A DNA stretch of 64,000 nt from Candidatus Zymogenaceae bacterium (GCA_016931225.1 JAFGFE010000008.1:1-64000); one strand, 5' to 3'; numbered from the stretch's first letter, positions 1 through 64,000 are shown. Translations and numbers: made by a program. Notes: generated by a model not told the origin, from the letters alone.

Positions 1-62
1 ATCCTCCTTCAACTTTTTGAGTTGTTTGCCAGGAGGTATCTGACCACCTTTCTTTTCAACTG

Positions 63-317
63 TCAAGTCAAGTTAATCTTGTCACAGCTAAGAAATTCAT
101 AGACGAAAGAAAATATTATGGAAGGAATGAGCGCTCCCACTAGATACATATAGAGGAGATATTTCTTTTGGCTGTCCCATTTCTTCATGCTCGGATGATC
201 TTCGAATGCTTTATACATTTTTGCAACGAGTGGATTCATATAGAGAATGCCGCCCGCGATGAACCATGCGATCGAAACGATAAAACCGGCAAGGAGCGTG
301 TGTAAAATGTTTTCCAT
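63..317 (-). CDS. Small two-helix membrane protein, unknown function
   Basis: An 84-residue protein with two clear hydrophobic segments, about residues 5-28 (starting LLAGFIVSIAW) and 53-73, joined by a charged loop rich in Lys, Asp and His. No family is recognised. The start is an ATG at 317 preceded on the minus strand by AGAGGAA, a usable ribosome binding site. Base composition is more AT-rich than most of the window. The first 62 bases of the window, beyond its stop, read openly on the minus strand in one frame but run off the edge and cannot be assigned. Confidence 0.5.
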   Translation of the reverse strand: MENILHTLLAGFIVSIAWFIAGGILYMNPLVAKMYKAFEDHPSMKKWDSQKKYLLYMYLVGALIPSIIFSFVYEFLSCDKINLT

Positions 318-457
318 GTTTTTATTCCTCTGTCTCTTAATGATACTATTTAAATAAAAAAAATTTATGAATTGTATGGTATGTATTACTTCTTATATGC
401 AATCGCGTTCTTCTTGTCAAGCGGCAAATATCGTGATTATTCTTCCACCCATGTGTG

Positions 458-817
458 TCATGGCTGTGGAATTGTCGTCAGCAAGGAGTAAAAGTAAGAA
501 CGCGCACCGGAAGAGGAATGCTTATTGGAGCGGGTTTTTTTGTATCCCCACTTGTCACGAACCCTCACAGTACACACGCCTTCCGAGCATATGCGTGCGT
601 CGTCAAATTGCGGTTCTATGACGAAATCTCCGCTCATATTGATATAACCGTATAAGCCGTCAATTTCCCCCCCCACTTTCACGACGGCCAGACCTTCACG
701 AAATGTACCGGCGTAATCAAACTGAGGCTCAATGGCGAACTCCGGTCCTGCAAAAGGTTCCCGCTCGGCATACGCGCCGCCGAGCAGGGCCCCCAGCACG
801 ATCACCATTGAAATCAT
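458..817 (-). pseudogene. Short WG-repeat protein, probably frameshifted at both ends
   Basis: The reading frame encodes a hydrophobic leader ending GGAYAE and about two WG repeats (patterns like FAIEPQFDYAGTF and DKWGY), a beta-rich repeat usually found in many copies in exported or surface proteins. After DKWGY the repeat pattern stops abruptly at a run of seven A. The ATG at 817 sits inside the signal peptide; an ATG at 831 starts M-K-K but hits a stop after five codons, and one extra A in the six-A run at 823-828 would give an intact signal peptide (M-K-K-T-S then the leader). I read this as a decayed or indel-broken WG-repeat gene; translation from 817 of a short version cannot be excluded. 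Confidence 0.5.
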
Positions 818-930
818 GCTCGTTTTTTCATGGTATTGACCCTGAGGGGGAATCCTCCCCGCGGCGCCCGGCCTCGATTTTCATCTACAAGCGTCGAGGC
901 ACCATTGAAGCAGGGGAGTAATCACCTTCC

Positions 931-1000
931 CCGTGGGATCGGGAGACCCTCGCACCGGCAAGAGCGTGGGAAGGGGAGAGTTCCCCCCCCGATCCCACGG
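931..1000. repeat. 70-bp structured element: 13-bp outer stem with two inner hairpins
   Basis: Bases 931-943 (CCGTGGGATCGGG) are perfectly complementary to 988-1000. Inside are two further hairpins: 947-953 pairs with 964-970 (CCC-t-CGC against GCG-t-GGG), and 973-977 pairs with 982-986. Together they draw a three-way junction. It lies just after the stop of the minus-strand propeller gene. No T-run follows on either strand, so it is not a standard terminator. It could be a 3-prime RNA structure or a palindromic repeat. Confidence 0.55.
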
Positions 1001-1022
1001 CGTCCCCGTTGCTCCCGATCAC

Positions 1023-2183
1023 CTAATCGGCAAGCTCCATCTTTGACTCCGCCAGACGTTCCGCCGCCTCCAGGTCGATGACGGCCATCATGATGTCCGA
1101 GGGCGAAAGCATGCCGAGAATCCATGGGTAATCCCGGTTGACGGAGCTGGTGTAGTAGCAGACGTAGGCGGTGTCGCCCCGTATGACGAGGCCCGGATAC
1201 GAGGTGTCGCCGGTGCTGGGCAAATCGGTGAGGCGGACCATGTGGTCCTCCCGCACCAGAAACAGGGAGGTCCGCTTTTTACCCAGGATGCTGCCGGTGT
1301 TGTTGAGGATGAGCTTCGGACCGGTGTGGAACCTTCCCACGCCGAGGACGAACCCGTGACGATAAAAAAGCAGGGGGCCGTCGAACCGGGTGACCGTGCT
1401 GTGGTTCTCGGTCCACTCCACATAGGGCGGCTCCGAGACGGAAATCAGCGTATTGCCGTCATTATCCCCGAAGAGGTATCCACCCACTTCCAGGCGGGCG
1501 GTGGCCAGAATGCGGCCGTCGGGCAGGAACACGATGGCGGTCTCGTCGTTGACGTCGCCCTCGTAAATCTGGGAGACGAACTCCCATGTGACGCCGTCGG
1601 TGGATTTAAACAGGGCGGATTTTCCATGCTCGTGCCAGTACGCGGGGCAGTACCAGGTTTTCCCCCCATCCGGGGTCTTGGGCCTCCAGAAGAGCCATCC
1701 CTCGTGCTCGATGTCCACCAACGGCTCCCAGGCAACGCCGTCGACGCTGGATGTGACCGCCGTGGTGTAGGGCTCGGCGCTGAAATCCCGGTTTTTCAGG
1801 CAGTACATGAAGAGGCGGTCATTGATGACCGCGAGCTTCGGGTCCCGGATGTCCTCACCCGGGTTCTGAAACGTTGCGATCTCCTCCCAGGTGCGGGCGT
1901 CTTCCGAGCGGAGCAGCACCAGCACGGTGGTGTCGCTGGCGAAGTGGAACGGCGCCCGGGCGTGGATCAGGTAGAAGGCGTCGCTCCAGTAAATCATGTC
2001 GGTATTGGAGTTGTGAAACTCGTCGGCCGCTATCGGGTAGACGTCCGTCACGACGTCTCCGTCGACCACCGACCGGTTGGGACGGAGATACCAGTAGGCG
2101 ACGAGCAGACCGAAGAGCACGATGATCGTTAGAAGACCGATGCAGACCCACTTGAGCACCGTGAGGATTTTCTTTACTGCCAT
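1023..2183 (-). CDS. Membrane-anchored Asp-box beta-propeller protein, sialidase-like
   Basis: 386 residues. Residues about 8-31 form one membrane anchor (V-C-I-G-L-L-T-I-I-V type), and the rest should lie outside the cytoplasmic membrane. The body has at least three Asp-box-like turns, RSEDARTW, SSVDGVAW and KSTDGVTW, the mark of sialidase-type propellers and related glycoside hydrolases or lectins. The Arg triad and Tyr/Glu pair of true sialidases cannot be assigned by eye, so the enzymatic activity is unproven. ATG at 2183 is followed at once by Lys-rich residues and the anchor, which fits the start. It stands alone between the WG gene and the divergent transporter. Confidence 0.6.
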   Translation of the reverse strand: MAVKKILTVLKWVCIGLLTIIVLFGLLVAYWYLRPNRSVVDGDVVTDVYPIAADEFHNSNTDMIYWSDAFYLIHARAPFHFASDTTVLVLLRSEDARTWEEIATFQNPGEDIRDPKLAVINDRLFMYCLKNRDFSAEPYTTAVTSSVDGVAWEPLVDIEHEGWLFWRPKTPDGGKTWYCPAYWHEHGKSALFKSTDGVTWEFVSQIYEGDVNDETAIVFLPDGRILATARLEVGGYLFGDNDGNTLISVSEPPYVEWTENHSTVTRFDGPLLFYRHGFVLGVGRFHTGPKLILNNTGSILGKKRTSLFLVREDHMVRLTDLPSTGDTSYPGLVIRGDTAYVCYYTSSVNRDYPWILGMLSPSDIMMAVIDLEAAERLAESKMELAD

Positions 2184-2630
2184 GCGAGCGGCTCCTGTTA
2201 TGTATGAGGTGATGGAATGTTACGAATAGTACCGTATCGGCGGACAAAATACTACCAAATTTGTTATATAAAAACACCTTCTTGTTTTGAGATAAAGATA
2301 TATTTTTAATCCGGCGGTGTCAATAGCTGAGAGGGCGGCGGCGGGTATATTGTGTGACCGGTGGGATCGTGCAGATCGAATTTCAAAACGGACGCGCTTC
2401 CTGTGACCACGCCTCGTTCGACTCCTTCAGCCCGGGAGGGGCATCATGTAGTCCGACGATCCTTTTCGAGACGACGACGCTCCGCTGTTCCAATGATTTT
2501 CGTTCCGTTGCTTTCGACCGGCGATGACGCTCTCCGGAAGGGCTCGGCTCCCGTGGGTGATGGTTACACATTGTACATCACATCCCGCCGTGGTAGAATT
2601 CGAATGTTCCGGTTTGTTTGGGGATGGCCC
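2184..2630. other. Intergenic region with a hairpin upstream of the transporter
   Basis: This stretch separates the minus-strand propeller gene and the plus-strand transporter and should hold both promoters. An open frame runs from 2361 into the transporter, but its translation is Arg/Ser/Pro-rich and unlike the protein, so I treat it as leader. At 2557-2581 there is an inverted repeat GTGATG..TACA-cat-TGTA..CATCAC about 50 bases before the start codon. It could be a regulatory RNA hairpin; no known riboswitch consensus could be matched with confidence. Confidence 0.4.
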
Positions 2631-3800
2631 ATGAAGCTAGGTCCGTATGAGTTCAACTTCCGGGAGCTGGCCGGCTCCGTGGGGGATTTCGGGACGCTCC
2701 TGCCCCTGGTCATCGGCTACCTGACGGTCTGCCGCATGAATCCGACGGGGCTTTTGGTGGTGCTGGGGGTGATGAACATCGTCACCGGGCTCTACTATCG
2801 CATCCCGGTGCCGATCCAGCCCATGAAGGTGCTGGCGGTGGTGGCCATCGCCGCCGCCTGGAGCCCGGAGAAGGTATATACCTCGGCGCTGGTAATGGGG
2901 GTGGTGTGGCTGGTGCTGGGCCTTGGCGGCGTGATGGGCCGGATTTCGGCGTACACCCCGAAGAGCGTCGTCCGGGGGGTGCAGCTTGCCCTGGGGGTGA
3001 TGCTGGCGGTCAAGGGGTTGTGGATGATGTCGGGGGAGTGGGTGCTGGGGGTGATTTCTCTGGGGATCGTCCTGGCGATGAGCCGGTTTCGCCATTCCCC
3101 GGCGGCTCTTATACTGGTGGTCCTGGGGGTGGGGACAGCGCTCTTTTCCGGGGACGTGTCGGGCATCGGTCCCGTGGCCTTTACGCCGCCGGTCGTGACG
3201 ATGTTCGACCCATCCCTCATCTGGCCGGTGCTTTTGGAGGCGGGGTTCGCCCAGATACCGCTGACGGCGACAAACGCCGTCATCGCCGCCGCGGGGCTGA
3301 TGAACGATTTCTGGCCGGAGAGGCGGGTGAGCGAAAAAGAGCTCTCGGTGAGCATGGGGGCGATGAACCTTGCGGCGCCCTTTTTCGGCGGCATGCCGAT
3401 GTGTCACGGTGCAGGCGGGGTCGTGAGCAAGCACTACTTTGGCGCCCGGACGGGCGGCGCGAACATCATCGAGGGAGGGGGCGAGATCGTCCTGGGGCTT
3501 CTCTTCGCCGCGGGTCTCGTGGCGGTGCTGGGGGCGTTTCCCCTGTCGGTACTGGGGGCGCTGCTGATCATGGTGGGGATCGAGCTGACAAAGTTCGCAG
3601 GAAAACTCCGGTTCGACATGGAGCTTTTGACCGCCCTTGTGGTGGTGCTGGGGGCGGTGACGGTGAATATGGCGGTGGGGTTCGTGGCCGGGTTGGCGCT
3701 CCACTACGGGGTGCTGTGGATCGGCGGCGGAAAAAATCGAACGGATATGGATGAAGCATCCAGTCCTGAGACCGCATCGGACGTGAACGGGAACGGCTGA
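2631..3800 (+). CDS. MOT1-type molybdate/sulfate transporter
   Basis: About 389 residues and roughly ten hydrophobic helices. The N-terminal block ELAGSVGDFGTLLPLVIGY is characteristic of the MOT1 branch of the SulP superfamily (MFS_MOT1 family), as is the later segment GMPMCHGAGGVVSKHYFGA. Such proteins take up molybdate, and possibly sulfate, across the inner membrane; molybdate would serve molybdo- or tungsto-enzymes common in anaerobes. I choose the ATG at 2631 because the family motif begins seven residues later; an ATG at 2604 is possible. No mod or moa genes lie nearby. Substrate is inferred from the family. Confidence 0.85.
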   Translation: MKLGPYEFNFRELAGSVGDFGTLLPLVIGYLTVCRMNPTGLLVVLGVMNIVTGLYYRIPVPIQPMKVLAVVAIAAAWSPEKVYTSALVMGVVWLVLGLGGVMGRISAYTPKSVVRGVQLALGVMLAVKGLWMMSGEWVLGVISLGIVLAMSRFRHSPAALILVVLGVGTALFSGDVSGIGPVAFTPPVVTMFDPSLIWPVLLEAGFAQIPLTATNAVIAAAGLMNDFWPERRVSEKELSVSMGAMNLAAPFFGGMPMCHGAGGVVSKHYFGARTGGANIIEGGGEIVLGLLFAAGLVAVLGAFPLSVLGALLIMVGIELTKFAGKLRFDMELLTALVVVLGAVTVNMAVGFVAGLALHYGVLWIGGGKNRTDMDEASSPETASDVNGNG

Positions 3801-4017
3801 GGAGGGGGGAGTCCGCACAAACAGACCGGGGATGCCGACACCGGCTTTTCAGGCGCGGCGGCGGGAGGGAAGGTAACAACATGACGGATACCGGGAAGCG
3901 GGGTGTGTGTGATCGGACGATGGACACGTACCGATACACTCATGAAAGAGGAAGTGAAAACACATGGCGTAGGAATCGCCCAGACAATATACATATTTCA
4001 ATCAGCGGAGTGATACC

Positions 4018-4554
4018 ATGCACCGGATGTCAAAACCCTTTTACATGATATCATTTTTGGGCGTCGTCATCTTCCCGGTGGTGATCGGGGTGATCTTTCG
4101 CGCCTTCGGGATCGATATCGACGAGTACCGGCGGCAGGTGATGGCGGCGGTGCTCGTTTATACGACGATCATCTACCTGGTCTTCGTGTGGCGGATATGG
4201 ACCGCCCTCCAGGACGGATCGGCCCGAACCACGCCGCTGAGGGCCGCGCTGTTTCTTATCATCCCGATCTTCAATATCTACTGGGTGTTCGCGGCCTTTC
4301 CCGGCTTCGTCGATGAATACCGCGCCTACGCCGAGCGAAACGAGTTTTCCGTCCCCCGGCTGGAAAAGGGCTTCTTCGTGGTCTACGGCCTCCTGTTCGC
4401 CCTCTCTATGCTGACGTTCATCATCCCCTTTCTCAATATAATGGTGTTCATGGCGCTGTACATCTCGCTGTTGATCGTGGTATGGCAGGCGTGTGACGCC
4501 GTAAACGCCCTGGCGAATGATGTGGGAAGAAAGGTTCCGTTGTCTCGTAACTGA
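4018..4554 (+). CDS. Membrane protein, first of four tandem paralogs
   Basis: 178 residues with four likely membrane helices. It shares a layout with the next three genes: a hydrophobic N-terminus after a short basic start (MHRMSKPFYM), a short W-bearing motif (VWRIWTALQD, where the others have HYRMWAA), then LIIPIFNIYWVFAAFPGFV, then a C-terminal helix ending VWQACDAVNALANDV. The family is not recognised. This copy is the most diverged and the most GC-rich of the four, suggesting it is the resident member. An ATG at 4018 follows GCGGAGTGATACC. The conserved loop after the P-I-x-N-I-Y-W-x-F motif is rich in Tyr, Glu and Asn. Confidence 0.7.
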   Translation: MHRMSKPFYMISFLGVVIFPVVIGVIFRAFGIDIDEYRRQVMAAVLVYTTIIYLVFVWRIWTALQDGSARTTPLRAALFLIIPIFNIYWVFAAFPGFVDEYRAYAERNEFSVPRLEKGFFVVYGLLFALSMLTFIIPFLNIMVFMALYISLLIVVWQACDAVNALANDVGRKVPLSRN

Positions 4555-4583
4555 GTGGCGCTGGGAATCCCACCCGCATTCCC

Positions 4584-4610
4584 GGTGGGCCTGAATCCAC
4601 CCATTTTTTT
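4584..4610 (+). terminator. Probable rho-independent terminator after the first paralog
   Basis: GGTGG (4584-4588) pairs with CCACC (4597-4601), followed by a run of seven T at 4604-4610. An overlapping hairpin (CCCACC at 4570 with GGTGGG) could compete with it. Confidence 0.5.
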
Positions 4611-4645
4611 CCTACCAAAAAGATATACATTTGTGTTTTATTATA

Positions 4646-4674
4646 TTTACAAAATATACTCTCTGGTGTATAAG
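4646..4674 (+). promoter_or_regulatory. Sigma-70-like promoter of the second paralog
   Basis: TTTACA at 4646-4651, a 17-base spacer, TATAAG at 4669-4674. The start codon of the next gene is 35 bases downstream. The same promoter and leader recur at 6151-6179. Confidence 0.65.
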
Positions 4675-4708
4675 GAGGGAACACGAAACAGGCGGGCGGA
4701 AAACTTTC

Positions 4709-5314
4709 ATGCAGAAAAAAATTAAGAGAATGAACACGGGAATGTTCCTGGGGATTTTTCTCTTTACTACAATTTCCCAGGTGATACAGCTTATGATGGG
4801 AATAGTTATATTCTCAATCATATCGAATGATAACTATTCTATGTTGTCAGAGATATCGAATAATCGGCACATAATGTTGCTTTTCTGGGGGTATTTCTTT
4901 TCCGTGCTAGGTATATGGTTGATATGTGTCATACTGTTCCACTATCGCATGTGGGCTGCCATACATGATGAATATGTAAATACGCCACCAGCAATCGCCG
5001 TGCTACGGCTGTTTATTCCAATCTATAACATATACTGGATGTTCAATCTTTATCCCGATTTCGTGGAATACTACGAGATGTATCTGAATAGAAATAATAT
5101 TGAGGTGCCGCCATTCAAACCGTTGGCGCATCGTGTATTTCCAAAATTGATTTTGGCGATTGTTATTTTGGACGTTTTAACGAGATTTTTACCCTTCTTA
5201 TTTATACATGCAGGTCTTTTTAATCTCGCTGTATTCATTGTATTTTTAGTTGTTGTATATAGAACCTGCACAGCAGTGAACGCCCTGGCGGACGCGGTGG
5301 AGCGTGGTTCGTAA
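4709..5314 (+). CDS. Membrane protein, second tandem paralog
   Basis: 201 residues with about four membrane segments. It carries HYRMWAAIHDE in the first half, then LFIPIYNIYWMFNLYPDFV, and ends with VVYRTCTAVNALADAVE. The ATG at 4709 (M-Q-K-K-I-K-R-M) is chosen because it matches the start of the fourth paralog (M-Q-Q-K-I-K-R-M) and follows GGCGGA. The alternative TTG at 4631 would lie inside the promoter. Codon use is clearly more AT-rich than the first paralog or the flanking genes, so the recent copies may have come by transfer or relaxed drift. Function unknown. Confidence 0.7.
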   Translation: MQKKIKRMNTGMFLGIFLFTTISQVIQLMMGIVIFSIISNDNYSMLSEISNNRHIMLLFWGYFFSVLGIWLICVILFHYRMWAAIHDEYVNTPPAIAVLRLFIPIYNIYWMFNLYPDFVEYYEMYLNRNNIEVPPFKPLAHRVFPKLILAIVILDVLTRFLPFLFIHAGLFNLAVFIVFLVVVYRTCTAVNALADAVERGS

Positions 5315-5350
5315 GAACAACAGACACGTGACGGACGGGTTAAACAGTCG

Positions 5351-5380
5351 GGGGGCTGCCTTTCAGGCCCGGTCGTTTTT
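5351..5380 (+). terminator. Possible terminator after the second paralog
   Basis: GGGCTG (about 5353-5358) pairs with CAG-g-CCC (5364-5370) with one bulge; TTTTT follows at 5376-5380, separated by a short GGTCG. Weak but correctly placed. Confidence 0.35.
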
Positions 5381-5481
5381 CCGGTTGATATATAAACGGT
5401 GCGAGTGAAGATAGCATGCCTATAGTTTTTAACTCAAGGCTCGTGTAGAAAAATACGATATCTGACACTCGGAGGACTAAA

Positions 5482-6027
5482 ATGCCGAAGTACATTGAGC
5501 GAATGAACAAGACATTCTTCATGGGAGCCTTTCTTTCTCCCGTTATTGTTCCCGTTATTATTATTGCTTTTTCTTTGTTTCAAGCTGCTACGGGGATAAA
5601 CAGGCAGCTAGATGAAGGTTTGTTTGTGCCAATCGCGATACTATACGTCATATTCATGTTTATAATGTTTATATTGTTTCACTATCGCATGTGGGCGGCC
5701 GTCTATGATGAACGCGTGAAAACGTCTCCCGGGATGGCGGTTTTCCTGCTGTTTGTTCCAATCTACAATTTTATCTGGATATTCAAGTTTTATTTCGGCT
5801 TCGTTCAACACTACAACGAGAATGTAGAAAGATACGGCCAAAACACGGGCGTGAAGCCGATCGAAGGATATGCGTTTTTTGCCATGCCGATATTATCGGT
5901 CATGGGTGCAATCCTGGAATTCGTCGAGGCGGGGGCGATGTCGATTATCGTAAATATCCTTATTTACATAGTATTCCTGGTGGTTGTTTGGCAGACCTGC
6001 AATGCTGTGAACGCCATGACAGACTAG
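5482..6027 (+). CDS. Membrane protein, third tandem paralog
   Basis: 181 residues with four likely helices and the family motifs HYRMWAAVYDE, LLFVPIYNFIWIFKFYFGFV and VVVWQTCNAVNAM. The start, M-P-K-Y-I-E-R-M-N-K-T-F-F-M, matches the others in having R-M followed by a Phe-rich stretch, and GGAGGAC lies 10 bases before the ATG. It stops earlier than the second and fourth copies at the C-terminus. The sequence is closest to the fourth copy in the central part (both have KFYxGFVQxYNEN). Function unknown; the family is named here only by its motifs. Confidence 0.7.
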   Translation: MPKYIERMNKTFFMGAFLSPVIVPVIIIAFSLFQAATGINRQLDEGLFVPIAILYVIFMFIMFILFHYRMWAAVYDERVKTSPGMAVFLLFVPIYNFIWIFKFYFGFVQHYNENVERYGQNTGVKPIEGYAFFAMPILSVMGAILEFVEAGAMSIIVNILIYIVFLVVVWQTCNAVNAMTD

Positions 6028-6150
6028 ATGGGAAACAACGCCCCGCAGTTCCGTGACTGAACGATACTAAAAAGCCCGGACTAACTTCCTGCATTGCTGA
6101 ATTCTTTTATGTTTTCTTGAAAATATAATATACATCTGTGTCTTTTTGCG

Positions 6151-6179
6151 TTTACAATATATATTCTTCGGTGTATAAG
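6151..6179 (+). promoter_or_regulatory. Sigma-70-like promoter of the fourth paralog
   Basis: TTTACA at 6151-6156, a 17-base spacer, TATAAG at 6174-6179, identical in both boxes and spacing to 4646-4674. The leader that follows (AAGG..GTGAAACAG) also resembles the earlier one. Confidence 0.65.
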
Positions 6180-6214
6180 GAAGGGGCGTGAAACAGCCAG
6201 GTAGGAGGACTTAC

Positions 6215-6946
6215 ATGCAGCAGAAAATCAAACGAATGGAAAAGAAGTTTTTCATGGGAGTCTTTCTCTCTCCCGTCGTTTTGGCTGTCATTATTATTCT
6301 ACTTATCGAGATAATTCCTGGAACATACGGTGTTTTTGCAGCTCTTCTGGAATATATCATGGAAGATACCCTTATGTACATAATTGGACATAACCTAAAG
6401 CACGTCATTGAAGACAACACGATTATATTCATTATTACTATTTTATATAGCGTCCTTCTATTTACATGCAAAATACTGTTTCACTATCGCATGTGGGCGG
6501 CTATTTATGATGAACAGATAGATACACCCCCTAAGTTGGCCGTGCTGTTACTGTTTATACCGTTATACAATTTGTATTGGATTTTCAAGTTCTATCCAGG
6601 ATTTGTTCAGTATTATAATGAAAATATTGATCGATACGGCATCGGGTCAGAAGTTCAGCCGATCGATAAACTGGTGTATACAGCCTATCCAGTTACGCAA
6701 TATATAAGTGTAATAATAGTAATAGTATCGGCATTAATTTCGTCAAGGTCGTCGATTGGTGTTATGAATTTGGTTTGTTTTGTGGTCTTCATAATAATGG
6801 TATCAAAAACCTGCGACGCCGTGAACACCCTGGCGGATGTGGTGGAGGAAATTCCTATCCACGATACGAGTACGGGTCACCCAGCAAATGAAGGTATAAA
6901 GTTATTATTGGATGAAGTGAGAAGAGAAGAGGGCGGAAACGATTGA
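6215..6946 (+). CDS. Membrane protein, fourth tandem paralog
   Basis: 243 residues. It has the family core HYRMWAAIYDEQ, LLFIPLYNLYWIFKFYPGFV and SKTCDAVNTLADVV, with a longer periplasmic or cytoplasmic insertion between the first two helices (about residues 35-75) and a hydrophilic C-terminal tail of about 35 residues ending in acidic and basic residues that the other copies lack. The ATG at 6215 follows TAGGAGGA, a strong ribosome binding site. AT-rich codon use like the second copy. Function unknown. Confidence 0.7.
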   Translation: MQQKIKRMEKKFFMGVFLSPVVLAVIIILLIEIIPGTYGVFAALLEYIMEDTLMYIIGHNLKHVIEDNTIIFIITILYSVLLFTCKILFHYRMWAAIYDEQIDTPPKLAVLLLFIPLYNLYWIFKFYPGFVQYYNENIDRYGIGSEVQPIDKLVYTAYPVTQYISVIIVIVSALISSRSSIGVMNLVCFVVFIIMVSKTCDAVNTLADVVEEIPIHDTSTGHPANEGIKLLLDEVRREEGGND

Positions 6947-7002
6947 TCCTTACCCGGAGCAACGACAAGTTCTGACCAGAATCCCAATCGTGTGCATATT
7001 AC

Positions 7003-7848
7003 CTATCCCTCCTTCGGGGCGATGGTGTTGCCCCGGATATCCAGAAATCCCTCCCGCTCCAAATCCGCCACGATCCGCATCACCCGTTCCGCCTCCCCCG
7101 GGAACCGGGCCAGGATGTCATCTTTTAAAATGAGACCCTGCTCCACCAAAAGCGCCAGCACCGCGCCCCGGATCTCCCGGTCCGACCCCTTAAAGGGGGA
7201 CTGCGTTGTGTGGTGTGCGCTCCTTTTTGCCGGATTTTCCGCCGACTCCTTCAGGAAGACGCCGTAGTCCATCAGGCCCCAGTACCAGGTGCGGGGGTCT
7301 TCTCTATCCAGCGTGGCCTCCACCAGGGGGAGGATGTCCCGATCAGCAACGGCGTCCGTCCCCTCGAAAAAATAGTGGATGAATACGGCCCGGATGTTGG
7401 TCTCCACGAAGACCGAGGGCTCGTTGAAGGCGAAGGCGAGGAGCGCCCCGGCGGTGGCGGGGCCGACGCCCGGAAGGGAAAGCAGGGCCGCCCCGTCGGC
7501 GGGGAGAACGCCGTTGTACTCCCGAACCACCACTCCGGCGGCCTCTTTCAGATAGAGCGCCCTCCGGTTGTAGCCGAGCCCCTGCCACAAAGACAGCACC
7601 TCGTGAGTCGAGGCATCGGCCAGGCTGAAGACATCGGGGAGGGTGTCGGTAAACCGGACGAATTTCTCCACCACCCGGGCGGTCTGGGTCTGCTGGAGCA
7701 TCAGCTCGGACACCAGGATGCGATAGGGATCGGTTGTCTCCCGCCAGGGAAACGACCGCCCCGCACGTCTGTAATAATCCCTCACGATCTTTTGGAAGGC
7801 GTGTATCTCCCGGTCGTCGAGGCGGGGGCACGTACTGGTATCGGTCAC
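7003..7848 (-). CDS. MutY-like HhH-GPD DNA glycosylase without Fe-S cluster
   Basis: 281 residues from a GTG at 7848 whose GTGA overlaps the stop of the gene in front, so the two are probably translated together. The N-terminal part has FPWRETTDPYRILVSELMLQQTQ, the adenine glycosylase signature with the catalytic Glu at about 48. The helix-hairpin-helix is LPGVGPATAGALLAFA. Where MutY has the catalytic Asp (D-G-N-V) this protein has Glu149 in V-E-T-N-I-R. The four Cys of the MutY cluster are absent, and there is no NUDIX-like C-terminal domain. It is probably a base-excision repair glycosylase of a divergent subfamily; its substrate base cannot be told. A longer GTG start at 7902 is possible. 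Confidence 0.75.
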   Translation of the reverse strand: MTDTSTCPRLDDREIHAFQKIVRDYYRRAGRSFPWRETTDPYRILVSELMLQQTQTARVVEKFVRFTDTLPDVFSLADASTHEVLSLWQGLGYNRRALYLKEAAGVVVREYNGVLPADGAALLSLPGVGPATAGALLAFAFNEPSVFVETNIRAVFIHYFFEGTDAVADRDILPLVEATLDREDPRTWYWGLMDYGVFLKESAENPAKRSAHHTTQSPFKGSDREIRGAVLALLVEQGLILKDDILARFPGEAERVMRIVADLEREGFLDIRGNTIAPKEG

Positions 7849-8510
7849 GATCGTATCGGTTCCTTTTCCGGCAAAATCCCCTCCAGGGGACACTCCGAAC
7901 ACCGGGGATGCTTCGGGCGGCAGTATTCCTTCCCCACCGCCACGAACTGGGCGTGGAAGTCGTTGAAGAGCTCCGCGTCATGAGGCAGGTGATCCATAAA
8001 CAGCGCCTGGATGTCGTGATAGGAGGCGGTTTCATCGACAAGATCATGGCGGACGAGCACCCGTTTCGTGTAGGCGTCCACCACGAAGACCGGGCGGCCC
8101 CCGGCGTAGAGGAGGATGCTGTCCGCCGTCTCGGGGCCGATGCCGGACACCCCGAGGAGCCGCTCCCTGGCGGCGGTGAGGTCGCCCGCCAAGGCAAGAG
8201 ACATGTCGCCCTCCCATTCACGGGCCAGGTAATCCAGGAAGCATTTGAGGCGCCGCCCCTTGACCCGGAAGAAGCCCGAGGGACGGATCAGTTCTTCCAG
8301 CTCGTTCTGGGGGAGCCGGGCCATCGCCGATTGCGTGAGCACTCCCGCGCCCTTCAGGTTGTCGATGGCCTTTGTGACGTTCGCCCAGCTCGTGTTCTGG
8401 GTCAGGATGGCGCCCACGGCGATCTCGAAGGGGGTGTCCCCGGGCCACCAGTTCCGGTGGCCGAAATGCCCATGAAGCGATTGGTAGATTGTTTCAAGAA
8501 GTGTGCGCAT
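7845..8510 (-). CDS. Endonuclease III-related DNA glycosylase
   Basis: 221 residues of the HhH-GPD superfamily. Motifs: TPFEIAVGAILTQNTSW near residue 30, the hairpin VSGIGPETADSILLYA (121-136) and the catalytic Asp145 in VVDAYTKRV. The Lys that gives endonuclease III its lyase activity is replaced by Glu127, so it is probably a monofunctional glycosylase, as in the MagIII-like relatives that remove alkylated bases. Cys197, Cys204 and Cys207 match the first three ligands of the Fe-S loop, but no fourth Cys follows. The ATG at 8510 is preferred over the start at 8576 because a terminator lies between them. Confidence 0.8.
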   Translation of the reverse strand: MRTLLETIYQSLHGHFGHRNWWPGDTPFEIAVGAILTQNTSWANVTKAIDNLKGAGVLTQSAMARLPQNELEELIRPSGFFRVKGRRLKCFLDYLAREWEGDMSLALAGDLTAARERLLGVSGIGPETADSILLYAGGRPVFVVDAYTKRVLVRHDLVDETASYHDIQALFMDHLPHDAELFNDFHAQFVAVGKEYCRPKHPRCSECPLEGILPEKEPIRS

Positions 8511-8520
8511 GGCCGAAATG

Positions 8521-8551
8521 AAAAACCCCCCGCACAGATACGCGTGGGGGG
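8521..8551 (-). terminator. Rho-independent terminator on the minus strand
   Basis: CCCCCCGC at 8526-8533 pairs with GCGTGGGGGG ending at 8551 (one G-T pair); on the minus strand the hairpin is followed by TTTTT (8525-8521). It ends the transcript of the two small genes at 8633-9295 and separates them from the glycosylase pair. Confidence 0.75.
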
Positions 8552-8632
8552 ATCGAACTGACATGTCCCGGTACATGCGGCATCTGTTTCATGCCACCGG
8601 TCCCGGGTTTAGAACGTTTACACGGTATATGA

Positions 8633-8905
8633 TTATGCCTTATCGATGGTGAAATCACCCGAACCGGGATTGTACACAAGGGTATACTTAACGCTGTTGT
8701 TCCTATCCTTGAACGTGGTGGTGTTGTCTGTGTTCGTCTTTGCTTCGTTCAGGAGCAGCTTCAGGTATTCCTTTTTCTCGTCGCTTTCACTGAAGAACTT
8801 CAATTCTTCAATGCCTTGGGGGTCACCCAGCAGTTTCATAGGTTGTTCCGATTCACATCCCGTTTTAGAGAATTTATCAAAAGCGGCGATAAATGTCAAT
8901 ACCAA
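8633..8905 (-). CDS. Small acidic hypothetical protein
   Basis: Up to 90 residues, hydrophilic, with a Lys/Glu-rich middle (SESDEKKEYLKLLL) and a probable beta hairpin at the end (VKYTLVYNPGSGDFTI). No family is recognised. The longest form begins at a TTG directly after the stop codon of the upstream gene and in the same frame; an ATG at 8839 (M-K-L-L-G-D-P) is the alternative start. A strong terminator lies 80 bases after its stop. Confidence 0.45.
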   Translation of the reverse strand: MVLTFIAAFDKFSKTGCESEQPMKLLGDPQGIEELKFFSESDEKKEYLKLLLNEAKTNTDNTTTFKDRNNSVKYTLVYNPGSGDFTIDKA

Positions 8906-9295
8906 TTACCCGCGTTCCGCGCGAATCAGGGAGAACAGAAGCAGGATCGCGGCAAGCAGCAGGACCGCCTCCCCCCATGAGACCACCATGCCGCCGGTCA
9001 CGGCGAGATACATCTGGCCCGGCAGAAGCACCAGAGACACCAGCAGGGCCAACGCCCGGGGGAGCGACTTCGGGACCACGGCCAACAGCGCCGCAAGGAC
9101 CGTGGCCAAAAACAGGCTCCCCTCGATGGAGAGCATTTCTTGTATGAGTGAGAACTCCCGTGCCGTCTTCTGAAACAGCAGATCCAGCCCCTGGATGGCG
9201 GCGGACAGGATGAGTGCTGTCACCGCCGCGCCCCTGACGTGACGCTTCAGAAACGTCTCCGCCGGTCTAATCCGTGTGTCCCGTATGCGCGTCAT
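8906..9295 (-). CDS. Small membrane protein, unknown function
   Basis: 129 residues with a basic N-terminus (M-T-R-I-R-D-T-R) and four hydrophobic segments: about 25-42, 58-74, 82-100 and 104-123. The ATG at 9295 lies 29 bases inside the end of the upstream beta-helix gene, which suggests a shared transcript. No conserved motif is recognised. Confidence 0.6.
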   Translation of the reverse strand: MTRIRDTRIRPAETFLKRHVRGAAVTALILSAAIQGLDLLFQKTAREFSLIQEMLSIEGSLFLATVLAALLAVVPKSLPRALALLVSLVLLPGQMYLAVTGGMVVSWGEAVLLLAAILLLFSLIRAERG

Positions 9296-9818
9296 CGTTG
9301 ATTCTCACAAGGCCGGTCTTGTATCGCCGGGAGAGGTCCGCGTAAATATCCTTGTATTTCTCATATATCTCGATAGTTTCGTCGGTGACGTCACCGATGA
9401 CCTTGGCGGGAACCCCCACAGCGATCTTTCTTTCCGGAATTTCCATCCTGGCGGGAACCACGCATCCCTCGGCGACGATGGCGTATTCCCCGATTGTCGA
9501 AAAATCGCTGATAATGGCGCCCATTCCCACCACAACGCCGTCGCCCACAAAGCCGCCGTGGATGATGGCCCCATGGCCGACATTCACCCGGGAGCCGATC
9601 TCACAGCGCTCCCCGGGCCTGGCGTGAACCACGCAGTTTTCCTGTATTGAGGTCTCGGCTCCCACCACGATGGCGCCGTAATCGCCCTTGATGCGGGCGC
9701 CGGGGCCGATAAAACAGCCGGGACCGATCACGACGTCACCCACGATGGTCGCTTCGGGGGAGACGTAGGCATCATCGGAAACTCGGGGGGTTCTTTCTTC
9801 AAAACGATAAATCGCCAT
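9267..9818 (-). CDS. Left-handed beta-helix protein, gamma carbonic anhydrase / acyltransferase type
   Basis: 183 residues of imperfect hexapeptide repeats, for example SPEATIVGDVVIGPGC, VNVGHGAIIHGGFVGDGVVV and AIVAEGCVVPARMEIP, as in gamma carbonic anhydrases and the PaaY/CaiE/YrdA group. His in ENCVVHA and in VGHGAIIHGG sit where metal-binding His are found in the family. The ending GVPAKVIGDVTDETIE is typical of the group. Activity could be CO2 hydration or thioester hydrolysis; the sequence alone does not decide. The ATG at 9818 follows GGAGAAGTGAT; the upstream extension is not family-like. Confidence 0.8.
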   Translation of the reverse strand: MAIYRFEERTPRVSDDAYVSPEATIVGDVVIGPGCFIGPGARIKGDYGAIVVGAETSIQENCVVHARPGERCEIGSRVNVGHGAIIHGGFVGDGVVVGMGAIISDFSTIGEYAIVAEGCVVPARMEIPERKIAVGVPAKVIGDVTDETIEIYEKYKDIYADLSRRYKTGLVRINDDAHTGHTD

Positions 9819-9908
9819 ATCACTTCTCCGGGATAGTACGGGATGTGTCGGTAAAAAAAGGGGGGAATACTCCCCCGCTTTCGTCACATGTGGACCACAT
9901 ATGCTTCG

Positions 9909-10625
9909 TTATTCCAGGTACTCTTCGTTGATGATGATCTCGGATTTGGCTATCAGGTCGTCCAGATATGTATCGTAGGCCTGATATTTCTTGATGCCGA
10001 GGGCTTGGGAGAGCAGAAACTCCCTGGTATCGGGATCGGCCTCGTCAAAAATCGTCATGTCGACTCCCAGGGGCCCCAATAGGAGAACCGCCTCTTCGTT
10101 GGTGATCTTGACCGAATCGTACACCACGTCCTTGAGCTTTTGGGACATCAAATCCTCTCGAATCATCTCTTCGAACTGGAGCTCGTTCAGTCCGTTATAT
10201 CTGAGGATATCACTGTAGAGCTCATAGTTGAACTCCCCGCCGTCTTGGAATATAACGGAGTTTGCAATGATGTCCGACACTTCACTGTCGGATACCGGAA
10301 GCTCCAGCCGCCGTGCCTCTTTGAGTATCAAGAGTCTCTCGATCTCGGTTTCCAGAATGGTCCGTTTCAGGTCCAGGGCAGCGATGTCCTCTTCGGTCAG
10401 GTCATCGCCGTATTTTTCCTTGAGCGTTTCTATTTCCTGGGAGTACAGCATGGTAAAATCATCGACGGTGATAATGGTGTCGTCTATTTTCGCCACATAC
10501 CAGCTGGTATCCTTGTCCTGCACAGAGCCCAGGATGCCGAATCCTATGATGAAGCTTAAAGCCACGGCGATCAGAAGCACCTTGATCCACCAGGCCCCCG
10601 CCTGTCTTCGCAAGATGTTGAGCAT
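9909..10625 (-). CDS. Membrane-anchored SurA-N/PpiD-like protein without isomerase domain
   Basis: 238 residues. The N-terminus, MLNILRRQAGAWWIKVLLIA, is the usual start of PpiD-type chaperones: a short cytoplasmic tail and one membrane helix (about 13-33). The periplasmic part (KIDDTIITVDDFTMLYSQEI, then helices to ALGIKKYQAYDTYLDDL) fits the SurA N-terminal chaperone fold. The parvulin peptidyl-prolyl isomerase domain is missing; PpiD is normally over 600 residues. It probably helps fold or deliver exported proteins. The ATG at 10625 is chosen because the anchor begins there and GGAGGGAAAATT precedes it. Confidence 0.7.
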   Translation of the reverse strand: MLNILRRQAGAWWIKVLLIAVALSFIIGFGILGSVQDKDTSWYVAKIDDTIITVDDFTMLYSQEIETLKEKYGDDLTEEDIAALDLKRTILETEIERLLILKEARRLELPVSDSEVSDIIANSVIFQDGGEFNYELYSDILRYNGLNELQFEEMIREDLMSQKLKDVVYDSVKITNEEAVLLLGPLGVDMTIFDEADPDTREFLLSQALGIKKYQAYDTYLDDLIAKSEIIINEEYLE

Positions 10626-10896
10626 AATTTTCCCTCCAGTGGATACAGCATCCTTTGTATCAGACGGGGGAGAAAAATTCAACCACTTTTTGACCACGAT
10701 TTTTCTTGATATTTTTATATAGCTTTCCTAAAATTTCTCAAAATTTGGCATAACTGTATTATAATTTCTTGTAATTAAAGCATAATTACTATATACTACC
10801 TGAAAAATCGGAGTAATACATTTTCTATATATTTGCTTTTCCGAGGCCCACTGTTTTTTTCGGCGGGTTCGGGACATGGGAGAAAAGGAGCCGTGT

Positions 10897-11937
10897 ATGG
10901 TCTTGAATTCCCTCATCGGAATGATGTCCAGCGATCTTTCCATCGACCTGGGAACAGCGAACACGTTGGTGTATTTGAAGGGAAAGGGCATCGTTGCCGA
11001 CGAACCATCGGTGGTGGCGGTCAAGGAAGGGGGTCGGGGGGAGCGGCGCATCATCGCCGTGGGGAGTGAGGCGAAGCTGATGCTTGGGAGGACCCCCGAA
11101 TCCATCCGGGCCGTTCGGCCCCTCAAGGACGGCGTCATCGCCGATTTTGAGATCGCCGAACACATGCTCAAGCACTTCATCAAAAAGGCCCACAATCGAA
11201 AGACCCTGGTTCGGCCCCGGATCATCATCTCCATTCCCTCGGGCATCACACCGGTGGAGCGCCGGGCGGTGATCGAATCGGCCTATACCGCCGGAGCCCG
11301 GGAGGTGTACCTGATCGAGGAGCCGATCGCCGCCGCCATCGGTGTGGGACTTCCCATTTCAGAGCCCACCGGGAACATGGTCGTCGATATCGGCGGAGGT
11401 ACCACGGAAGTGGCGGTCATCTCCATGAACGATATCGTGTATGCCGAGTCGGTGAGAACGGGCGGCGACAAGATGGATGAAGCCATCATCCAGTACATGA
11501 AGCGAAAATACAATCTCCTTCTGGGCGAGAGTTTCGCCGAGCGGGTGAAGATCGAGCTGGGGGCGGCCATTGTGGAGAACGGAAGCGAAAAGATGGAAAT
11601 ACGGGGGCGGGATCTGGGAAGCGGCATTCCGAAGACCCTGATGGTGACCGCCGACGAAATAAACGAGGCCCTTTCCGTGCCCATCGAGGTCATTGTGGAG
11701 ACGGTGCGCAGCACCCTGGAAAATACCCCTCCCGAGCTTGCATCGGATTTTCTGGAAAACGGCATCGTGTTGACCGGAGGCGGTGCGAAGCTCAAAAACA
11801 TCGATAAGCTGCTGAACAGGGAGACGGGGCTACCCATCGTAGTCGCCGAAAATCCGTTGATCATGGTGGTGCTCGGTTGCGGCAGGGCCCTGGATGATCC
11901 CGATCTTCTGAAAATGGTTACGACGCCGGGGCGGTAG
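10897..11937 (+). CDS. mreB: Rod shape-determining protein MreB
   Basis: 346 residues, the normal length for MreB. Actin-fold signatures are present: SIDLGTANTLVY (phosphate 1), VVDIGGGTTEVAVIS (phosphate 2) and VLTGGGAKLKNIDKLL (adenosine). PTGNMVVDIGGGTT and RPRIIISIPSGITPVERRAV are near-invariant in the family. MreB forms membrane-bound filaments that organise the elongasome. AAAAGGAG sits 7 bases before the ATG at 10897, so I prefer it to the in-frame ATG at 10876. It begins the mreBCD-mrdA-rodA cluster. Confidence 0.97.
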   Translation: MVLNSLIGMMSSDLSIDLGTANTLVYLKGKGIVADEPSVVAVKEGGRGERRIIAVGSEAKLMLGRTPESIRAVRPLKDGVIADFEIAEHMLKHFIKKAHNRKTLVRPRIIISIPSGITPVERRAVIESAYTAGAREVYLIEEPIAAAIGVGLPISEPTGNMVVDIGGGTTEVAVISMNDIVYAESVRTGGDKMDEAIIQYMKRKYNLLLGESFAERVKIELGAAIVENGSEKMEIRGRDLGSGIPKTLMVTADEINEALSVPIEVIVETVRSTLENTPPELASDFLENGIVLTGGGAKLKNIDKLLNRETGLPIVVAENPLIMVVLGCGRALDDPDLLKMVTTPGR

Positions 11938-12064
11938 GATGAGAAAACACTCCATCATCTGACGGCTCACAGAAATTTCCGAAGGGGAAGGCGGCGTGAT
12001 CGAGACAGAACAATACCGTTCGCGCGCGACACTTCCCTTTTTCATTGTATACGGGATGTGAGGT

Positions 12065-12892
12065 ATGATGCGTCGATACATCCAAAGACACAGGGCCGTT
12101 GCCGTGGGGATCGTCCTTTTGATATGTGCAGCACTCATCCTTATCTCCCCCGACCGAGGGGGAGGCGTGTTGTCCGAGGTCAGGGGGGTGCTGTTGACGA
12201 TTGTATCACCGGTTCAGAGGCTTCTTGTATCCGCCTATCAGGATGTTGTGGGGGTATGGGAGAGATATATCTATCTTGTCGGGGTAGAGGAGGAAAACGA
12301 ACAGCTTAAATCGTCGCTGGACAAGATCTCCTCCAAGTATGAAAACCTCAAGATTCTCTATGTGGAGACCGAGAAGAAAAACCAGCGGCTGGAGAACATC
12401 CTCGACTTCACCCACGAGACATCCTACAATCTCATCCCGGCCCGGGTCATCGGGAGGGACCCACAGCCCTTTTCCGGCTCCATCGTGGTAGACAAGGGGA
12501 CCGCGTCGGGGGTGTCCATCGACATGCCGGTGATCTCCACCGACGGCGTGGTGGGGATCGTGATGTCCGTGTCGGCTCGATCATCACGCATTATGCTTCT
12601 CAACGACAAGATCTGTCGTGTCGACGTCATCGTCCAGGACGATCGGGTCCGGGGCATTCTGGAGGGGGCCGCGGACGGCTCCTTGAAGCTGTCGTATGTG
12701 GACAGGCAGGCCGAAGTCACCGAGGGGGATATCATCGTGACCTCCGGTATGGGGGGGATATTTCCAAAGGGTCTTCTGGTAGGGGAGGTGGCGGCGGTCA
12801 CCGTTCCCCCCTACGGCCTGTTTCGGGAGATCGTTGTTGAACCCCGGGCGAAGCTTTCCGCCCTGGAGGAAGTACTCATCATAGTCAGATGA
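12065..12892 (+). CDS. mreC: Rod shape-determining protein MreC
   Basis: 275 residues. One N-terminal helix (about 10-27) is followed by a coiled coil (about 70-110, VEEENEQLKSSLDKISSKYE) and the MreC beta-barrel domain with ARVIGRDPQPFSGSIVVDKG, VISTDGVVGIV and VTSGMGGIFPKGLLVGEV, all typical. MreC links MreB to the penicillin-binding protein in the periplasm. Two adjacent ATG codons (12065, 12068) follow GAGGT. It is 127 bases after mreB. Confidence 0.95.
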   Translation: MMRRYIQRHRAVAVGIVLLICAALILISPDRGGGVLSEVRGVLLTIVSPVQRLLVSAYQDVVGVWERYIYLVGVEEENEQLKSSLDKISSKYENLKILYVETEKKNQRLENILDFTHETSYNLIPARVIGRDPQPFSGSIVVDKGTASGVSIDMPVISTDGVVGIVMSVSARSSRIMLLNDKICRVDVIVQDDRVRGILEGAADGSLKLSYVDRQAEVTEGDIIVTSGMGGIFPKGLLVGEVAAVTVPPYGLFREIVVEPRAKLSALEEVLIIVR

Positions 12893-12920
12893 TGTCAATG
12901 CGGAAAAAGGGCGAACAATC

Positions 12921-13493
12921 ATGCCGATAACCCAGAGCGATACCGGGGAGGGAAAGGGGCGGTTGGCGGTGAGCCTTGTGCTCTTTTTTCTCTTGGGCTT
13001 TCTCGCCGTCATTCTTTCGGGGGTGATCGGGGAGTACCGAGGCGTTCGGGTGGAGTGGCTGATGATCCTGGTCGTGTACCTGGGCATATATAAATCCCCG
13101 GGGCTGTCGGTGTTCCTGACACTGCTCCTGGGCGTCATTCTGGATATGTCGTCCGCGTCGTTCTTCGGCGAGGGACTGGTCTCCACCATATGGGTGATGC
13201 TGATCGCCCGGGGCGTCTCCCGGCTCATATACGCCGATCGCCCGGTCATGCAGTTTCTCATCCTGGCGGCGTGCGTTATGAGCCTCGGGGGGGTGCTGTG
13301 TTTCCTGTACGGCATCATGGACGTTTCGTGCGGGGCGAGTGCACGGATATTCACCCGTCTCCTTTTCTCTTCCGGGGTTACGGCGTTTGTCGGCGTCGGT
13401 CTTTTGGCCCTTTTGAAGCGCATCGATCCCGAGCGGGGCGGATACTACCTAACCCGGTTTATGCCGGAGCGGCGGGAGGCGCCGCTGATATAG
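12921..13493 (+). CDS. mreD: Rod shape-determining protein MreD
   Basis: 190 residues with about six hydrophobic segments. The motif YLGIYKSPGLSVFLTLLLGVILD is the standard MreD core (a G-x-x-L-D type turn after the third helix). Position between mreC and the PBP2 gene supports the call in this weakly conserved family. It is 28 bases after mreC and 16 bases before mrdA. Confidence 0.9.
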   Translation: MPITQSDTGEGKGRLAVSLVLFFLLGFLAVILSGVIGEYRGVRVEWLMILVVYLGIYKSPGLSVFLTLLLGVILDMSSASFFGEGLVSTIWVMLIARGVSRLIYADRPVMQFLILAACVMSLGGVLCFLYGIMDVSCGASARIFTRLLFSSGVTAFVGVGLLALLKRIDPERGGYYLTRFMPERREAPLI

Positions 13494-13509
13494 ATGTTCG
13501 AGGTCATTG

Positions 13510-15345
13510 ATGAGCAGGTTCCTTCTCCAGCGGCCTGAGCCGTCCCGGATGATCAGAACGGGCCTGATGGGGGTGCTGGCCGTATTTCTCCTGATATCCC
13601 TGGCGGCCCGCCTGGCCTATCTCCAGCTCTATCGGGGCGAGGAGTTCCGGGTCATGAGCGAGGACAACCGGATTCGTATCGTGAAGATCCCGGCGCCTCG
13701 CGGTATGTTTTTCGACAGGAACCTCGAGATCGTGGTGGACAACCGCCCCTCCCTGGACGTGAAGGTGGCCGAGGAGTTCGTGGACGACCTGAACGAGACC
13801 CTCGGGCTTATATCCTCCCTCACCGGCGTGGACGAGGCGACGCTCAGAGAAAATCTCGAAGCCGAACGACGGACCCAGCCGAAGTATCGACCGTTGACGG
13901 CAGCGTCGGACCTCTCCCGGGACGAGCTGGCGGCCCTGATGACGAGACTGTGGCGCATTAACGGTGTTACCGTGGAGGTTCGTCCCGTCAGGGACTATGT
14001 CCGGGGCCCCCTGGCGCCGCACCTGTTCGGGTACCTGGGGGAAATCAGTGATGACGAGCTTGAGACGGAGCGGTACGGCGGCTATGAGATGGGGGATATC
14101 ATCGGCAGACGCGGCATCGAGGAAACCTGGGATCGGGAACTCCGGGGCGTGGACGGAAGCCTCCATGTGGAGGTGGACTCCACCGGTCGGGAGCTCGTGG
14201 TCTTGGGGGAAACCGAGGCGGTTCCTGGCAACAACCTGGTGCTGACGATCGATGCGGATCTTCAGGAATTCGCCCGCTTGCAGATGGAGGAAAACGAATA
14301 CGCCGGCGCCGTCATCGCCATGGATCCTCGTACCTTCGAGGTGCTGGCGCTGGTATCGGCGCCGGATTTCGATCCGTCCCTCTTCGCCCGTGGGGTCACC
14401 GGTGATGAATGGGCCCTGCTGGTCACCGACCCCCGCCACCCGCTGGAGAACAAGTGCATCTCGGGCCAGTACCCCCCCGGCTCCACGTTCAAGATATTCA
14501 CCGCCACCGCGGGCCTCGAGGAGGGGGTGATCGACGACGAGACGCCGCTCTATTGCCCCGGCTATTTCAACTTCGGCGGGCATTCGTTCGGGTGCTGGAA
14601 GGCCGGGGGGCACGGCCGCATCAAGCTTCACCGGGCGATCCGGGAATCCTGTGACGTCTTCTTTTACAAGACCGGAGACATGGTGGGCATCGATCGCCTC
14701 GCCTTTTACTGCAGCGGCTACGGGCTGGGCACGCTTACCGGCATCCCGCTGGCAAACGAAAAGCCGGGTCTATTGCCCTCGACACAGTGGAAGGAGGAGT
14801 ATTTCGGCGAGCCGTGGTATCCGGGAGAGACCATCTCGTGCGCCATCGGCCAGGGATACGTGCTGGTGACGCCCATCCAGCTTTTGAGCGCGTTTTGCGC
14901 CCTAGCCAACGGGGGCACCGTCTATACGCCGATGGTGGTCAAGGAGGTACAGAGTCCCGAGGGGGAGACGTTGACCGTCTATGAACCGGAAAAGGTCGGA
15001 ACGGTGCCGATCTCGGAAGAACACCTCGAGATGATCAAGCGGGGGCTCTACGGCGCCGTGAACGAGCCCGGCGGAACGGGGTGGCGCGCCCGGGTGGAGG
15101 GTATGAACGTCTGCGGCAAGACCGGAACCGCCCAAGTTATTGCCGGGACGATGAGCAGCGCATATCTCCCCTATGAGCTTCGGGATCATGCCTGGTTTGT
15201 CTGCTTTGCGCCGCTTGAGGATCCGGAGATCGCCGTGGCGGTCCTGGTGGAGCACGGGGGATTCGGCGGGACCGCGTCGGCCCCCATCGCCGGGGCGGTG
15301 GTAAGGGAGTATTTCAGGCTGACGGGGGCGCTTTCGGATGAATAG
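13510..15345 (+). CDS. mrdA: Penicillin-binding protein 2 (elongasome transpeptidase)
   Basis: 611 residues with an N-terminal helix (about 18-37), a dimerisation domain, and a transpeptidase domain. Active-site motifs: Ser325 in PGSTFKI, Ser380-Cys-Asp in RESCDVFFYK, and Lys537-Thr-Gly-Thr in CGKTGTAQV. The order and spacing are those of PBP2. It crosslinks peptidoglycan during elongation, with RodA as glycosyltransferase partner. The ATG at 13510 is preferred to an adjoining TTG. The end overlaps rodA by 8 bases. Confidence 0.95.
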   Translation: MSRFLLQRPEPSRMIRTGLMGVLAVFLLISLAARLAYLQLYRGEEFRVMSEDNRIRIVKIPAPRGMFFDRNLEIVVDNRPSLDVKVAEEFVDDLNETLGLISSLTGVDEATLRENLEAERRTQPKYRPLTAASDLSRDELAALMTRLWRINGVTVEVRPVRDYVRGPLAPHLFGYLGEISDDELETERYGGYEMGDIIGRRGIEETWDRELRGVDGSLHVEVDSTGRELVVLGETEAVPGNNLVLTIDADLQEFARLQMEENEYAGAVIAMDPRTFEVLALVSAPDFDPSLFARGVTGDEWALLVTDPRHPLENKCISGQYPPGSTFKIFTATAGLEEGVIDDETPLYCPGYFNFGGHSFGCWKAGGHGRIKLHRAIRESCDVFFYKTGDMVGIDRLAFYCSGYGLGTLTGIPLANEKPGLLPSTQWKEEYFGEPWYPGETISCAIGQGYVLVTPIQLLSAFCALANGGTVYTPMVVKEVQSPEGETLTVYEPEKVGTVPISEEHLEMIKRGLYGAVNEPGGTGWRARVEGMNVCGKTGTAQVIAGTMSSAYLPYELRDHAWFVCFAPLEDPEIAVAVLVEHGGFGGTASAPIAGAVVREYFRLTGALSDE

Positions 15346-16444
15346 GAGCCTAACGGACAGGGTGGATCCGTATCTCGTCTCTATCACGATCATGCTGTTG
15401 GTGGTGGGGCTAGCCAACCTCTATTCCGCATCCCTCAGGGAGACCATCAGCGATACTCCCATCTACATCAAGCAGACCTACTGGGCGCTGGTGGGCCTGG
15501 CGGCCATGACGGCGGTCATCTTCATCGAATATCGCACGATACGAAGGTTCGCCTATGTCATTTACGGGGCAAACCTGGCGCTCCTCGTTGCAGTACTCTT
15601 CCTGGGCGGCGGCGCCGGCGGCGCCCATCGGTGGTTTGTCCTCGGCCCCGTCTCCTTTCAGCCGTCCGAGTTCATGAAGCTCTCGTGTATACTGGCCGTC
15701 TCGTCCTATTTCGCCTCGGTTACGGGACCGGAGGGCTTGAGGATTCGGGACCTCCTTGTCCCCGCCGCCATGACCGCGGTGCCTGCGGCGCTCATCGTCA
15801 TGGAGCCGGACCTGGGATCGGCGGGGCTGTTGGTGCTCCTGTTTTTGACGATGATATGTATGATCAGGATGCGGCCGAGGACATACATGGCCCTGGCGGT
15901 TACGACGCTTGTGTGCGCCCCGCCGGTGGTCTTTTTCGGGTGGCGATACCTCAAGCCCTACCAGCGCCAGAGGATCATCACCTTCCTCAATCCCGAATCC
16001 GATCCTCTGGGGTCGGGGTATCACATCATCCAGTCCAAGATCGCCGTGGGCAGCGGTCAGCTTTTCGGCAAGGGGTACTTGGCCGGCACCCAGGGGCAGC
16101 TCAAATTCCTCCCGGAGCAGCATACCGACTTCATTTTCAGCGTGCTGGCCGAGGAGTGGGGTTTTATCGGCGGTCTGGTGTTTCTGGGGCTGGTGCTGGC
16201 CTACGTCGTCCGGGGAACGGTCATTTCACGGGAGGCGAAGGACATGTTCACCTCCATCACCGCCATGGGCATTACGGTGTTGTTCCTGTGGCAGTCGTTT
16301 ATCAACATCGCGATGGCGGTGGGCCTTTTCCCCGTCGTGGGGATCCCCCTCCCCTTTCTCTCCTACGGCGGGTCGTCCCTGGTGACGACGCTTCTGGGCA
16401 CGGGGATGCTCTTGAACATCCACATGCGGCGAAGGGTTTTCTGA
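15338..16444 (+). CDS. mrdB: Peptidoglycan glycosyltransferase RodA
   Basis: 368 residues, about ten membrane segments, SEDS family. Family blocks are clear: GAHRWFVLGPVSFQPSEFMKL, PDLGSAGLLVL, YHIIQSKIAVGSGQLFGKGY, LPEQHTDFIFSVLAEEWGF and the C-terminal VGIPLPFLSYGGSSL. It polymerises lipid II for side-wall growth together with MrdA. Starts inside the end of mrdA; its stop TGA shares one base with the ATG of the archease gene. Confidence 0.96.
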   Translation: MNRSLTDRVDPYLVSITIMLLVVGLANLYSASLRETISDTPIYIKQTYWALVGLAAMTAVIFIEYRTIRRFAYVIYGANLALLVAVLFLGGGAGGAHRWFVLGPVSFQPSEFMKLSCILAVSSYFASVTGPEGLRIRDLLVPAAMTAVPAALIVMEPDLGSAGLLVLLFLTMICMIRMRPRTYMALAVTTLVCAPPVVFFGWRYLKPYQRQRIITFLNPESDPLGSGYHIIQSKIAVGSGQLFGKGYLAGTQGQLKFLPEQHTDFIFSVLAEEWGFIGGLVFLGLVLAYVVRGTVISREAKDMFTSITAMGITVLFLWQSFINIAMAVGLFPVVGIPLPFLSYGGSSLVTTLLGTGMLLNIHMRRRVF

Positions 16445-16860
16445 TGGGATCCTGGGAGTTTCTCGATCACACGGCGGACGTGCGGCTTTTCGTGCGGGGA
16501 GGGGATATACACGACTTGTTCATCACCGCCGCCCGTGCGTTGATGGAGGTTTTGGTCGGCGTCGTACCGACCGGAGACCTCGAGTATCGCACGGTCCGGG
16601 CCGAGGGGGAAGGATTCGAGGAACTGCTGGTGGACTGGCTGAGGGAGCTCCTCTTTCTGTTCCAGGGAGAGGGGGTGATCGCCGTGAAACATGACATAAT
16701 TGAAATCGACCGAATGCATCTTATCGCCCGGTGCGGCTGTGCGGCGTTCGACCCGATGAAGATGTCCATGGCGACCGATGTCAAGGCGATCACCTATCAC
16801 GATCTCGTCGTCACAGAGGACGACCGGGGCGTTTCTGCGCGCATCGTGTGCGATGTGTGA
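16444..16860 (+). CDS. Archease, RtcB activator
   Basis: 138 residues. The opening WEFLDHTADVRLFVRG, with the Asp that binds metal, and the ending KAITYHDLVV followed by a short beta strand are the archease signature. Archease speeds guanylylation and turnover of the RNA ligase RtcB. The ATG overlaps the stop of rodA (TGATG) and the rtcB gene starts 51 bases after its stop, so it is transcribed with both. The link with cell-shape genes is positional. Confidence 0.93.
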   Translation: MGSWEFLDHTADVRLFVRGGDIHDLFITAARALMEVLVGVVPTGDLEYRTVRAEGEGFEELLVDWLRELLFLFQGEGVIAVKHDIIEIDRMHLIARCGCAAFDPMKMSMATDVKAITYHDLVVTEDDRGVSARIVCDV

Positions 16861-16911
16861 GCGCGGGGCGTTCGGGGGGCGACGGCCCGACACACGGGCG
16901 GAAAGGAAACG

Positions 16912-18351
16912 ATGGAAATAGAGCTTGTTCAAAGGGATGCGTATCGCTGGGAGGTGCCCAAAACCGGACGGATGGCGGTGCCGGGGCTGATTTTCTCGGA
17001 CGATGTGATGATAGAGGATATCCTGAGGGATCGGGGCCCGGTGCAGGTGGCGAACGTGGCGACGCTCCCCGGCATTCTGACTCATTCTCTCGCCATGCCG
17101 GACATGCACTGGGGATACGGGTTTCCCATCGGCGGGGTCGCGGCCTTCGATATCAAAAACGGCGTCATATCCCCCGGCGGCGTCGGGTACGACATCAACT
17201 GCGGCGTGCGCCTGATCAGGACGGAGCTGGAGCACGGCCGTATCAAAAAGAAGCTGGAAGAGCTGATCATGGAGCTCTTTCGGGCGATCCCCTCGGGGGT
17301 CGGCTCGAAGGGGCGTCTCCATCTGAACGAAAAGGACGAAAGGAGTGTGCTCACCCGCGGGGCGCGCTGGGCGGTTGAGCGGGGGATGGGGGGTGAAGAG
17401 GACCTGGTGCGCACCGAGGACGGCGGAGTGATGGAGGGGGCGGAGCCGGAGGCGCTATCCGAGCGGGCGCTTACCCGAGGGAAGGATCAGCTCGGCACCC
17501 TCGGCAGCGGCAATCACTTCCTCGAGATCGGCGTGGTGGATGAGGTATACGATGACCGGACCGCCCGGGCCTTCGGGCTGTTCACCAATGGGGTGGTGGT
17601 GCAGATACACTCCGGGTCCCGGGGGCTGGGCTATCAGGTGTGCGACGATTTTCTCAAGATCATGGGGAGGGTCACGGCCCGTGAGGGGATCGACATCCCG
17701 GACCGACAGCTCGCCTGCGCGCCCATCGGGTCCGATGAGGGGAGGGAGTATTATTCCGCCATGGCCTGCGCCGCAAACTACGCCTGGGCGAACCGACAGG
17801 TGATGCTCCACTGGACGAGGGAGGTCTTCATGCGGGTGCTCAACCTGTCGCCGGTGGAGCTCAAGATGAACATGGTCTATGACGTCTGCCACAACATCGC
17901 CAAGTTCGAGCGGCACACGATAGACGGAAAAAAGCGGGAGGTCTGCGTCCACCGAAAGGGGGCCACCCGCTCTCTGCCGCCGGGTCATCCCCTGGTCCCG
18001 GGGCCATACCGGGATGTGGGACAGCCCATCCTCATACCGGGGGACATGGGGACGGCGTCGTACGTGCTTGTCGGCACGGAGAACGCTGTGGCCGAGACCT
18101 TCGCCAGCACCTGCCACGGCGCCGGGCGGGTGCTCTCACGGAAGGCGGCGAAGCAAAAGGCCCAAGGCCGCGCCATCGCCCGGGAGCTGGAGGATCAGGG
18201 CATCTTGGTGATGGCTGCGGGGAAGAACGCCCTGGCCGAGGAGATCCCCGAGGCGTACAAGGACGTGGACCGGGTGGTGGCGGCGGTGGAGGGGGCGGGG
18301 CTCTCCCGCAAGGTCGCACGGCTTAAGCCCATCGGGGTGATCAAGGGGTGA
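16912..18351 (+). CDS. rtcB: RNA-splicing ligase RtcB
   Basis: 479 residues, normal length. Active-site blocks: MPDMHWGYGFPIGGVAAFD, GVGYDINCGVR (metal Cys), LGTLGSGNHFLEIG, HSGSRGLGYQV, DVCHNIAKFE, HRKGATRSLPPGHP and STCHGAGRVLSR, in which the final His-Gly-Ala-Gly-Arg belongs to the nucleotidyl-transfer site. RtcB joins 2-prime,3-prime-cyclic or 3-prime phosphate RNA ends to 5-prime OH ends with GTP, for RNA repair. ATG at 16912 follows GGAAAC. It ends the mre/rod/archease run. Confidence 0.96.
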   Translation: MEIELVQRDAYRWEVPKTGRMAVPGLIFSDDVMIEDILRDRGPVQVANVATLPGILTHSLAMPDMHWGYGFPIGGVAAFDIKNGVISPGGVGYDINCGVRLIRTELEHGRIKKKLEELIMELFRAIPSGVGSKGRLHLNEKDERSVLTRGARWAVERGMGGEEDLVRTEDGGVMEGAEPEALSERALTRGKDQLGTLGSGNHFLEIGVVDEVYDDRTARAFGLFTNGVVVQIHSGSRGLGYQVCDDFLKIMGRVTAREGIDIPDRQLACAPIGSDEGREYYSAMACAANYAWANRQVMLHWTREVFMRVLNLSPVELKMNMVYDVCHNIAKFERHTIDGKKREVCVHRKGATRSLPPGHPLVPGPYRDVGQPILIPGDMGTASYVLVGTENAVAETFASTCHGAGRVLSRKAAKQKAQGRAIARELEDQGILVMAAGKNALAEEIPEAYKDVDRVVAAVEGAGLSRKVARLKPIGVIKG

Positions 18352-18697
18352 TAAGAGGAGGGGCCTTGGAGTAGATGGTGATCCGGTGAAGCGGATATAT
18401 ACAAGAGAGAAATAAATACTTTCTTGGAGCGGCGTCCATATCCGAAGTTTGGGAAAAGATACATGACGAGGAACATTGTTTTCTACATCCCCTTAATATT
18501 CCTCTTTCTCCTTCTGTGGCGGCAACGGGGACATTCGACGCCCTCTTCTTTCTTTTAATCGGCCTCTTTATCGATGGGGTTGAATAATGGTGGCCTTTGG
18601 GTGTGTTTCGTGATAGACATGACAGAGAAAGCCGTTTTTGCAGGAGCCTCATCGGTTTTATAATTCGTTGAATATACTGTAACGTGAAAGTATCGAT
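18352..18697. other. Intergenic, no gene seen
   Basis: Short frames here (for example on the minus strand across 18341-18652) give low-complexity, Cys/Arg/Ser-rich peptides with no start signal and were not accepted. No clear hairpin with a T-run marks the end of the rtcB transcript. Confidence 0.4.
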
Positions 18698-19519
18698 GTG
18701 AATTACGGCACACTCCTTGAAACTTCAGACTTCGGAGACGTCACACAGATCAGGCTGGCCCGGACCCTGGACGAAAATCCCCTCTACACGGTGTGCGCCT
18801 ACCTGGTGGACGGCCTGTTGATCGATACCGGCCCCGCCCACACCGCCGGTGTGCTTTCGGATTATCTGGCCGAAAAGACCCTCCGCGCGGCCGTCAATAC
18901 CCACTACCACGAGGACCACGTGGGCGCCAACAGATTGCTTTCCGAGCGCTTCGGTATCGACATCTTCGCCCGCGCCGACGCCGTTTCCCCCATCGCGAAT
19001 CCGCCGGCGATTCTCTCCTACCAGGAGACGGTGTGGGGTGTGCCGGAAGGAAGCGCCGTCCTCCCCCTGGGAGACACCATCGGCACCCCACGCTTTTCCT
19101 TCGATGTGGTACATACGCCGGGGCATTCAAAAGGAGACGTGACGCTGGTGGAAAGGGAAACCGGCTGGTGTTTTTCCGGCGATCTCATCAGTGCTCCCAA
19201 ACCCAAAACCGCTCGGCGGGAGGAGGACGTGCCCGCCATGATCGCGTCCCTCAGAGAGCTTTCCACCCACCCCGCCCCCGCCCTCACCCTTTTCACGGCC
19301 ACCGGCGCCGTCTTTGAAAACGGCCGGGAGACCCTCCTGGCGGCGGCGGAGTATCTCGAAAGGATCGGGGAAGAAGCCCGTGCCCTTCATCGGGAAGGAT
19401 GTGAGCCCGCCGACATCATGCACAAACTGTTCGGCAGGGAAACCGCTCTAAAAGATCTCACCGAAGGAGACTTTTCCACCGAAAACCTGATTCGTTCACT
19501 GCTTTACTTGCAAAAATGA
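18698..19519 (+). CDS. MBL-fold metallo-hydrolase
   Basis: 273 residues. The zinc motif is THYHEDHVGAN (H-x-H-x-D-H) near residue 68; the second His is in VVHTPGHSKGDVTL and the bridging Asp in CFSGDLI, all in the expected order for the metallo-beta-lactamase fold. The C-terminal part (about 200-273) is helical, as in the glyoxalase II-like branch. Substrate cannot be told; a thioester or lactone is plausible. The start is a GTG at 18698 because the overlapping ATG runs into a stop. It stands alone. Confidence 0.8.
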   Translation: MNYGTLLETSDFGDVTQIRLARTLDENPLYTVCAYLVDGLLIDTGPAHTAGVLSDYLAEKTLRAAVNTHYHEDHVGANRLLSERFGIDIFARADAVSPIANPPAILSYQETVWGVPEGSAVLPLGDTIGTPRFSFDVVHTPGHSKGDVTLVERETGWCFSGDLISAPKPKTARREEDVPAMIASLRELSTHPAPALTLFTATGAVFENGRETLLAAAEYLERIGEEARALHREGCEPADIMHKLFGRETALKDLTEGDFSTENLIRSLLYLQK

Positions 19520-19681
19520 ACAATTTTTTTTATACTAAGCAATACTATTTCAATTTCGTGTAGACTGAAAACTCCTTGTATCCCTGCTCGATCGCGTCCC
19601 ATCCGTTTCCAATACTCAGGTCTGACGCGCCGATACGTTGCGCTTGATCTATTTCCATACATATTCAAGAGGAGTCATATC

Positions 19682-21229
19682 ATGACGTCGAAAAAGGCCA
19701 CTGGGACCCTGACCGTCGGTAACATCATCAAGGTCGCCTCGGTACGTTTTCGAGACCGGGAAGCGGTCTACTGCGCCATCACGGGAAGACGCTTCACCTA
19801 CGGGGAGATGAATCGGCGGACCAACTCCCTGGCCAACGGGCTTCTGGGCCTGGGGGCGAAGAAGAAACAGGTCTGCGCCTTTTTGATGTACAACCGGGCC
19901 GAGATCGTGGAGACCTATTTCGCCCTGGCGAAAATCGGCGTGCTGGGCATTCCCCTCAACTATCGCCTGGCGCCGGCGGAGATGGCGGAGCTGATGAATT
20001 TCTGCGACGCCGAGTATCTTATTTTCGAGTCGGCGTTCACCGACACGGTGGCGGGCATCAGGGGGGACCTCAAGAAGGTGAAGACGTTTCTCTGTACCGG
20101 CGAAGACGTACCCGATTTCGCCGGGTCCTATGAGGAACTGCTTTCAAAATCCGACGATACGGAGCCGGATGTGGATGTGAGCGAGGAGGATTACCAGTAT
20201 CTCAACCTCACCTCCGGCACCACCGGGCTTCCAAAGGCCTATCTCCTCACCCAATACAACAACGCCACCGCCGGGCCGCTCATGGCCATGGCCCATGACT
20301 TGTGTGAAAGCGACGTCATCCTGACGGTCTTTCCGGTGTTCGGTCGGGTGGGATTCGCCTGGAGTGCCATGTCCATGATGGTGGGCGCCAAGAACGTGTT
20401 GTGCCAGTTCGGCCAGACCAGCATGCTTCAACTCATCCAGGAGGAAAAGGTCACCATCAGCAACTGGGTGCCGACGATCGCGTCAATTGTGTTCAGCCTG
20501 CCGGACTACAGGGACTATGACTTCTCAAGCCTCCGGGGCCTGGTATTCGCCGCGTCTCCCTTCCCCCAAAGCCTCCAGGAGCGGGTCAAGCGTGAGCTGT
20601 GTCCCAATATCTACGAGTTTTACGGGCTCCAGGAGAGCGGCATTCTGACCCAGATAAAACCGAGGGACAAGGACCGAAAGCCCGGCTCTGTGGGACTGCC
20701 CCACCTGGGTGCGGACGTTCGGGTGATCGACGCCCAGGGGAGGGACTGTCCCCCGGGTGAGATCGGCGAGATCATCGGCCGGGGGAGCGCCGTGACCACC
20801 GGGTATTTCAAGAATGAGGAAAAGACCCGGGAGATGTTTAAAGGCGGATGGTTTCATACCGGGGATTTGGGCTACTTCGATGACGAGGGCTTTTTGTTTC
20901 TCTCGGGCCGCATGAAGGACATGATCATCAGCGGCGGGCAGAACGTCTTCGCCGCCGAGGTGGAGGACGTAATGATCAGCCACGAGGCGGTGCTGGACTG
21001 CGCGGTCATCGGACTGCCGGATGAGAAATGGGGCGAGGCGGTGACGGCGGTGATCATCAAGGATCCCAATACCGACGTGTCCGAGGAGGACCTGATCGAG
21101 TACGCCCGGAACAAGATCGCCCACTTCAAGGCGCCCAAGCGGATTATTTTTACCGACACCATCCCCAGGACGCCCACCGGCAAGGTAACCAAGTACGTAC
21201 TGGTTGATCAATATGCGAAGAAAGACTGA
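19682..21229 (+). CDS. Acyl-CoA synthetase (AMP-forming)
   Basis: 515 residues of the ANL superfamily. Motifs: LTSGTTGLPKAYLLTQYN (A3, P-loop), YEFYGLQESG (A5), GWFHTGDLGYFDDEGFLFLSG (A7), GRMKDMIISGGQNVFAAEVED (A8) and TPTGKVTKY near the C-terminus with the catalytic Lys (A10). It activates a carboxylic acid through an acyl-adenylate to the CoA thioester. Chain length cannot be read from the sequence. CAAGAGGAGTCATATC precedes the ATG. This is one of three intact or partial ligases in the window. Confidence 0.88.
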   Translation: MTSKKATGTLTVGNIIKVASVRFRDREAVYCAITGRRFTYGEMNRRTNSLANGLLGLGAKKKQVCAFLMYNRAEIVETYFALAKIGVLGIPLNYRLAPAEMAELMNFCDAEYLIFESAFTDTVAGIRGDLKKVKTFLCTGEDVPDFAGSYEELLSKSDDTEPDVDVSEEDYQYLNLTSGTTGLPKAYLLTQYNNATAGPLMAMAHDLCESDVILTVFPVFGRVGFAWSAMSMMVGAKNVLCQFGQTSMLQLIQEEKVTISNWVPTIASIVFSLPDYRDYDFSSLRGLVFAASPFPQSLQERVKRELCPNIYEFYGLQESGILTQIKPRDKDRKPGSVGLPHLGADVRVIDAQGRDCPPGEIGEIIGRGSAVTTGYFKNEEKTREMFKGGWFHTGDLGYFDDEGFLFLSGRMKDMIISGGQNVFAAEVEDVMISHEAVLDCAVIGLPDEKWGEAVTAVIIKDPNTDVSEEDLIEYARNKIAHFKAPKRIIFTDTIPRTPTGKVTKYVLVDQYAKKD

Positions 21230-21958
21230 TCGGTAAAAGGGTATTCGAATCCGAACGAGAGGGAGAAATCCATGATGCTCACGGATTGACCATGGACAGG
21301 CGATCAGATTCTCAAAATATGGTATAATTATACTATTATGCCGATCTCGTTTCCGGTTGTCACACCGCCGGATGTGGGGAGCGTTGATCGACATGGTTTG
21401 GGGTGGAATAATGCGGTATCGGTTTTTTGTCTGATGTGCACGGGTCGGGCGGGGATTGATTGCCGGAGAGGGGGTATATAAACATCAACAGATTATTCAC
21501 ACCAAATCAGATTCATGATTATTGGTGTTGATAACCTGTGGATAATTTGGTGAAAAGGAGAAAAAAAGCACGTAATCATGAGCCTTTACCGCCTCTGCTT
21601 AAATAGTAAGCAGCCCGAAATGTGAAAGATATCGTAAGGTTGAGTCATATTTGTCGGTTTTTGTGACGATTCGGACAATAATTTTTACTGTTTTTTTACA
21701 ATCGGCATGTAAAAAGTTATTCACAAGCGGCCTTTTTAAGGGCATACAGTCGGGTAATGGTGTGCAAGACGGTCTCGATTATTCATTATATCCGGCGTCG
21801 ACGTGAATCGTCGGTTTTCTATTGTCCGATTTTTTATCCTATGTCGTTTCCTTCGATTGCGACGGAACGGTATGCTGCCGGATCGTCCGGGGTGTTCGAT
21901 CGATCGCTGCTTTTTTGAAAACAGTGTATGATAAAACACGTGATCAGTTGGATTACCA
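21230..21958. other. 729-bp AT-rich intergenic region with DnaA-box matches
   Basis: No gene is supported here. It contains three exact matches to the DnaA-box consensus TTATNCACA (at 21493-21501, 21537-21545 and 21717-21725), inverted repeats between and beside them, and a perfect 8-bp palindrome TTTTTACA-n7-TGTAAAAA ending just before the third box. It is flanked by two plus-strand genes, so it should also hold the promoter of the hybrid kinase. Confidence 0.5.
21493..21725. other. DnaA-box cluster, candidate replication or regulatory element
   Basis: Boxes: TTATTCACA at 21493 (plus), TGTGGATAA at 21537 (minus orientation, the perfect TTATCCACA form), TTATTCACA at 21717 (plus). Around the first two, TTCAcaCCAAAT at 21496 mirrors ATTTGGTGAA at 21545, making a large dyad. 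By simple composition such 8-of-9 fixed matches are expected about once in 30 kb on both strands. No dnaA, dnaN, gidA or parAB is in the window, so origin status is unproven; a DnaA titration or regulatory site is an alternative. Confidence 0.4.
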
Positions 21959-24900
21959 ATGAAAGATGAACGAAAGACGAAGGCTGAACTGATCCGAGAG
22001 CTGTCTGACCTCAGAAAGCGGGTCAAGGCTCTTGAGTCGTCTTCCGAGAGGGGATCTCTCGAACCCGTTTCTGCAGACATGACCCGTCTGATGCTGGTGC
22101 ATACCGAGGATGCCGCCCTGGTAACCGAAGAGGGACGCATAATCATGGCCAATGAACAGGCCGTGAAGATCTTCGAGAAAGATGACGGTGAGCTCGAGGG
22201 ACGACATATCACCTCCCTCGTTCATCCCGGAGATCGGGATATCATGAATATCCTGGAAAAATCCTCAAGTCATCAAGAGCAGATGCCCGACAGCGTTGTC
22301 GTTCGTGCGGACACCGCCGACGGGGATGCGCATTTTCTGGAGGTAAACATCTTCGCCCAGGAAGCCGACGGGGTGTGCCGTACCGTATTTGTCTTCACGG
22401 ATGTCACAAGCGATATCCATCTCAAGAAAGACCGTAACCGTTTCCAGGAGCAATCCCGGCTTATATACAACACCATACCGATTCCCACATACACCTGGTG
22501 GTTCGATGGGGACACCTTTGTCCTGATCGCCGGCAATAAATCGGCGGCCGAAAGCGACAACGAACGTCCGAACGACTGGATAGGGATGACAATTGAAAAT
22601 CTGACCAAGAATCAACCCCAGATACGCCAGGACATCTCAGCCTGTTATTTTAACGACCATCCAGTCATCCGGGAGGTGGACTACTTTCCCATCGGCCGGT
22701 TCATGGGGGGAAGGTATCGCGTACACGCCATTCCCATTCCCGAAGATTTGGTTATCATGTTCGTCGAAGATGTGACACGGCAAAAAGGGATGGAAAGCGC
22801 CCTATCCGAACAGCGGGAGCGATACCTGAGGCTTGTGGAAAGCGTCAAAGCCGTGGCGTTCTATCTGGATGAAAACAACAGCATCACCTATATCAGTCCC
22901 ACAATACAGGATCTGGCAGGTTACGATCCGGATTACCTCATCGGCAGGGCGTTCAAGGAACTGGTGGACCCGGAGGATGTTTCCGTCTTTCTTAAGGAAT
23001 TCGACCAAATAGTAAACGGCACGAGGGAATCCTTGGAATTCTCTCTGGTGGATGAGTATCAGAAAAAACACACCATGACGGCGACACTCTATCCCATTAC
23101 AATCGGCGACGATCAGTACGGCGTCATCGCCGGCGTCATGACGGAGGTCGGCTCCCGTTCGAATCTCACGGAGCAGCTCGAAAGAATCAACCGATCATGG
23201 CGGGGAACCTTTGACGCTATCCAGGATTTAATTATCGTGATTGGAAACGACGACGAAATTGTCCGTGCCAACAAGGCGTTTGCATACTCGTATAATCGTA
23301 AACCTCAGGATATCATCGGCCAGACCTATACTGACCTGCTTACCCAGACAGACGTTCCCCGGCTTTTATTCCCCAAGAGAAAACACCCGGGAACCCGGGA
23401 AATGACGAGAAAAGAGTTCCAGGAGCCGATCCTTGGCACCTATTTCACCGTTACCTCATCACCCTATTTCACGGAAGAGGGACAGGTGATCGGAACGGTA
23501 TACGTCTTTCGGGATATTAGCGAACGGAGGAAGGTTGAGAAGGAACTCAGGAATTCGGAAGAAAAATACCGGGCGGTGGTAGAAAATTCGCTCAACTCCA
23601 TTGTCATCATCCAAGACGGCAGGATTGTGTATGCCAATCCGATAACGATGTTTTTTATGGGGTACACGTTTCAAGAACTCCAGAGCATCGATTTTCTTGA
23701 CCTCGTTCATCCGGATGACCGACCGGCAATTATCCAGCGATACAGCAATCGTATGACGGGAAAGGATCTGCCGAACCGGTTAGTGTGTCGTGTTATCAGA
23801 AAAAACGGCGGCATATATTGGGTGGAAAGCAGAACCGTAATCATCGAATGGGAGGGGAAATCGGCCACACTCTCCGTCCTCAGCAACATCACCGACAGAG
23901 TGGAGGCGGACGAGAAGCGGGCCTACGAGCAGGCCATCGACGGGATGCTCGTCGGGGTGTCCCAGCGGATAAACCGGGGGGGGGAGCTGGATGAGATCAT
24001 CGGCGACCTGCTCGCCCACTCCGGAGAAACCCTCAAAGTATCCCGAGCGTATCTTATGGAGTTGAATGAAGACCGGGAAAAGGTACAGAACATCCATGAG
24101 TGGTGCGCCGAGGGCGTAGTCCCTTACCATAAAAAAACGGAAGGCCAGAGTATCGAGGAATTACCTCATCTGAAGGATGTGCTTGACAACCGGAAGACGC
24201 TTATCATTGAAGATAACGAGGACACATCAAAACTAAGTGGAGATGAAAGACGGATTTCGATCGATTCAAAGATGAGCGCCCTCATTCTAGTGCCCCTTAT
24301 CCTGGATGACATCGCCTATGGATTTATCGCCTATGAAGTAATCGGCGGCAAGAGGGTCTGGAACATGATGGAGCAGATCGCCGTCCGAAGCATCTCGAAC
24401 AACATCACCCGTCTGATGGAGCGGCGTCGAGCCAAGAAATACCTGACTGAAAGCAAGGACTTTCTCGAGGCAATCATATTGACGATGTCCGACGGACTGT
24501 CGATAGTAAACAACCGGGGAGAGTACCAGTACATCAACCCGGCCATGACCCGGATAACCGGGTATACATTGGAAGAGGTGGTGGGGGAACACCCGGAGAA
24601 TCCGCATCCCTACTGGCCCAATGATCAGGAGGAGTACCTCATACAGATGTTTCTGCGTACGATGGAGGGAAATCTGGACAGCTTTGAGGCGATATGTCTC
24701 AGAAAGGACGCTAAGCGATTCCCGGTATTGGTCAGCCCCTGGTGGATATATGACGATGAGGGTAATCCGAAGACTTACTGCGCCATCGTTCGGGACATCA
24801 CGGAGATCAAAAGGGCGGAGGAGGCGCTGAGGGCGTCCGAGAAAAAATTCCGCACGATCTTCGAATCTTCGAGGGACGGCATATACCTGACAAGCGTCGA

Positions 24901-26293
24901 GGGAGAGGTGCTGGACGCCAATAACGCTCTGGGTGAAATGCTCGGGTATTCCATGGAGGAATTATTCTCAACGAACACCGTGAGACTCTATGATTCACGG
25001 AAGGCGAGAGAGAGATTCCAAAGAGATATCGAGAAAGAGGGATTTCTGATCGATTACACGCTGACGTTGAAGAAAAAAGACGGTACGTTCATTGATTGTG
25101 AGGAATCGGCCACCGTGATACGTGATGGAGATGGAAATATTGTCGGGTACCAGGGTATTATTCGGGACGTGACCGAAAGACGGAAGATGGAGGAGCGACT
25201 GGCCCAGGCGGAGCGTCTTTCGAGCATGGGAGGAATGCTTTCCGGCATCGCCCATGAATTGAACAATCCCATCACCTCAGTAAAGGGCCATGCCGATCTT
25301 TTGAAGAAGAAAACCGCCGATCCGTATGCGAAAAAGAAGGCGGAGATTATCAGCAAGGAATCCGATCGGTGCTCAAAGATTGTTCGGGGATTGTTAACAT
25401 TTTCCCGCAAGCATAAACCGGAACGCAGGCCCATAGACATCAACGCGATCATCATCGATTCCATTGGGATGTTGAAAAGTCAGCTTACGAAGCAGGCCGT
25501 CGTAATCTCGACCGATCTTTCGGATGCGATTCCTCCCACCGTAGGCGACGGAATTCAGCTTCAGCAGGTATTCGTCAACATCATCACAAACGCCCAGGAC
25601 GCGATGAAATCCCGGGAAGAAAAAGTCCTGACGGTGAAATCCCATCTGTCAAAAGGCAGTGTCGTCATAACATTCAGCGATACCGGCTCGGGCATTGACA
25701 AACGGATTAAAAAACAAATTTTTGATCCCTTTTTCACCACCAAGGAAACCGGAATGGGAACCGGTCTCGGCCTTTCCATCGCGTATGGTATTATACACGA
25801 GCACGGCGGAAAAATAGAGGCCGAGAACAATGAAGCCGGCGGCGCCGTATTTACCGTGGAACTGCCGGTGGTCAGGCCGGATACGAGGTCGGCGCCGCAG
25901 GTCAGGTCGTACGTGGGCACGTCCCGGCATGCGTCGGTGCTGGTAGTGGAGCCGGACGAACATTTACGGTCTTTGCTTGAAGAATCCCTGAACGACGCGG
26001 GTTATCGCGTGACGACAACGGGTGATGGATCGGAGGCGAAGAAACTCCTCAAAACGGACTCTTTCGATACAGTCGTCAGTGCAATGAAGGTTCCCGGCGT
26101 GAGCGGTCGGGCGCTCTATGCGTATCTCAAAAAACATGACGCAGCCACCGCACGGCGTATGGTAATTATCACAGCCGATGTGATCAGCGAGGAGGCGGAG
26201 CGGTTTCTGGAGGAAATGGAGGGTCGCTACCTTGCGAAGCCGTTTCCCACCGAGGACCTTCTTAGGATGCTTTCGCGGGTGCTCGATTCATAA
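21959..26293 (+). CDS. Multi-PAS hybrid sensor histidine kinase with degenerate receiver
   Basis: 1444 residues, no membrane segment, so cytoplasmic. Order: short coiled coil (1-35), five PAS-type domains (to about 655), a GAF domain (about 657-830), two more PAS domains (830-1085), HisKA with the phospho-acceptor His at about 1099 in GIAHELNNPITSVKGH, HATPase with N box (NIITNAQDAM), G1 (DTGSGID), F (FDPFFTTKE) and G2 (GTGLGLS), and a C-terminal receiver (about 1325-1444). In the receiver the phospho-acceptor Asp is replaced by Ala1375 (VVSAMKVPG where VVSDxxMPG is expected), while the Thr and Lys (YLAKPF) remain. So the receiver probably cannot take phosphate. No partner regulator is adjacent. 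Confidence 0.9.
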   Translation: MKDERKTKAELIRELSDLRKRVKALESSSERGSLEPVSADMTRLMLVHTEDAALVTEEGRIIMANEQAVKIFEKDDGELEGRHITSLVHPGDRDIMNILEKSSSHQEQMPDSVVVRADTADGDAHFLEVNIFAQEADGVCRTVFVFTDVTSDIHLKKDRNRFQEQSRLIYNTIPIPTYTWWFDGDTFVLIAGNKSAAESDNERPNDWIGMTIENLTKNQPQIRQDISACYFNDHPVIREVDYFPIGRFMGGRYRVHAIPIPEDLVIMFVEDVTRQKGMESALSEQRERYLRLVESVKAVAFYLDENNSITYISPTIQDLAGYDPDYLIGRAFKELVDPEDVSVFLKEFDQIVNGTRESLEFSLVDEYQKKHTMTATLYPITIGDDQYGVIAGVMTEVGSRSNLTEQLERINRSWRGTFDAIQDLIIVIGNDDEIVRANKAFAYSYNRKPQDIIGQTYTDLLTQTDVPRLLFPKRKHPGTREMTRKEFQEPILGTYFTVTSSPYFTEEGQVIGTVYVFRDISERRKVEKELRNSEEKYRAVVENSLNSIVIIQDGRIVYANPITMFFMGYTFQELQSIDFLDLVHPDDRPAIIQRYSNRMTGKDLPNRLVCRVIRKNGGIYWVESRTVIIEWEGKSATLSVLSNITDRVEADEKRAYEQAIDGMLVGVSQRINRGGELDEIIGDLLAHSGETLKVSRAYLMELNEDREKVQNIHEWCAEGVVPYHKKTEGQSIEELPHLKDVLDNRKTLIIEDNEDTSKLSGDERRISIDSKMSALILVPLILDDIAYGFIAYEVIGGKRVWNMMEQIAVRSISNNITRLMERRRAKKYLTESKDFLEAIILTMSDGLSIVNNRGEYQYINPAMTRITGYTLEEVVGEHPENPHPYWPNDQEEYLIQMFLRTMEGNLDSFEAICLRKDAKRFPVLVSPWWIYDDEGNPKTYCAIVRDITEIKRAEEALRASEKKFRTIFESSRDGIYLTSVEGEVLDANNALGEMLGYSMEELFSTNTVRLYDSRKARERFQRDIEKEGFLIDYTLTLKKKDGTFIDCEESATVIRDGDGNIVGYQGIIRDVTERRKMEERLAQAERLSSMGGMLSGIAHELNNPITSVKGHADLLKKKTADPYAKKKAEIISKESDRCSKIVRGLLTFSRKHKPERRPIDINAIIIDSIGMLKSQLTKQAVVISTDLSDAIPPTVGDGIQLQQVFVNIITNAQDAMKSREEKVLTVKSHLSKGSVVITFSDTGSGIDKRIKKQIFDPFFTTKETGMGTGLGLSIAYGIIHEHGGKIEAENNEAGGAVFTVELPVVRPDTRSAPQVRSYVGTSRHASVLVVEPDEHLRSLLEESLNDAGYRVTTTGDGSEAKKLLKTDSFDTVVSAMKVPGVSGRALYAYLKKHDAATARRMVIITADVISEEAERFLEEMEGRYLAKPFPTEDLLRMLSRVLDS

Positions 26294-26312
26294 GGGGCAC
26301 CGTCCCCGCCGT

Positions 26313-26873
26313 CTACTTCCCCTTTCTGAAAAAACCGAAAGGAATTTTTCGGACGCCTTTCTTGTTCGGGAAGGGGGATTTGCTGACGTGTTTGACCTCC
26401 TCCACAGAGTATACGGCATTGGGATTGTACGCACGTATCACCTGGATCAGGTGGGGGATCTCCTTTCGCTGCACGATGGTATAGATGACGTCCACCGGAC
26501 CGAAGGCACCCTGGGCGTTTACGCGGGTGATGCCATATCCCTCATGCTTGAGAAATTTCATAAGGCGGGCCGCGTCCTTTTTGGTGATGATGCGAAGCTG
26601 CATGATTCCCACCGACAGCTTTTCCTCGATAACCACCCCCAGGAAAACCCCCGTGGCGAACCCTCCGGCGTAGGCCAGATAATTGATCGGATTCGTGAGG
26701 TTTTGTATGATCTGACCCAGGGCGATCAGCCAGATGAGCACCTCGAAAAATCCGAGAAAGCTCGCAATGATTTTCAGTCCCTTGGCGACATATATGATGC
26801 GAAGCGTTCCAATGGTCACGTCTGAAATCCGGGCCAGAAAAATGAGCAGCGGTATCACCACGTACTGGAACAT
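26313..26873 (-). CDS. DUF2179 / UPF0316 family membrane protein
   Basis: 186 residues. Three membrane helices (about 2-22, 32-52, 58-76) with RISDVTIGTLRIIYVAKG, the UPF0316 signature, are followed by a cytoplasmic domain (about 85-165) of the DUF2179 type with GYGITRVNAQGAFGPVDVIYTI, related to YitT C-terminal domains. Function is unknown; the domain may bind a small ligand. ATG at 26873 follows AAGGGAGTGTCAC; the longer frame to 26987 lacks family sequence. C-terminal tail is basic. Confidence 0.85.
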   Translation of the reverse strand: MFQYVVIPLLIFLARISDVTIGTLRIIYVAKGLKIIASFLGFFEVLIWLIALGQIIQNLTNPINYLAYAGGFATGVFLGVVIEEKLSVGIMQLRIITKKDAARLMKFLKHEGYGITRVNAQGAFGPVDVIYTIVQRKEIPHLIQVIRAYNPNAVYSVEEVKHVSKSPFPNKKGVRKIPFGFFRKGK

Positions 26874-27343
26874 GTGACACTCCCTTGTTAACCGGAAAAT
26901 AAAAGCGGGACGATTCGCCAATGAAATCGCCCCGAAACTGGAACATGCGGCGCACGCATGTATTAGTGCACACCGTAAGTATACCACGAATCATCCGGAG
27001 AACATCGTTTTTTTATTCAACCGGTTGCGCTTATATTTTTTTCGCACAGTGTTGAGTATGTCCGGGAACGATCCGTATCGAGGATGAATGGGCGGCCGGG
27101 TTGTCCATGGTGTCGAATCGGCGGGTCCCGGCGCATGACGGTGCGGGAAATAGTATCTCCAGATCCCGGGCCCGGGGATGATGCGCATGATCAGATCGGA
27201 TCCGACGGCCCAATTGCGGAATGATCGCGCCCCGGGCCGATGCCGCGGCGCCTTGACGCCCCGTCGTCGACGGCGAGAGAGGGGCCCTCAATGCCGCGGC
27301 GGGTCCGAAAGGTGATGCGGGATCGCGGTGGGGAAGGGGCGTC
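26874..27343. other. Intergenic, nothing supported
   Basis: GC-rich except for a T-rich patch near 27005-27050. Several short overlapping frames exist but their translations are Arg/Pro-rich and unlike proteins. No clear terminator or promoter was seen. Confidence 0.35.
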
Positions 27344-28315
27344 TTATGCCCGACGCTCTGTGCGATACCATGCCAGGAACCGATCGATGCCGGTCTCGAT
27401 GGGCGTTGTGGGCCGATATCCTAAAAGACGCCGTGCCTTTTCGATATCCGCGTAGGTAGTCTGCACGTCTCCCGGTTGCGCGGGCATCATAATGGTGTTC
27501 GCGGTCTTGTTGAGGCCGGCCTCAATATGCCCGATCATCTCGATGAGCGGAACGCGGGTGGCCTCGCCCAGGTTGAAGATCTCGAACACGGGCGCGGACG
27601 CGCTCATGACGAACTCGACACCGCCCAGAACGCCTTGGATGATATCATCGATGTAGGTGTAATCCCGGCTGCTCTTTCCCTCGTGAAACACCCTGATGGG
27701 CTGACCTGAATCGATCAGGTCGGTGAACTTATGAATGGCCATGTCCGGTCGCTGCCGGGGGCCGTAGACGGTGAAGAATCGAAAGCAGAGGATATCCATT
27801 TGGAAGAGTCGGTGATAGGCGTAGCAGAGATGCTCGCCCGAGAGCTTCGTGACCCCATAGGGGGAGATGGGATGGATATCCGGATCGCTCTCCGAGAAGG
27901 GAATCCGGGGGCAGTTGCCGTAGACCGATGAGGACGAGGCGCAAAGCAGTTTTTTTATATTCCGGGCGTTCATCTCTTCCAGGAGGTTGTTGGTTCCGAT
28001 GATATTGACCTCCTGGTAGAGGAGCGGATTTTCCAGGGACGGACGTACTCCCGCCATGGCGGCAAGGTGAATCACCAGGTCCGGCCTGTGAGCATCGAGA
28101 ACCTCTCCGACAAAGCCGCGGTCTCTGATGTCTCCTTCGCACAGGGTATACAAGGGAGTCTCTTGGGCCGCCGCGATGTTTCTTCTCTTGACCGCCGGAT
28201 TGTAGTAGTCGTTGAAGTTGTCGATGTTCACCACCCGCTCTCCGGACTCGAGCAGCCGGTCGGCCAGGTGAGAGCCGATAAAACCGGCGCCCCCCGTTAT
28301 TGCTATGGTTGCCAT
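27344..28315 (-). CDS. NAD-dependent nucleotide-sugar epimerase, UDP-glucuronate 4-epimerase type
   Basis: 323 residues of the extended SDR family. NAD-binding ITGGAGFIGSHLADRLL is at the N-terminus, the catalytic Ser-Tyr-Lys set is in SSSSVYG and YGVTKLSGE, and FRFFTVYGPRQRPDMA plus SRDYTYIDDI are typical of the UDP-glucuronate/UDP-galacturonate 4-epimerases. The product would feed surface polysaccharide. ATG at 28315 fixes the Rossmann motif at residue 6, as usual; the longer form to 28378 adds an unlikely leader. No glycosyltransferases lie adjacent. Confidence 0.85.
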   Translation of the reverse strand: MATIAITGGAGFIGSHLADRLLESGERVVNIDNFNDYYNPAVKRRNIAAAQETPLYTLCEGDIRDRGFVGEVLDAHRPDLVIHLAAMAGVRPSLENPLLYQEVNIIGTNNLLEEMNARNIKKLLCASSSSVYGNCPRIPFSESDPDIHPISPYGVTKLSGEHLCYAYHRLFQMDILCFRFFTVYGPRQRPDMAIHKFTDLIDSGQPIRVFHEGKSSRDYTYIDDIIQGVLGGVEFVMSASAPVFEIFNLGEATRVPLIEMIGHIEAGLNKTANTIMMPAQPGDVQTTYADIEKARRLLGYRPTTPIETGIDRFLAWYRTERRA

Positions 28316-28896
28316 GCGTGTGAAAGGCTCCTTTTTTTCTCCGCCGGGATAAAGCGGGATACAGATATATCGACACACGTTGTCGGTGACGATCGACCCA
28401 AACGAACGGACCCGGGATGTGTGTGGGCCGCCGTCGAAGAAGCTATTGTATCAAAGTAAAACGGAGGGGGACAAGACAAAAAAATCGTTTCAATCATGCA
28501 GATGGAAATTGATTGATTGATCACAGATGACATCCGGGGTGTGATACTGCTTGATTTTTCCCTTCGTTTCGGCTATGGTTAAAGGCAGATACGTCGCACG
28601 GTCGCTGTCCAGGAGGCAAAAGACAGCCCGGCGCCGACGATCCCCGGGGTGATGGGGATATGCGCGGGTGAGAATCCCTCTATTCCACACAAGCCGACAC
28701 TCTGCGCGCACTCATATTTATTTTCTCTCAATAATCCCCCCGTTCCGCCCTGAAAGGGCTCAACGTGTTTCTCGATGCGGCCGTATGATCATCGAGAATT
28801 CTCACATGCCGCATTTTATATACGTAACACACAATTACTGTGTAACTCTCCTTCTCTTTACCAATTTTACTCATATCAGAGAAAGGATTACTGATC
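28316..28896. other. Intergenic between divergent genes, no gene seen
   Basis: It should hold the promoters of the minus-strand epimerase and the plus-strand acyl-CoA ligase. It has an AT-rich end (28810-28896) with AAAGGA before the ligase start. Short frames were rejected for lack of start signals and protein-like sequence. Confidence 0.35.
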
Positions 28897-30603
28897 ATGG
28901 CAGAAAAGCAGTTTTGGAGGAAGTCCTACGATCCGGGTATAGACGATATCGATCCGAAGACGTGGGAGATTTCCTATGTGGACGCCATCAGGCCGACCTT
29001 CAAACAGTTTCCCCAAAAGGCGGCGATGGCGTTTATGGGAGTCGAAATCACCTTCGCAGAATTAGAGGCGTATGCCAATCGCTTCGCGAACATGCTCAAG
29101 GAGCACGGCATCGGCAAAGGTGATGTGGTGGGGGTGAATCTTCCCAATATTCCGGAATACGTCATCGCCTGGCTGGGCGCCCTCAAGGCGGGGTGTGTGG
29201 TGTCGGGGGTGTCTCCGTTGTTGATGTCGGAAGGCATGCAGTATCAGCTCAAGGATTCCAAGGCCAAGTGTTTGGTGACCCTGGACGCGATTTTTGCGGC
29301 CCGACTCGTTCCCATCGCCGAGAGCCTCCCTGACCTGAAGGTGGTGGTCGCCGCCAGCGTGGGTGGGTTTCTGCCCGGCGTCAAGCGGTTTTTGGGAAAA
29401 CTGCTCAAGAAAATTCCATCGGGCGCGGTGACGCCCCTTTCCGGCAAGACCGTCTACAAAATTGAGGACGTCATCAAGACCGGTCGCTTCTCGGACGTGG
29501 ATCCGGGAATTACGATAAGCCCGGACGATCTCGCCTACATCCAGTACACCGGCGGCACCACCGGGCCGCCCAAGGGCGCCATGCTCACCCATCGAAACGC
29601 CGTGTCGGACCTCTTGATCGTTCAGCACTGGCTGGGCTGGGTGAAGGGCAAGGGACTGGCCCTGTCCGGATTTCCGTTCTTCCATATCGCCGGGCTTTTT
29701 TTCAACGAAAACTGCATCTACTTGGGTTGGACTCAGGTGCTGATCCCGAATCCAAGGGACACCAAGCACATCTGCAACGAGATCAAGAAATACCGTCCCA
29801 CATCGCTGGTCAACGTGCCGTCGCTGTTCCAGATGTTGATCGCCGACCCCATGTTCAAGGAGATCGATCACTCAAACCTGGAGACCTGCATCTCGGCGGC
29901 GTCTCCCTTTCCCGAAGACTCCCAGAAGGAGTTGGAAAAAATCGTGGGCGCAGGCAAACTCCTTGAGGTGTACGGCATGAGCGAGACGGCGCCCCTGACG
30001 ACCATGAATCCGTCTCTGGGAAGGAAAAAGCTCGGCTCTATCGGGCTGCCGCTGATCAACACTGATATCAAGCTGCTCGATCCTGCCACCGGCAAGGAGG
30101 TTGCCGTCGGCGAGCCGGGGGAAATCTGCGTGAAGGGTCCCCAGGTGATGACCGGCTATTTCAACAAGCCCGAAGAGACGAAGCTGGCTGTTGATAAAAA
30201 CGGGTACATGCACACGGGTGATGTGGCGATATTCGACGAGGAGGGGTATCTCAGAATCGTCGACCGTACAAAGGACATGATCATCGTCGGCGGCTTCAAG
30301 GTGTTTTCGGTGAAGGTGGAGGATAAAATAATCGAGCATCCCGCCGTCGATATGATCGCCACGGTGGGTGTCGAAAATCCGGATCGTCCCGGCTCGGAGA
30401 TCGTCAAGGCCTATATCCAGCTTGTCCCGGAATACAAAGACAAAGACAAAAAAGAGCTGGAGGCGGAGATTATCGCTTTTGCAAAGGAGAAGCTTGCGGC
30501 CTACGAGGTGCCCAAGGTCATCGAGTTTCGAGACGAGCTGCCGCTGACGGCGGTGGGAAAACTGGATAAAAAGGTGCTTCGCAGGGAGGCGGCCGGGAAG
30601 TAA
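28897..30603 (+). CDS. Long-chain-type acyl-CoA synthetase
   Basis: 568 residues, ANL superfamily. Motifs: YIQYTGGTTGPPKGAMLTH (A3), LEVYGMSETAPLTTMNPS (A5), GYMHTGDVAIFDEEGYLRIVD (A7), DRTKDMIIVGGFKVFSVKVED (A8) and LTAVGKLDKKVLRRE (A10 Lys). The TGGTTGxPKGAMLTH form and length suit medium to long fatty acids. AGAAAGGATTACTGATC precedes the ATG. A decayed copy of its 3-prime half lies at 36558-36919. A strong terminator follows 50 bases after the stop. Confidence 0.92.
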   Translation: MAEKQFWRKSYDPGIDDIDPKTWEISYVDAIRPTFKQFPQKAAMAFMGVEITFAELEAYANRFANMLKEHGIGKGDVVGVNLPNIPEYVIAWLGALKAGCVVSGVSPLLMSEGMQYQLKDSKAKCLVTLDAIFAARLVPIAESLPDLKVVVAASVGGFLPGVKRFLGKLLKKIPSGAVTPLSGKTVYKIEDVIKTGRFSDVDPGITISPDDLAYIQYTGGTTGPPKGAMLTHRNAVSDLLIVQHWLGWVKGKGLALSGFPFFHIAGLFFNENCIYLGWTQVLIPNPRDTKHICNEIKKYRPTSLVNVPSLFQMLIADPMFKEIDHSNLETCISAASPFPEDSQKELEKIVGAGKLLEVYGMSETAPLTTMNPSLGRKKLGSIGLPLINTDIKLLDPATGKEVAVGEPGEICVKGPQVMTGYFNKPEETKLAVDKNGYMHTGDVAIFDEEGYLRIVDRTKDMIIVGGFKVFSVKVEDKIIEHPAVDMIATVGVENPDRPGSEIVKAYIQLVPEYKDKDKKELEAEIIAFAKEKLAAYEVPKVIEFRDELPLTAVGKLDKKVLRREAAGK

Positions 30604-30652
30604 CGCTCGGCCCCGGATCACAAACCGGAGACAAACATAAATGCAACAAACC

Positions 30653-30692
30653 GGGGGCGGCGCCGATACGGCGCCGCCCCCCTTGCTTTATT
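30653..30692 (+). terminator. Strong hairpin terminator after the acyl-CoA ligase
   Basis: GGGGGCGGCGCCG (30653-30665) pairs perfectly with CGGCGCCGCCCCC (30669-30681) around the loop ATA, followed by a T-rich stretch. It lies between converging genes and may also end the minus-strand hldD transcript. Confidence 0.75.
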
Positions 30693-30736
30693 GTTCGGAT
30701 TGGCACGATATGTGAGCACACTATTTCAAAACCATG

Positions 30737-31825
30737 TCATGGAAGGTGATCTCCCTCTCCCGAGGCGTCGGATTGGCGTTGCCCGTCCGCTCCCGAGGAC
30801 AGGGAAAGATGCTCGTGTACATATCGTCTCACACCGTCTTCAATGCTCACAAACGGTGTCGTATATCCGGCCCGGCGGAGCTTTTGCATGTCCGCCTGGG
30901 TGTGGTACTGGTAATTGTCGCGAATGCTTTCGGGCATGTCGATGAACCTGATTGTGGGCGGCATCTCCATTGCGGCGAACAGCGCCTTCGCCAGGTCGAT
31001 CCACGTGCGGGCTTGACCTGTGCCGCAGTTGAACAGGCCCGATACCTCCGGGTGATCAAAGAAGAACAGTGTTACGGATACAGCATCACCCACGTAGATG
31101 AAGTCACGGTCCTGCTCGCCGTCCGAGTACTCGGGCCGATGCGAGCGAAACAGGGAGATCTCCCCGGTTTCGAGTATCTGGGCGTAGGCCTTGTTGACCA
31201 GCGAGCGCATCTCCCCCTTGTGGTCTTCCCACGGTCCGTACACGTTGAAGTACTTCAGCCCGGCGATCCGCCGGATCGCGCCCGACTTCAGCGCCCACAG
31301 ATCGAACGTCTGTTTGGAGCGGCCGTAGAGGTTCAACGGCTCCAACAGAGGCGTGACGGCGTCGTCGTCGCAGTACCCCCGGCCGCCGTCGCCGTACGTG
31401 GCTGCGCTGGAGGCGTAGACGAACCGTGCGCCCTCCCGCAGCGACCATGTGCAGAGATCCCGGGTGTACCGGTAGTTGTTGTCCCACAGATACGCCTCGT
31501 TCGTTTCCGTCGTGGAGCTGCACGCGCCGAGATGGAACACGCAGCCGACCTTCGGAATCCGTCCGTCTGTGAGTCTCGATCGGAACTCAGTCTTGTCGAT
31601 GTATTCTTCGAAACGAAGCCGCTTCAGGTTGGCGTCCTTGGCGGGATGATTGATGTTATCGACGATGATGATCCGCCCATAGCCCCGCTCGTTGAGGGCC
31701 CTGACGAGGTTGGCGCCGATAAATCCGGCCCCGCCCGTGACGATGAAGCGATCGGAAGCGGTTCGTACCTTTTTCTCCACGACGATCCTCTTTGTGGTGT
31801 GTGTTTTTGACGTATCGTATGTCAT
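30737..31825 (-). CDS. hldD: ADP-L-glycero-D-manno-heptose 6-epimerase
   Basis: 362 residues. FIVTGGAGFIGANLVRALN binds NADP; FHLGACSSTTE and YASSAATYGDG carry the catalytic Ser; YGRSKQTFDLWAL the Tyr-Lys pair; LKYFNVYGPWEDHKGEMRS and RDFIYVGDAVSV are HldD signatures. It makes L,D-heptose for the LPS inner core, so the cell has an outer membrane. An N-terminal extension of about 25 residues and a basic tail are longer than in E. coli (310 residues). The ATG overlaps the stop of the ORF in front (ATGA). Confidence 0.93.
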   Translation of the reverse strand: MTYDTSKTHTTKRIVVEKKVRTASDRFIVTGGAGFIGANLVRALNERGYGRIIIVDNINHPAKDANLKRLRFEEYIDKTEFRSRLTDGRIPKVGCVFHLGACSSTTETNEAYLWDNNYRYTRDLCTWSLREGARFVYASSAATYGDGGRGYCDDDAVTPLLEPLNLYGRSKQTFDLWALKSGAIRRIAGLKYFNVYGPWEDHKGEMRSLVNKAYAQILETGEISLFRSHRPEYSDGEQDRDFIYVGDAVSVTLFFFDHPEVSGLFNCGTGQARTWIDLAKALFAAMEMPPTIRFIDMPESIRDNYQYHTQADMQKLRRAGYTTPFVSIEDGVRRYVHEHLSLSSGADGQRQSDASGEGDHLP

Positions 31826-32265
31826 CGGTGTAAAAATCCCCCGGCCGCCGTACCGTGCACGGGATTTTCGGCTACTGTTATGATGTGCCGGATCCCCGCC
31901 CCTCCCGATACGCCCGGAAAGGGCTTTTCGGTGATCGTCGGCGATTCCGTCTCATCGAACACGACGACGTGATACACAGCATCCATCGCCGCCGGGAGGG
32001 AAGGGCGGTCGACTCGGACCTTGATCGGACGCAAAAGCCCCTCCGCTTTCGGCGGACAGAGGGAATCCACGTTCACGCTCGCCGCAGGGGCGTCTCCCCG
32101 GCGGCGGGCGCAGGATGGGTGTTCAATGTGGTCGGTAGGCGGCATATCGAAAAAGTCGTCGACGAAACCGGGTTTCAGGCCGGTCCGTCCGGTCCTCCGG
32201 CGTTCCCGTACCATCCGATCGAGGCTGAGAACCGTCACGTTCGGGTTGAACAATAAATCCTTCAT
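31822..32265 (-). CDS. Hypothetical protein between hydA and hldD
   Basis: 147 residues, M-K-D-L-L-F-N-P-N-V-T-V-L at the start. It has a Cys pair far apart (H-P-S-C-A-R and S-L-C-P-P-K), a conserved-looking block AAMDAVYHVVVFDETESPTI and no membrane helix. No family is recognised. Support for coding: third codon positions are mostly G or C, as in neighbours, its stop overlaps the hldD start in ATGA, and it begins 62 bases after the hydA stop. Against: no convincing ribosome binding site. It could link the hydrogenase operon with hldD by read-through. Confidence 0.4.
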   Translation of the reverse strand: MKDLLFNPNVTVLSLDRMVRERRRTGRTGLKPGFVDDFFDMPPTDHIEHPSCARRRGDAPAASVNVDSLCPPKAEGLLRPIKVRVDRPSLPAAMDAVYHVVVFDETESPTITEKPFPGVSGGAGIRHIITVAENPVHGTAAGGFLHR

Positions 32266-32327
32266 TGCACGTTCATGCGTCTTTCGAGCGGATCCGCTTC
32301 GCGTCGGATCGCGCCGCAGCCCGTGCG

Positions 32328-34274
32328 TTATCCGATGTATTTTCCGCGTGGGGTGTAGTGCGTATGCAAGAGGTGATGACTCTTGTGTCCGCACGGCCCG
32401 TCGGTCAAAAACTCGCTGTACAGGTGCAGCACCGCCGGATTTTCGTGGCTCTTGCGGGCCTTGCCGGCTTTGCCGTAGGCCGCGTCTTCGGCGTAGATTG
32501 CCTGAGCGCGCGCCTCCCGTATGGCGGGACTGGTCGGGATCGGCTGGCCGCCGCCGCCGAGACAGCCGCCCGGGCATGCCATGAACTCGATGAAATGACA
32601 CTCGCTGAACTTTCCGCCCGCCTTGATGTCCTCCATCACCTTCTTGATGTTGGCCGTGCCGTGGGCGATGCCGACCTTCAGGGTGGCGCCCTTGAGCCAC
32701 TTCCAATCCGGCACGAGGTGGGCGATCAGCTCCGGCACCGGGCCGACCTTATCCGGGATCTTGACTTCCACGTAGCGGCAGCCCTCGAAGCCCCGCACCG
32801 GGATGATATCGGCGTGTTCGTAGAAATCCTCCACTTTTTTTCCGGAGACGAACTCGACCACCGATCGCAGCGCCGCCTCCATGACGCCGCCCGTCGCGCC
32901 GAAGATGACGCCCGAGCCGCTCGCCGTGCCGAAGGGGTCGTCGAAGTCGCTCTGGGGCATCTCGGGCAGGTTGATCCCGGCCTCACGGATCATCTGCGCA
33001 CATTCCCGGGTGGTGAGGGTGTAGTCGATGTCCTTGTGGCCGCTGTCGCCCATCTCGGGGCGATCACACTCGAATTTCTTCGCCGAGCACGGCATGAGGG
33101 ACACCGAGACGATGTCGGCGGGATCGATATCGTTAATCTGAGCGTACCATGTTTTAATGACCGCACCGAACATCTGTTGCGGGCTCTTACAAGAGGAGAT
33201 GTGCGCGACATATTCGGGATAGAAGTGCTCGATGTACTTCACCCAGCCGGGGCTGCAGGACGTGAACTGCGGCAGCGGCATGGAGCCGTCGTTTTCGACG
33301 AGGTTTTTGTAGAGGCGCAGGATCAGCTCCGTGCCCTCCTCGATGATGGTCAGGTCGGCGGTGAAGTTGGTGTCGAAGACCCTATCGAAGCCGCAGCGAC
33401 GCAGCGCCGTATTCATCTCCCAGGTCATGGGAGTGCCCGGCTCCATGCCGAACTCCTCGCAGATGCCGGCTCGGGGACTGGGCGCGGTCTGGATGACGAC
33501 GTGCTTGGTCGGGTCGTCGATGGCGGCCCACACCTCGTCGGTGGGGTCGTTGGCCCGCAACGCCCCGGTGGGGCAGCGGTTGATGCACTGGCCGCAGTTG
33601 ATGCAGACCACATCGCCCAGCGGCTTGTCGAGGTAGGTCGAGATCGTTGTGCCGTCACCACGCCCCACCGCTTCGAGGGCGCCCACGCCCTGCAGATCAA
33701 GGCAGGTCCGCACGCAGCGGCGGCAAAGGACGCACTTGTTCATGTCGCGCACAATCGCATAGCTGGAGCGGTCCACCGTGTGAATCGGCTTTTCGGGATG
33801 GCCGAAACGGAAAAAGTCGACGCCGTACTCCTTCGCCAGCGCCTGCAGCTCGCAGTTGTTGTTGCGGAGGCACGAGTAGCATTCGCCGTAATGCTCGGAG
33901 AGAAGCAGATCGATGATGTGCCGCCGGGCCTGACGAACCTTGGGCGAGTGTGTTTTCACCGTGATCGGCTGGGTGATCGGGTAGGCGCAGCTCGCCTGAA
34001 GCGTACGCTGTCCCTCGATCTCGACCACGCAGACGCGGCAGACGCCGGCCACACACAGGTCGTCGTGGTGGCACAGGGTCGGGATGTGGATGCCGAGCTG
34101 TCGGGTCGCATCCAGGATGGTCATGCCTACGGGCACCTTCAGTTCACGGCCGTCGATGGTCACTCCGATCGTCGCGCCGATGGCATCTGAGTTTCCCGGC
34201 GCATTCACAACCTGGGGTCGCTGGCTCGCGGGGGCGTGGCCGGAACCGCCGGCGCGCGGATTCTTCTGAGTCAT
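32328..34274 (-). CDS. hydA: NADH-dependent [FeFe]-hydrogenase catalytic subunit
   Basis: 648 residues. N-terminal [2Fe-2S] domain (about 36-110) with CHHDDLCVAGVCRVC; His-Cys3 [4Fe-4S] site in HYGECYSCLRNNNC; two [4Fe-4S] sites in CVLCRRCVRTC and CINCGQCINRCP; H-cluster motifs TSCSPGW (L1), MPCSAKKFEC (L2) and FMACPGGCLGGGGQP (L3); then the small-subunit-type C-terminal domain. All cluster Cys are present, so it should be active. With HydB and HydC it couples H2 to NAD(H), perhaps with ferredoxin in a bifurcating way. Maturases HydEFG are not in the window. Starts 9 bases after hydB. Confidence 0.95.
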   Translation of the reverse strand: MTQKNPRAGGSGHAPASQRPQVVNAPGNSDAIGATIGVTIDGRELKVPVGMTILDATRQLGIHIPTLCHHDDLCVAGVCRVCVVEIEGQRTLQASCAYPITQPITVKTHSPKVRQARRHIIDLLLSEHYGECYSCLRNNNCELQALAKEYGVDFFRFGHPEKPIHTVDRSSYAIVRDMNKCVLCRRCVRTCLDLQGVGALEAVGRGDGTTISTYLDKPLGDVVCINCGQCINRCPTGALRANDPTDEVWAAIDDPTKHVVIQTAPSPRAGICEEFGMEPGTPMTWEMNTALRRCGFDRVFDTNFTADLTIIEEGTELILRLYKNLVENDGSMPLPQFTSCSPGWVKYIEHFYPEYVAHISSCKSPQQMFGAVIKTWYAQINDIDPADIVSVSLMPCSAKKFECDRPEMGDSGHKDIDYTLTTRECAQMIREAGINLPEMPQSDFDDPFGTASGSGVIFGATGGVMEAALRSVVEFVSGKKVEDFYEHADIIPVRGFEGCRYVEVKIPDKVGPVPELIAHLVPDWKWLKGATLKVGIAHGTANIKKVMEDIKAGGKFSECHFIEFMACPGGCLGGGGQPIPTSPAIREARAQAIYAEDAAYGKAGKARKSHENPAVLHLYSEFLTDGPCGHKSHHLLHTHYTPRGKYIG

Positions 34275-34283
34275 ATGTACCTC

Positions 34284-35471
34284 CTATACGGGAACCGCAC
34301 GGGCGCGGCCCAGGATTTCGTGACGAAAATGCGTGACGATGGAGAGAAAGGCGTTGGGGCTCGATTGGCCGAGACCGCACTTGGACGCCGCCTGCATCGT
34401 CTCCCCGAGGGCGTAGAGGTCATCAAGATACGTGCTTGAGCACTCCCCTCGCTTGAGCATCCGCACGCCTTCGAGAAGCTTGACGTTGCCGATGCGACAC
34501 GGTGTACACTGGCCGCAGGATTCGTCGGTGAAAAACTCAAGGAAATTTTCCGCCGCATCAAGCATGTCACGGTTGGGGCCGAAGACGATGACCGATCCAC
34601 CGGTGGACACGTCCTCGTAGCTGACGGCGCGGGAGAACTCCGAGGCCGGCACGCAGTGGCCCGAAGCGCCGCCGATCACCACCGCCTTGGTGTTTTCGCC
34701 GCCCGCCGCCTTCAGGATGTCCGAAACGGTCGTGCCCATGGGAAATTCGTAGACCCCGGGGCGATCCACGTCGCCGGAGACGCTGAGCACCTTCGGGCCG
34801 GTGGAGGTATCGGTGCCGATGGCCTTGAACCAGTCCGCTCCTTTCGCACAGATGGAGGCGGCCCAGGCGAAGGTTTCCACGTTGTTGACTATGGTGGGCA
34901 TGCCGTCGAGCCCCGTATTCACCGGGAAGGGCGGGCGGTTTCGTGCCTCGCCCCGGTATCCTTCGAGGCTCTCGATCAGCGCCGTCTCCTCACCGCAGAT
35001 ATACGCGCCGCAGCCCATGTGGACGCGGATGTCAAACGAGAAGTTGTCTCGACCCAGGATGCCGTCGCCCAGGAGGTTCGCTTCGCGCCGTTTGGCGAGA
35101 CACTCTTCCAGGTCTTTTTGCAGATAGGTATATTCGCCGCGCAGGTACAGGATGCCCTCGGTCGCGCCGATGGCGTAGCCCGCGATGGTCATGCCCTCGA
35201 AAACGAGGTCAGGCCATTCGTTCAGGATCACCCGGTCCTTGAAGGTGCCGGGCTCCCCCTCGTCGGCGTTGCAGATGACGAACTTCTTCTCTGCTTTGGC
35301 CGCCGCCGCCAGGTTCCACTTCACGCCGGTGGGGAATCCCGCCCCGCCGCGCCCCTTCATGCCGGAGTCTCGGATCGCGCCGATCACTCCGGCCCGGTCG
35401 GTCGCCAGCGCCGTCTCCAGCCCCCGGTTTACCTCCATGGAGGCGAGGGTCATGTCGTTTCGAATTGTCAT
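34284..35471 (-). CDS. hydB: NuoF-like diaphorase subunit of the hydrogenase
   Basis: 395 residues. Glycine-rich NADH/FMN sites are GMKGRGGAGFPTGVKW and GAYICGEETALIESLEG; the [4Fe-4S] site is ESCGQCTPCR with a later Cys in KCGLGQSS. It lacks the N-terminal thioredoxin-like and C-terminal ferredoxin domains seen in HydB of about 600 residues, so it is a short NuoF form. It passes electrons between NADH and HydA. The ATG overlaps the hydC stop by 4 bases, indicating coupling. Confidence 0.93.
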   Translation of the reverse strand: MTIRNDMTLASMEVNRGLETALATDRAGVIGAIRDSGMKGRGGAGFPTGVKWNLAAAAKAEKKFVICNADEGEPGTFKDRVILNEWPDLVFEGMTIAGYAIGATEGILYLRGEYTYLQKDLEECLAKRREANLLGDGILGRDNFSFDIRVHMGCGAYICGEETALIESLEGYRGEARNRPPFPVNTGLDGMPTIVNNVETFAWAASICAKGADWFKAIGTDTSTGPKVLSVSGDVDRPGVYEFPMGTTVSDILKAAGGENTKAVVIGGASGHCVPASEFSRAVSYEDVSTGGSVIVFGPNRDMLDAAENFLEFFTDESCGQCTPCRIGNVKLLEGVRMLKRGECSSTYLDDLYALGETMQAASKCGLGQSSPNAFLSIVTHFRHEILGRARAVPV

Positions 35472-35989
35472 AATACGTGTTCCTCCTCGGTCTGGGGGGT
35501 GTGGGGACCGAACGCCTTCTCGCAGGCGGCAAGGATGTCGTGCACCTTATCGGGCGTTACGTGAGTGAAGACCTGGTCGTTCACCAGCATCGCCGGCCCC
35601 TGGTCGCACATGCCGATGCAATTGGCCCATTGTAGCGTGAAGCGTCCGTCCGACGTCGTTTCGCCGAAGTCGATACCGAGGTCGTTTTTGAGCTGCCTGG
35701 CCACCGCTTCCTTGCCCGCCATATCGCAGCTGATGGTGCGGCACAGACGGATCACAAACCGGCCGTGATACTTCTCGTTCAGAAAGGCGTAAAACGTCAC
35801 CACCCCGTACACCTCGGCGGGATGAATGCCGAGCCGGTCGGCAAAGGTCTGCATGGTGAAATCGCTGATGGTGTGATATCGCTTCTGGATATCCTGTAGG
35901 ATGGGTATGAGTGCGTTACGTCCGGTTCCGTGGACCTCGACGAGTTTGTCGATCTCGCCCATCAGCTTGTCCTGTTGGGTTGTGAGCAT
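35468..35989 (-). CDS. hydC: NuoE-like [2Fe-2S] subunit of the hydrogenase
   Basis: 173 residues, thioredoxin-like [2Fe-2S] ferredoxin. Ligands are the Cys pair in LCRTISCDMAG and the pair in LQWANCIGMCDQGPAM. The N-terminal helical bundle has ILQDIQKRYHTIS and GIHPAEVYGVVTFYAFL, as in NuoE. It docks on HydB and relays electrons. ATG at 35989 is preceded by TAGGAGGACACAC on the minus strand, just after the response regulator stop (36000). Confidence 0.93.
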   Translation of the reverse strand: MLTTQQDKLMGEIDKLVEVHGTGRNALIPILQDIQKRYHTISDFTMQTFADRLGIHPAEVYGVVTFYAFLNEKYHGRFVIRLCRTISCDMAGKEAVARQLKNDLGIDFGETTSDGRFTLQWANCIGMCDQGPAMLVNDQVFTHVTPDKVHDILAACEKAFGPHTPQTEEEHVL

Positions 35990-35999
35990 GTGTGTCCTC

Positions 36000-36374
36000 C
36001 TATCGGTTTTCCAGCAGGGCGTTGACCTTCTCTACCAGAACCGTGCCTGCGACCGGTTTTTCCACAAAGTCGTCCACGGGTGTCACGGCGTCGTCCTTGT
36101 CGTAGGAAAGGCCGGATGCCTTCGAAATGTTGGACATCATGAGAATGGGCTTGTCGAAACCGGCCCTGCGCAGATCCTGCGCCATGGTTATGCCGTCGTC
36201 CGGCTCGTCCATCATGATGTCGAGAACCAACAGATCCGGCTTGACTTCCGCAATCCGCTGCATGCCTTCCTCGCGGTTTCCCGCGGTCTCGATCTCGTGT
36301 CCCTCCTTTTCCAGGTAGAGACGCGCGGCTTCGACCACATCCGGGTCGTCGTCGACAATCAAAATTCGCGCCAT
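36000..36374 (-). CDS. Stand-alone response regulator receiver protein
   Basis: 124 residues, a single receiver domain: acidic pair in ILIVDDDPDVV, phospho-acceptor Asp53 in LLVLDIMMDEPDD, Thr/Ser position in MMSNIS and Lys in DFVEKPV. There is no output domain, so it should act by protein contact. It is the first gene of the hydrogenase operon, 10 bases before hydC, a placement that suggests a role in hydrogenase control or in taxis. No histidine kinase is adjacent. The promoter at 36449-36476 drives it. Confidence 0.9.
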   Translation of the reverse strand: MARILIVDDDPDVVEAARLYLEKEGHEIETAGNREEGMQRIAEVKPDLLVLDIMMDEPDDGITMAQDLRRAGFDKPILMMSNISKASGLSYDKDDAVTPVDDFVEKPVAGTVLVEKVNALLENR

Positions 36375-36407
36375 AGTAATGCTCCTTGCTCCTATATGCC
36401 AATAATA

Positions 36408-36434
36408 GTGTTACGAATTTGAAAAAGATAACAC
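36408..36434. promoter_or_regulatory. Inverted repeat in the hydrogenase operon leader
   Basis: GTGTTA (36408-36413) is mirrored by TAACAC (36429-36434) with 15 bases between. It lies just downstream of the predicted transcription start, where a repressor would block. It does not match the Rex consensus in spacing. Regulator unknown. Confidence 0.4.
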
Positions 36435-36448
36435 CACATTTTCGCTCT

Positions 36449-36476
36449 ATTATAAACATGCAGGGTCACTTGTCAA
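36449..36476 (-). promoter_or_regulatory. Consensus sigma-70 promoter of the hydrogenase operon
   Basis: On the minus strand: TTGACA (36476-36471), a 16-base spacer, TATAAT (36454-36449). Both boxes are perfect. The first start codon is 75 bases downstream. Confidence 0.75.
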
Positions 36477-36557
36477 GCACTTCTGTTATTTTTTTCACAA
36501 TTAATGGAAAAGGGTAATTTTTTTTGGGTGCACGTCATAATCGGGATGTCATCCCCG

Positions 36558-36919
36558 ACGACCATGAATCCGTCATCGGAAAGGAAGAAGCCCGGCTTCA
36601 TCGGGCCGCCTTTCGGTGGAGGAAGGGGACGGAATGAGGGGGCGCCCCGCCGTTGACACGGTCGCCGGCGTGGAGACTGAGAGACCGGGACATTCCGGCT
36701 TGGAGATCGTCACGGCGTACGTTCACCCGGTCACGGAGTTATGTCGGGGGGGACACGGGGGAGGTGGAGGAGAATAGTATCAATTCCGCCGAGGAGAGTC
36801 CGGCGGCCTCCGGGATGCCCACGCTCATCGAGTTTCAGGGCGAGTCGCCGCAAACGGCGGTGGGGAAGCCGGATAAATAGGTGCTTCACGAAGGAGGCGT
36901 CCGGGAGGCAACGCTCGGA
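36558..36919 (+). pseudogene. Decayed, internally deleted copy of the acyl-CoA ligase gene
   Basis: Three blocks match the ligase at 28897-30603 in order. Block A, 36558-36611, reads TTMNPSSERKKPGFIG against TTMNPSLGRKKLGSIG (around 30000). Block B, 36645-36735, reads PAVDTVAGVE and later LEIVTAYVHPV against PAVDMIATVGVE and SEIVKAYIQLV. Block C, 36802-36919, reads IEFQGESPQTAVGKPDK against IEFRDELPLTAVGKLDK and continues into GGAGGC..GGGAGGCAACGCTCGG past the stop. Sequence between the blocks is lost and the frame is broken. It is a remnant of a duplicated or related ligase gene. Confidence 0.8.
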
Positions 36920-36955
36920 GTTGAATCTTGAACAAATGACACGCGTCGATGCGAA

Positions 36956-36992
36956 GGGGGGCGGCGCCGACATGATGCCGCCCCCCTTTTTT
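36956..36992 (+). terminator. Terminator retained from the ligase remnant
   Basis: GGGGGGCGGC (36956-36965) pairs perfectly with GCCGCCCCCC (36977-36986), followed by six T. It resembles the terminator at 30653 in sequence (GGGGGCGGCGCCGA) and in distance from the ligase end, so it came with the pseudogene. Confidence 0.75.
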
Positions 36993-37025
36993 GTTCTTGA
37001 GGATTCGGGGGTGAAAAAGCCGCCC

Positions 37026-37865
37026 TCACGCCAGCGGTGTGTTGACGACAAGAGAGTGTTTTTTTCTGAAATCGGTGAGCCCAGAGACCTGTCTGCCCAG
37101 AAACTTCATCTGTACGGCTCCTTCCGGGCAGTTGTTGACGCAGCCGAAGCATGCGATGCATCGTTTTGTGTCTATGGAGAATTCTTTCACATCAACGGCC
37201 GCGACGGGACAGCTCCTCTCGCACAGGCCGCAGTCGATGCACCTGTCCCCGTCGATGCGGTGGCCGGTGATGAAGAGCTTCGTTCCCCTCATGGAGAGCC
37301 GCCCCCTGATCATGTTTGAGAAGGAGGGGCGCTTTTTCGGCCTCACGATTTCATTCCTCCCCGCACGATCGAGGGTTTCGTGTGTGAAATCCGCCACCCG
37401 CCGATAGGTTTCTTCGTTCGGCAGGTGCGTATAGGCGAGGGTCCGCCGTTCGTTGCCCAATGACCAGGTGGGGGCGAAGGTGGACATGTTGCCGAAGGTG
37501 GCCAGGGCCACAGGAAGTGCGCCCCTTTCCGTGAGAAGGTTGAGAGTCGTGCAGGCCGTGTTGTGTTGGTTTCCCCCTTCACCACCGTAGGTGGCGAACG
37601 CCGCCCCGAACACCCCCTCGATGTCGGGAAGACGGCGAAGCCAGTCAATGGCGTTTCCCGGGACGTCATAGTAAAAAACCGGTGTCCCGACGATGATGAT
37701 GTCGGATCGGGGGATGTCCTTCGGGTTTTTTGTGAGCATGTCGAACGTGTGGACCGCAAGTCCGTTCCGTTCCAGGATGGAGGCGATATACCTGGCGTAT
37801 TGTTTTGTGTGCCCCGTCTGGCTGTAGTACATCACAGAGGCGGTGCGGATTGAATGTGCTGTCAT
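37026..37865 (-). CDS. EFR1-type flavodoxin-ferredoxin fusion protein
   Basis: 279 residues. The N-terminal flavodoxin-like domain has YYSQTGHTKQYARYIASIL for FMN phosphate and IIIVGTPVFYYDVPG. The C-terminus holds two [4Fe-4S] motifs, CIDCGLCERSCP and CIACFGCVNNCPEG. This is the EFR1 family, presumably moving electrons between ferredoxin-like and flavin carriers in the cytoplasm; partners are unknown. The ATG at 37865 follows AGGGAAGAATCC and is preferred to the GTG at 37883. It lies next to the hydrogenase operon but is separated from it by the pseudogene. Confidence 0.85.
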   Translation of the reverse strand: MTAHSIRTASVMYYSQTGHTKQYARYIASILERNGLAVHTFDMLTKNPKDIPRSDIIIVGTPVFYYDVPGNAIDWLRRLPDIEGVFGAAFATYGGEGGNQHNTACTTLNLLTERGALPVALATFGNMSTFAPTWSLGNERRTLAYTHLPNEETYRRVADFTHETLDRAGRNEIVRPKKRPSFSNMIRGRLSMRGTKLFITGHRIDGDRCIDCGLCERSCPVAAVDVKEFSIDTKRCIACFGCVNNCPEGAVQMKFLGRQVSGLTDFRKKHSLVVNTPLA

Positions 37866-38064
37866 GGATTCTTCCCTGTTCACATTGAAACGGTCCTCAT
37901 TATATCATATCGGGATGAACAGCAGAGACCGAACCATCCGGTCATGTGAAAAATAAAAATATTTTGTATAGCAGCTGAACCTTTTATGTGCCCCCCGCAT
38001 CTAACCTTTCAAATGGCGAAGATAATAAGCTTCGTCCCAACTCTACAAAAAAAGGAGAAAGACA

Positions 38065-38385
38065 ATGAAAAGTATATATAAGATCACGTCGGTTTCGATG
38101 GCTGTTTTGGCCCTGGCTTTGTTTGTATCGGTATCGGCTTTTGCCGTAGAGTCCGAACGGACCGCCTTCGTAAATGATCAGGTCGACCTCGAATCCCTCG
38201 AGAAGTTGGATTCATTGGTATTCATCAATGATACGGTCGACCTCGAGTCCATTGAGAAGATGGATTCGCTGGTGTTCATCAACGATACGGTCGATCTCGA
38301 CTCCCTCGAGAAGATGGATTCATTGGCATTCATCAATGATACGGTCGATCTCGAGTCCATCGAGAAGTTGGATTCACTCGTCTAA
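38065..38385 (+). CDS. Secreted protein made of four 18-residue repeats
   Basis: 106 residues. A standard signal peptide (K-S-I-Y-K then a hydrophobic core, ending SAFA-V-E) is followed by a six-residue linker and four back-to-back repeats to the last residue. The repeat is F-[IV]-N-D-[TQ]-V-D-L-[ED]-S-[LI]-E-K-[ML]-D-S-L-[VA]. It is acidic, Cys-free and has no known family in my reading. AAAAAAAGGAG lies close before the ATG. It could form a beta-solenoid or a Ca-binding rod through its Asp residues; that is inference. A perfect terminator follows, so it is monocistronic and probably well expressed. Confidence 0.75.
   Translation: MKSIYKITSVSMAVLALALFVSVSAFAVESERTAFVNDQVDLESLEKLDSLVFINDTVDLESIEKMDSLVFINDTVDLDSLEKMDSLAFINDTVDLESIEKLDSLV
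38167..38382 (+). repeat. Four tandem 54-bp repeats inside the secreted-protein gene
   Basis: Exactly four units of 54 bp with no spacer, from residue 35 to 106. Units 2-4 are nearly identical at the DNA level (GATACGGTCGA..CTCGA recurring), so they were duplicated recently and copy number may vary between strains. Confidence 0.9.
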
Positions 38386-38425
38386 AAGAGGTAGTGCGGG
38401 ACAGAAATATGATACTCAGGAAATG

Positions 38426-38453
38426 AAAAGACCTCTCGGAAGAGAGGTCTTTT
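38426..38453. terminator. Bidirectional rho-independent terminator
   Basis: AAAAGACCTCTC (38426-38437) pairs perfectly with GAGAGGTCTTTT (38442-38453) around GGAA. It serves the repeat-protein gene on plus and the TetR gene on minus. Confidence 0.85.
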
Positions 38454-38518
38454 TGTATATGAGCCGGTCATCTTTTAACACATCCACCCTGTTTGCAGAT
38501 GCCGCATACGGGAAGGCG

Positions 38519-39160
38519 CTATCCGAAGAGATATCGCTTGAACATGACCTGAAGTTCTGTGAGAATACGCTGTTCATCCACCTGTCCTTGGTATTTGTAG
38601 AGGAAGTGGAACAGCTCATGGGTTGCTCTGCTGATAATGATAATCGCAACGGGTATGTCGTCCACGGCGAGCTTTTCCCGGATCTCTTCCAGCCAGACGA
38701 TAATCTCCTTCGCCTCCTCCATCTCCCACCGATCGTGTATGCGGGCCGCCTCTTCGTTGACGGTGGCGAACCGCTGCATTTCCCTGTTCAGCTTGCCGTA
38801 GGTCGTGTGCGTTGTGTACATGGTTGTAAGGAGATAATCAATGGCGGTGTCCGGCTCCATTTTTTGTTCGCGGATCGTCTGAATGCAGTTCTTCGTCATC
38901 TCATAGATGGCGTGCGATCGCTCCTCCATGATGGTTAAAAATATTTCTTCCTTGTTGGGAAAGTGAGCGTACAGTCCCCCCACGCTCACCCGAGCCCCGT
39001 CTGCGATGAGATGAGTGGTGGTCTCCTCAAATCCCACATCCGTAAACAGCTCCTTGGCTGACTGGAGGATTCTCCTCCGGGTTTCCCGGGAGCGCTCCTG
39101 CACCGGTTGTTTTCCCCGGACGGCTGCCGGGCCGTATTCTTCTGCGTTCATCTGTTTCAT
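38519..39160 (-). CDS. TetR-family transcriptional regulator
   Basis: 213 residues. The N-terminal helix-turn-helix is at about 22-68: RRRILQSAKELFTDVGFEETTT then VSVGGLYAHFPNKEEIF, the standard TetR form. The C-terminal ligand domain is all-helical and unclassified, with VDDIPVAIIIISRATHELFHFLYKY near the end. It is divergent from the operon starting at 39630, whose promoter has a duplicated palindromic site, so local control of that operon and of itself is likely. Ligand unknown. Confidence 0.9.
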   Translation of the reverse strand: MKQMNAEEYGPAAVRGKQPVQERSRETRRRILQSAKELFTDVGFEETTTHLIADGARVSVGGLYAHFPNKEEIFLTIMEERSHAIYEMTKNCIQTIREQKMEPDTAIDYLLTTMYTTHTTYGKLNREMQRFATVNEEAARIHDRWEMEEAKEIIVWLEEIREKLAVDDIPVAIIIISRATHELFHFLYKYQGQVDEQRILTELQVMFKRYLFG

Positions 39161-39178
39161 TCGGTGTCTGTTCCTGTC

Positions 39179-39420
39179 GGTCGATCACGCGTCCGGTGCG
39201 CGTGAGGGCGAAGATCGACACGGCTGTTGCATGCGATTCGATGCTTCTATTATAGGTATATGTCCCTACGGGTCGATCGTCCGGTCCGGTGTGTATGAAG
39301 GCAAAACCGGGAGAGAATCGACACGGCTTTTTGTACGCGGTTCGATGCTCTTTCTCTGTTCCTTCCTGCCGGTTGCTTTTTTTCGTGGCGAATCGATGCC
39401 CCTTCTCTGTCCCTGTATAT
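39179..39420. repeat. Degenerate direct repeats between the TetR gene and the operon
   Basis: Shared blocks recur in order about 92-104 bases apart: GGTCGATC (39179 and 39271), ATCGACACGGCT (39214 and 39317) and TTCGATGCT (39237 and 39341). A third partial copy of the last block, CGATGCCCCTTCTCTGT, follows near 39394. It looks like a diverged tandem duplication of about 100 bp. Confidence 0.5.
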
Positions 39421-39485
39421 TCTTTACATTTTCGATATCCTTATCATCTTTTATATCCGAAGGTGTCTGACCTGTCAAACAAAAA

Positions 39486-39531
39486 CCGACGTCGAGTTCT
39501 ATTTTTTATTGACAATCCGAATCCGACGTCG
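39486..39531. promoter_or_regulatory. Paired CCGACGTCG sites, candidate TetR operator
   Basis: CCGACGTCG occurs at 39486-39494 and 39523-39531, 37 bases apart. The core CGACGTCG is a perfect palindrome. The second copy fills the end of the promoter spacer, so binding there would block RNA polymerase. Confidence 0.5.
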
Positions 39532-39537
39532 TATTAT
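39509..39537 (+). promoter_or_regulatory. Sigma-70 promoter of the 39630-45791 operon
   Basis: TTGACA (39509-39514), a 17-base spacer, TATTAT (39532-39537). The first gene starts about 93 bases downstream. Confidence 0.7.
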
Positions 39538-39629
39538 TTTTGTTGTGAGGGAAGACAGGTATCAAAGCGGGTACCGGATTTGCGGTATTGAATTATACGA
39601 ACGCAACAAAAAATTCGCGGAGGGATATG

Positions 39630-40256
39630 ATGGACGACGAACGAAAGCAACAGCTTCAGGCGACGGTGGAGGGATTGTGGGGCGTGATGAAGGATTTCGG
39701 CAAGACGGGTGAGGAGGCCATCCCCGCCGAGGAGGCCGCCGAGGAGCGGAGGGCCCTGGCGCGGCGGATCGGGCGGCTCTACCTAGCGTTTGCCCGGGTC
39801 CTGATAAAGCACTTGGGAGAGGATGAGGCGAGATCGGCCATCATGGAGGCCATGCGGGACTACTCCATGCAGTGCGCCGAGGCCCGGAAGGCGGGGATGA
39901 TGGACCTGCCCCAGCGGGGCATCCATAAAACCTCGGAGATCGTCGGCGAGGGCGGGGCGAGGCGGCTTGTGAGCACCGGGTGCGGCATCGCCCAGGAGTT
40001 TCGCCGCCAGGACGAGGAAAAGCTGGGAGCGCTCTATTGCTACGTAGATCCCTGCTCGTTCATGTTCACCATTCCGAACATCAAGCTCTATCACACCAAA
40101 ATGGAACCGTTGGGGGACGACTGCTGCGAGTTCGACCTGGGCATTGCGTCCGATGACGAGATGGCTGCGGTCACCGAGCCGGGACGGGACTACGGATTTG
40201 TAGACCCGATCATTGAGGAGCGGGCGCAGGGGGATCTCCTGAAGCACAAGAAATAG
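39630..40256 (+). CDS. ATC-hydrolase-like protein (L-2-amino-thiazoline-4-carboxylate hydrolase family)
   Basis: 208 residues. The helical N-terminal half and the Cys-rich C-terminal core (STGCGIAQEF, CYVDPCSFMF, GDDCCEFDLGI) resemble the ATC hydrolase family, in which a conserved Cys is important. Bacterial ATC hydrolase opens 2-amino-thiazoline-4-carboxylate on the way to cysteine; many homologs have other, unknown substrates. Of two adjacent ATGs, 39630 is best spaced from GGAGGG. First gene of the operon that also holds a cysteine desulfidase. Family assignment is by eye. Confidence 0.55.
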   Translation: MDDERKQQLQATVEGLWGVMKDFGKTGEEAIPAEEAAEERRALARRIGRLYLAFARVLIKHLGEDEARSAIMEAMRDYSMQCAEARKAGMMDLPQRGIHKTSEIVGEGGARRLVSTGCGIAQEFRRQDEEKLGALYCYVDPCSFMFTIPNIKLYHTKMEPLGDDCCEFDLGIASDDEMAAVTEPGRDYGFVDPIIEERAQGDLLKHKK

Positions 40257-40541
40257 CACCCGCACAACGCCGCGCACGCGTCTGAATCGTTGTGACCGAC
40301 GGTGGCCGAATCCTTGGGTCCACGGGCACGATCCACGGGCATCGGGGATGGAGGGAACGATTCGATCTCGAGGTGGGTGAAAAGAGGCGTCGATTATACA
40401 TCTCAAAACCGTCCGGACGCCCGGCGCGACGGATGGTCCGGGGTCGGGAGGCCGGTCTCGGGGAGATATAGCGATACGCGGGACATGACGGCACGAATTG
40501 ATTCTATACGAAAAAAATGAAAAAACTGAAAGGAAGATATC

Positions 40542-42317
40542 ATGGCGGAAACATATCACGATACCGACGTCCTGGTGATGGGCGGCGGCGGCGCGGGGTT
40601 TCGGGCCGCCATCGAAGCGGCTCATTCCGGCGTCCATGTGACTCTGGTCAGCAAGGGGCCGCTCGCCCGGTCCGGGGCAAGCCCCATGGCCGGGGCGGAC
40701 TTCACCCTGGACGGCACGAGCATGAACGAGCTGGGCCGGGAGGGGGACGTCAACGATTCAAAGGAAAAGGTCTTCAATGACATCGTGACCCAGGGGTGGT
40801 ATCTGAACAATCAGAAGCTGGTCGGGCAGTATGTCGACACGGCGAAGAGCCAGCTTGCCGACCTGATGGAGTGGGGCATCGACATCACGCTGTCGGACCA
40901 GCGGGCCATCTTCACCAGCGGGACCGGCATCATGGACGTGCTGTTAAAGAAGGCCCGGGCGGTCGGCGTCGAGCTCTTGGAGGACGTATCGATCCTGGAG
41001 CTGATGAAGACAGACGGCCGTATAGCCGGCGCCCTGGGGCTGGACGTCCGGACGGGCGAGTTCATCCGGTTCCGGGCGGGGGCGGTCGTCATCGCCTCCG
41101 GAGGCTGGCACAAGGCCTTCTGGCCCAACACCGGCATGCGGGACCTCTCCGGCGATGGGATCGCCGCCGCCTTCCGTGCCGGGGCGGATATCGGGAATAT
41201 GGAGTTCATCACATTCTGCTGCAACGTCTTCTACGCCCCTCCCATCTGGCGGGGGAGTCTCGCCCCGTATATCCTAAGCCTCGTCTGCGGCGGCCGCATG
41301 AGCGACCGAAACGGCGATGACCTGTTGAGCGGGTTCGATCCGGTGCTGCAGCAGAAGGGGGTGTTGACCGAGTGGAACAAGAGCTTCCTCTCGTACGTGT
41401 CCACCCTTGCCGCCCGGGAGGGAAGGGCGCTGGAAAACGGGGGAATTCACTACTCCCGGGGGGATGTCGACTGGGGATTCATGCAGATGGTCGGGGGGGT
41501 GATCTTCCCGAACTGGAAATACAAGGCGATAGACTTTTCCACCTGGGCTGAAAAGCTTGAGAAAAACGAGCCGGTGGAGGTGGGCCCGGCGGTGGAGTAC
41601 TTCGACGGGGGGATCGTCGTGGGCGACCGGTTCGAGACAACCGTCCCCGGCCTCTACGCCGCAGGGGAGGCGGCCCTGGGGGCGTTCGGGGCCAACCGGG
41701 TCTTCTCCGCCGTCACCGAGATGCTGGTGCAGGGAAGGGACGCGGGGCGCTTTTCCGCAGAGTTTGCAAAGGCCAAAAAGGCCCCGGAGCCGAAGCGAGA
41801 TGCCTTTCGGGAGGCGGAGGAGCGGGCGTGTGCGCCGCTATCGTGTACCGGTGGAGAGAATCCGCCGGCTGTGAGAAGAAACATCCAGGAGGCTGCCCAC
41901 AGGCGCTTGGGCCCGATTCGAAGCGAGGGTGAGCTGACCGCCTTCATCGGCATGCTCGAGGATGTTCAAAAGAACGTTCTTTCGAACCTCTCCGTCTCGT
42001 ACACCGGCAGGACGTACAACAAGGAATGGTTCGACGCCCTGGAGCTTCGGAACATCGTGGAGCTGCTCCTGGTATCCGCCAAGAGCGCCCGCCTTCGGAC
42101 AGAGAGCCGGGGCGTGCACTTTCGGGAGGATTTCCCGCATACGGACAACGACGCCTGGCTGTGTGAAACCATCGTCTCCAGGGGTGAAGATGCGATCGCC
42201 TTCTCGTCCCGGCCGGTGACCGTCCCACACATGACGCCGCCCCGGGGAAAGACGCCATATCTTGAGATGATGAAAACGCTCATGGAGGCGCATTCGGACA
42301 CCGGGGGCAAGCACTGA
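40542..42317 (+). CDS. FAD-binding flavoprotein, fumarate reductase/succinate dehydrogenase type
   Basis: 591 residues. The dinucleotide fold is at the N-terminus (VLVMGGGGAGFRAAIEA), followed by SKGPLARSGASPMAGADF, the site of the usual flavin contact, and the second FAD segment GLYAAGEAALGAFGANRVFSA near residue 370. The last 170 residues are the helical domain of the flavoprotein family. The catalytic Arg/His set of fumarate reductase is not evident, so the substrate is open. Electrons probably pass to the small [2Fe-2S] protein encoded next. AAAGGAAGATATC precedes the ATG. 285 bases separate it from the gene before. Confidence 0.8.
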   Translation: MAETYHDTDVLVMGGGGAGFRAAIEAAHSGVHVTLVSKGPLARSGASPMAGADFTLDGTSMNELGREGDVNDSKEKVFNDIVTQGWYLNNQKLVGQYVDTAKSQLADLMEWGIDITLSDQRAIFTSGTGIMDVLLKKARAVGVELLEDVSILELMKTDGRIAGALGLDVRTGEFIRFRAGAVVIASGGWHKAFWPNTGMRDLSGDGIAAAFRAGADIGNMEFITFCCNVFYAPPIWRGSLAPYILSLVCGGRMSDRNGDDLLSGFDPVLQQKGVLTEWNKSFLSYVSTLAAREGRALENGGIHYSRGDVDWGFMQMVGGVIFPNWKYKAIDFSTWAEKLEKNEPVEVGPAVEYFDGGIVVGDRFETTVPGLYAAGEAALGAFGANRVFSAVTEMLVQGRDAGRFSAEFAKAKKAPEPKRDAFREAEERACAPLSCTGGENPPAVRRNIQEAAHRRLGPIRSEGELTAFIGMLEDVQKNVLSNLSVSYTGRTYNKEWFDALELRNIVELLLVSAKSARLRTESRGVHFREDFPHTDNDAWLCETIVSRGEDAIAFSSRPVTVPHMTPPRGKTPYLEMMKTLMEAHSDTGGKH

Positions 42318-42350
42318 AAAGACTTGTCGACAGACACGAAAGGTGACACA

Positions 42351-42677
42351 ATGGTACAGAAAAATATCACCGTAACGGTCCTTCGAACGGACCCGGAAAA
42401 AAGCGACGCCGGGACGAAACAACGCTACACCGTGCCCTTCACCGAAGGCATGAGCGCCATGGACGTTCTGGATTATATTTATCAGCACCTAGATAGCTCA
42501 GTTGCCTACTACGATCACGCAGGGTGCGGCCTGGGAATCTGCGCCCGGTGCACCGGCAGGATCAACGGAAAGGCGGGGCTCTTCTGCCAGACGCCCGTGG
42601 ACGGCGGGGGAGAGCTGGTGCTGGAGCCGACCGGCAAGGACCGGGTCCAGAGGGACCTGGTGATGAAGAAGAAATAA
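42351..42677 (+). CDS. [2Fe-2S] ferredoxin-like protein (SdhB/FrdB N-terminal type)
   Basis: 108 residues. Three Cys of the plant-type cluster are in CGLGICARC and the fourth in KAGLFC, arranged as in the N-terminal domain of succinate dehydrogenase iron-sulfur subunits. The C-terminal dicluster domain of SdhB is absent. With the flavoprotein 33 bases upstream it probably makes a two-subunit soluble oxidoreductase. AAAGGTGACACA precedes the ATG at 42351. Confidence 0.85.
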   Translation: MVQKNITVTVLRTDPEKSDAGTKQRYTVPFTEGMSAMDVLDYIYQHLDSSVAYYDHAGCGLGICARCTGRINGKAGLFCQTPVDGGGELVLEPTGKDRVQRDLVMKKK

Positions 42678-42733
42678 CCGGAAAGGGCGGCTTCCCGGCC
42701 GCCTTCCCGTCGGTCCATATCGAGGATGAAAGC

Positions 42734-44113
42734 ATGGGATATGATGAAGACCTGATTCTGGAGACGCTGCGGCGCTATGTGGTGCCCGCCCTGGGCTGTA
42801 CCGAGCCGGTGGCGGTGGCCCTGGCGGCGGCCCGGGCCGCACGGATCCTTGAAACCGAGCCCGATCGCATCATGGTGACCCTGGACCGGGACATGCTCAG
42901 AAACGCCTTTGCCGTGGGGATACCGGGCACCGGCGAGCGGGGGGTGAAGATCGCCGCCGCCCTGGGGGCCTTCGGCGGGGACCCGGATCGGGGACTGATG
43001 GTCATATCGGACGTGCCCGAAGCCGCACGGAAAAAGGCCTCCCGGTTTGTGGAGCACACGGGTGTGGAGGTGATGCTGGATACCGACGCCGACGACATAC
43101 ATATCCTCGTGGAGCTGTTTTCCGGTGACCACTCCGCCTCGGTGCTGGTGGAGGGGGCCCACGAACGGGTCACCCGGATGACCAGGGACGGTGGGGTCGT
43201 CTTCACTAAGGACGCCGACGACGGCGGGGTGGAAAAATGGGTCTCGTACTTTTCCACACTGGACATCGGGGACGCTCGATCCTTCATCGATAATGTCAAT
43301 CTCGATGACATCGCCTTCATGGAGGAGGGGCTCACCCTTACGCTGGCGGCGGCGAAGGTGGGAATCGGGGAAACAGTGGGTCTGGGGTACGGTTCGGATC
43401 TCGATGCCCTCGTCCATCCCGGATTTTCCATCCAGAACATCGTGGCCCGGGCGAGGGTGGAGGCGGCGGCGGCATCCGGCGCCCGGATGGCGGGGTTTTT
43501 GGTGCCGGTCATGTCCAGCTTCGGCAGCGGCAACCAGGGCATCGTCGTCAACGCCGTGGTGGGCGCCGTGGCCCGGCAGGCCGGGTACCTCGATACGGCG
43601 TGGCTTTCGGGGAAGAAAGATGAGAACCCCGGAACGGTTGATACCGGCGGTCCATCCATCATCCCAGAAGAGCACAGGGAGCGGCTGCTGAGGACCCTGG
43701 CCCTGGCGCACCTGGTCGTCGGGCTGGCAAAGTCCCACACCGGCATGCTCTCCCCCTACTGTGAGGCGGCGGTCACCACGGCGGGCGCCGCCTCGGCGGC
43801 CTCGGTGTATCTCTTGGGCGGGGACATGCCGAGGATGGAAAACGCCTTTCTGTTGACCGTCGCCGCCACCGAGGGGGTGTTCTGTGACGGGGCCAAGGAA
43901 TCCTGCGCCCTGAAAACCGCCATGGGGGCCGGGGCCGCGGTGGAAAACGCCTATCTCTCCCTCTATTATAATGCGGCTTCCAGAAGCATGGGGGTGGTTG
44001 GAAAGAATTTTGCGCATACCATGAGGAACTTCGGCCGCCTCGCCAAAAATACCGGCCTGGGGGATATCATTCTGAAGCTTTTGATGGAAGAGGATGTATA
44101 TCTCGATACGTAA
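42734..44113 (+). CDS. cyuA: L-cysteine desulfidase family protein (CyuA/YhaM, UPF0597)
   Basis: 459 residues. Conserved Cys-containing blocks are ALGCTEPVAVALAAA at the start, SPYCEAAVTTAGA and GVFCDGAKESCALKTAMGAG, expected ligands of a [4Fe-4S] cluster as in serine dehydratase alpha-type enzymes. MSSFGSGNQGI is also characteristic. The family breaks L-cysteine to pyruvate, ammonia and sulfide. GAGGATGAAAGC precedes the ATG at 42734. Its place after a probable ATC hydrolase suggests that the operon yields and then splits cysteine or a cysteine-like product. Confidence 0.85.
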   Translation: MGYDEDLILETLRRYVVPALGCTEPVAVALAAARAARILETEPDRIMVTLDRDMLRNAFAVGIPGTGERGVKIAAALGAFGGDPDRGLMVISDVPEAARKKASRFVEHTGVEVMLDTDADDIHILVELFSGDHSASVLVEGAHERVTRMTRDGGVVFTKDADDGGVEKWVSYFSTLDIGDARSFIDNVNLDDIAFMEEGLTLTLAAAKVGIGETVGLGYGSDLDALVHPGFSIQNIVARARVEAAAASGARMAGFLVPVMSSFGSGNQGIVVNAVVGAVARQAGYLDTAWLSGKKDENPGTVDTGGPSIIPEEHRERLLRTLALAHLVVGLAKSHTGMLSPYCEAAVTTAGAASAASVYLLGGDMPRMENAFLLTVAATEGVFCDGAKESCALKTAMGAGAAVENAYLSLYYNAASRSMGVVGKNFAHTMRNFGRLAKNTGLGDIILKLLMEEDVYLDT

Positions 44114-44265
44114 ACCGACGGCGCTTGAGACGAGCGGGAGACAGGCCGTCGTTGCGAAAACAAAAATCGGGACCGAAAAACCCGTCTGGTCATGGGAGAT
44201 GAAACCTGCTATGATGTCCTGAAGGGTCGCTGATATAAACACATCACCACATTCAGGAGGATGAG

Positions 44266-45567
44266 ATGGAACACGAAGCGGTGCGGCTGTTGTCCGAATA
44301 CCTGAAGCTGAACACCACGAATCCCCCGGGAAACGAGCACAAGGGTGTCAGGTTCTTCGCCGATATTTTCGACGCCGAGGGAATTGAATACAAAACGTAC
44401 GAATCACTCCCGGGTCGGGGCTCGATCCGGGCGGTCATCAAGGGCACGGGCAAAAAGGATCCGCTGACGCTTTTGAACCATATCGACGTGGTCCCGGCCA
44501 ATGCCGAGGAATGGAACTTCGATCCCTTCAGCGGCGAGGTGACCGATGGGATGATTCGGGGGCGCGGGGCGCTGGACATGAAGGGCCAGGGCATCCTGGA
44601 GCTGATGGCGTTTCTCGTAATCAAAAGACAGGGAATAACACCGAACCGCGATCTGATATTCGTCGCGGTGGCCGACGAGGAGATGGGCGGTGGGCTCGGT
44701 ATGGGATGGCTGTTGGAAAATCACCCCGAGGACTTCCCGAAGGGCACCGTCATCAACGAGGTCGGGTTCACGCTGACGGACCTGCTCCCCTCGGGCCCGC
44801 TGGCCATGGTGGCGCCGGCGGAAAAGGGGCCGTGCTGGCTGCGACTTGTTCGGAAGGGGGAGCCGGGCCACGGCTCCATGCCCCACGATAAAAACGCCCT
44901 GCATCTGATGATCGAGGCGCTGGGCCGTCTGATAGCGGCGGAACGCCCGATCATCATCACCTCCATCACCGCGGAATACTTCAAAAACCTTGCCACGGGC
45001 TGGGAGTTCTTGAAGCCCTACGTCGAAGACGGAAAGGAAGAGACCCTGGTGGAGATCCTCAAGACCAGCGGGCTTCTCTCCATGCCCCAGATGAAGGCGG
45101 TGGTCACCAATACCCTGAGCGTCAACAAGCTGACCGCCGGGGACAAGACCAACGTCATCCCCAGCCATTGCGAGGCGGAGCTTGACGTGCGGCTGCTGCC
45201 GGGTCAGAAGATTGATGACTTCATCGCCTTTATCCGAAAGACCCTGGAGGATGACGAGATAGAGATAGAAATCATCTACGCCTGCGAGGCGAGCTGGTCG
45301 TCCATGGATACCGACGACTACCGGACGATGCTGGATATCATCAAAAAGCACAATCCTGGTGCGGTGGTCACCCCCTGGCTTATCGCCGGCACCACGGACA
45401 GCCGTTTTTATCGTGTGGCCGGTGCAGACGCATACGGTATCCTGCCGGTGTCCATTCCCCTGAGCCATGTCAAGATGATTCACGGCATCGACGAGCAGAT
45501 ATCAGTCGAGAACGTGGTGACCGGAACGGAGATTTTCACCGAGATCGTCACGACCCTGTGTACGTGA
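44266..45567 (+). CDS. M20-family metallo-peptidase/amidohydrolase
   Basis: 433 residues of the ArgE/DapE/carboxypeptidase G2 group. Zinc and catalytic residues are in LLNHIDVVP (His, Asp), GRGALDMKG (bridging Asp) and AVADEEMGG (catalytic Glu pair). The dimerisation domain begins near residue 195 (GEPGHGSMPHDKNALH), and the last His is in IPLSHVKMIHGIDE. It would cleave an amide of an amino acid. GGAGGATGAG precedes the ATG. It follows cyuA by 152 bases and may provide the amino acid for the enzymes upstream. Confidence 0.88.
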   Translation: MEHEAVRLLSEYLKLNTTNPPGNEHKGVRFFADIFDAEGIEYKTYESLPGRGSIRAVIKGTGKKDPLTLLNHIDVVPANAEEWNFDPFSGEVTDGMIRGRGALDMKGQGILELMAFLVIKRQGITPNRDLIFVAVADEEMGGGLGMGWLLENHPEDFPKGTVINEVGFTLTDLLPSGPLAMVAPAEKGPCWLRLVRKGEPGHGSMPHDKNALHLMIEALGRLIAAERPIIITSITAEYFKNLATGWEFLKPYVEDGKEETLVEILKTSGLLSMPQMKAVVTNTLSVNKLTAGDKTNVIPSHCEAELDVRLLPGQKIDDFIAFIRKTLEDDEIEIEIIYACEASWSSMDTDDYRTMLDIIKKHNPGAVVTPWLIAGTTDSRFYRVAGADAYGILPVSIPLSHVKMIHGIDEQISVENVVTGTEIFTEIVTTLCT

Positions 45568-45584
45568 TCGAAAGGAAACAGACC

Positions 45585-45791
45585 GTGAAGCCCTTCAGGA
45601 TCTTTCCGCTGTGGCGGCGTATACGGGAAGGGGGCCTTGATCTGGCCGCCGACGCCATGAACAGGGCGGGGACAAAAAGGGTCCTGCTCTCCCCCTACGA
45701 CACCTGCGATCACGGCCTTGAGCGGTTTCGAAAGCTCCTGGATGCGGACGTCACTATCCTCGAGGCGGGGGGGAGGTATCGCATCGAATAG
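45585..45791 (+). CDS. Small hypothetical protein at the operon end
   Basis: 68 residues, basic N-terminus (M-K-P-F-R-I-F-P-L-W-R-R) and an alternating C-terminal half (DADVTILEAGGRYRIE). No family. The GTG at 45585 follows GAAAGGAAACAGACC; a GTG at 45558 inside the previous gene is an alternative. A terminator starts 23 bases after its stop, which supports it as last gene of the run. Confidence 0.5.
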   Translation: MKPFRIFPLWRRIREGGLDLAADAMNRAGTKRVLLSPYDTCDHGLERFRKLLDADVTILEAGGRYRIE

Positions 45792-45813
45792 GCGAATTGA
45801 TCGTGAAATTGGG

Positions 45814-45855
45814 AAAGGCCGGCTCCCCGCTGATGCGGAGAGTCGGCCTTTCTGT
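45814..45855 (+). terminator. Rho-independent terminator ending the cyuA operon
   Basis: AAAGGCCG (45814-45821) pairs with CGGCCTTT (45844-45851); an inner CTCC..GGAG stem extends it. A short T-rich tail follows. Confidence 0.7.
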
Positions 45856-45877
45856 TATCTGTCAGATGGTCGAATAC

Positions 45878-46276
45878 CTACGGCCTCTGGACATGACAGT
45901 CAAGACATTCCGTGGGCGGGGTTTTTCCCTCCGCCTGCTCTTCCAAGTGACAGACCACGCAGCTTTTGTGCATGGCGTCCTTAAAGGGGATCTCCTTCGT
46001 ATTGGCGTTATGACACGATGAGCACAGCGGAGGCACTCCCTCGGTAAAATCCTCGGCGTTTGTGTGGTGACAGGTCACGCATGTAAGGCCCAGATCGTCC
46101 TGGTGATAGGCGTGCTTGAAGTCCACCGGCAGATACCGGGTTGTGGCCTTTGTCACGTCGTCTATCTTCATCACGTCGGGACCGTACTCCTGACAGACGG
46201 CGACAATGCACACGCAGCAGAGAAAAAGAACCACAGCGAAAACGGCCGGGAGAATTCTGTTTGTTCTTTTCATCAT
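45878..46276 (-). CDS. Exported tetrahaem class III cytochrome c
   Basis: 132 residues: signal peptide (M-M-K-R-T-N-R and a hydrophobic core to about residue 28) then four haem sites, CVTCH, CSSCH, CVVCH and CLDCH, with distal His in FKHAYHQDDLG and FKDAMHKS. This is the cytochrome c3/c7-type fold used for periplasmic electron transfer in sulfate and metal reducers. Nine bases separate it from the flavoprotein gene in front, so it is the likely electron partner of that enzyme. Confidence 0.92.
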   Translation of the reverse strand: MMKRTNRILPAVFAVVLFLCCVCIVAVCQEYGPDVMKIDDVTKATTRYLPVDFKHAYHQDDLGLTCVTCHHTNAEDFTEGVPPLCSSCHNANTKEIPFKDAMHKSCVVCHLEEQAEGKTPPTECLDCHVQRP

Positions 46277-46285
46277 CCATCCTTT

Positions 46286-47911
46286 CTATTCAATGCCTTC
46301 CATGTCCAGAATGAGCCGGGCAGCCCGCCAGCCGTTGACCTGACAGGCGCTGAACCCATGCCACCCCTGGGTCCAGTTGCCGGCAATGAATACGTTGTCG
46401 ATGGGAGTATTGTTGGGTATCTTCTGCCACTGCTCGGGACTCAGGTAGAATCCGTAGATGACACCCTTGTAGTTCATGGTGTACTCCTCGAGGGTGAAAG
46501 GAGTCATCACGACCATCTCCTCAACGTATTCCGGATTCGCAAGCTCCGGGATGACATCCGCCGCCACGAGTATCTCTTCCCAGGCCTTTTCCATCTTAAG
46601 CTTCTGATACTCTTCCGGATCCTTCGGCCAGTAATCGTAGTTGGAGTAGGCGTCGATAACCACCACGGATTTCCCCTCCGGTGCATAGACCGGGTCGCCG
46701 TAGTTGGTATAGATGGAGATGGAGGCGGCGCCTTCGGCGAAGTTACCGCTCATCATGTTGTCATAGACCGCATCGGCGTCCAGGCTTCTGCTATACAAGA
46801 TCTCCCCGTCGTCATATCCGAGGGCTTTGAGATCGATGTTCAGGCCCAGGTAGATGCCCAACAGCGAGTTTGCGATCTCGAGGTTCTTCACCTTGTCCAC
46901 GTAGTCCTTGGGCAGGTTCTCTTCCCCGATGAGGGTGAAGATCATCTGATGCGGGTCCGTGTTGCAGACGATATACCGGGCGGTGTAGACGTCGCCGTAC
47001 TCGGTCTCGACACCGCGGGCGAGGCCGTCTTCAATGATGATCTTGGTAACCAGGGTGCCGACCTTCACCGTGCCGCCCAGCTCCTCGATGCGCTCTGCAT
47101 AGGCGTAGGAGAGGTTCTGTGAGGTGCCCATGACATGAAACAGCCCGTCGTTGAGGAGCGCTTCCGTTGCCGCCATGGGTACGATGGCCGTTTCTTCGGA
47201 CGGGGGTGGGCCGTAATAGACCCAGGCGTGCCCGCACACGGCCTTGAGCTCTTCGGAGACGAAGCACTCGTCCAGAAGATCCTGAAAGGATTTATCCTTG
47301 TACTCGAAGAAGATCTTTTGTTTGAGGGGGACCTGAACCTTCACGAAAAACGCCTTCAAGCCGGTGTAGCGGAACAGGTTCTTCACGCTCATCAGTTCAT
47401 CGTACAGCCCGGTACACAGGGTGTGGAATTTATCGATGCCTTCGGACTCCTCGGGCCACTGTGCCTTCAGGTTCTCCACTGTGCCGTCCCATGTATTGGG
47501 AACGACCACATCCACGCCGGGGAATACGGATCGATAGTAGTCATCCAGCTCGTAAAGCTCGACCTTGTCATAGACGCCGCACATATTCAGCAGCGTATAC
47601 AGTCCTCGATCGTTTCTTCCGGGTCCGCCTCCGGCCATCAGGTGCAGGGCCGTTTCAAAGGTAAAATCGCCCCGGGAGAAGTTGGAGGCGCATCCTCCCA
47701 CCTTGTGATGCTGTTCCAGCAGCAGTACTTTCAACCCGTTGGAGGCCAGGTGGGCCCCTGCGGAAAGTCCCGCCATTCCGCCGCCGATGACGATAACGTC
47801 ATATTCGGCGTCAAAGTCCGGCGCCTCTTTTGTACCGCAGCCCGTGAGAATGAGAAAACAGGCCAGGGCCACGATGGCAGGTAGGTAAAAGATACGGCGT
47901 GTTTTGTTCAT
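46286..47911 (-). CDS. Exported FAD-dependent oxidoreductase, Tat-type lipoprotein
   Basis: 541 residues. The N-terminus has KTRRIFYL, close to the Tat motif, and a lipobox ILTGC with Cys25, so the protein should be folded with FAD, exported and lipid-anchored. The FAD site is DVIVIGGGMAGLSAGAHLAS, followed by LEQHHKVGGCASNF, as in the phytoene desaturase/CrtI-like amine oxidase superfamily; the C-terminus has VFIAGNWTQGWHGFSACQVNG. Substrate unknown. AAGGAGACTCTC precedes the ATG at 47911. With the tetrahaem cytochrome it forms a two-gene periplasmic redox unit. Confidence 0.85.
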   Translation of the reverse strand: MNKTRRIFYLPAIVALACFLILTGCGTKEAPDFDAEYDVIVIGGGMAGLSAGAHLASNGLKVLLLEQHHKVGGCASNFSRGDFTFETALHLMAGGGPGRNDRGLYTLLNMCGVYDKVELYELDDYYRSVFPGVDVVVPNTWDGTVENLKAQWPEESEGIDKFHTLCTGLYDELMSVKNLFRYTGLKAFFVKVQVPLKQKIFFEYKDKSFQDLLDECFVSEELKAVCGHAWVYYGPPPSEETAIVPMAATEALLNDGLFHVMGTSQNLSYAYAERIEELGGTVKVGTLVTKIIIEDGLARGVETEYGDVYTARYIVCNTDPHQMIFTLIGEENLPKDYVDKVKNLEIANSLLGIYLGLNIDLKALGYDDGEILYSRSLDADAVYDNMMSGNFAEGAASISIYTNYGDPVYAPEGKSVVVIDAYSNYDYWPKDPEEYQKLKMEKAWEEILVAADVIPELANPEYVEEMVVMTPFTLEEYTMNYKGVIYGFYLSPEQWQKIPNNTPIDNVFIAGNWTQGWHGFSACQVNGWRAARLILDMEGIE

Positions 47912-48463
47912 GAGAGTCTCCTTGTATCTGGTGGTGAATATGCAACACGGATGTGATGCGGTTATGGATATAACGATCACCGCTGAACATCCGGGTAGAT
48001 GGTGGAGTGAGGAGTAATATGCCGGAAAAATCGGAATAAAAAGGCCGTGTCGGCGAACGACGTCCGTCGATGAGAAGCGGTGCAGAACTGCATGCGGCCG
48101 GAGATATCCCGCCGATGCCGGGTGTGGAGGGATGAACAGTCATGTCACTCCCTGTATGATGGGTACGATTGTAAACAAGCCGACGGGAGATGTCAATATA
48201 ATTAGCACAAGAGAGTCATTTAAACGGACGTTAATAATGGCGGAGAAATCCGACCATGATGGAAAAGTCTCCCGGTTTTCGACCGAGGGCCGTGTACAGG
48301 AACGGAGGATGTTTTTTCACCCATCGGTATCCCGATTTGTATGTTTCAGACGTTCCGGATGAGTTCACGCGGACGCTTGTCAGGCACCGCTGTTGTGTGG
48401 TATACAGGAACGGTATCGTGTATCCGATATGTATTTCTTCTGTGAAGACCGACCGGGGGCCTC
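47912..48463. other. Intergenic between divergent genes, nothing supported
   Basis: It should carry the promoters of the flavoprotein-cytochrome pair and of the first sulfatase. Short frames reach into the sulfatase gene from 48256 but are out of its frame. No clear promoter pair or hairpin was identified. Confidence 0.35.
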
Positions 48464-49918
48464 ATGAAGAGACGGGAGTTCTTGAAATCGGCGGGACTCG
48501 TGACCGCCGCCATGACCGGTATGAGCCTGGGGGGGCCGGGGTGCACGGGGGCGGGAGAGCCCAGCCCCGATGCGCCCAATTTTCTCTTCATCACCGCGGA
48601 CAACCTGGGCTGGAAAGACCTCTTTTCCTTCGGCAACCCCAATATCCACACCCCGAATATCGACCGCCTGGCGAATGAGGGAATGCGCTTCACCCGGGCG
48701 TTCGTCACCTCGTCGAGCTGTTCCCCCAGCCGGGCCACGTTCCTCACCGGCCAGTATCCCCACACCAACGGGGTGGTGGGCATCACCAACCGGCATTTTT
48801 TCATGCAGCTCTCCCCCTGTGCCGTCACCCTGCCAAAGCTCTTAAATCGGGCGGGATACACGACCGCCCTGGAGGGGAAGTGGCACCCGGCGGTGTTTTT
48901 GCCCGCGAAGTGGTACGGTTTCACCGAGCGGTTCGGCGGGCTTGCCACCAGTGCCGAGGAGATGTGGATTACCGACACCTCTCGGACCTGGGAATTTCTC
49001 GAGCGAAACAAGGACACCCGCTTCTACCTGGAGATGAACTTCATGAACAACCACCGGGATCCCTACGGGCGGATGACCTTCGCCGAGGACTTTCCGGTGA
49101 ACCCGGAGGCGGTTGTCGTCCCGGACTACTGGGCGCTGCCGGACTGGCCGGAGATCAGAGACGACATCGCCCGGTACTACAGCCAGACCATGGAGATGGA
49201 CCGGCTCATCGGGGAGGTGCTGGACATGCTCGACGAGCTGGGTTTGGCCGAAAACACATTTGTCTCTTTCTTGAGCGACAACGGTCCCCAGATGCCGGGG
49301 CACATCATGGCGCTGTATGACCGGGGCGTGCAGACGCCGCTTCTGATGCGCTGGCCGAAGAGAATCCCGGCGGGGGTCGACTACGACGGTCTTGTCAGCA
49401 CGGTGGACCTGATGCCCACCTTTCTCGACGCCGTGGGGCTTGAGATACCGGACGACGTCCAGGGGGTATCGCTGCTGCCGGTCATCACCGGGGAGGAAAC
49501 GGGTGCCGTCCGGGACGCGGTGTTTCTGGAGATGGACTATCACGTCTACTCCATCCCCACCCGGGGGGTGCGCACCGAGCGGTATAAATACCTGAAAAAC
49601 TATTCGGACACGGCCATCGGCCTCGACCAGCTCAACAACGCCGAGTGGGCCCGTCGCCTCTGCGAGCTGTCGAACCATCCCTGGATGCGCCCCCGGAAGC
49701 CCGAGGAGCTCTATGACCTGGAGACGGACCCGAACGAGCAGGTGAACCTTGCGGGCGATCCGGCCTATGCCGGGGCCCTGGAGGAGATGCGTGGCCGCCT
49801 TCGAGCGTGGCAGGAGGAGACGGCTGACCCCTTCCTGGATGCCCCGTTCACCCTGGATTACGAGGAAAATAAAGAGATTTACAAGCCGACGGATCCGGAA
49901 GAGCGGGCGTACAAGTAG
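48464..49918 (+). CDS. Tat-exported sulfatase (formylglycine type), copy 1
   Basis: 484 residues. Signal MKRREFLKSAG is a Tat motif; a Cys follows near residue 27 (GGPGC), so it may also be a lipoprotein. Sulfatase core: FITADNLGWKDL for metal, active-site Cys86 in SSCSPSRATFLTGQYPH (C-x-P-S-R, changed to formylglycine), EGKWHPAVF and SDNGPQMPGH for the second metal site. The C-terminus has the sulfatase ending ELYDLETDPNEQVNL. It removes sulfate from a sulfated sugar or other ester outside the cytoplasm. Starts a two-gene tandem. Confidence 0.92.
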   Translation: MKRREFLKSAGLVTAAMTGMSLGGPGCTGAGEPSPDAPNFLFITADNLGWKDLFSFGNPNIHTPNIDRLANEGMRFTRAFVTSSSCSPSRATFLTGQYPHTNGVVGITNRHFFMQLSPCAVTLPKLLNRAGYTTALEGKWHPAVFLPAKWYGFTERFGGLATSAEEMWITDTSRTWEFLERNKDTRFYLEMNFMNNHRDPYGRMTFAEDFPVNPEAVVVPDYWALPDWPEIRDDIARYYSQTMEMDRLIGEVLDMLDELGLAENTFVSFLSDNGPQMPGHIMALYDRGVQTPLLMRWPKRIPAGVDYDGLVSTVDLMPTFLDAVGLEIPDDVQGVSLLPVITGEETGAVRDAVFLEMDYHVYSIPTRGVRTERYKYLKNYSDTAIGLDQLNNAEWARRLCELSNHPWMRPRKPEELYDLETDPNEQVNLAGDPAYAGALEEMRGRLRAWQEETADPFLDAPFTLDYEENKEIYKPTDPEERAYK

Positions 49919-49998
49919 CTCCCTTTCGGGAGACGATCGAACAGGGACAGGCCTACGCTGTTTCTCTTTTTATTCTTATTCGAACTGCGAGGTATGGT

Positions 49999-51456
49999 AT
50001 GAAACGACGAGACTTTTTGAAAGGTACGGCGATTGCCGCCCTCGCCGGAACGGGGCTCTGCGGCCTTGGAATTTCCGGATGTTCTCGGGAGTTCGCAAAT
50101 GATCCCGATCTCCCCAACGTGATATTCATTACCGCCGACGACCTGGGGTGGCTCGACCTCTCCTCCTTCGGCAACCCCGATATCGAAACCCCGAACATCG
50201 ACCGCCTGGCCGATGAGGGGATACGTTTTACCCAGGCCTTCGTGGTGGCGTCGAGCTGCTCGCCCAGCCGGGCCAGCATGATCACCGGGCAGTATCCCCA
50301 CACCAACGGCGTGGATTCCCTGACCCACGTGCGCTTCAAGAAGCAGCTCAGGCCGGGCTACACGACGATGCCGTCGCTTCTGAAGAAGCGGGGCTACAAC
50401 ACCGCCATTGAGGGGAAGTGGCACGTCGCCCCCTACTTCTTCACCAGTTGGTACGGATACCGGGAGCGGCTGGGGGGCATCGCCCTCAAGAGCGAAGATA
50501 TGTGGATCAAGGACACGGACCTGACCATGGAGTTCCTGGAGCGGAACAAGGACAACCGCTTCTACCTGGAGCTCAACTACATGAACAACCACAGGAAAGA
50601 CGACGGCGAGTTCTACTTCGACGAGGACTTCCCCGTCGATCCCGAGAAGGTCCACGTGCCCGACTACTGGACTCTGCCGGACTGGGAGGAGATACGGCTG
50701 GAGGTGGCGAAGTTCTACAGTCAGACTCTCAAGATGGACTCCATGATCGGGGAGGTGCTGGACAAGCTCGACGAGCTGGGGATCGCGGACGAGACGCTCG
50801 TTATCTTCGTCTCGGACAACGGGCCGCCCTTTCCGGGCAACAAGATGACCCACTACGATCGGGGCACGGGAACGCCGCTCCTGATGCGATGGCCGGAAAA
50901 GATCCCCGCGGGACTGATCTATGACGGGCTGGTCAGCACCATCGACATCATGCCGACGGTGCTGGACGCCGTGGGCGTCGAGATCCCCGAGGAGCTCCAG
51001 GGGACGAGCCTGTGGCCCGTGGCGATGGGAGTGGAGACCGGGCCGGTCCACGACGCGGTCTTCAACGAGATGACCTATCACGTCTACTACCTGCCGGGAC
51101 GGGCGGTCAGGACCACGAAATACGAATACATCAGGAACTATTCGGACATCGCCAAGGGGCTGGACCAGTGCAACCACATGGAGTGGGCCCATCGGGTCTG
51201 TGAGCTTCCCAACCAGCCCTGGAAGAGTCCCCGGGTGCCGGAAGAGCTGTACGACCTGAGAAAGGACCCGAACGAGCAGGTGAACCTGGTGGACGATCCG
51301 GCATATGCGGGAGTACTGGATGAGATGCGGGCGCTTCTGGACGAGCACATGGAGAAGACGAATGACGCCTACCTGGGCGCCCCCTTCACCCATGACTACG
51401 AGGAATATAAAGAGATATACGAGATGGTCATCCCTGAGGAGCCTGCGGACAAGTAA
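49999..51456 (+). CDS. Tat-exported sulfatase, copy 2
   Basis: 485 residues, a clear tandem duplicate of copy 1 over its whole length. Tat motif MKRRDFLKGTA; Cys near residue 28 (GISGC) fits a lipobox. Metal site FITADDLGWLDL keeps two Asp where copy 1 has Asp-Asn; active-site Cys87 in SSCSPSRASMITGQYPH; EGKWHVAPY and SDNGPPFPGN complete the site. The two copies share the unusual ending (YEEYKEIYE / YEENKEIYK). 80 bases after copy 1, so probably co-transcribed, with different substrate preference. Confidence 0.92.
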   Translation: MKRRDFLKGTAIAALAGTGLCGLGISGCSREFANDPDLPNVIFITADDLGWLDLSSFGNPDIETPNIDRLADEGIRFTQAFVVASSCSPSRASMITGQYPHTNGVDSLTHVRFKKQLRPGYTTMPSLLKKRGYNTAIEGKWHVAPYFFTSWYGYRERLGGIALKSEDMWIKDTDLTMEFLERNKDNRFYLELNYMNNHRKDDGEFYFDEDFPVDPEKVHVPDYWTLPDWEEIRLEVAKFYSQTLKMDSMIGEVLDKLDELGIADETLVIFVSDNGPPFPGNKMTHYDRGTGTPLLMRWPEKIPAGLIYDGLVSTIDIMPTVLDAVGVEIPEELQGTSLWPVAMGVETGPVHDAVFNEMTYHVYYLPGRAVRTTKYEYIRNYSDIAKGLDQCNHMEWAHRVCELPNQPWKSPRVPEELYDLRKDPNEQVNLVDDPAYAGVLDEMRALLDEHMEKTNDAYLGAPFTHDYEEYKEIYEMVIPEEPADK

Positions 51457-51625
51457 TCCCCTCGGGAAGCGACCGGACGGGAGCCGATCGTGCGGATGAC
51501 CGTGCCGGGATGGGAGGAGGGGCGACATCTTTGATATCTCGATCTCTTGACTTGCCTCCTTCATCTTCTGTGGAGGGGGTGAGTTTTATTTTTTGGGGGG
51601 TGTCGTCTTGCCGGGCCTATCGGCG

Positions 51626-51664
51626 AAAAAAACCCGCGCCCGCCCCGATATCCGGGACGGGCGC
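51626..51664 (-). terminator. Terminator of the third sulfatase transcript
   Basis: GCGCCCG (51636-51642) pairs with CGGGCGC (51658-51664); on the minus strand the hairpin is followed by GGG and seven T (51632-51626). It lies 28 bases after the sulfatase stop. Confidence 0.75.
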
Positions 51665-51691
51665 CGATACATTTGTGGCTGCGTAGAGTCG

Positions 51692-53095
51692 TTATGTTTC
51701 CAGCTCCGCCTCGAGCGTGTGCATCAAATTGGCAAGCTCCGTCGTCAATTCCTCCCCCTCGGGTGTGCCGAAAAGATCATTTTCCTCCTTGGGATCCACC
51801 GTCAGATCATACAGTTCCGGCTTCCTCCTCCCCTCGAACTGGACGAACTTATGGGTCTTCGTCCTCACCCCGATCATATTCGGCACGTCCTCGGGGAAGT
51901 ATTTATAGTATTCATAGAACCAGGCGTCCCTCCCCGGCGCATCGGCCCGGGAGAGTATGGGCAGGAAGCTCGTCCCCTGGACGTGATCGGGGATGTCCAG
52001 CCCGGCAAGCTCAAGCAGCGTCGGCGCCAGGTCCACGTTGAGGACCATCTGGGAGCGGGTGCCGCCCTCATCCGGCACCAGCCAGGGGCACCGGACTATG
52101 AACTGTATCTTGATGGACTCCTCGTAGTGCCAGTTGATGCCGATGAGGCGGTGTTCACCCCACAGGTAGCCGTTATCGGAGGCGTAGATGACGATGGTAT
52201 CATCGGCCACTCCCGCCTCATCGAGGTAGGTGAGCACACGACTGATCTCCCTGTCCATCCCGGTGACGGCCTCGCAGTAGCGCCGATAGAGATTTTCGAT
52301 GGAGCCGACCATCGTCCCCTCAAAGACGTTGCCGTCGGCCCGCCCCAGCCACGGGTCTACCTCACCGGGGATGGGGGGCGTCTCATCTGCGTACATGCCG
52401 GCCAGGTCTTTCGGCGGCAGAAACGGAAAATGGGCGGTCTTGTAGGAGAGGTAGAGGCAGAAGGGGTTGTCCCGCTCCCGATCGAGGTACGAAAGCGCCC
52501 GGTCCGTCAGCTCCGTGATGAGATACGGTGTGTTGGAGGGCTCTTCCTTCCCGTTGACCACCAGGGGGCAGTCGAAATACTGGCCCTGGTGCTCCTTGAT
52601 GGTGAACGACACGTACTCGTTCAGGTACGGCAGCTCCGGCAGCCCCTCGCCGGGGAGGTGGAACTTCCCGATGAAGGCGGTGTCGTAGCCCGACTCCGAG
52701 AGGTTCTCCAGGAAAAAGGGCATCGATCCGGTCCAGGGCGTGTGGTTGTTCAGGACGCCGTGACTCCGGGCGTACGCCCCGGTCAAAAAGCTCGCCCGGG
52801 ACGGGCTGCACAAGGATGTAGTGCAGAAGGCGTTTTCGAACAGCAAGCCTTCCCCGGCCAGGCGATCCAGGGCCGGCGTCTGGATGAAGGGATGCCCCGT
52901 GACGCCCAGGCAGTCGTAGCGGACATTGTCGCTGAGGATAAAGATGATATTCGGTCGCCGGGCCGGCGCCCCGTCGGCTTCCCCCGGAATGGACAGGCCC
53001 GTGAGTCCCGCCGCCGCCGTGGCCCCCATGACCTTCAGCATATCCCGCCGGGTGATATCGGTATAAAACGGATTGTTTTTGTTTTTTTCGGACAT
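51692..53095 (-). CDS. Tat-exported sulfatase, copy 3 (different subgroup)
   Basis: 467 residues. N-terminal TRRDMLKVMG is a Tat motif after a 15-residue leader. Metal site IIFILSDNVRYDCLG; active-site Cys96 in SLCSPSRASFLTGAYARSHG; IGKFHLPG and ASDNGYLWGEH follow. This is closer to the choline-sulfatase/heparan-N-sulfatase-like group than to copies 1 and 2 and points the other way. The C-terminal LYDLTVDPKEENDL is standard. A membrane protein gene lies 25 bases upstream in the same operon. Confidence 0.9.
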   Translation of the reverse strand: MSEKNKNNPFYTDITRRDMLKVMGATAAAGLTGLSIPGEADGAPARRPNIIFILSDNVRYDCLGVTGHPFIQTPALDRLAGEGLLFENAFCTTSLCSPSRASFLTGAYARSHGVLNNHTPWTGSMPFFLENLSESGYDTAFIGKFHLPGEGLPELPYLNEYVSFTIKEHQGQYFDCPLVVNGKEEPSNTPYLITELTDRALSYLDRERDNPFCLYLSYKTAHFPFLPPKDLAGMYADETPPIPGEVDPWLGRADGNVFEGTMVGSIENLYRRYCEAVTGMDREISRVLTYLDEAGVADDTIVIYASDNGYLWGEHRLIGINWHYEESIKIQFIVRCPWLVPDEGGTRSQMVLNVDLAPTLLELAGLDIPDHVQGTSFLPILSRADAPGRDAWFYEYYKYFPEDVPNMIGVRTKTHKFVQFEGRRKPELYDLTVDPKEENDLFGTPEGEELTTELANLMHTLEAELET

Positions 53096-53120
53096 ATATG
53101 TATCCTCCCTCGTTCGGTGA

Positions 53121-53693
53121 TTACAGGCCCGCGCCGGGGCCGAACAGCATCCGGTATACCACCAGGTAGTAGCTGAAGATATTCTCCCCCCGGCCCCAGG
53201 CGTAGAGGGCGAACACCAGACAGACGGCGAGGACGCCCACGGCGATGACCGGGAGAGAAAAGACCTTCACGTCTTCACCCCGGCGGGCGCTCCCCCTTCG
53301 CATGCCGATTTCCAGAAACGCCATCTCCGCCGTCAGGAGCAGTATCAGCCAGATGTTAAGCGGGTTCAGGTAGAAGTAGAGGGATTCGGTTACGGTAAAG
53401 GCGGCGAGCATCCTGAAAAAGTCCTTGGTCGCCCAAGCAAGCGGCGTCACAAGGCACGCGATCACCCGCTCGAGAGCTCCCGCTCCCCGGCGATAGGTCA
53501 ACGGATAGATAACCAGGGGGCCGAAGGCGACGGAGAAAAACAAGAAGATGCCGAATATCTGGGCCAGCGTGTCGTGCAGGGATCGATTGTCCAGCCGCCA
53601 CGCCACGTGGTACCCGATCCACGACCCGGCGGCGACGATCAAGACGATCAGAACCGGGAGAATGAATCGCCTGGCAAAGGATTGTCGTTCCAT
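53121..53693 (-). CDS. Membrane protein upstream of the third sulfatase
   Basis: 190 residues with five hydrophobic segments (about 11-27, 42-60, 78-98, 108-124, 146-165). No family is recognised. The spacing to the sulfatase (25 bases) indicates one transcript, so it may help transport or sense the sulfatase product, but this is only positional. The start M-E-R-Q-S-F-A-R-R at 53693 follows AAAAGGAGTAGCGT on the minus strand. Confidence 0.65.
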   Translation of the reverse strand: MERQSFARRFILPVLIVLIVAAGSWIGYHVAWRLDNRSLHDTLAQIFGIFLFFSVAFGPLVIYPLTYRRGAGALERVIACLVTPLAWATKDFFRMLAAFTVTESLYFYLNPLNIWLILLLTAEMAFLEIGMRRGSARRGEDVKVFSLPVIAVGVLAVCLVFALYAWGRGENIFSYYLVVYRMLFGPGAGL

Positions 53694-53874
53694 ACGCTAC
53701 TCCTTTTCTAATATATAATGACGACGGCATTGTAGCACATCGAAAGCGGCATAAAAAGCGCCCGGAAAATATATATGATTTTCTCCCGCACCGATCGGAC
53801 GCCCGGAATGAAGGCGCCCCCGACGGGTTTCGCCGGAGGCGTCGTGAGCGTGAATACGTGGGGAGACATCTGTG

Positions 53875-56259
53875 TCATTCGCCGGTCAATATCAACACCG
53901 TCGAAAGCTCCTCGGCGTCGTGAAAGCGCATGGGGATCTGTTCGTTGGAAAGCCACCTCTTTACCAGGTCGTCGTAGTGGGGGCTCAAAAACTGCCCGGA
54001 CTGGCCCGGCGGGCTGATGATGGTATTGGTTTCCGGGGCGGAGAAATCGACGATCAGACGGATGACCCCCCCGGACTTCATGTCGTAGGGGTGCTCGTTG
54101 TCCCAGAGGCCGGCGCAGATGGTGAAGTCGTCGCCGCCGATGGGCACGGGCTTCAGGTTGAAGAACGGCAGCTTCTCCCCCATCGGATGAGTGAAGGTCA
54201 TCCGGTGCACGTCGCCCCAGGCCCATTTTTCCGGATTTCCCCCCAGCCTTTCCGTCAGCACATTGACGGCGTCGGCGAAGCTCCTCCTGACGATGTCGTC
54301 CCGGGTCTCGGTTATATCCGGTGTGGTCACGTCATCGAAGAGCGGGTTATTCATATCATCGATGATGTTGGTCAGCACCAGGTCCGGGATGTAGATGATG
54401 ATGTACTGGGAGAGGTACTCGTCCCATACATCCTCACCCGCCTCGTCGGCCAGGGTGTTTTTCATCAGCTCCACATAAAACTGATTGAATATGACGGCTG
54501 CCGGGCTGTCCTTATCGATGGATTGATCCCACCCCAACAGGAGGTTTCTCGCCTCCCTGTGGTCCTCCTCTCCCTCCGTGGCCGCCAGGATCACCGGGAT
54601 CCACCGCCGGGCCACCATGGAGACGGTATTGAGCTGGAACTCCCGGGCGTCCTCGGGGGAGACGGACTCGTATTCCGCGATCAACTCCTCGAAGCTCAGC
54701 GCCCGCTCGAAGAGGTAGAAGTCGGTAATGTGATAGGGGGTGGGCATCGGCTCGTTGTTGAACGACGCGAAATAGCCCTTGTCCGGGTTCAGGTCGTGGG
54801 GGAGGTCGTCGAAGGGAACATGCCCGATCCAGTCATACGCGCCGGTCCAGCCGGGTACCGGCAGCGTGCCGTCGCCGTTTTTTCGTATGGGGGGTGATGC
54901 CATGTATTGATACCCGATGTTCCCCTCGCTGTCGGCGTAGCCTACGTTGAGTGTCGGGGTGGTCACCAGGCGTATGGCCTCTCGAAACTCGTCGAAGTTT
55001 TCGGCGAGGCAGATTTCCGTGAAGCCGGGAAATATCTGCATCGGCTCGTTCCCCACCCACTTCACGGCGGTGTTCTCCGGGGCCAGGGACATCACGTCGG
55101 AGATGATCGGTCCGTGGCGGGATATCTTGACCTCGTACTCCTCCTCCCGCACGCCCTCCTTGGTCTTGATTCTCAGGGTCTCGGTGACGATCTCAAAATC
55201 CTCGTACCCGTTTTCGGTCAAATACTGGTCTTCGTTTTCCGGGTTGAGCTTTTCGATGAAGTAGTCGAGCTCGTCCACCCGCCCGTTGACGGTGCTCCAG
55301 GCGATGTGACCGTTGTAGCCCACCACGTTCACCCCAGGGGCGCCGGGCACCGAGCCGCCGATAACGTCAAAGCGCCCGCCGGAAAGATGCACCAGGTAAA
55401 AGAGGGAGGGGATCTTCGGCTCCAAATCCGGGCTCCCTGCCAGGAGGGCGGCGCCGGTGGTGGTCTTTTCCGGTCCGAAGATCATCCAGTTGCTGGCCGG
55501 AAGCTCGAAATGATCCAGGAATGCCGGAACACCCGTGGCGTCCGCCGGGATGCCCGTGTCCGTGAAGACGATGTCGGCCGGCTCATCGCCCACGTCCCCG
55601 GCGGCGGGGCCGGATACCCGGGGGCCGTAGTCCGGGTAGGCGGGGATGATGCTCTCAAGCACGTTTCTTCCCGCGATCTCGCCGATGTTATGGAGTATCA
55701 GATCGGTCTTCTTGGAACGGGTCAGGCTGTACGCCATGAGAATCCCGGCCACGGCGCAGTCCTCGGGGAGCCACGGCTCAGGCTTAACACCCAGAATGGC
55801 GTATTCCCGGGGGAGGGTCTGGACGGTGTCGATGTAGGCGTTGACCCCGTCCACGTAGGCCCGAACCAGCACCCGGTATTCCTCCGGCATCTCCTCCCAC
55901 ACGAGGTGTGCCGTGCGGTAAAAGCCGTGGGCCTTGAGGAACTTGTCGGTCTCCAGGGTCGTCTCGCCGAAAAGCGCCGACAACTCGCCCCTCCCCGCCA
56001 TCCGGGTCATGTCCATCTGGAACATGCGCTCCCGGGCGGTGAGATAGCCCTGGGCGAAGAAGAGATCGTGCTCGTTTTCGGCGAAGATATGGGGCACGCC
56101 GTATTCATCGAAGCGGACCGTCACCTCCGCCTCAAGGCCGTCGAGGACGATCGTGCCGTCGTAGTCGGGCAGGGGGTGTCTGAAAAAGATCTGGAAGAAC
56201 ACTCCCAGGCAGATGATAACGACGGCGAGGCCGATACAGAGATATTTCAGTGCTTTCAT
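53875..56259 (-). CDS. Penicillin acylase family amidase
   Basis: 794 residues. One N-terminal hydrophobic segment (5-25) suggests export or anchoring. The alpha part begins IVLDGLEAEVTVRFDEYGVPHI, typical of the family. The autocatalytic site is Ala255-Ser256 in LPASNWMIFGPEKTTTGAALL; Ser256 becomes the N-terminal nucleophile of the beta chain after removal of a spacer. WSTVNGRVDELDYF and the C-terminal HYDDLVKRWL fit the Ntn-hydrolase fold. It would hydrolyse amides such as acyl amino acids or acyl-homoserine lactones. GGAGGAGCC precedes the ATG at 56259. Confidence 0.9.
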   Translation of the reverse strand: MKALKYLCIGLAVVIICLGVFFQIFFRHPLPDYDGTIVLDGLEAEVTVRFDEYGVPHIFAENEHDLFFAQGYLTARERMFQMDMTRMAGRGELSALFGETTLETDKFLKAHGFYRTAHLVWEEMPEEYRVLVRAYVDGVNAYIDTVQTLPREYAILGVKPEPWLPEDCAVAGILMAYSLTRSKKTDLILHNIGEIAGRNVLESIIPAYPDYGPRVSGPAAGDVGDEPADIVFTDTGIPADATGVPAFLDHFELPASNWMIFGPEKTTTGAALLAGSPDLEPKIPSLFYLVHLSGGRFDVIGGSVPGAPGVNVVGYNGHIAWSTVNGRVDELDYFIEKLNPENEDQYLTENGYEDFEIVTETLRIKTKEGVREEEYEVKISRHGPIISDVMSLAPENTAVKWVGNEPMQIFPGFTEICLAENFDEFREAIRLVTTPTLNVGYADSEGNIGYQYMASPPIRKNGDGTLPVPGWTGAYDWIGHVPFDDLPHDLNPDKGYFASFNNEPMPTPYHITDFYLFERALSFEELIAEYESVSPEDAREFQLNTVSMVARRWIPVILAATEGEEDHREARNLLLGWDQSIDKDSPAAVIFNQFYVELMKNTLADEAGEDVWDEYLSQYIIIYIPDLVLTNIIDDMNNPLFDDVTTPDITETRDDIVRRSFADAVNVLTERLGGNPEKWAWGDVHRMTFTHPMGEKLPFFNLKPVPIGGDDFTICAGLWDNEHPYDMKSGGVIRLIVDFSAPETNTIISPPGQSGQFLSPHYDDLVKRWLSNEQIPMRFHDAEELSTVLILTGE

Positions 56260-56486
56260 GGCTCCTCCGTAAAAAAGGGTATATATAAAATCATTGGATT
56301 GGGGATCGATATGATCATCGTTCATGCTGAGGTGTCCGGAAACCACCGGAGACCCGGCACATACGGAGATTGACAGTGGGATGAAAGAATGCTATTGGTG
56401 GGACACCGGCGTATCCGGCATCGATGTGTTCCCACCTTGGTTGCAGCGCATGGTGCATTGTATCACAGCGATCTGGAGGATGACAG

Positions 56487-57722
56487 ATGAAACAGGGTAG
56501 AACGAGACGTTTTTTCAGAGTGTTCGGCTGGGGTGTCGCCGCCGTACTCCTGGTGTTGATCGTGTTCGGCATTCTCCACCGGGAGGAACTGGTACGGCTC
56601 TATCATGTGATCGTTCTCTTCGAGCCGGATGTGGTCGTGGAGAATTTTCGCGGCATGGATGCCATCTTTTTCGATACCCGCACGGTCCACGCCGGGGACG
56701 ACGTCTGGGAGCTTGAGCGGGCCGAGACGGTGCTTCCCGACACCTACGAGTACAACGGAGGGACGAAATCGATCGATGATTTTCTTGAGGAGACCTGGAC
56801 CACCGGGATGATCGTCATCGTCGATGACGCGATTGTCTATGAGGAGTATTTTCTGGGAGGTGACGAAACATCCCGACACATCTCCTGGTCTGTGGCGAAA
56901 TCCTTCGTATCCGCGATGATGGGAATCGCCGTGGACGAGGGATACATCGAGAGCATCGAGGACCCGGCGACAAAATATGTGCCGTTTCTTATCGGCTCGG
57001 GCTACGACGGGGTGAAAATCAAGGATATCCTCCAGATGTCGTCGGGGGTGCGGTTCGACGAGACGTACGCCGATTTCTTCAGCGACATAAACCGCATGGG
57101 TCGGGTCATCGCACTGAATACGTCTCTGGCGGACTTCATCGCCACACTCAAAAGCGAGCGGGAGCCGGGGACCTACAACCACTACGTCAGCATGGACACC
57201 CAGGTTTTGGGGATGGTGCTGACGGCGGCCACCGGAAAGAATCTTGCCGAGCTTCTGGAGGAATATATCTGGGTGCCGGTCGGCATGGAGGCGGACGCCT
57301 ACTGGCTGGTGGACGGCGACGGGGCGGAGCTGGCCTTCGGGGGACTGAACGCGGTGCTGAGGGATTACGCCCGTTTCGGGCTTTTGTACCTCCACGGCGG
57401 GAGGCGCGGAGACGATCAGATTGTGCCCGTAGACTGGGTTGAGGCGTCGGTGACGCCGGACGCTCCGCACCTATTGCCCGGAGACAATCCGGCGTCGGAC
57501 TGGGTGATGGGGTACGGCTACCAGTGGTGGATCCCGGAGAATCCCGAGGGCGATTTCATGGCCATCGGCATCTATAACCAGTTCATCTACGTCAATCCGG
57601 ACCGTGGGGTGGTCATCGCCAAGAACTCGGCCTATGCCGATTACGACATCGACGGAGAGGAGAAGGAGCTGGAGAGCGTCGCGGTCTTTCGGGCCATCGC
57701 TCATGCCCTGGCGGAAAAATAA
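56487..57722 (+). CDS. Class C beta-lactamase-family serine hydrolase
   Basis: 411 residues: membrane anchor at about 14-30 and a serine hydrolase domain with Ser135-Val-Ala-Lys138 in SWSVAKSFVSAMMG, a Tyr in YNHYVSMDTQVLGMVL at the second motif, and a C-terminal GIYNQFIYVNPDRGVVIAKN block. The layout is that of the 6-aminohexanoate-dimer hydrolase/esterase group rather than true beta-lactamases. It would act outside the membrane on esters or amides. ATG at 56487 follows GGAGGATGACAG. Divergent from the penicillin acylase gene. Confidence 0.85.
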   Translation: MKQGRTRRFFRVFGWGVAAVLLVLIVFGILHREELVRLYHVIVLFEPDVVVENFRGMDAIFFDTRTVHAGDDVWELERAETVLPDTYEYNGGTKSIDDFLEETWTTGMIVIVDDAIVYEEYFLGGDETSRHISWSVAKSFVSAMMGIAVDEGYIESIEDPATKYVPFLIGSGYDGVKIKDILQMSSGVRFDETYADFFSDINRMGRVIALNTSLADFIATLKSEREPGTYNHYVSMDTQVLGMVLTAATGKNLAELLEEYIWVPVGMEADAYWLVDGDGAELAFGGLNAVLRDYARFGLLYLHGGRRGDDQIVPVDWVEASVTPDAPHLLPGDNPASDWVMGYGYQWWIPENPEGDFMAIGIYNQFIYVNPDRGVVIAKNSAYADYDIDGEEKELESVAVFRAIAHALAEK

Positions 57723-57780
57723 CGCTCGACCGCAGTCTGGGCGATCATCCGGGCGTGGGAGATACGATCCGTGACACATA

Positions 57781-57819
57781 CCATCGGGGCGGGGGCCGAA
57801 AGGCCAACCGCCCCGATGG
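57781..57819 (+). terminator. Hairpin after the serine hydrolase gene
   Basis: CCATCGGGGCGG (57781-57792) pairs perfectly with CCGCCCCGATGG (57808-57819), with a further GGCC pairing in the loop. The T-tail is poor (GCGTTTGTAT). It lies between converging genes. Confidence 0.5.
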
Positions 57820-57859
57820 GCGTTTGTATATATCGGCGGCCTCTTTCGATACGGATGTT

Positions 57860-58450
57860 TTATTCTCTTTTTTCGAGTTTAAAGTAACAGGTCGAGGCGC
57901 CGAGGGCCTTGCACTCTGTCTCTCTCGCTCGATAGATGTTTTTCCCGTAGGCGAAGTCGGCGAGGTACTGGACGAATCCTTCGTAGTGGGTGCACATGGG
58001 GCGATCCATCGTGTATCCCTTGCAGTGAATGCAGTCGAAGCAGTCGAAATCAACCGGGCCGTCCCCGGTCTTCGCAATCCGTCCCTTGCCGGAGCCGAGG
58101 ATAAAGACCTCCATCGACCGCTCGAATTTTTCATCCGGTGGAAGGTCGTTGAACGCATCGAGCACCCCTCCGTACTGGTGGGCGTATTTCAACACCGTGT
58201 AGCCGATGCGCCGCCATACCCCCATTGCACCCGTGAAACCGAGGAGGTCTGCGATGCTGTTGTAAATCGACGCCTGCTCGGGGATGGTGATACAGGGGTC
58301 GAAATTATATTCCGGCTTGTTTTCCAGAAGATATGAAAGCCCCGCGATGCGAAAGAGAATCTTCGCGGCGTTTTCCCCCAGGATCTCGATGATGCCTTCT
58401 ATCGTCGCCCGAATGGCGATATTTGTCGTCCTTTTTTCCTGTTCCGGCAT
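57860..58450 (-). CDS. V4R-domain (4-vinyl reductase type) protein with Cys cluster
   Basis: 196 residues. The C-terminal half ends MCTHYEGFVQYLADFAYG and then ETECKALGASTCYF, the pattern of the V4R small-ligand-binding domain, found as a sensor or chaperone domain for hydrophobic molecules and tetrapyrrole precursors. Unusually it carries DCFDCIHCKGYTMDRPMC, a C-x2-C-x2-C cluster with a later Cys, which could bind Fe or Zn. The N-terminal half is helical. Partner unknown; no transcription domain is fused. Confidence 0.75.
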   Translation of the reverse strand: MPEQEKRTTNIAIRATIEGIIEILGENAAKILFRIAGLSYLLENKPEYNFDPCITIPEQASIYNSIADLLGFTGAMGVWRRIGYTVLKYAHQYGGVLDAFNDLPPDEKFERSMEVFILGSGKGRIAKTGDGPVDFDCFDCIHCKGYTMDRPMCTHYEGFVQYLADFAYGKNIYRARETECKALGASTCYFKLEKRE

Positions 58451-58627
58451 GGCATACCTCCCCTCCTTACTTCTTTAGATGCCGCCGGCGAAGATCGATT
58501 CATCCGCGGGTATCACAAAAAGAACGGGTAGCCGGACACGTCTTGGAGTCTTCCAGCGTCATCGGCGGCGTCCCCGTGTTGAGAGGCGTTGTGCTGGCCG
58601 TGTCGGCCATCCCACGGAGGGATCCTC

Positions 58628-60376
58628 CTACGGCAGAGTGATCGATTCGAAGAGGTCGTATCCGAAGTCGGTGAATGTCGCATCCAGCACCCCCGTCGGT
58701 CCCATGATATATCGAACGGTCGTTGGCAGCGGACACAGCGGGGCGACCACACATCCCGCCGAGTCTCCCACGGGGAACTCCACGGCGAAGCCGTCGGTTC
58801 TGCCGGTTCGCTCCCGATACAGGGGACGGGCCAGCTCCTTAATATAGGGACCGCAGTTGGTTTCGACGGTCACCGTTATGGTCTCGATATCCGAGGGGAT
58901 GCCCGGTGCGGTGACCATCAGGAGTATCCAGTTTGAACAGGGCGGCGTGGCGCTCTGGAGTTCGAGGCTCAGCTCCCCGTTCTCCTGAGACATGTCCGGT
59001 ATCCAGTCGCCCTCGGCGTGGGCCAGCCGATACTCATCCCGGCCGTCCAGCCACCAGCGGGTGGTCCCGAATGCCGCACCCCAGGGGAGGGACACGTTCC
59101 AGCCGACGGAGGCGATGATCACACCGGGCGTGCTGTTGATTCGATCCAGTGTGTACGAGAAATCGAGGTGCGGCCAGGCCTCCTGGTTCTTCATGATGGT
59201 ATCGATCAACTCGTCCTTCGAGTACAGGCTGTGGAGGGGGCCGTCGTATGTGTCGGATATGATGTCGTCGAGGGCGGAGCCGTCACCGATGCGGACTGCG
59301 GCGAAAAAGCGATCGAGCACCTCCCGGGCCAGTGTCTCCGAATCGACATCCCGATAGAACAGATCAAACACTCCCATGTCCATCGGATCGCCGGCGTTGC
59401 CGCCGGTGTCTGTTGCCTTGAATGCGATTTCATAGAGTGTATCGTGGACGGGGCTGATATCGTAGGTCCAGCGCTCGGTCCCCTCGGCCGCATTCCAGGT
59501 AAGGCCGCCGTCGGTGCTCACCTCCACCCGACCCAGGGGAAGCGAACCCCCCGCGGCGGTGCCCTCGATCCTGATGACGCCGTCCAGAGTCAGGTCGTCC
59601 CTGATCAGGGTTATCTCATCATCGGCATAGTCAAGATCGATTCGACCGTTGATGACGGCGCCGGTGATTTCGGGGAGGGTGATACCTTCCGCGCCGCCGG
59701 TTGGCCCGTCGCCGCCCAGGGGCATGTCGGAGAGGATCTTTTGAATCGTCTCGTCATCGGCGGGGCGGGAGCCCACAGGGATGACGCCCGGCATTACAAC
59801 GGTTTCCTCCCGTACGCAGACGTCGAAGGCCGCACCTCCGAGGGGTGTCATAGAGACACAGCCGTCCAGCCCCAGGACATAGGTCGTCAGGGTGTTCGGA
59901 TCGAAGGACTCGAAGAAATCGGTGCCGCGTACCCCGACGGACGCGTTTTCCGTATCGATGATAAAGAGCGGCCGCCTCCCCGCCATGTGAGGGACGATCG
60001 CCCTGATTTTCCCCCCCAGAAGCTGGAAGCGGTTCGTGGTCAATCCGACCGCTTCCACCGTTCCGATCTCGTCGATCGTTATGGATGTATTCGGTCCCAC
60101 CAAGAGGATGCTTCCGTCGGGCATATTCAGCTCAACGGAGCAACCCGGGCCGGTTTCGACGATATCGCCGGGTACAATCGAATCCCCGCGAGTGAGGGGA
60201 ATCCATGTCTCCTCCCCGGCGGGAAGAATATCCGCGGAACCTTCAATCCGGGCGACGGAGGCGCAGGCAACGGTGTCTTCCTCTTTCTGGCCCGGGGCGA
60301 TGAACGCCGCGGCCGTCACAAAAATGATGAGGGATGTAATAAAGATATATTTTGCGTGAATGAATATATCTTTCAT
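58628..60376 (-). CDS. Exported FecR-domain protein with Ig-like region
   Basis: 582 residues. Signal or anchor helix at about 9-28. The FecR domain follows (SARIEGSADILPAGEETW; later LNMPDGSILLVGPNTSITI, LLGGKIRAIVPH and VGVRGTDFFE), a form common in stand-alone exported FecR proteins. Then an Ig-like segment (TAAGGSLPLGRVEVSTDGGLTW), a region like SnoaL/NTF2 (EVLDRFFAAVRIGDGSALDD) and a C-terminal domain with two Cys pairs. No sigma factor is adjacent, so an anti-sigma role is unlikely. The ATG at 60376 opens the signal peptide. Confidence 0.8.
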   Translation of the reverse strand: MKDIFIHAKYIFITSLIIFVTAAAFIAPGQKEEDTVACASVARIEGSADILPAGEETWIPLTRGDSIVPGDIVETGPGCSVELNMPDGSILLVGPNTSITIDEIGTVEAVGLTTNRFQLLGGKIRAIVPHMAGRRPLFIIDTENASVGVRGTDFFESFDPNTLTTYVLGLDGCVSMTPLGGAAFDVCVREETVVMPGVIPVGSRPADDETIQKILSDMPLGGDGPTGGAEGITLPEITGAVINGRIDLDYADDEITLIRDDLTLDGVIRIEGTAAGGSLPLGRVEVSTDGGLTWNAAEGTERWTYDISPVHDTLYEIAFKATDTGGNAGDPMDMGVFDLFYRDVDSETLAREVLDRFFAAVRIGDGSALDDIISDTYDGPLHSLYSKDELIDTIMKNQEAWPHLDFSYTLDRINSTPGVIIASVGWNVSLPWGAAFGTTRWWLDGRDEYRLAHAEGDWIPDMSQENGELSLELQSATPPCSNWILLMVTAPGIPSDIETITVTVETNCGPYIKELARPLYRERTGRTDGFAVEFPVGDSAGCVVAPLCPLPTTVRYIMGPTGVLDATFTDFGYDLFESITLP

Positions 60377-60616
60377 AGCTGAAGGTATTTTACCATATAC
60401 ATTATATGTATTATGTGTTTGGTTTATAGACAACGGATATCCGCCGGGTTTCCGGGATATAAGTCGAGGGTGCCGGATGAAACCAACCCGGCACAGCACC
60501 CCCTTTCTTATTATTTGCCCATCCCGGGTCGTCCACTCGTTATCCGACGGGGCCTCACTCGATCGAAACCCTCCCTCCCGCCCGATGGGCGGTCCGTCCG
60601 GAAAACGGTGTGTACG

Positions 60617-61081
60617 TCATCCGTCAAGATCTTCGTCGTTGCTGGCGGGGATCCAATAGAACAAACGTCGTGTCTTTCCCTTTTCTTCTACATCATGTTC
60701 AACTCGTTCCCAGATTCGTCCGCAGGAGCAGCGTTTCTTTTCCACGTTTTCGTTTTCCCTCCCCCCCTTATATATGCGTCCGATTCCCTCCACATCGTCG
60801 GAAAGCTCCAGGGTCACCCCACAGCTGCAGGTGGCCCCCATATGTTTCCAGAGCTTTCCCAAAACCAGAATACCGTCGGTCACGACATCGATGTATTGAA
60901 CACCCACGTCAAACGGCGCATAGTCGTCTTCCTTGACGAAACTGAGAATAGCAGTGATTTTTTTAAGTGTCTCCAGGCTGTCGTTCAGGATGGTCGTTGA
61001 GGCGTCTCCGGCTTCTTGGGCCTTCTTCATTGTTTTGGATGTCAGGACGGTAACAATTTTATCGAGTGTATCCTGTTCCAT
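60617..61081 (-). CDS. Hypothetical protein with two CSCG motifs
   Basis: 154 residues. N-terminal helical half (T-V-L-T-S-K-T-M-K-K and on), then GATCSCGVTLEL and KKRCSCGRIWERV, 34 residues apart, which could form one four-Cys zinc or iron site. The rest is charged. No family is recognised. ATG at 61081 follows AGGAGAGAGGATT on the minus strand, a strong site, which supports the gene. Confidence 0.6.
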   Translation of the reverse strand: MEQDTLDKIVTVLTSKTMKKAQEAGDASTTILNDSLETLKKITAILSFVKEDDYAPFDVGVQYIDVVTDGILVLGKLWKHMGATCSCGVTLELSDDVEGIGRIYKGGRENENVEKKRCSCGRIWERVEHDVEEKGKTRRLFYWIPASNDEDLDG

Positions 61082-61304
61082 AATCCTCTCTCCTCATATA
61101 ACAAATCCATCAGTTGATGGAGTCGGATCTTTGACCCTCTCCACAGGCCGGGAATGAAGTAATAACTTTTCACGGTCATTTTGATAATCCATTTATATAT
61201 CAAAGTCTTAAAGGAATCAACAAAAAGCGACGGATGGGTACCGTTTCACCAGGTTGAAGAAGACCCCGGAAGGTCCGGCCGGTGAATTTGTTTGTTTTAT
61301 TATA

Positions 61305-61434
61305 TTGACACGGAGCCCTGGAAGGAGCTTGCGGGCGTATAAGGAAGGGGGCTTTCTCCCGGTGAGCGCACGCTCGCCTGGTACACATCAAAAGGCGGCG
61401 GCGGTGTGGAAGATGTTCCGCGCCGCCGTTTTTT
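61305..61434 (+). ncRNA. Candidate intergenic structured RNA
   Basis: Starts near TTGACA (61305) and ends at a strong terminator. Between lie hairpins such as GAGCGcaCGCTC near 61363 and a GGAAGGAG with no good following ORF. No -10 box fits the TTGACA at standard spacing, so the start is uncertain. Known RNA families were not matched. Confidence 0.25.
61396..61434 (+). terminator. Strong rho-independent terminator without an upstream gene
   Basis: CGGCGGCG (61396-61403) pairs with CGCCGCCG (61421-61428), with an inner GGAA-gatg-TTCC stem, followed by six T (61429-61434). The nearest plus-strand gene upstream is several kilobases away. Confidence 0.7.
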
Positions 61435-61646
61435 ACAAACCATATACCGATCGTCCGAAGGGCGGTCTTCGCACTTCTCGTCGATAACGGGCCGAAATAA
61501 AACTATCACAATCGGAGCCGGTGTCGTCGGTCGATCGCGGTCTCTTCGGTTGAACAGTGGTTACTGAAAGGATCGGTAGAAAGTGATCGATACAGCCGGC
61601 TTGGAAAACCGGGTGAGGAAAGAATCGAGACAGGTCTATTTTTTTC

Positions 61647-61673
61647 TTGACAAAACATACTGCTCGTTATAAT
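61647..61673 (+). promoter_or_regulatory. Probable promoter upstream of the second TetR gene
   Basis: TTGACA (61647-61652) and TATAAT (61668-61673), both perfect, but with only 15 bases between, shorter than ideal. About 275 bases before the start codon. Confidence 0.5.
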
Positions 61674-61947
61674 TTTATACTAACAGATTTAAAAATAAGA
61701 GAATAATTATAATAATAACCGAAAGAGTATAACGGAGAGGAGAAGAGCGAAAAGGGATTCGTCAACCCTCTCCGATACAGGGGGCCGACGGAGCGAATTG
61801 TTGAAATCTAAAAGAACGGGTCGCAATCCCGGGATTTTTAGACCTGAATGCATGTTCATCAATTTTGGATTCCCGAAATCACATTGAATCGCCGCAATCC
61901 CGGATCGCCGTCCCCGAACGTTTCCCATTAAAAGAAAAGGAACATAC

Positions 61948-62535
61948 ATGGCTAAGCGGTCGCTGATTGAAGACATACGAAGAGACCAGATCATCGAGAG
62001 CGCCATCGCCTCCTTCGCCGCCTACGGGTACGCCAAGACGACCCTCGATCAAATTGCAGACGTGATGGACGTCAGCCGGGGGGTGATCACCTACTACTTC
62101 AAGAATAAGGACGCACTGCTCACATCGGTGCTCAATCGCATCCTTAAGTCCATCAAGGAGGCCATCGGTGAGCGGGTGGATGCGGCGGGCTCGCCTACGG
62201 AGAGGCTCAGAGAATATATATTCGCCAGCTTCGAGCACATGGAGAAAAACCGCATCTATTACGAGGCGCAGCTGGAGCTTTGGTCCAACCTGGACTATAA
62301 GAGGGAGATCAACAGCAAGCTCTATAAGGTGTGTCTGAAGACGGTGTCGGACCTTTTGGAGGCCGGCGTGAATGCCAATGAATTCGTATCGGTGGATGTC
62401 CCCACCATCTCGTCTCTCATCCAGGCGTCGATAGACGGTCTCATGATCCAGTGGGTGTTCAACGAATCGTCGGTGGACCTGGAAAAATCAAGAGACGCCC
62501 TCTGGCGGACCATACAGGGATTCATCGGCGCATGA
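61948..62535 (+). CDS. TetR/AcrR-family transcriptional regulator
   Basis: 195 residues. N-terminal helix-turn-helix at about 10-58: RDQIIESAIASFAAYGYAKTT and VSRGVITYYFKNKDALL. The C-terminal ligand domain is helical with EAQLELWSNLDYKREINSKL, like regulators of fatty-acid or aromatic degradation genes. It precedes, in the same direction, an amidohydrolase and an acyl-CoA ligase, so it may control them. ATG at 61948 follows AAAAGGAACATAC. Confidence 0.9.
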   Translation: MAKRSLIEDIRRDQIIESAIASFAAYGYAKTTLDQIADVMDVSRGVITYYFKNKDALLTSVLNRILKSIKEAIGERVDAAGSPTERLREYIFASFEHMEKNRIYYEAQLELWSNLDYKREINSKLYKVCLKTVSDLLEAGVNANEFVSVDVPTISSLIQASIDGLMIQWVFNESSVDLEKSRDALWRTIQGFIGA

Positions 62536-62633
62536 GGACATCCGATCGGGTGATCACTCATATCCGATGTGTGACGTATTCACGATATGCGCCGCTTGAT
62601 CGGACTATACGCAGGGATATATAGGAGAGTTCT

Positions 62634-63485
62634 ATGATTATTGATTTTCGCGTACGCCTCCCCCTCAAGGAGCAGTTTCCAAACGTTGATCCGAACGACC
62701 TGTCGTTCGTGCCCCATTACATGAGCCATTACCTGGAGCTCTACCAGGCCGGCCTGAAGGTACAGGTGGGCGCCGAGGAGCTTCTGGCGTCGATGGAACA
62801 GAATGGGATTGAGCTGTCGGTGGTCCAGGCCGAATGGGAATTCGGAGATTACCGGGCCCTCAACGACGCCGTCTTTTCGCTCATGAAAAGATATCCAAAA
62901 AAAATCGTCGGTTTTTGCACCGTTCATCCCGAGGAGTCGGTGGACATGGCCGCCGAGGTGAAAGACTGGGTGGAGAAAGGCATGCGGGGGGTGAACCTGC
63001 AGCCCTGGGCGTACCGTCTTGAGGCCCACGACCGGCGGTTCTACCCGGTCTACGAGACGGCCTCGGAGCTGGGGGTCCCGGTGACCGTTCACACCGGCGT
63101 CAACTGGTCTCTGAACCGGTCGATGCTCTACGGCCGTCCCCTGAATCTGGATATTGTGGCGTGCGATTTTCCGAACCTCGTCATCATCGCCAGCCACGGC
63201 GGGTGGCCTTGGGTCAACGAGATGGTTGCGGTGGCATGGAAGCACAAAAATGTCTACATCGAAACCGGCGCCGTCAGCCCCAAATACATCGCCCGGCCCG
63301 GCACCGGCTGGGAAACCTTCATCCAGTACGGCAACTCGATGTTGAAACACCAGATTCTCTACGCCAGCGAGTGGCCGCTGCTCCCCTTCGAGCGGGTCGT
63401 GGCCGAGGTCCAGGACATGCCGCTGAAGGAGGAGGTGAAACGGGCCTATCTCTATGACAACGCGAAACGGCTTCTGGGGTTGTAG
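62634..63485 (+). CDS. Amidohydrolase-2 family protein without the HxH metal motif
   Basis: 283 residues, TIM-barrel amidohydrolase fold of the ACMSD-like group: GFCTVHPEESVDMAAEV, MRGVNLQPWAY, VPVTVHTGVNW and IASHGGWPWVNEMVAVA hold the later His residues. At the N-terminus the usual D-x-H-x-H is D-F-R-V-R, and the C-terminal metal Asp is Glu in YASEWPLLPFERVV. It may act as a metal-poor decarboxylase/hydrolase or have a different role. AGGAGAGTTCT precedes the ATG; 98 bases after the TetR gene and 26 before the ligase, so probably one unit. Confidence 0.8.
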   Translation: MIIDFRVRLPLKEQFPNVDPNDLSFVPHYMSHYLELYQAGLKVQVGAEELLASMEQNGIELSVVQAEWEFGDYRALNDAVFSLMKRYPKKIVGFCTVHPEESVDMAAEVKDWVEKGMRGVNLQPWAYRLEAHDRRFYPVYETASELGVPVTVHTGVNWSLNRSMLYGRPLNLDIVACDFPNLVIIASHGGWPWVNEMVAVAWKHKNVYIETGAVSPKYIARPGTGWETFIQYGNSMLKHQILYASEWPLLPFERVVAEVQDMPLKEEVKRAYLYDNAKRLLGL

Positions 63486-63511
63486 GAAACACGCAGACAG
63501 AGGACGGAATC

Positions 63512-64000
63512 ATGGAAATACCGAAATACGACTATTACTGGCAGTATGTGGATTATTGGAGCGGGGTGGACCCGGACTTCCCCTCCCTCAGGGAGGGAGA
63601 TCGGACCGTCACCGCCCGGGAGTTTAAAGAACGGGTGGATGCACTCGCCGGCGCCTTTCTGGAGCTGGGTGTAATGAAGGGAGATCGAATCGTCACCATC
63701 ATTCCCACCGGCATCGACTTCGTTTTGACGATGGTGGCGGGCGAGAAGACAGGCGCCGTCACCGTGCCGATGGACGTGAAGTTTCGCACGGCGGATCTGG
63801 AGCGGTTTCTATCCCATGCGAAGCCGAAGCTGATTCTCTCCATCACCGGCGTCAAGGATTTTGATGTGGTGGCGGGCCTCAAGAAGCTGGGAGGCGAGTT
63901 TGCGTCCATCCCCAAGATCCTTGTGGGATCGGGTGAATTCGGCCGCTCTTTCGAGGAGCTTTTCGAGCTGGGGGCGGGCCGGGAGGCCGATGTGAATACG
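63512..64000 (+). CDS. Acyl-CoA ligase, 5-prime part, cut by the window end
   Basis: 163 residues are visible and the frame is open at the window edge. They show the N-terminal part of an ANL ligase: TVTAREFKERVDALAGAFLE, VMKGDRIVTIIPTGIDFVLTM and GAVTVPMDVKFRTADLERFL match the A1/A2 region. The P-loop is beyond the window. ATG at 63512 follows GAGGACGGAATC. With the amidohydrolase it suggests a catabolic pair that releases and then activates a carboxylic acid. Confidence 0.8.
   Translation, partial: MEIPKYDYYWQYVDYWSGVDPDFPSLREGDRTVTAREFKERVDALAGAFLELGVMKGDRIVTIIPTGIDFVLTMVAGEKTGAVTVPMDVKFRTADLERFLSHAKPKLILSITGVKDFDVVAGLKKLGGEFASIPKILVGSGEFGRSFEELFELGAGREADVNT

Follow-up and report, generated by a model that had tools for sequence, protein, structure and literature searches.

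A recurrent flavoenzyme gene set in Candidatus Zymogenaceae and its possible role in the catabolism of a cysteine-derived compound

Results

Gene content of the locus

The window, namely, the whole stretch of 64,000 nucleotides that was analysed, comes from a Candidatus Zymogenaceae bacterium (GCA_016931225.1 JAFGFE010000008.1:1-64000), and the locus described here lies at positions 39630-45791. All of its genes are on the plus strand. The first gene (39630-40256) codes for a subunit of 208 aa of the ATC_hydrolase family with a V4R/Bet3 fold (PF14196, 35.9 bits), and it is followed by a SdhA-like FAD flavoprotein of 591 aa (40542-42317; PF00890, FAD_binding_2, and PF02910, Succ_DH_flav_C) and by a stand-alone [2Fe-2S] protein of 108 aa (42351-42677; Fer2_3, PF13085, 1e-19). 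Next come a predicted L-cysteine desulfidase of the CyuA type (42734-44113; SDH_alpha, PF03313) and a metallo-amidohydrolase of the M20 family, aminoacylase or ArgE/DapE type (44266-45567; PF01546, 1.1e-26; PF07687, 3.5e-15). The start of the desulfidase is the first ATG, at 42734, and the GTG at 42524 is an over-extension. From the ATC-like gene to the M20 gene, the intergenic gaps are 285, 33, 56, and 152 bp, of which the first and the last are wide.

The sequence-only reading of this DNA had suggested a possible new catabolic operon for a sulfur-containing amino-acid derivative. Its coordinates proved exact to the base, from the ATG of the first gene at 39630 to the final stop at 45791, and family searches recovered all of the five families that it had named (ATC-like protein, FAD flavoprotein, [2Fe-2S] protein, desulfidase, and M20). 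However, the small ORF that it had counted as a sixth member (45558-45791, plus strand, 77 aa) had to be removed from the operon. No family was found for this ORF in the family searches, and across all loci it matches only one other segment, the C-terminal ~60 aa of an MBL-fold ORF in another locus (L016; E = 1.7e-10). Since the homology covers only the tail of that protein, the ORF was rejected as an operon component and is regarded as debris of an MBL-fold hydrolase gene.

Control region

A TetR-family regulator gene (38519-39160, minus strand; PF00440, 1.4e-14) is divergent from the operon. Of the sigma-70-like sites between the TetR and ATC-like genes, the best is TTGACA-17-TATTAT at 39509-39537, with TTGACA at 39509-39514 and TATTAT at 39532-39537. 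In addition, two palindromes, CCGACGTCG, occur at 39486-39494 and 39523-39531, the second within the promoter spacer, so that promoter and palindromes together occupy 39486-39537 on the plus strand. The boxes follow the pattern CGACGTCG, and there are two per promoter region both in the window and in a genome of another genus of the same family (G002, locus L009). In G002, the TetR protein is 54% identical and encoded at the same position, and upstream of the ATC-like gene both promoter hexamers recur together with two CGACGTCG boxes at nearly equal spacing, although the flanking DNA differs. A pattern scan of both genomes found paired CGACGTCG sites at this locus alone, and the sites elsewhere were single and looser. 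The same genome-wide scan gave no further TetR operators beyond a level near the reversed-pattern background and no wider regulon. The two palindromes are likely TetR operators. The conservation of the TetR gene, the promoter, and the paired boxes in a second genus supports a TetR-controlled transcript beginning at the ATC-like gene, in agreement with the promoter proposed by the sequence-only reading.

A three-part unit that recurs across phyla

When the species genome collection was scanned with the flavoprotein, 24 loci at 53-66% identity were obtained; 26 distinct loci were compared, the window and L009 included. The records of the 24 loci are titled Spirochaetes, Deltaproteobacteria, Nitrospinota, Acidobacteria-type, Poribacteria, Selenomonadales, and others. 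In nearly all loci, the 2Fe-2S gene is located at most a few hundred bases from the flavoprotein gene. Meanwhile, an iterated profile found an ATC-family gene nearby in 24 of the 26 loci, the two others being L022, at a contig edge, and L025. Furthermore, the 2Fe-2S and ATC domains are joined in a single continuous gene in L018, L019, and L020. The gene set at 39630-45791 is real and recurrent, and it recurs, rearranged, in many unrelated bacteria. Because the three genes are found together in many phyla, in some cases as fusions, the ATC-like, 2Fe-2S, and FAD proteins very probably form one enzyme. In a plasmid search with the flavoprotein, only distant matches (<60% identity) were found.

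The neighbouring transporters vary among the loci and include TRAP, TAXI/TRAP, branched-chain ABC, and MFS systems; such varied neighbours (TRAP, branched-chain ABC, MFS) may mean that members of the group act on different substrates. Genes for M24 peptidases of the Xaa-Pro type lie nearby in L022, L031, L032, and L034. A second M20 type, amino-acid racemases, aminotransferases, and UROD were also seen as neighbours. The M24, racemase, and amino-acid permease neighbours, together with the second M20 type, the aminotransferases, and the TAXI/TRAP or ABC importers, fit a modified amino acid as the substrate.

The flavoprotein and the [2Fe-2S] protein

The hallmark motifs of the flavoprotein are WHKAFWPNTGMRDLSG, NMEFITFCCN, and VEYFDGGI, and the active-site motifs are near-invariant in the alignment of its clade. 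We compared it with E. coli SdhA, whose catalytic and dicarboxylate-binding residues are His242, Arg286, His354, and Arg399. In the alignment, His242 is replaced by Cys and His354 by Glu, Arg286 is lost, and the equivalent of Arg399 alone is kept; the His that binds FAD covalently is absent as well. Across the clade, the His/Arg positions of SdhA are taken by a near-invariant FCCN and Glu/Tyr. In addition, the [2Fe-2S] protein corresponds to the N-terminal half of an SdhB and has the Fer2_3 domain alone, so the unit has neither the three-cluster iron-sulfur subunit nor the His/Arg set of a succinate dehydrogenase. An ordinary fumarate reductase was rejected because its active-site residues are absent. 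This loss of SdhA's dicarboxylate-binding and proton-transfer residues speaks against succinate or fumarate as the substrate, and the residue pattern fits a putative oxidation of a C-N bond.

The ATC-like subunit

The ATC-like protein passes the curated cut-off of PF14196 (35.9 versus 28.1 bits), and the family name given by the sequence-only reading therefore stands at the level of the HMM. Nevertheless, it is the lowest-scoring of the four PF14196 members in its genome. The other three score higher and are placed apart from genes of the trio type, for which reason the Pfam name is too specific and a PF14196 match was rejected as proof of thiazoline chemistry. A previous study grouped PF14196 with V4R and HNOB by three Cys and reported that ATC hydrolase cuts the C-S bond of the thiazoline (PMC5847659). 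All of the 30 aligned ATC-like sequences have C118, D140, and C166, and nearly all have C138; the three Cys common to V4R domains are thus kept. Identity to the other ATC-like subunits is mostly 13-35%, and the G002 protein is 75% identical to that of the window. The AlphaFold2 model (pLDDT 89) matched TRAPP Bet3 and the V4R domains of the phenol sensors PoxR/MopR in Foldseek, with probability 1.00, E ~1e-3, and modest TM values of 0.4-0.5; there was no hydrolase among these matches. A domain of this fold may serve either to bind a ligand or to open a ring by hydrolysis.

The desulfidase and its linkage to the trio

A 2025 study of Methanococcus CyuA (PMC12647591) showed that the Cys23/Glu25 dyad of MmCyuA is absent from serine dehydratases, that CyuA and serine dehydratases share three cluster Cys, and that Arg223 and Asn239 are near the ligand. 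The window and every other linked locus have the dyad as PALGCTEP (Cys-Thr-Glu), the Cys of the [4Fe-4S] cluster align in SPYC, FCDG, and KESC in the window and relatives, and the Arg and Asn are kept in ARM and SGN in the window and linked relatives. Furthermore, the PDB matches of the desulfidase are solved CyuAs only (9he0/9fsl, E = 3e-23). Since the residues that distinguish CyuA are kept, cysteine is probably the terminal amino acid in the window operon. The end products would most likely be pyruvate, ammonia, and sulfide, as established for the family.

A desulfidase gene lies within 8 kb in 9 of the 26 loci (window, L014, L015, L019, L023, L024, L026, L032, and L034). Several of these are co-directional in the order FAD-Fer2-ATC-CyuA(-M20), and CyuA directly adjoins the ATC gene in L023 and L026. 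The linkage greatly exceeds what chance would give. Of 395 genomes in a phylum sample, 11 carry the flavoprotein, 32 carry CyuA, and 4 carry the two together, versus 0.9 expected (hypergeometric P = 0.008). In all of the four shared genomes, the two genes are at most 6 kb apart (chance ~1e-12). A fifth linked genome of this sample, G157, was reached from the desulfidase and adds a tenth linked operon (L080). This divergent operon has the order MarR-ATC-FAD-Fer2-CyuA, followed by a Nramp transporter and an amino-acid permease, and its flavoprotein is only 36-44% identical to those of other loci. In the tree, in which several forks are open, the linked CyuAs are spread over at least two well-separated subclades, and this scatter suggests that the association with the trio arose more than once by repeated recruitment.

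However, CyuA is absent from 9 of the 16 flavoprotein-bearing genomes that were checked, several of which are incomplete MAGs, and in G002 an aminotransferase of the LL-DAP type stands in place of CyuA behind the same operator. Given these two observations, the flavoenzyme may accept several related modified amino acids, the cysteine form among them.

The M20 amidohydrolase

The M20 protein contains the Peptidase_M20 and M20_dimer domains, and its metal ligands are found in the motifs NHIDVV, RGALDMKG, DEEMGG, and HGIDE. Aminoacylase-1 is its best PDB match. Its best models are PRK07906, ArgE/DapE, and aminoacylase, and there was no carbamoylase model among the best 25 of 49. Orthologues with 51-56% identity lie beside CyuA in L015 and L019; linkage of M20 is seen in some loci only, and M20 genes are common. 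The protein is likely an N-acyl-cysteine deacylase.

Discussion

Proposed pathway

We read the locus, with somewhat less than even confidence, as an operon under TetR control that breaks down a cysteine-derived compound via a thiazolidine oxidation route. In this route, a thiazolidine-4-carboxylate, that is, an adduct of cysteine and an aldehyde such as thioproline, would lose two electrons from its C-N bond to the flavoprotein and become a thiazoline. The electrons would pass to the 2Fe-2S centre and on to electron carriers of the cell. The ATC-like subunit would hydrolyse the thiazoline to an N-acylcysteine (N-formylcysteine in the case of thioproline), the M20 enzyme would strip the N-acyl group to release cysteine, and CyuA would split cysteine into pyruvate, ammonia, and sulfide. 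Previous studies reported that thioproline (thiazolidine-4-carboxylate) is converted to N-formylcysteine in bacteria and mitochondria (PMC9814826) and that it is oxidised by the FAD-dependent PutA (PMC12899673). The thiazolidine chain gives every gene of the operon a role. The order of steps proposed by the sequence-only reading fits the evidence, namely, the opening of a ring or an amide, a redox step by the flavoprotein, and the final split to pyruvate, ammonia, and sulfide; a literal 2-aminothiazoline/carbamoyl route is not supported.

For the trio itself, a thiazolidine-type substrate is possible, and we put it forward with caution. The points that we count in favour of the operon reading are the trio with its three fusions, the repeated linkage of CyuA and its diagnostic residues, the aminoacylase-like M20, a V4R fold with conserved Cys and Asp, the altered SdhA residues of the flavoprotein, the thioproline chemistry reported for other enzymes, and neighbours that suit a modified amino acid. 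Counted against it are the genomes without CyuA, the aminotransferase of G002, the identity of mostly 13-35% to the other ATC-like subunits, the varied neighbours, and the patchy linkage of M20. In addition, we know of no solved structure of a trio-like unit, and this too counts against the operon reading.

Other explanations

The trio could instead act as a broad dehydrogenase on amino acids that carry an N-substituent or some other modification, with the ATC-like protein as a V4R partner that binds a ligand or metal and with downstream enzymes that process the released amino acid, here cysteine. We regard this as a serious possibility, though on the doubtful side. It would account for downstream enzymes that differ by locus (CyuA, aminotransferase, M24, or UROD), for the carriers without CyuA, for the matches of the ATC-like fold to sensor and TRAPP domains, and for members of the wider flavoprotein family that have no ATC partner nearby (L114-L116). 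However, the link to CyuA is repeated and involves separate CyuA clades, and the tight flavoprotein clade with its near-invariant active-site motifs suggests a single kind of substrate.

It is improbable that the substrate is a cysteine with a substituent on its sulfur, for example S-(2-succino)cysteine or a mercapturate. In that reading, the flavoprotein would oxidise the S-substituent to leave N-acetylcysteine for M20 and then CyuA, as in the yxe (scm) operon of Bacillus. The known 2SC route does end in an N-acetylcysteine deacetylase (PMC9706529), and the flavoprotein has descended from succinate-type enzymes. Nevertheless, the flavoprotein has other residues in place of the His and Arg with which SdhA binds dicarboxylates, the operon is without an N-acetyltransferase, and there is no obvious task left for the ATC-like subunit.

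A very improbable route is the literal one, in which 2-aminothiazoline-4-carboxylate would be converted to carbamoyl-cysteine, which an amidohydrolase would turn into cysteine for CyuA. Although the PF14196 match is over the cut-off and an ATC hydrolase with an amidohydrolase is the Pseudomonas set (PMC10821248), the flavoprotein and the 2Fe-2S protein, which are the most conserved part, would be left without a role, the M20 is aminoacylase-like, and the window protein is the weakest PF14196 member of its genome. This route was rejected since it leaves the flavoprotein idle and the M20 appears to be of the wrong type. Finally, a flavoenzyme operon that lies merely by chance beside amino-acid catabolic genes, as the wide ATC-FAD and CyuA-M20 gaps and the commonness of M20 genes might suggest, is disfavoured and extremely improbable given the repeated linkage in unrelated phyla, the five families in one phylum sample, the chance product for the four linked genomes, and the conserved operator.

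Significance

The trio is widespread across many phyla in uncultured bacteria of sediment and groundwater, without an assigned function, and its members would receive the default family-based labels "fumarate reductase" or "ATC hydrolase". The host is a sediment-type anaerobe, and the operon probably lets the cell use a cysteine-derived ring compound. If the thiazolidine reading is true, the operon would fill a gap in anaerobic metabolism by leading from cysteine adducts (thioproline and its relatives) to sulfide, and flavoenzymes could include the ATC_hydrolase/V4R fold among their subunits. The role of a large orphan family also becomes open to direct tests with substrates that can be purchased. 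The broadest form of the claim is an undescribed anaerobic class of three-subunit flavoenzymes that oxidise and open the S-N rings of cysteine-aldehyde adducts, with dedicated use of thiazolidine carboxylates as a source of carbon, nitrogen, and sulfide; we consider it rather unlikely.

Comparison with known systems

No account of the trio or of the operon turned up among the papers searched, in line with the statement of the sequence-only reading that it knew of no described pathway with this set.

The flavoprotein fold, the C-terminal domain, and the N-terminal half of SdhB are shared with SdhA-SdhB (PDB 7d6v, 1nek). However, the covalent-FAD His and the dicarboxylate His/Arg are missing here, with a CC motif instead, and there is neither the [3Fe-4S]/[4Fe-4S] half nor a membrane anchor; an ATC-family protein is the third subunit. 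The desulfidase resembles CyuA (CdsB/YhaM) of the E. coli cyuPA operon in the three cluster Cys and in the Cys/Glu dyad, Arg, and Asn of MmCyuA. Whereas E. coli cyuA adjoins a cysteine importer (PMC9040844), CyuA here stands behind a flavoenzyme, an ATC-family subunit, and an amidohydrolase in an operon without an importer.

The Pseudomonas route of L-ATC hydrolase and carbamoyl-cysteine amidohydrolase likewise combines a PF14196 protein with an amidohydrolase to yield cysteine, but here there are an extra flavoprotein and 2Fe-2S protein, an M20 of the aminoacylase type, and a catabolic end with CyuA. The Bacillus yxe (scm) operon also leads from a damaged cysteine through an N-acylcysteine and its deacylation to cysteine (PMC9706529); it does so with an FMN monooxygenase or lyase and an acetyltransferase, in contrast to the anaerobic-type FAD/2Fe-2S unit and CyuA here. 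Finally, the oxidation of thioproline by PutA/ProC and by mitochondria matches the proposed chemistry from thiazolidine-4-carboxylate to N-formylcysteine. However, those are side reactions of proline enzymes, whereas a dedicated and unrelated unit is proposed for the operon described here.

Genes surrounding the operon and relatives of its members

Downstream of the operon, a tetraheme cytochrome c3-like gene and an adjoining flavoprotein gene occupy positions 45878-47980 (-). The flavoprotein belongs to the phytoene desaturase/carotenoid isomerase family and is exported and lipoprotein-like. Together, the two possibly form a periplasmic flavoprotein-cytochrome pair. In addition, positions 45558-45791 (+) hold a C-terminal remnant of an MBL-fold hydrolase. 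In locus L016, its relative is intact and is found some 5 kb upstream from the SdhA-like flavoprotein.

Farther downstream, there are three arylsulfatase-like genes (48464-53095), two of them in tandem. Sulfatases were also found within 7 kb of the trio (the SdhA-like flavoprotein, the stand-alone [2Fe-2S] protein and the ATC_hydrolase-family protein) in L009, from another genus of the same family, and in L024. Perhaps this proximity only reflects sulfatase-rich genomes.

Meanwhile, a secreted-looking protein of 106 aa (38065-38385, +) adjoins the TetR gene. It consists of nearly four copies of the 18-residue repeat FINDTVDLESLEKMDSLV, seen in the DNA as a 54-bp tandem repeat.

Close paralogues of the M20 amidohydrolase end 2-oxoacid:ferredoxin oxidoreductase operons in G000:C10 (L124) and G002:C23 (L123), and this position points to amino-acid fermentation.

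At two loci (L021 and L036), the trio is followed by a uroporphyrinogen-decarboxylase-family (methyltransferase-like) gene, placed directly after the FAD gene block. Furthermore, a more distant flavoprotein relative in L117 and L118 (genomes G151 and G305) has its own 2Fe-2S gene, with DctPQM-type TRAP genes nearby. This arrangement suggests that there is a wider family of import-linked dehydrogenases.
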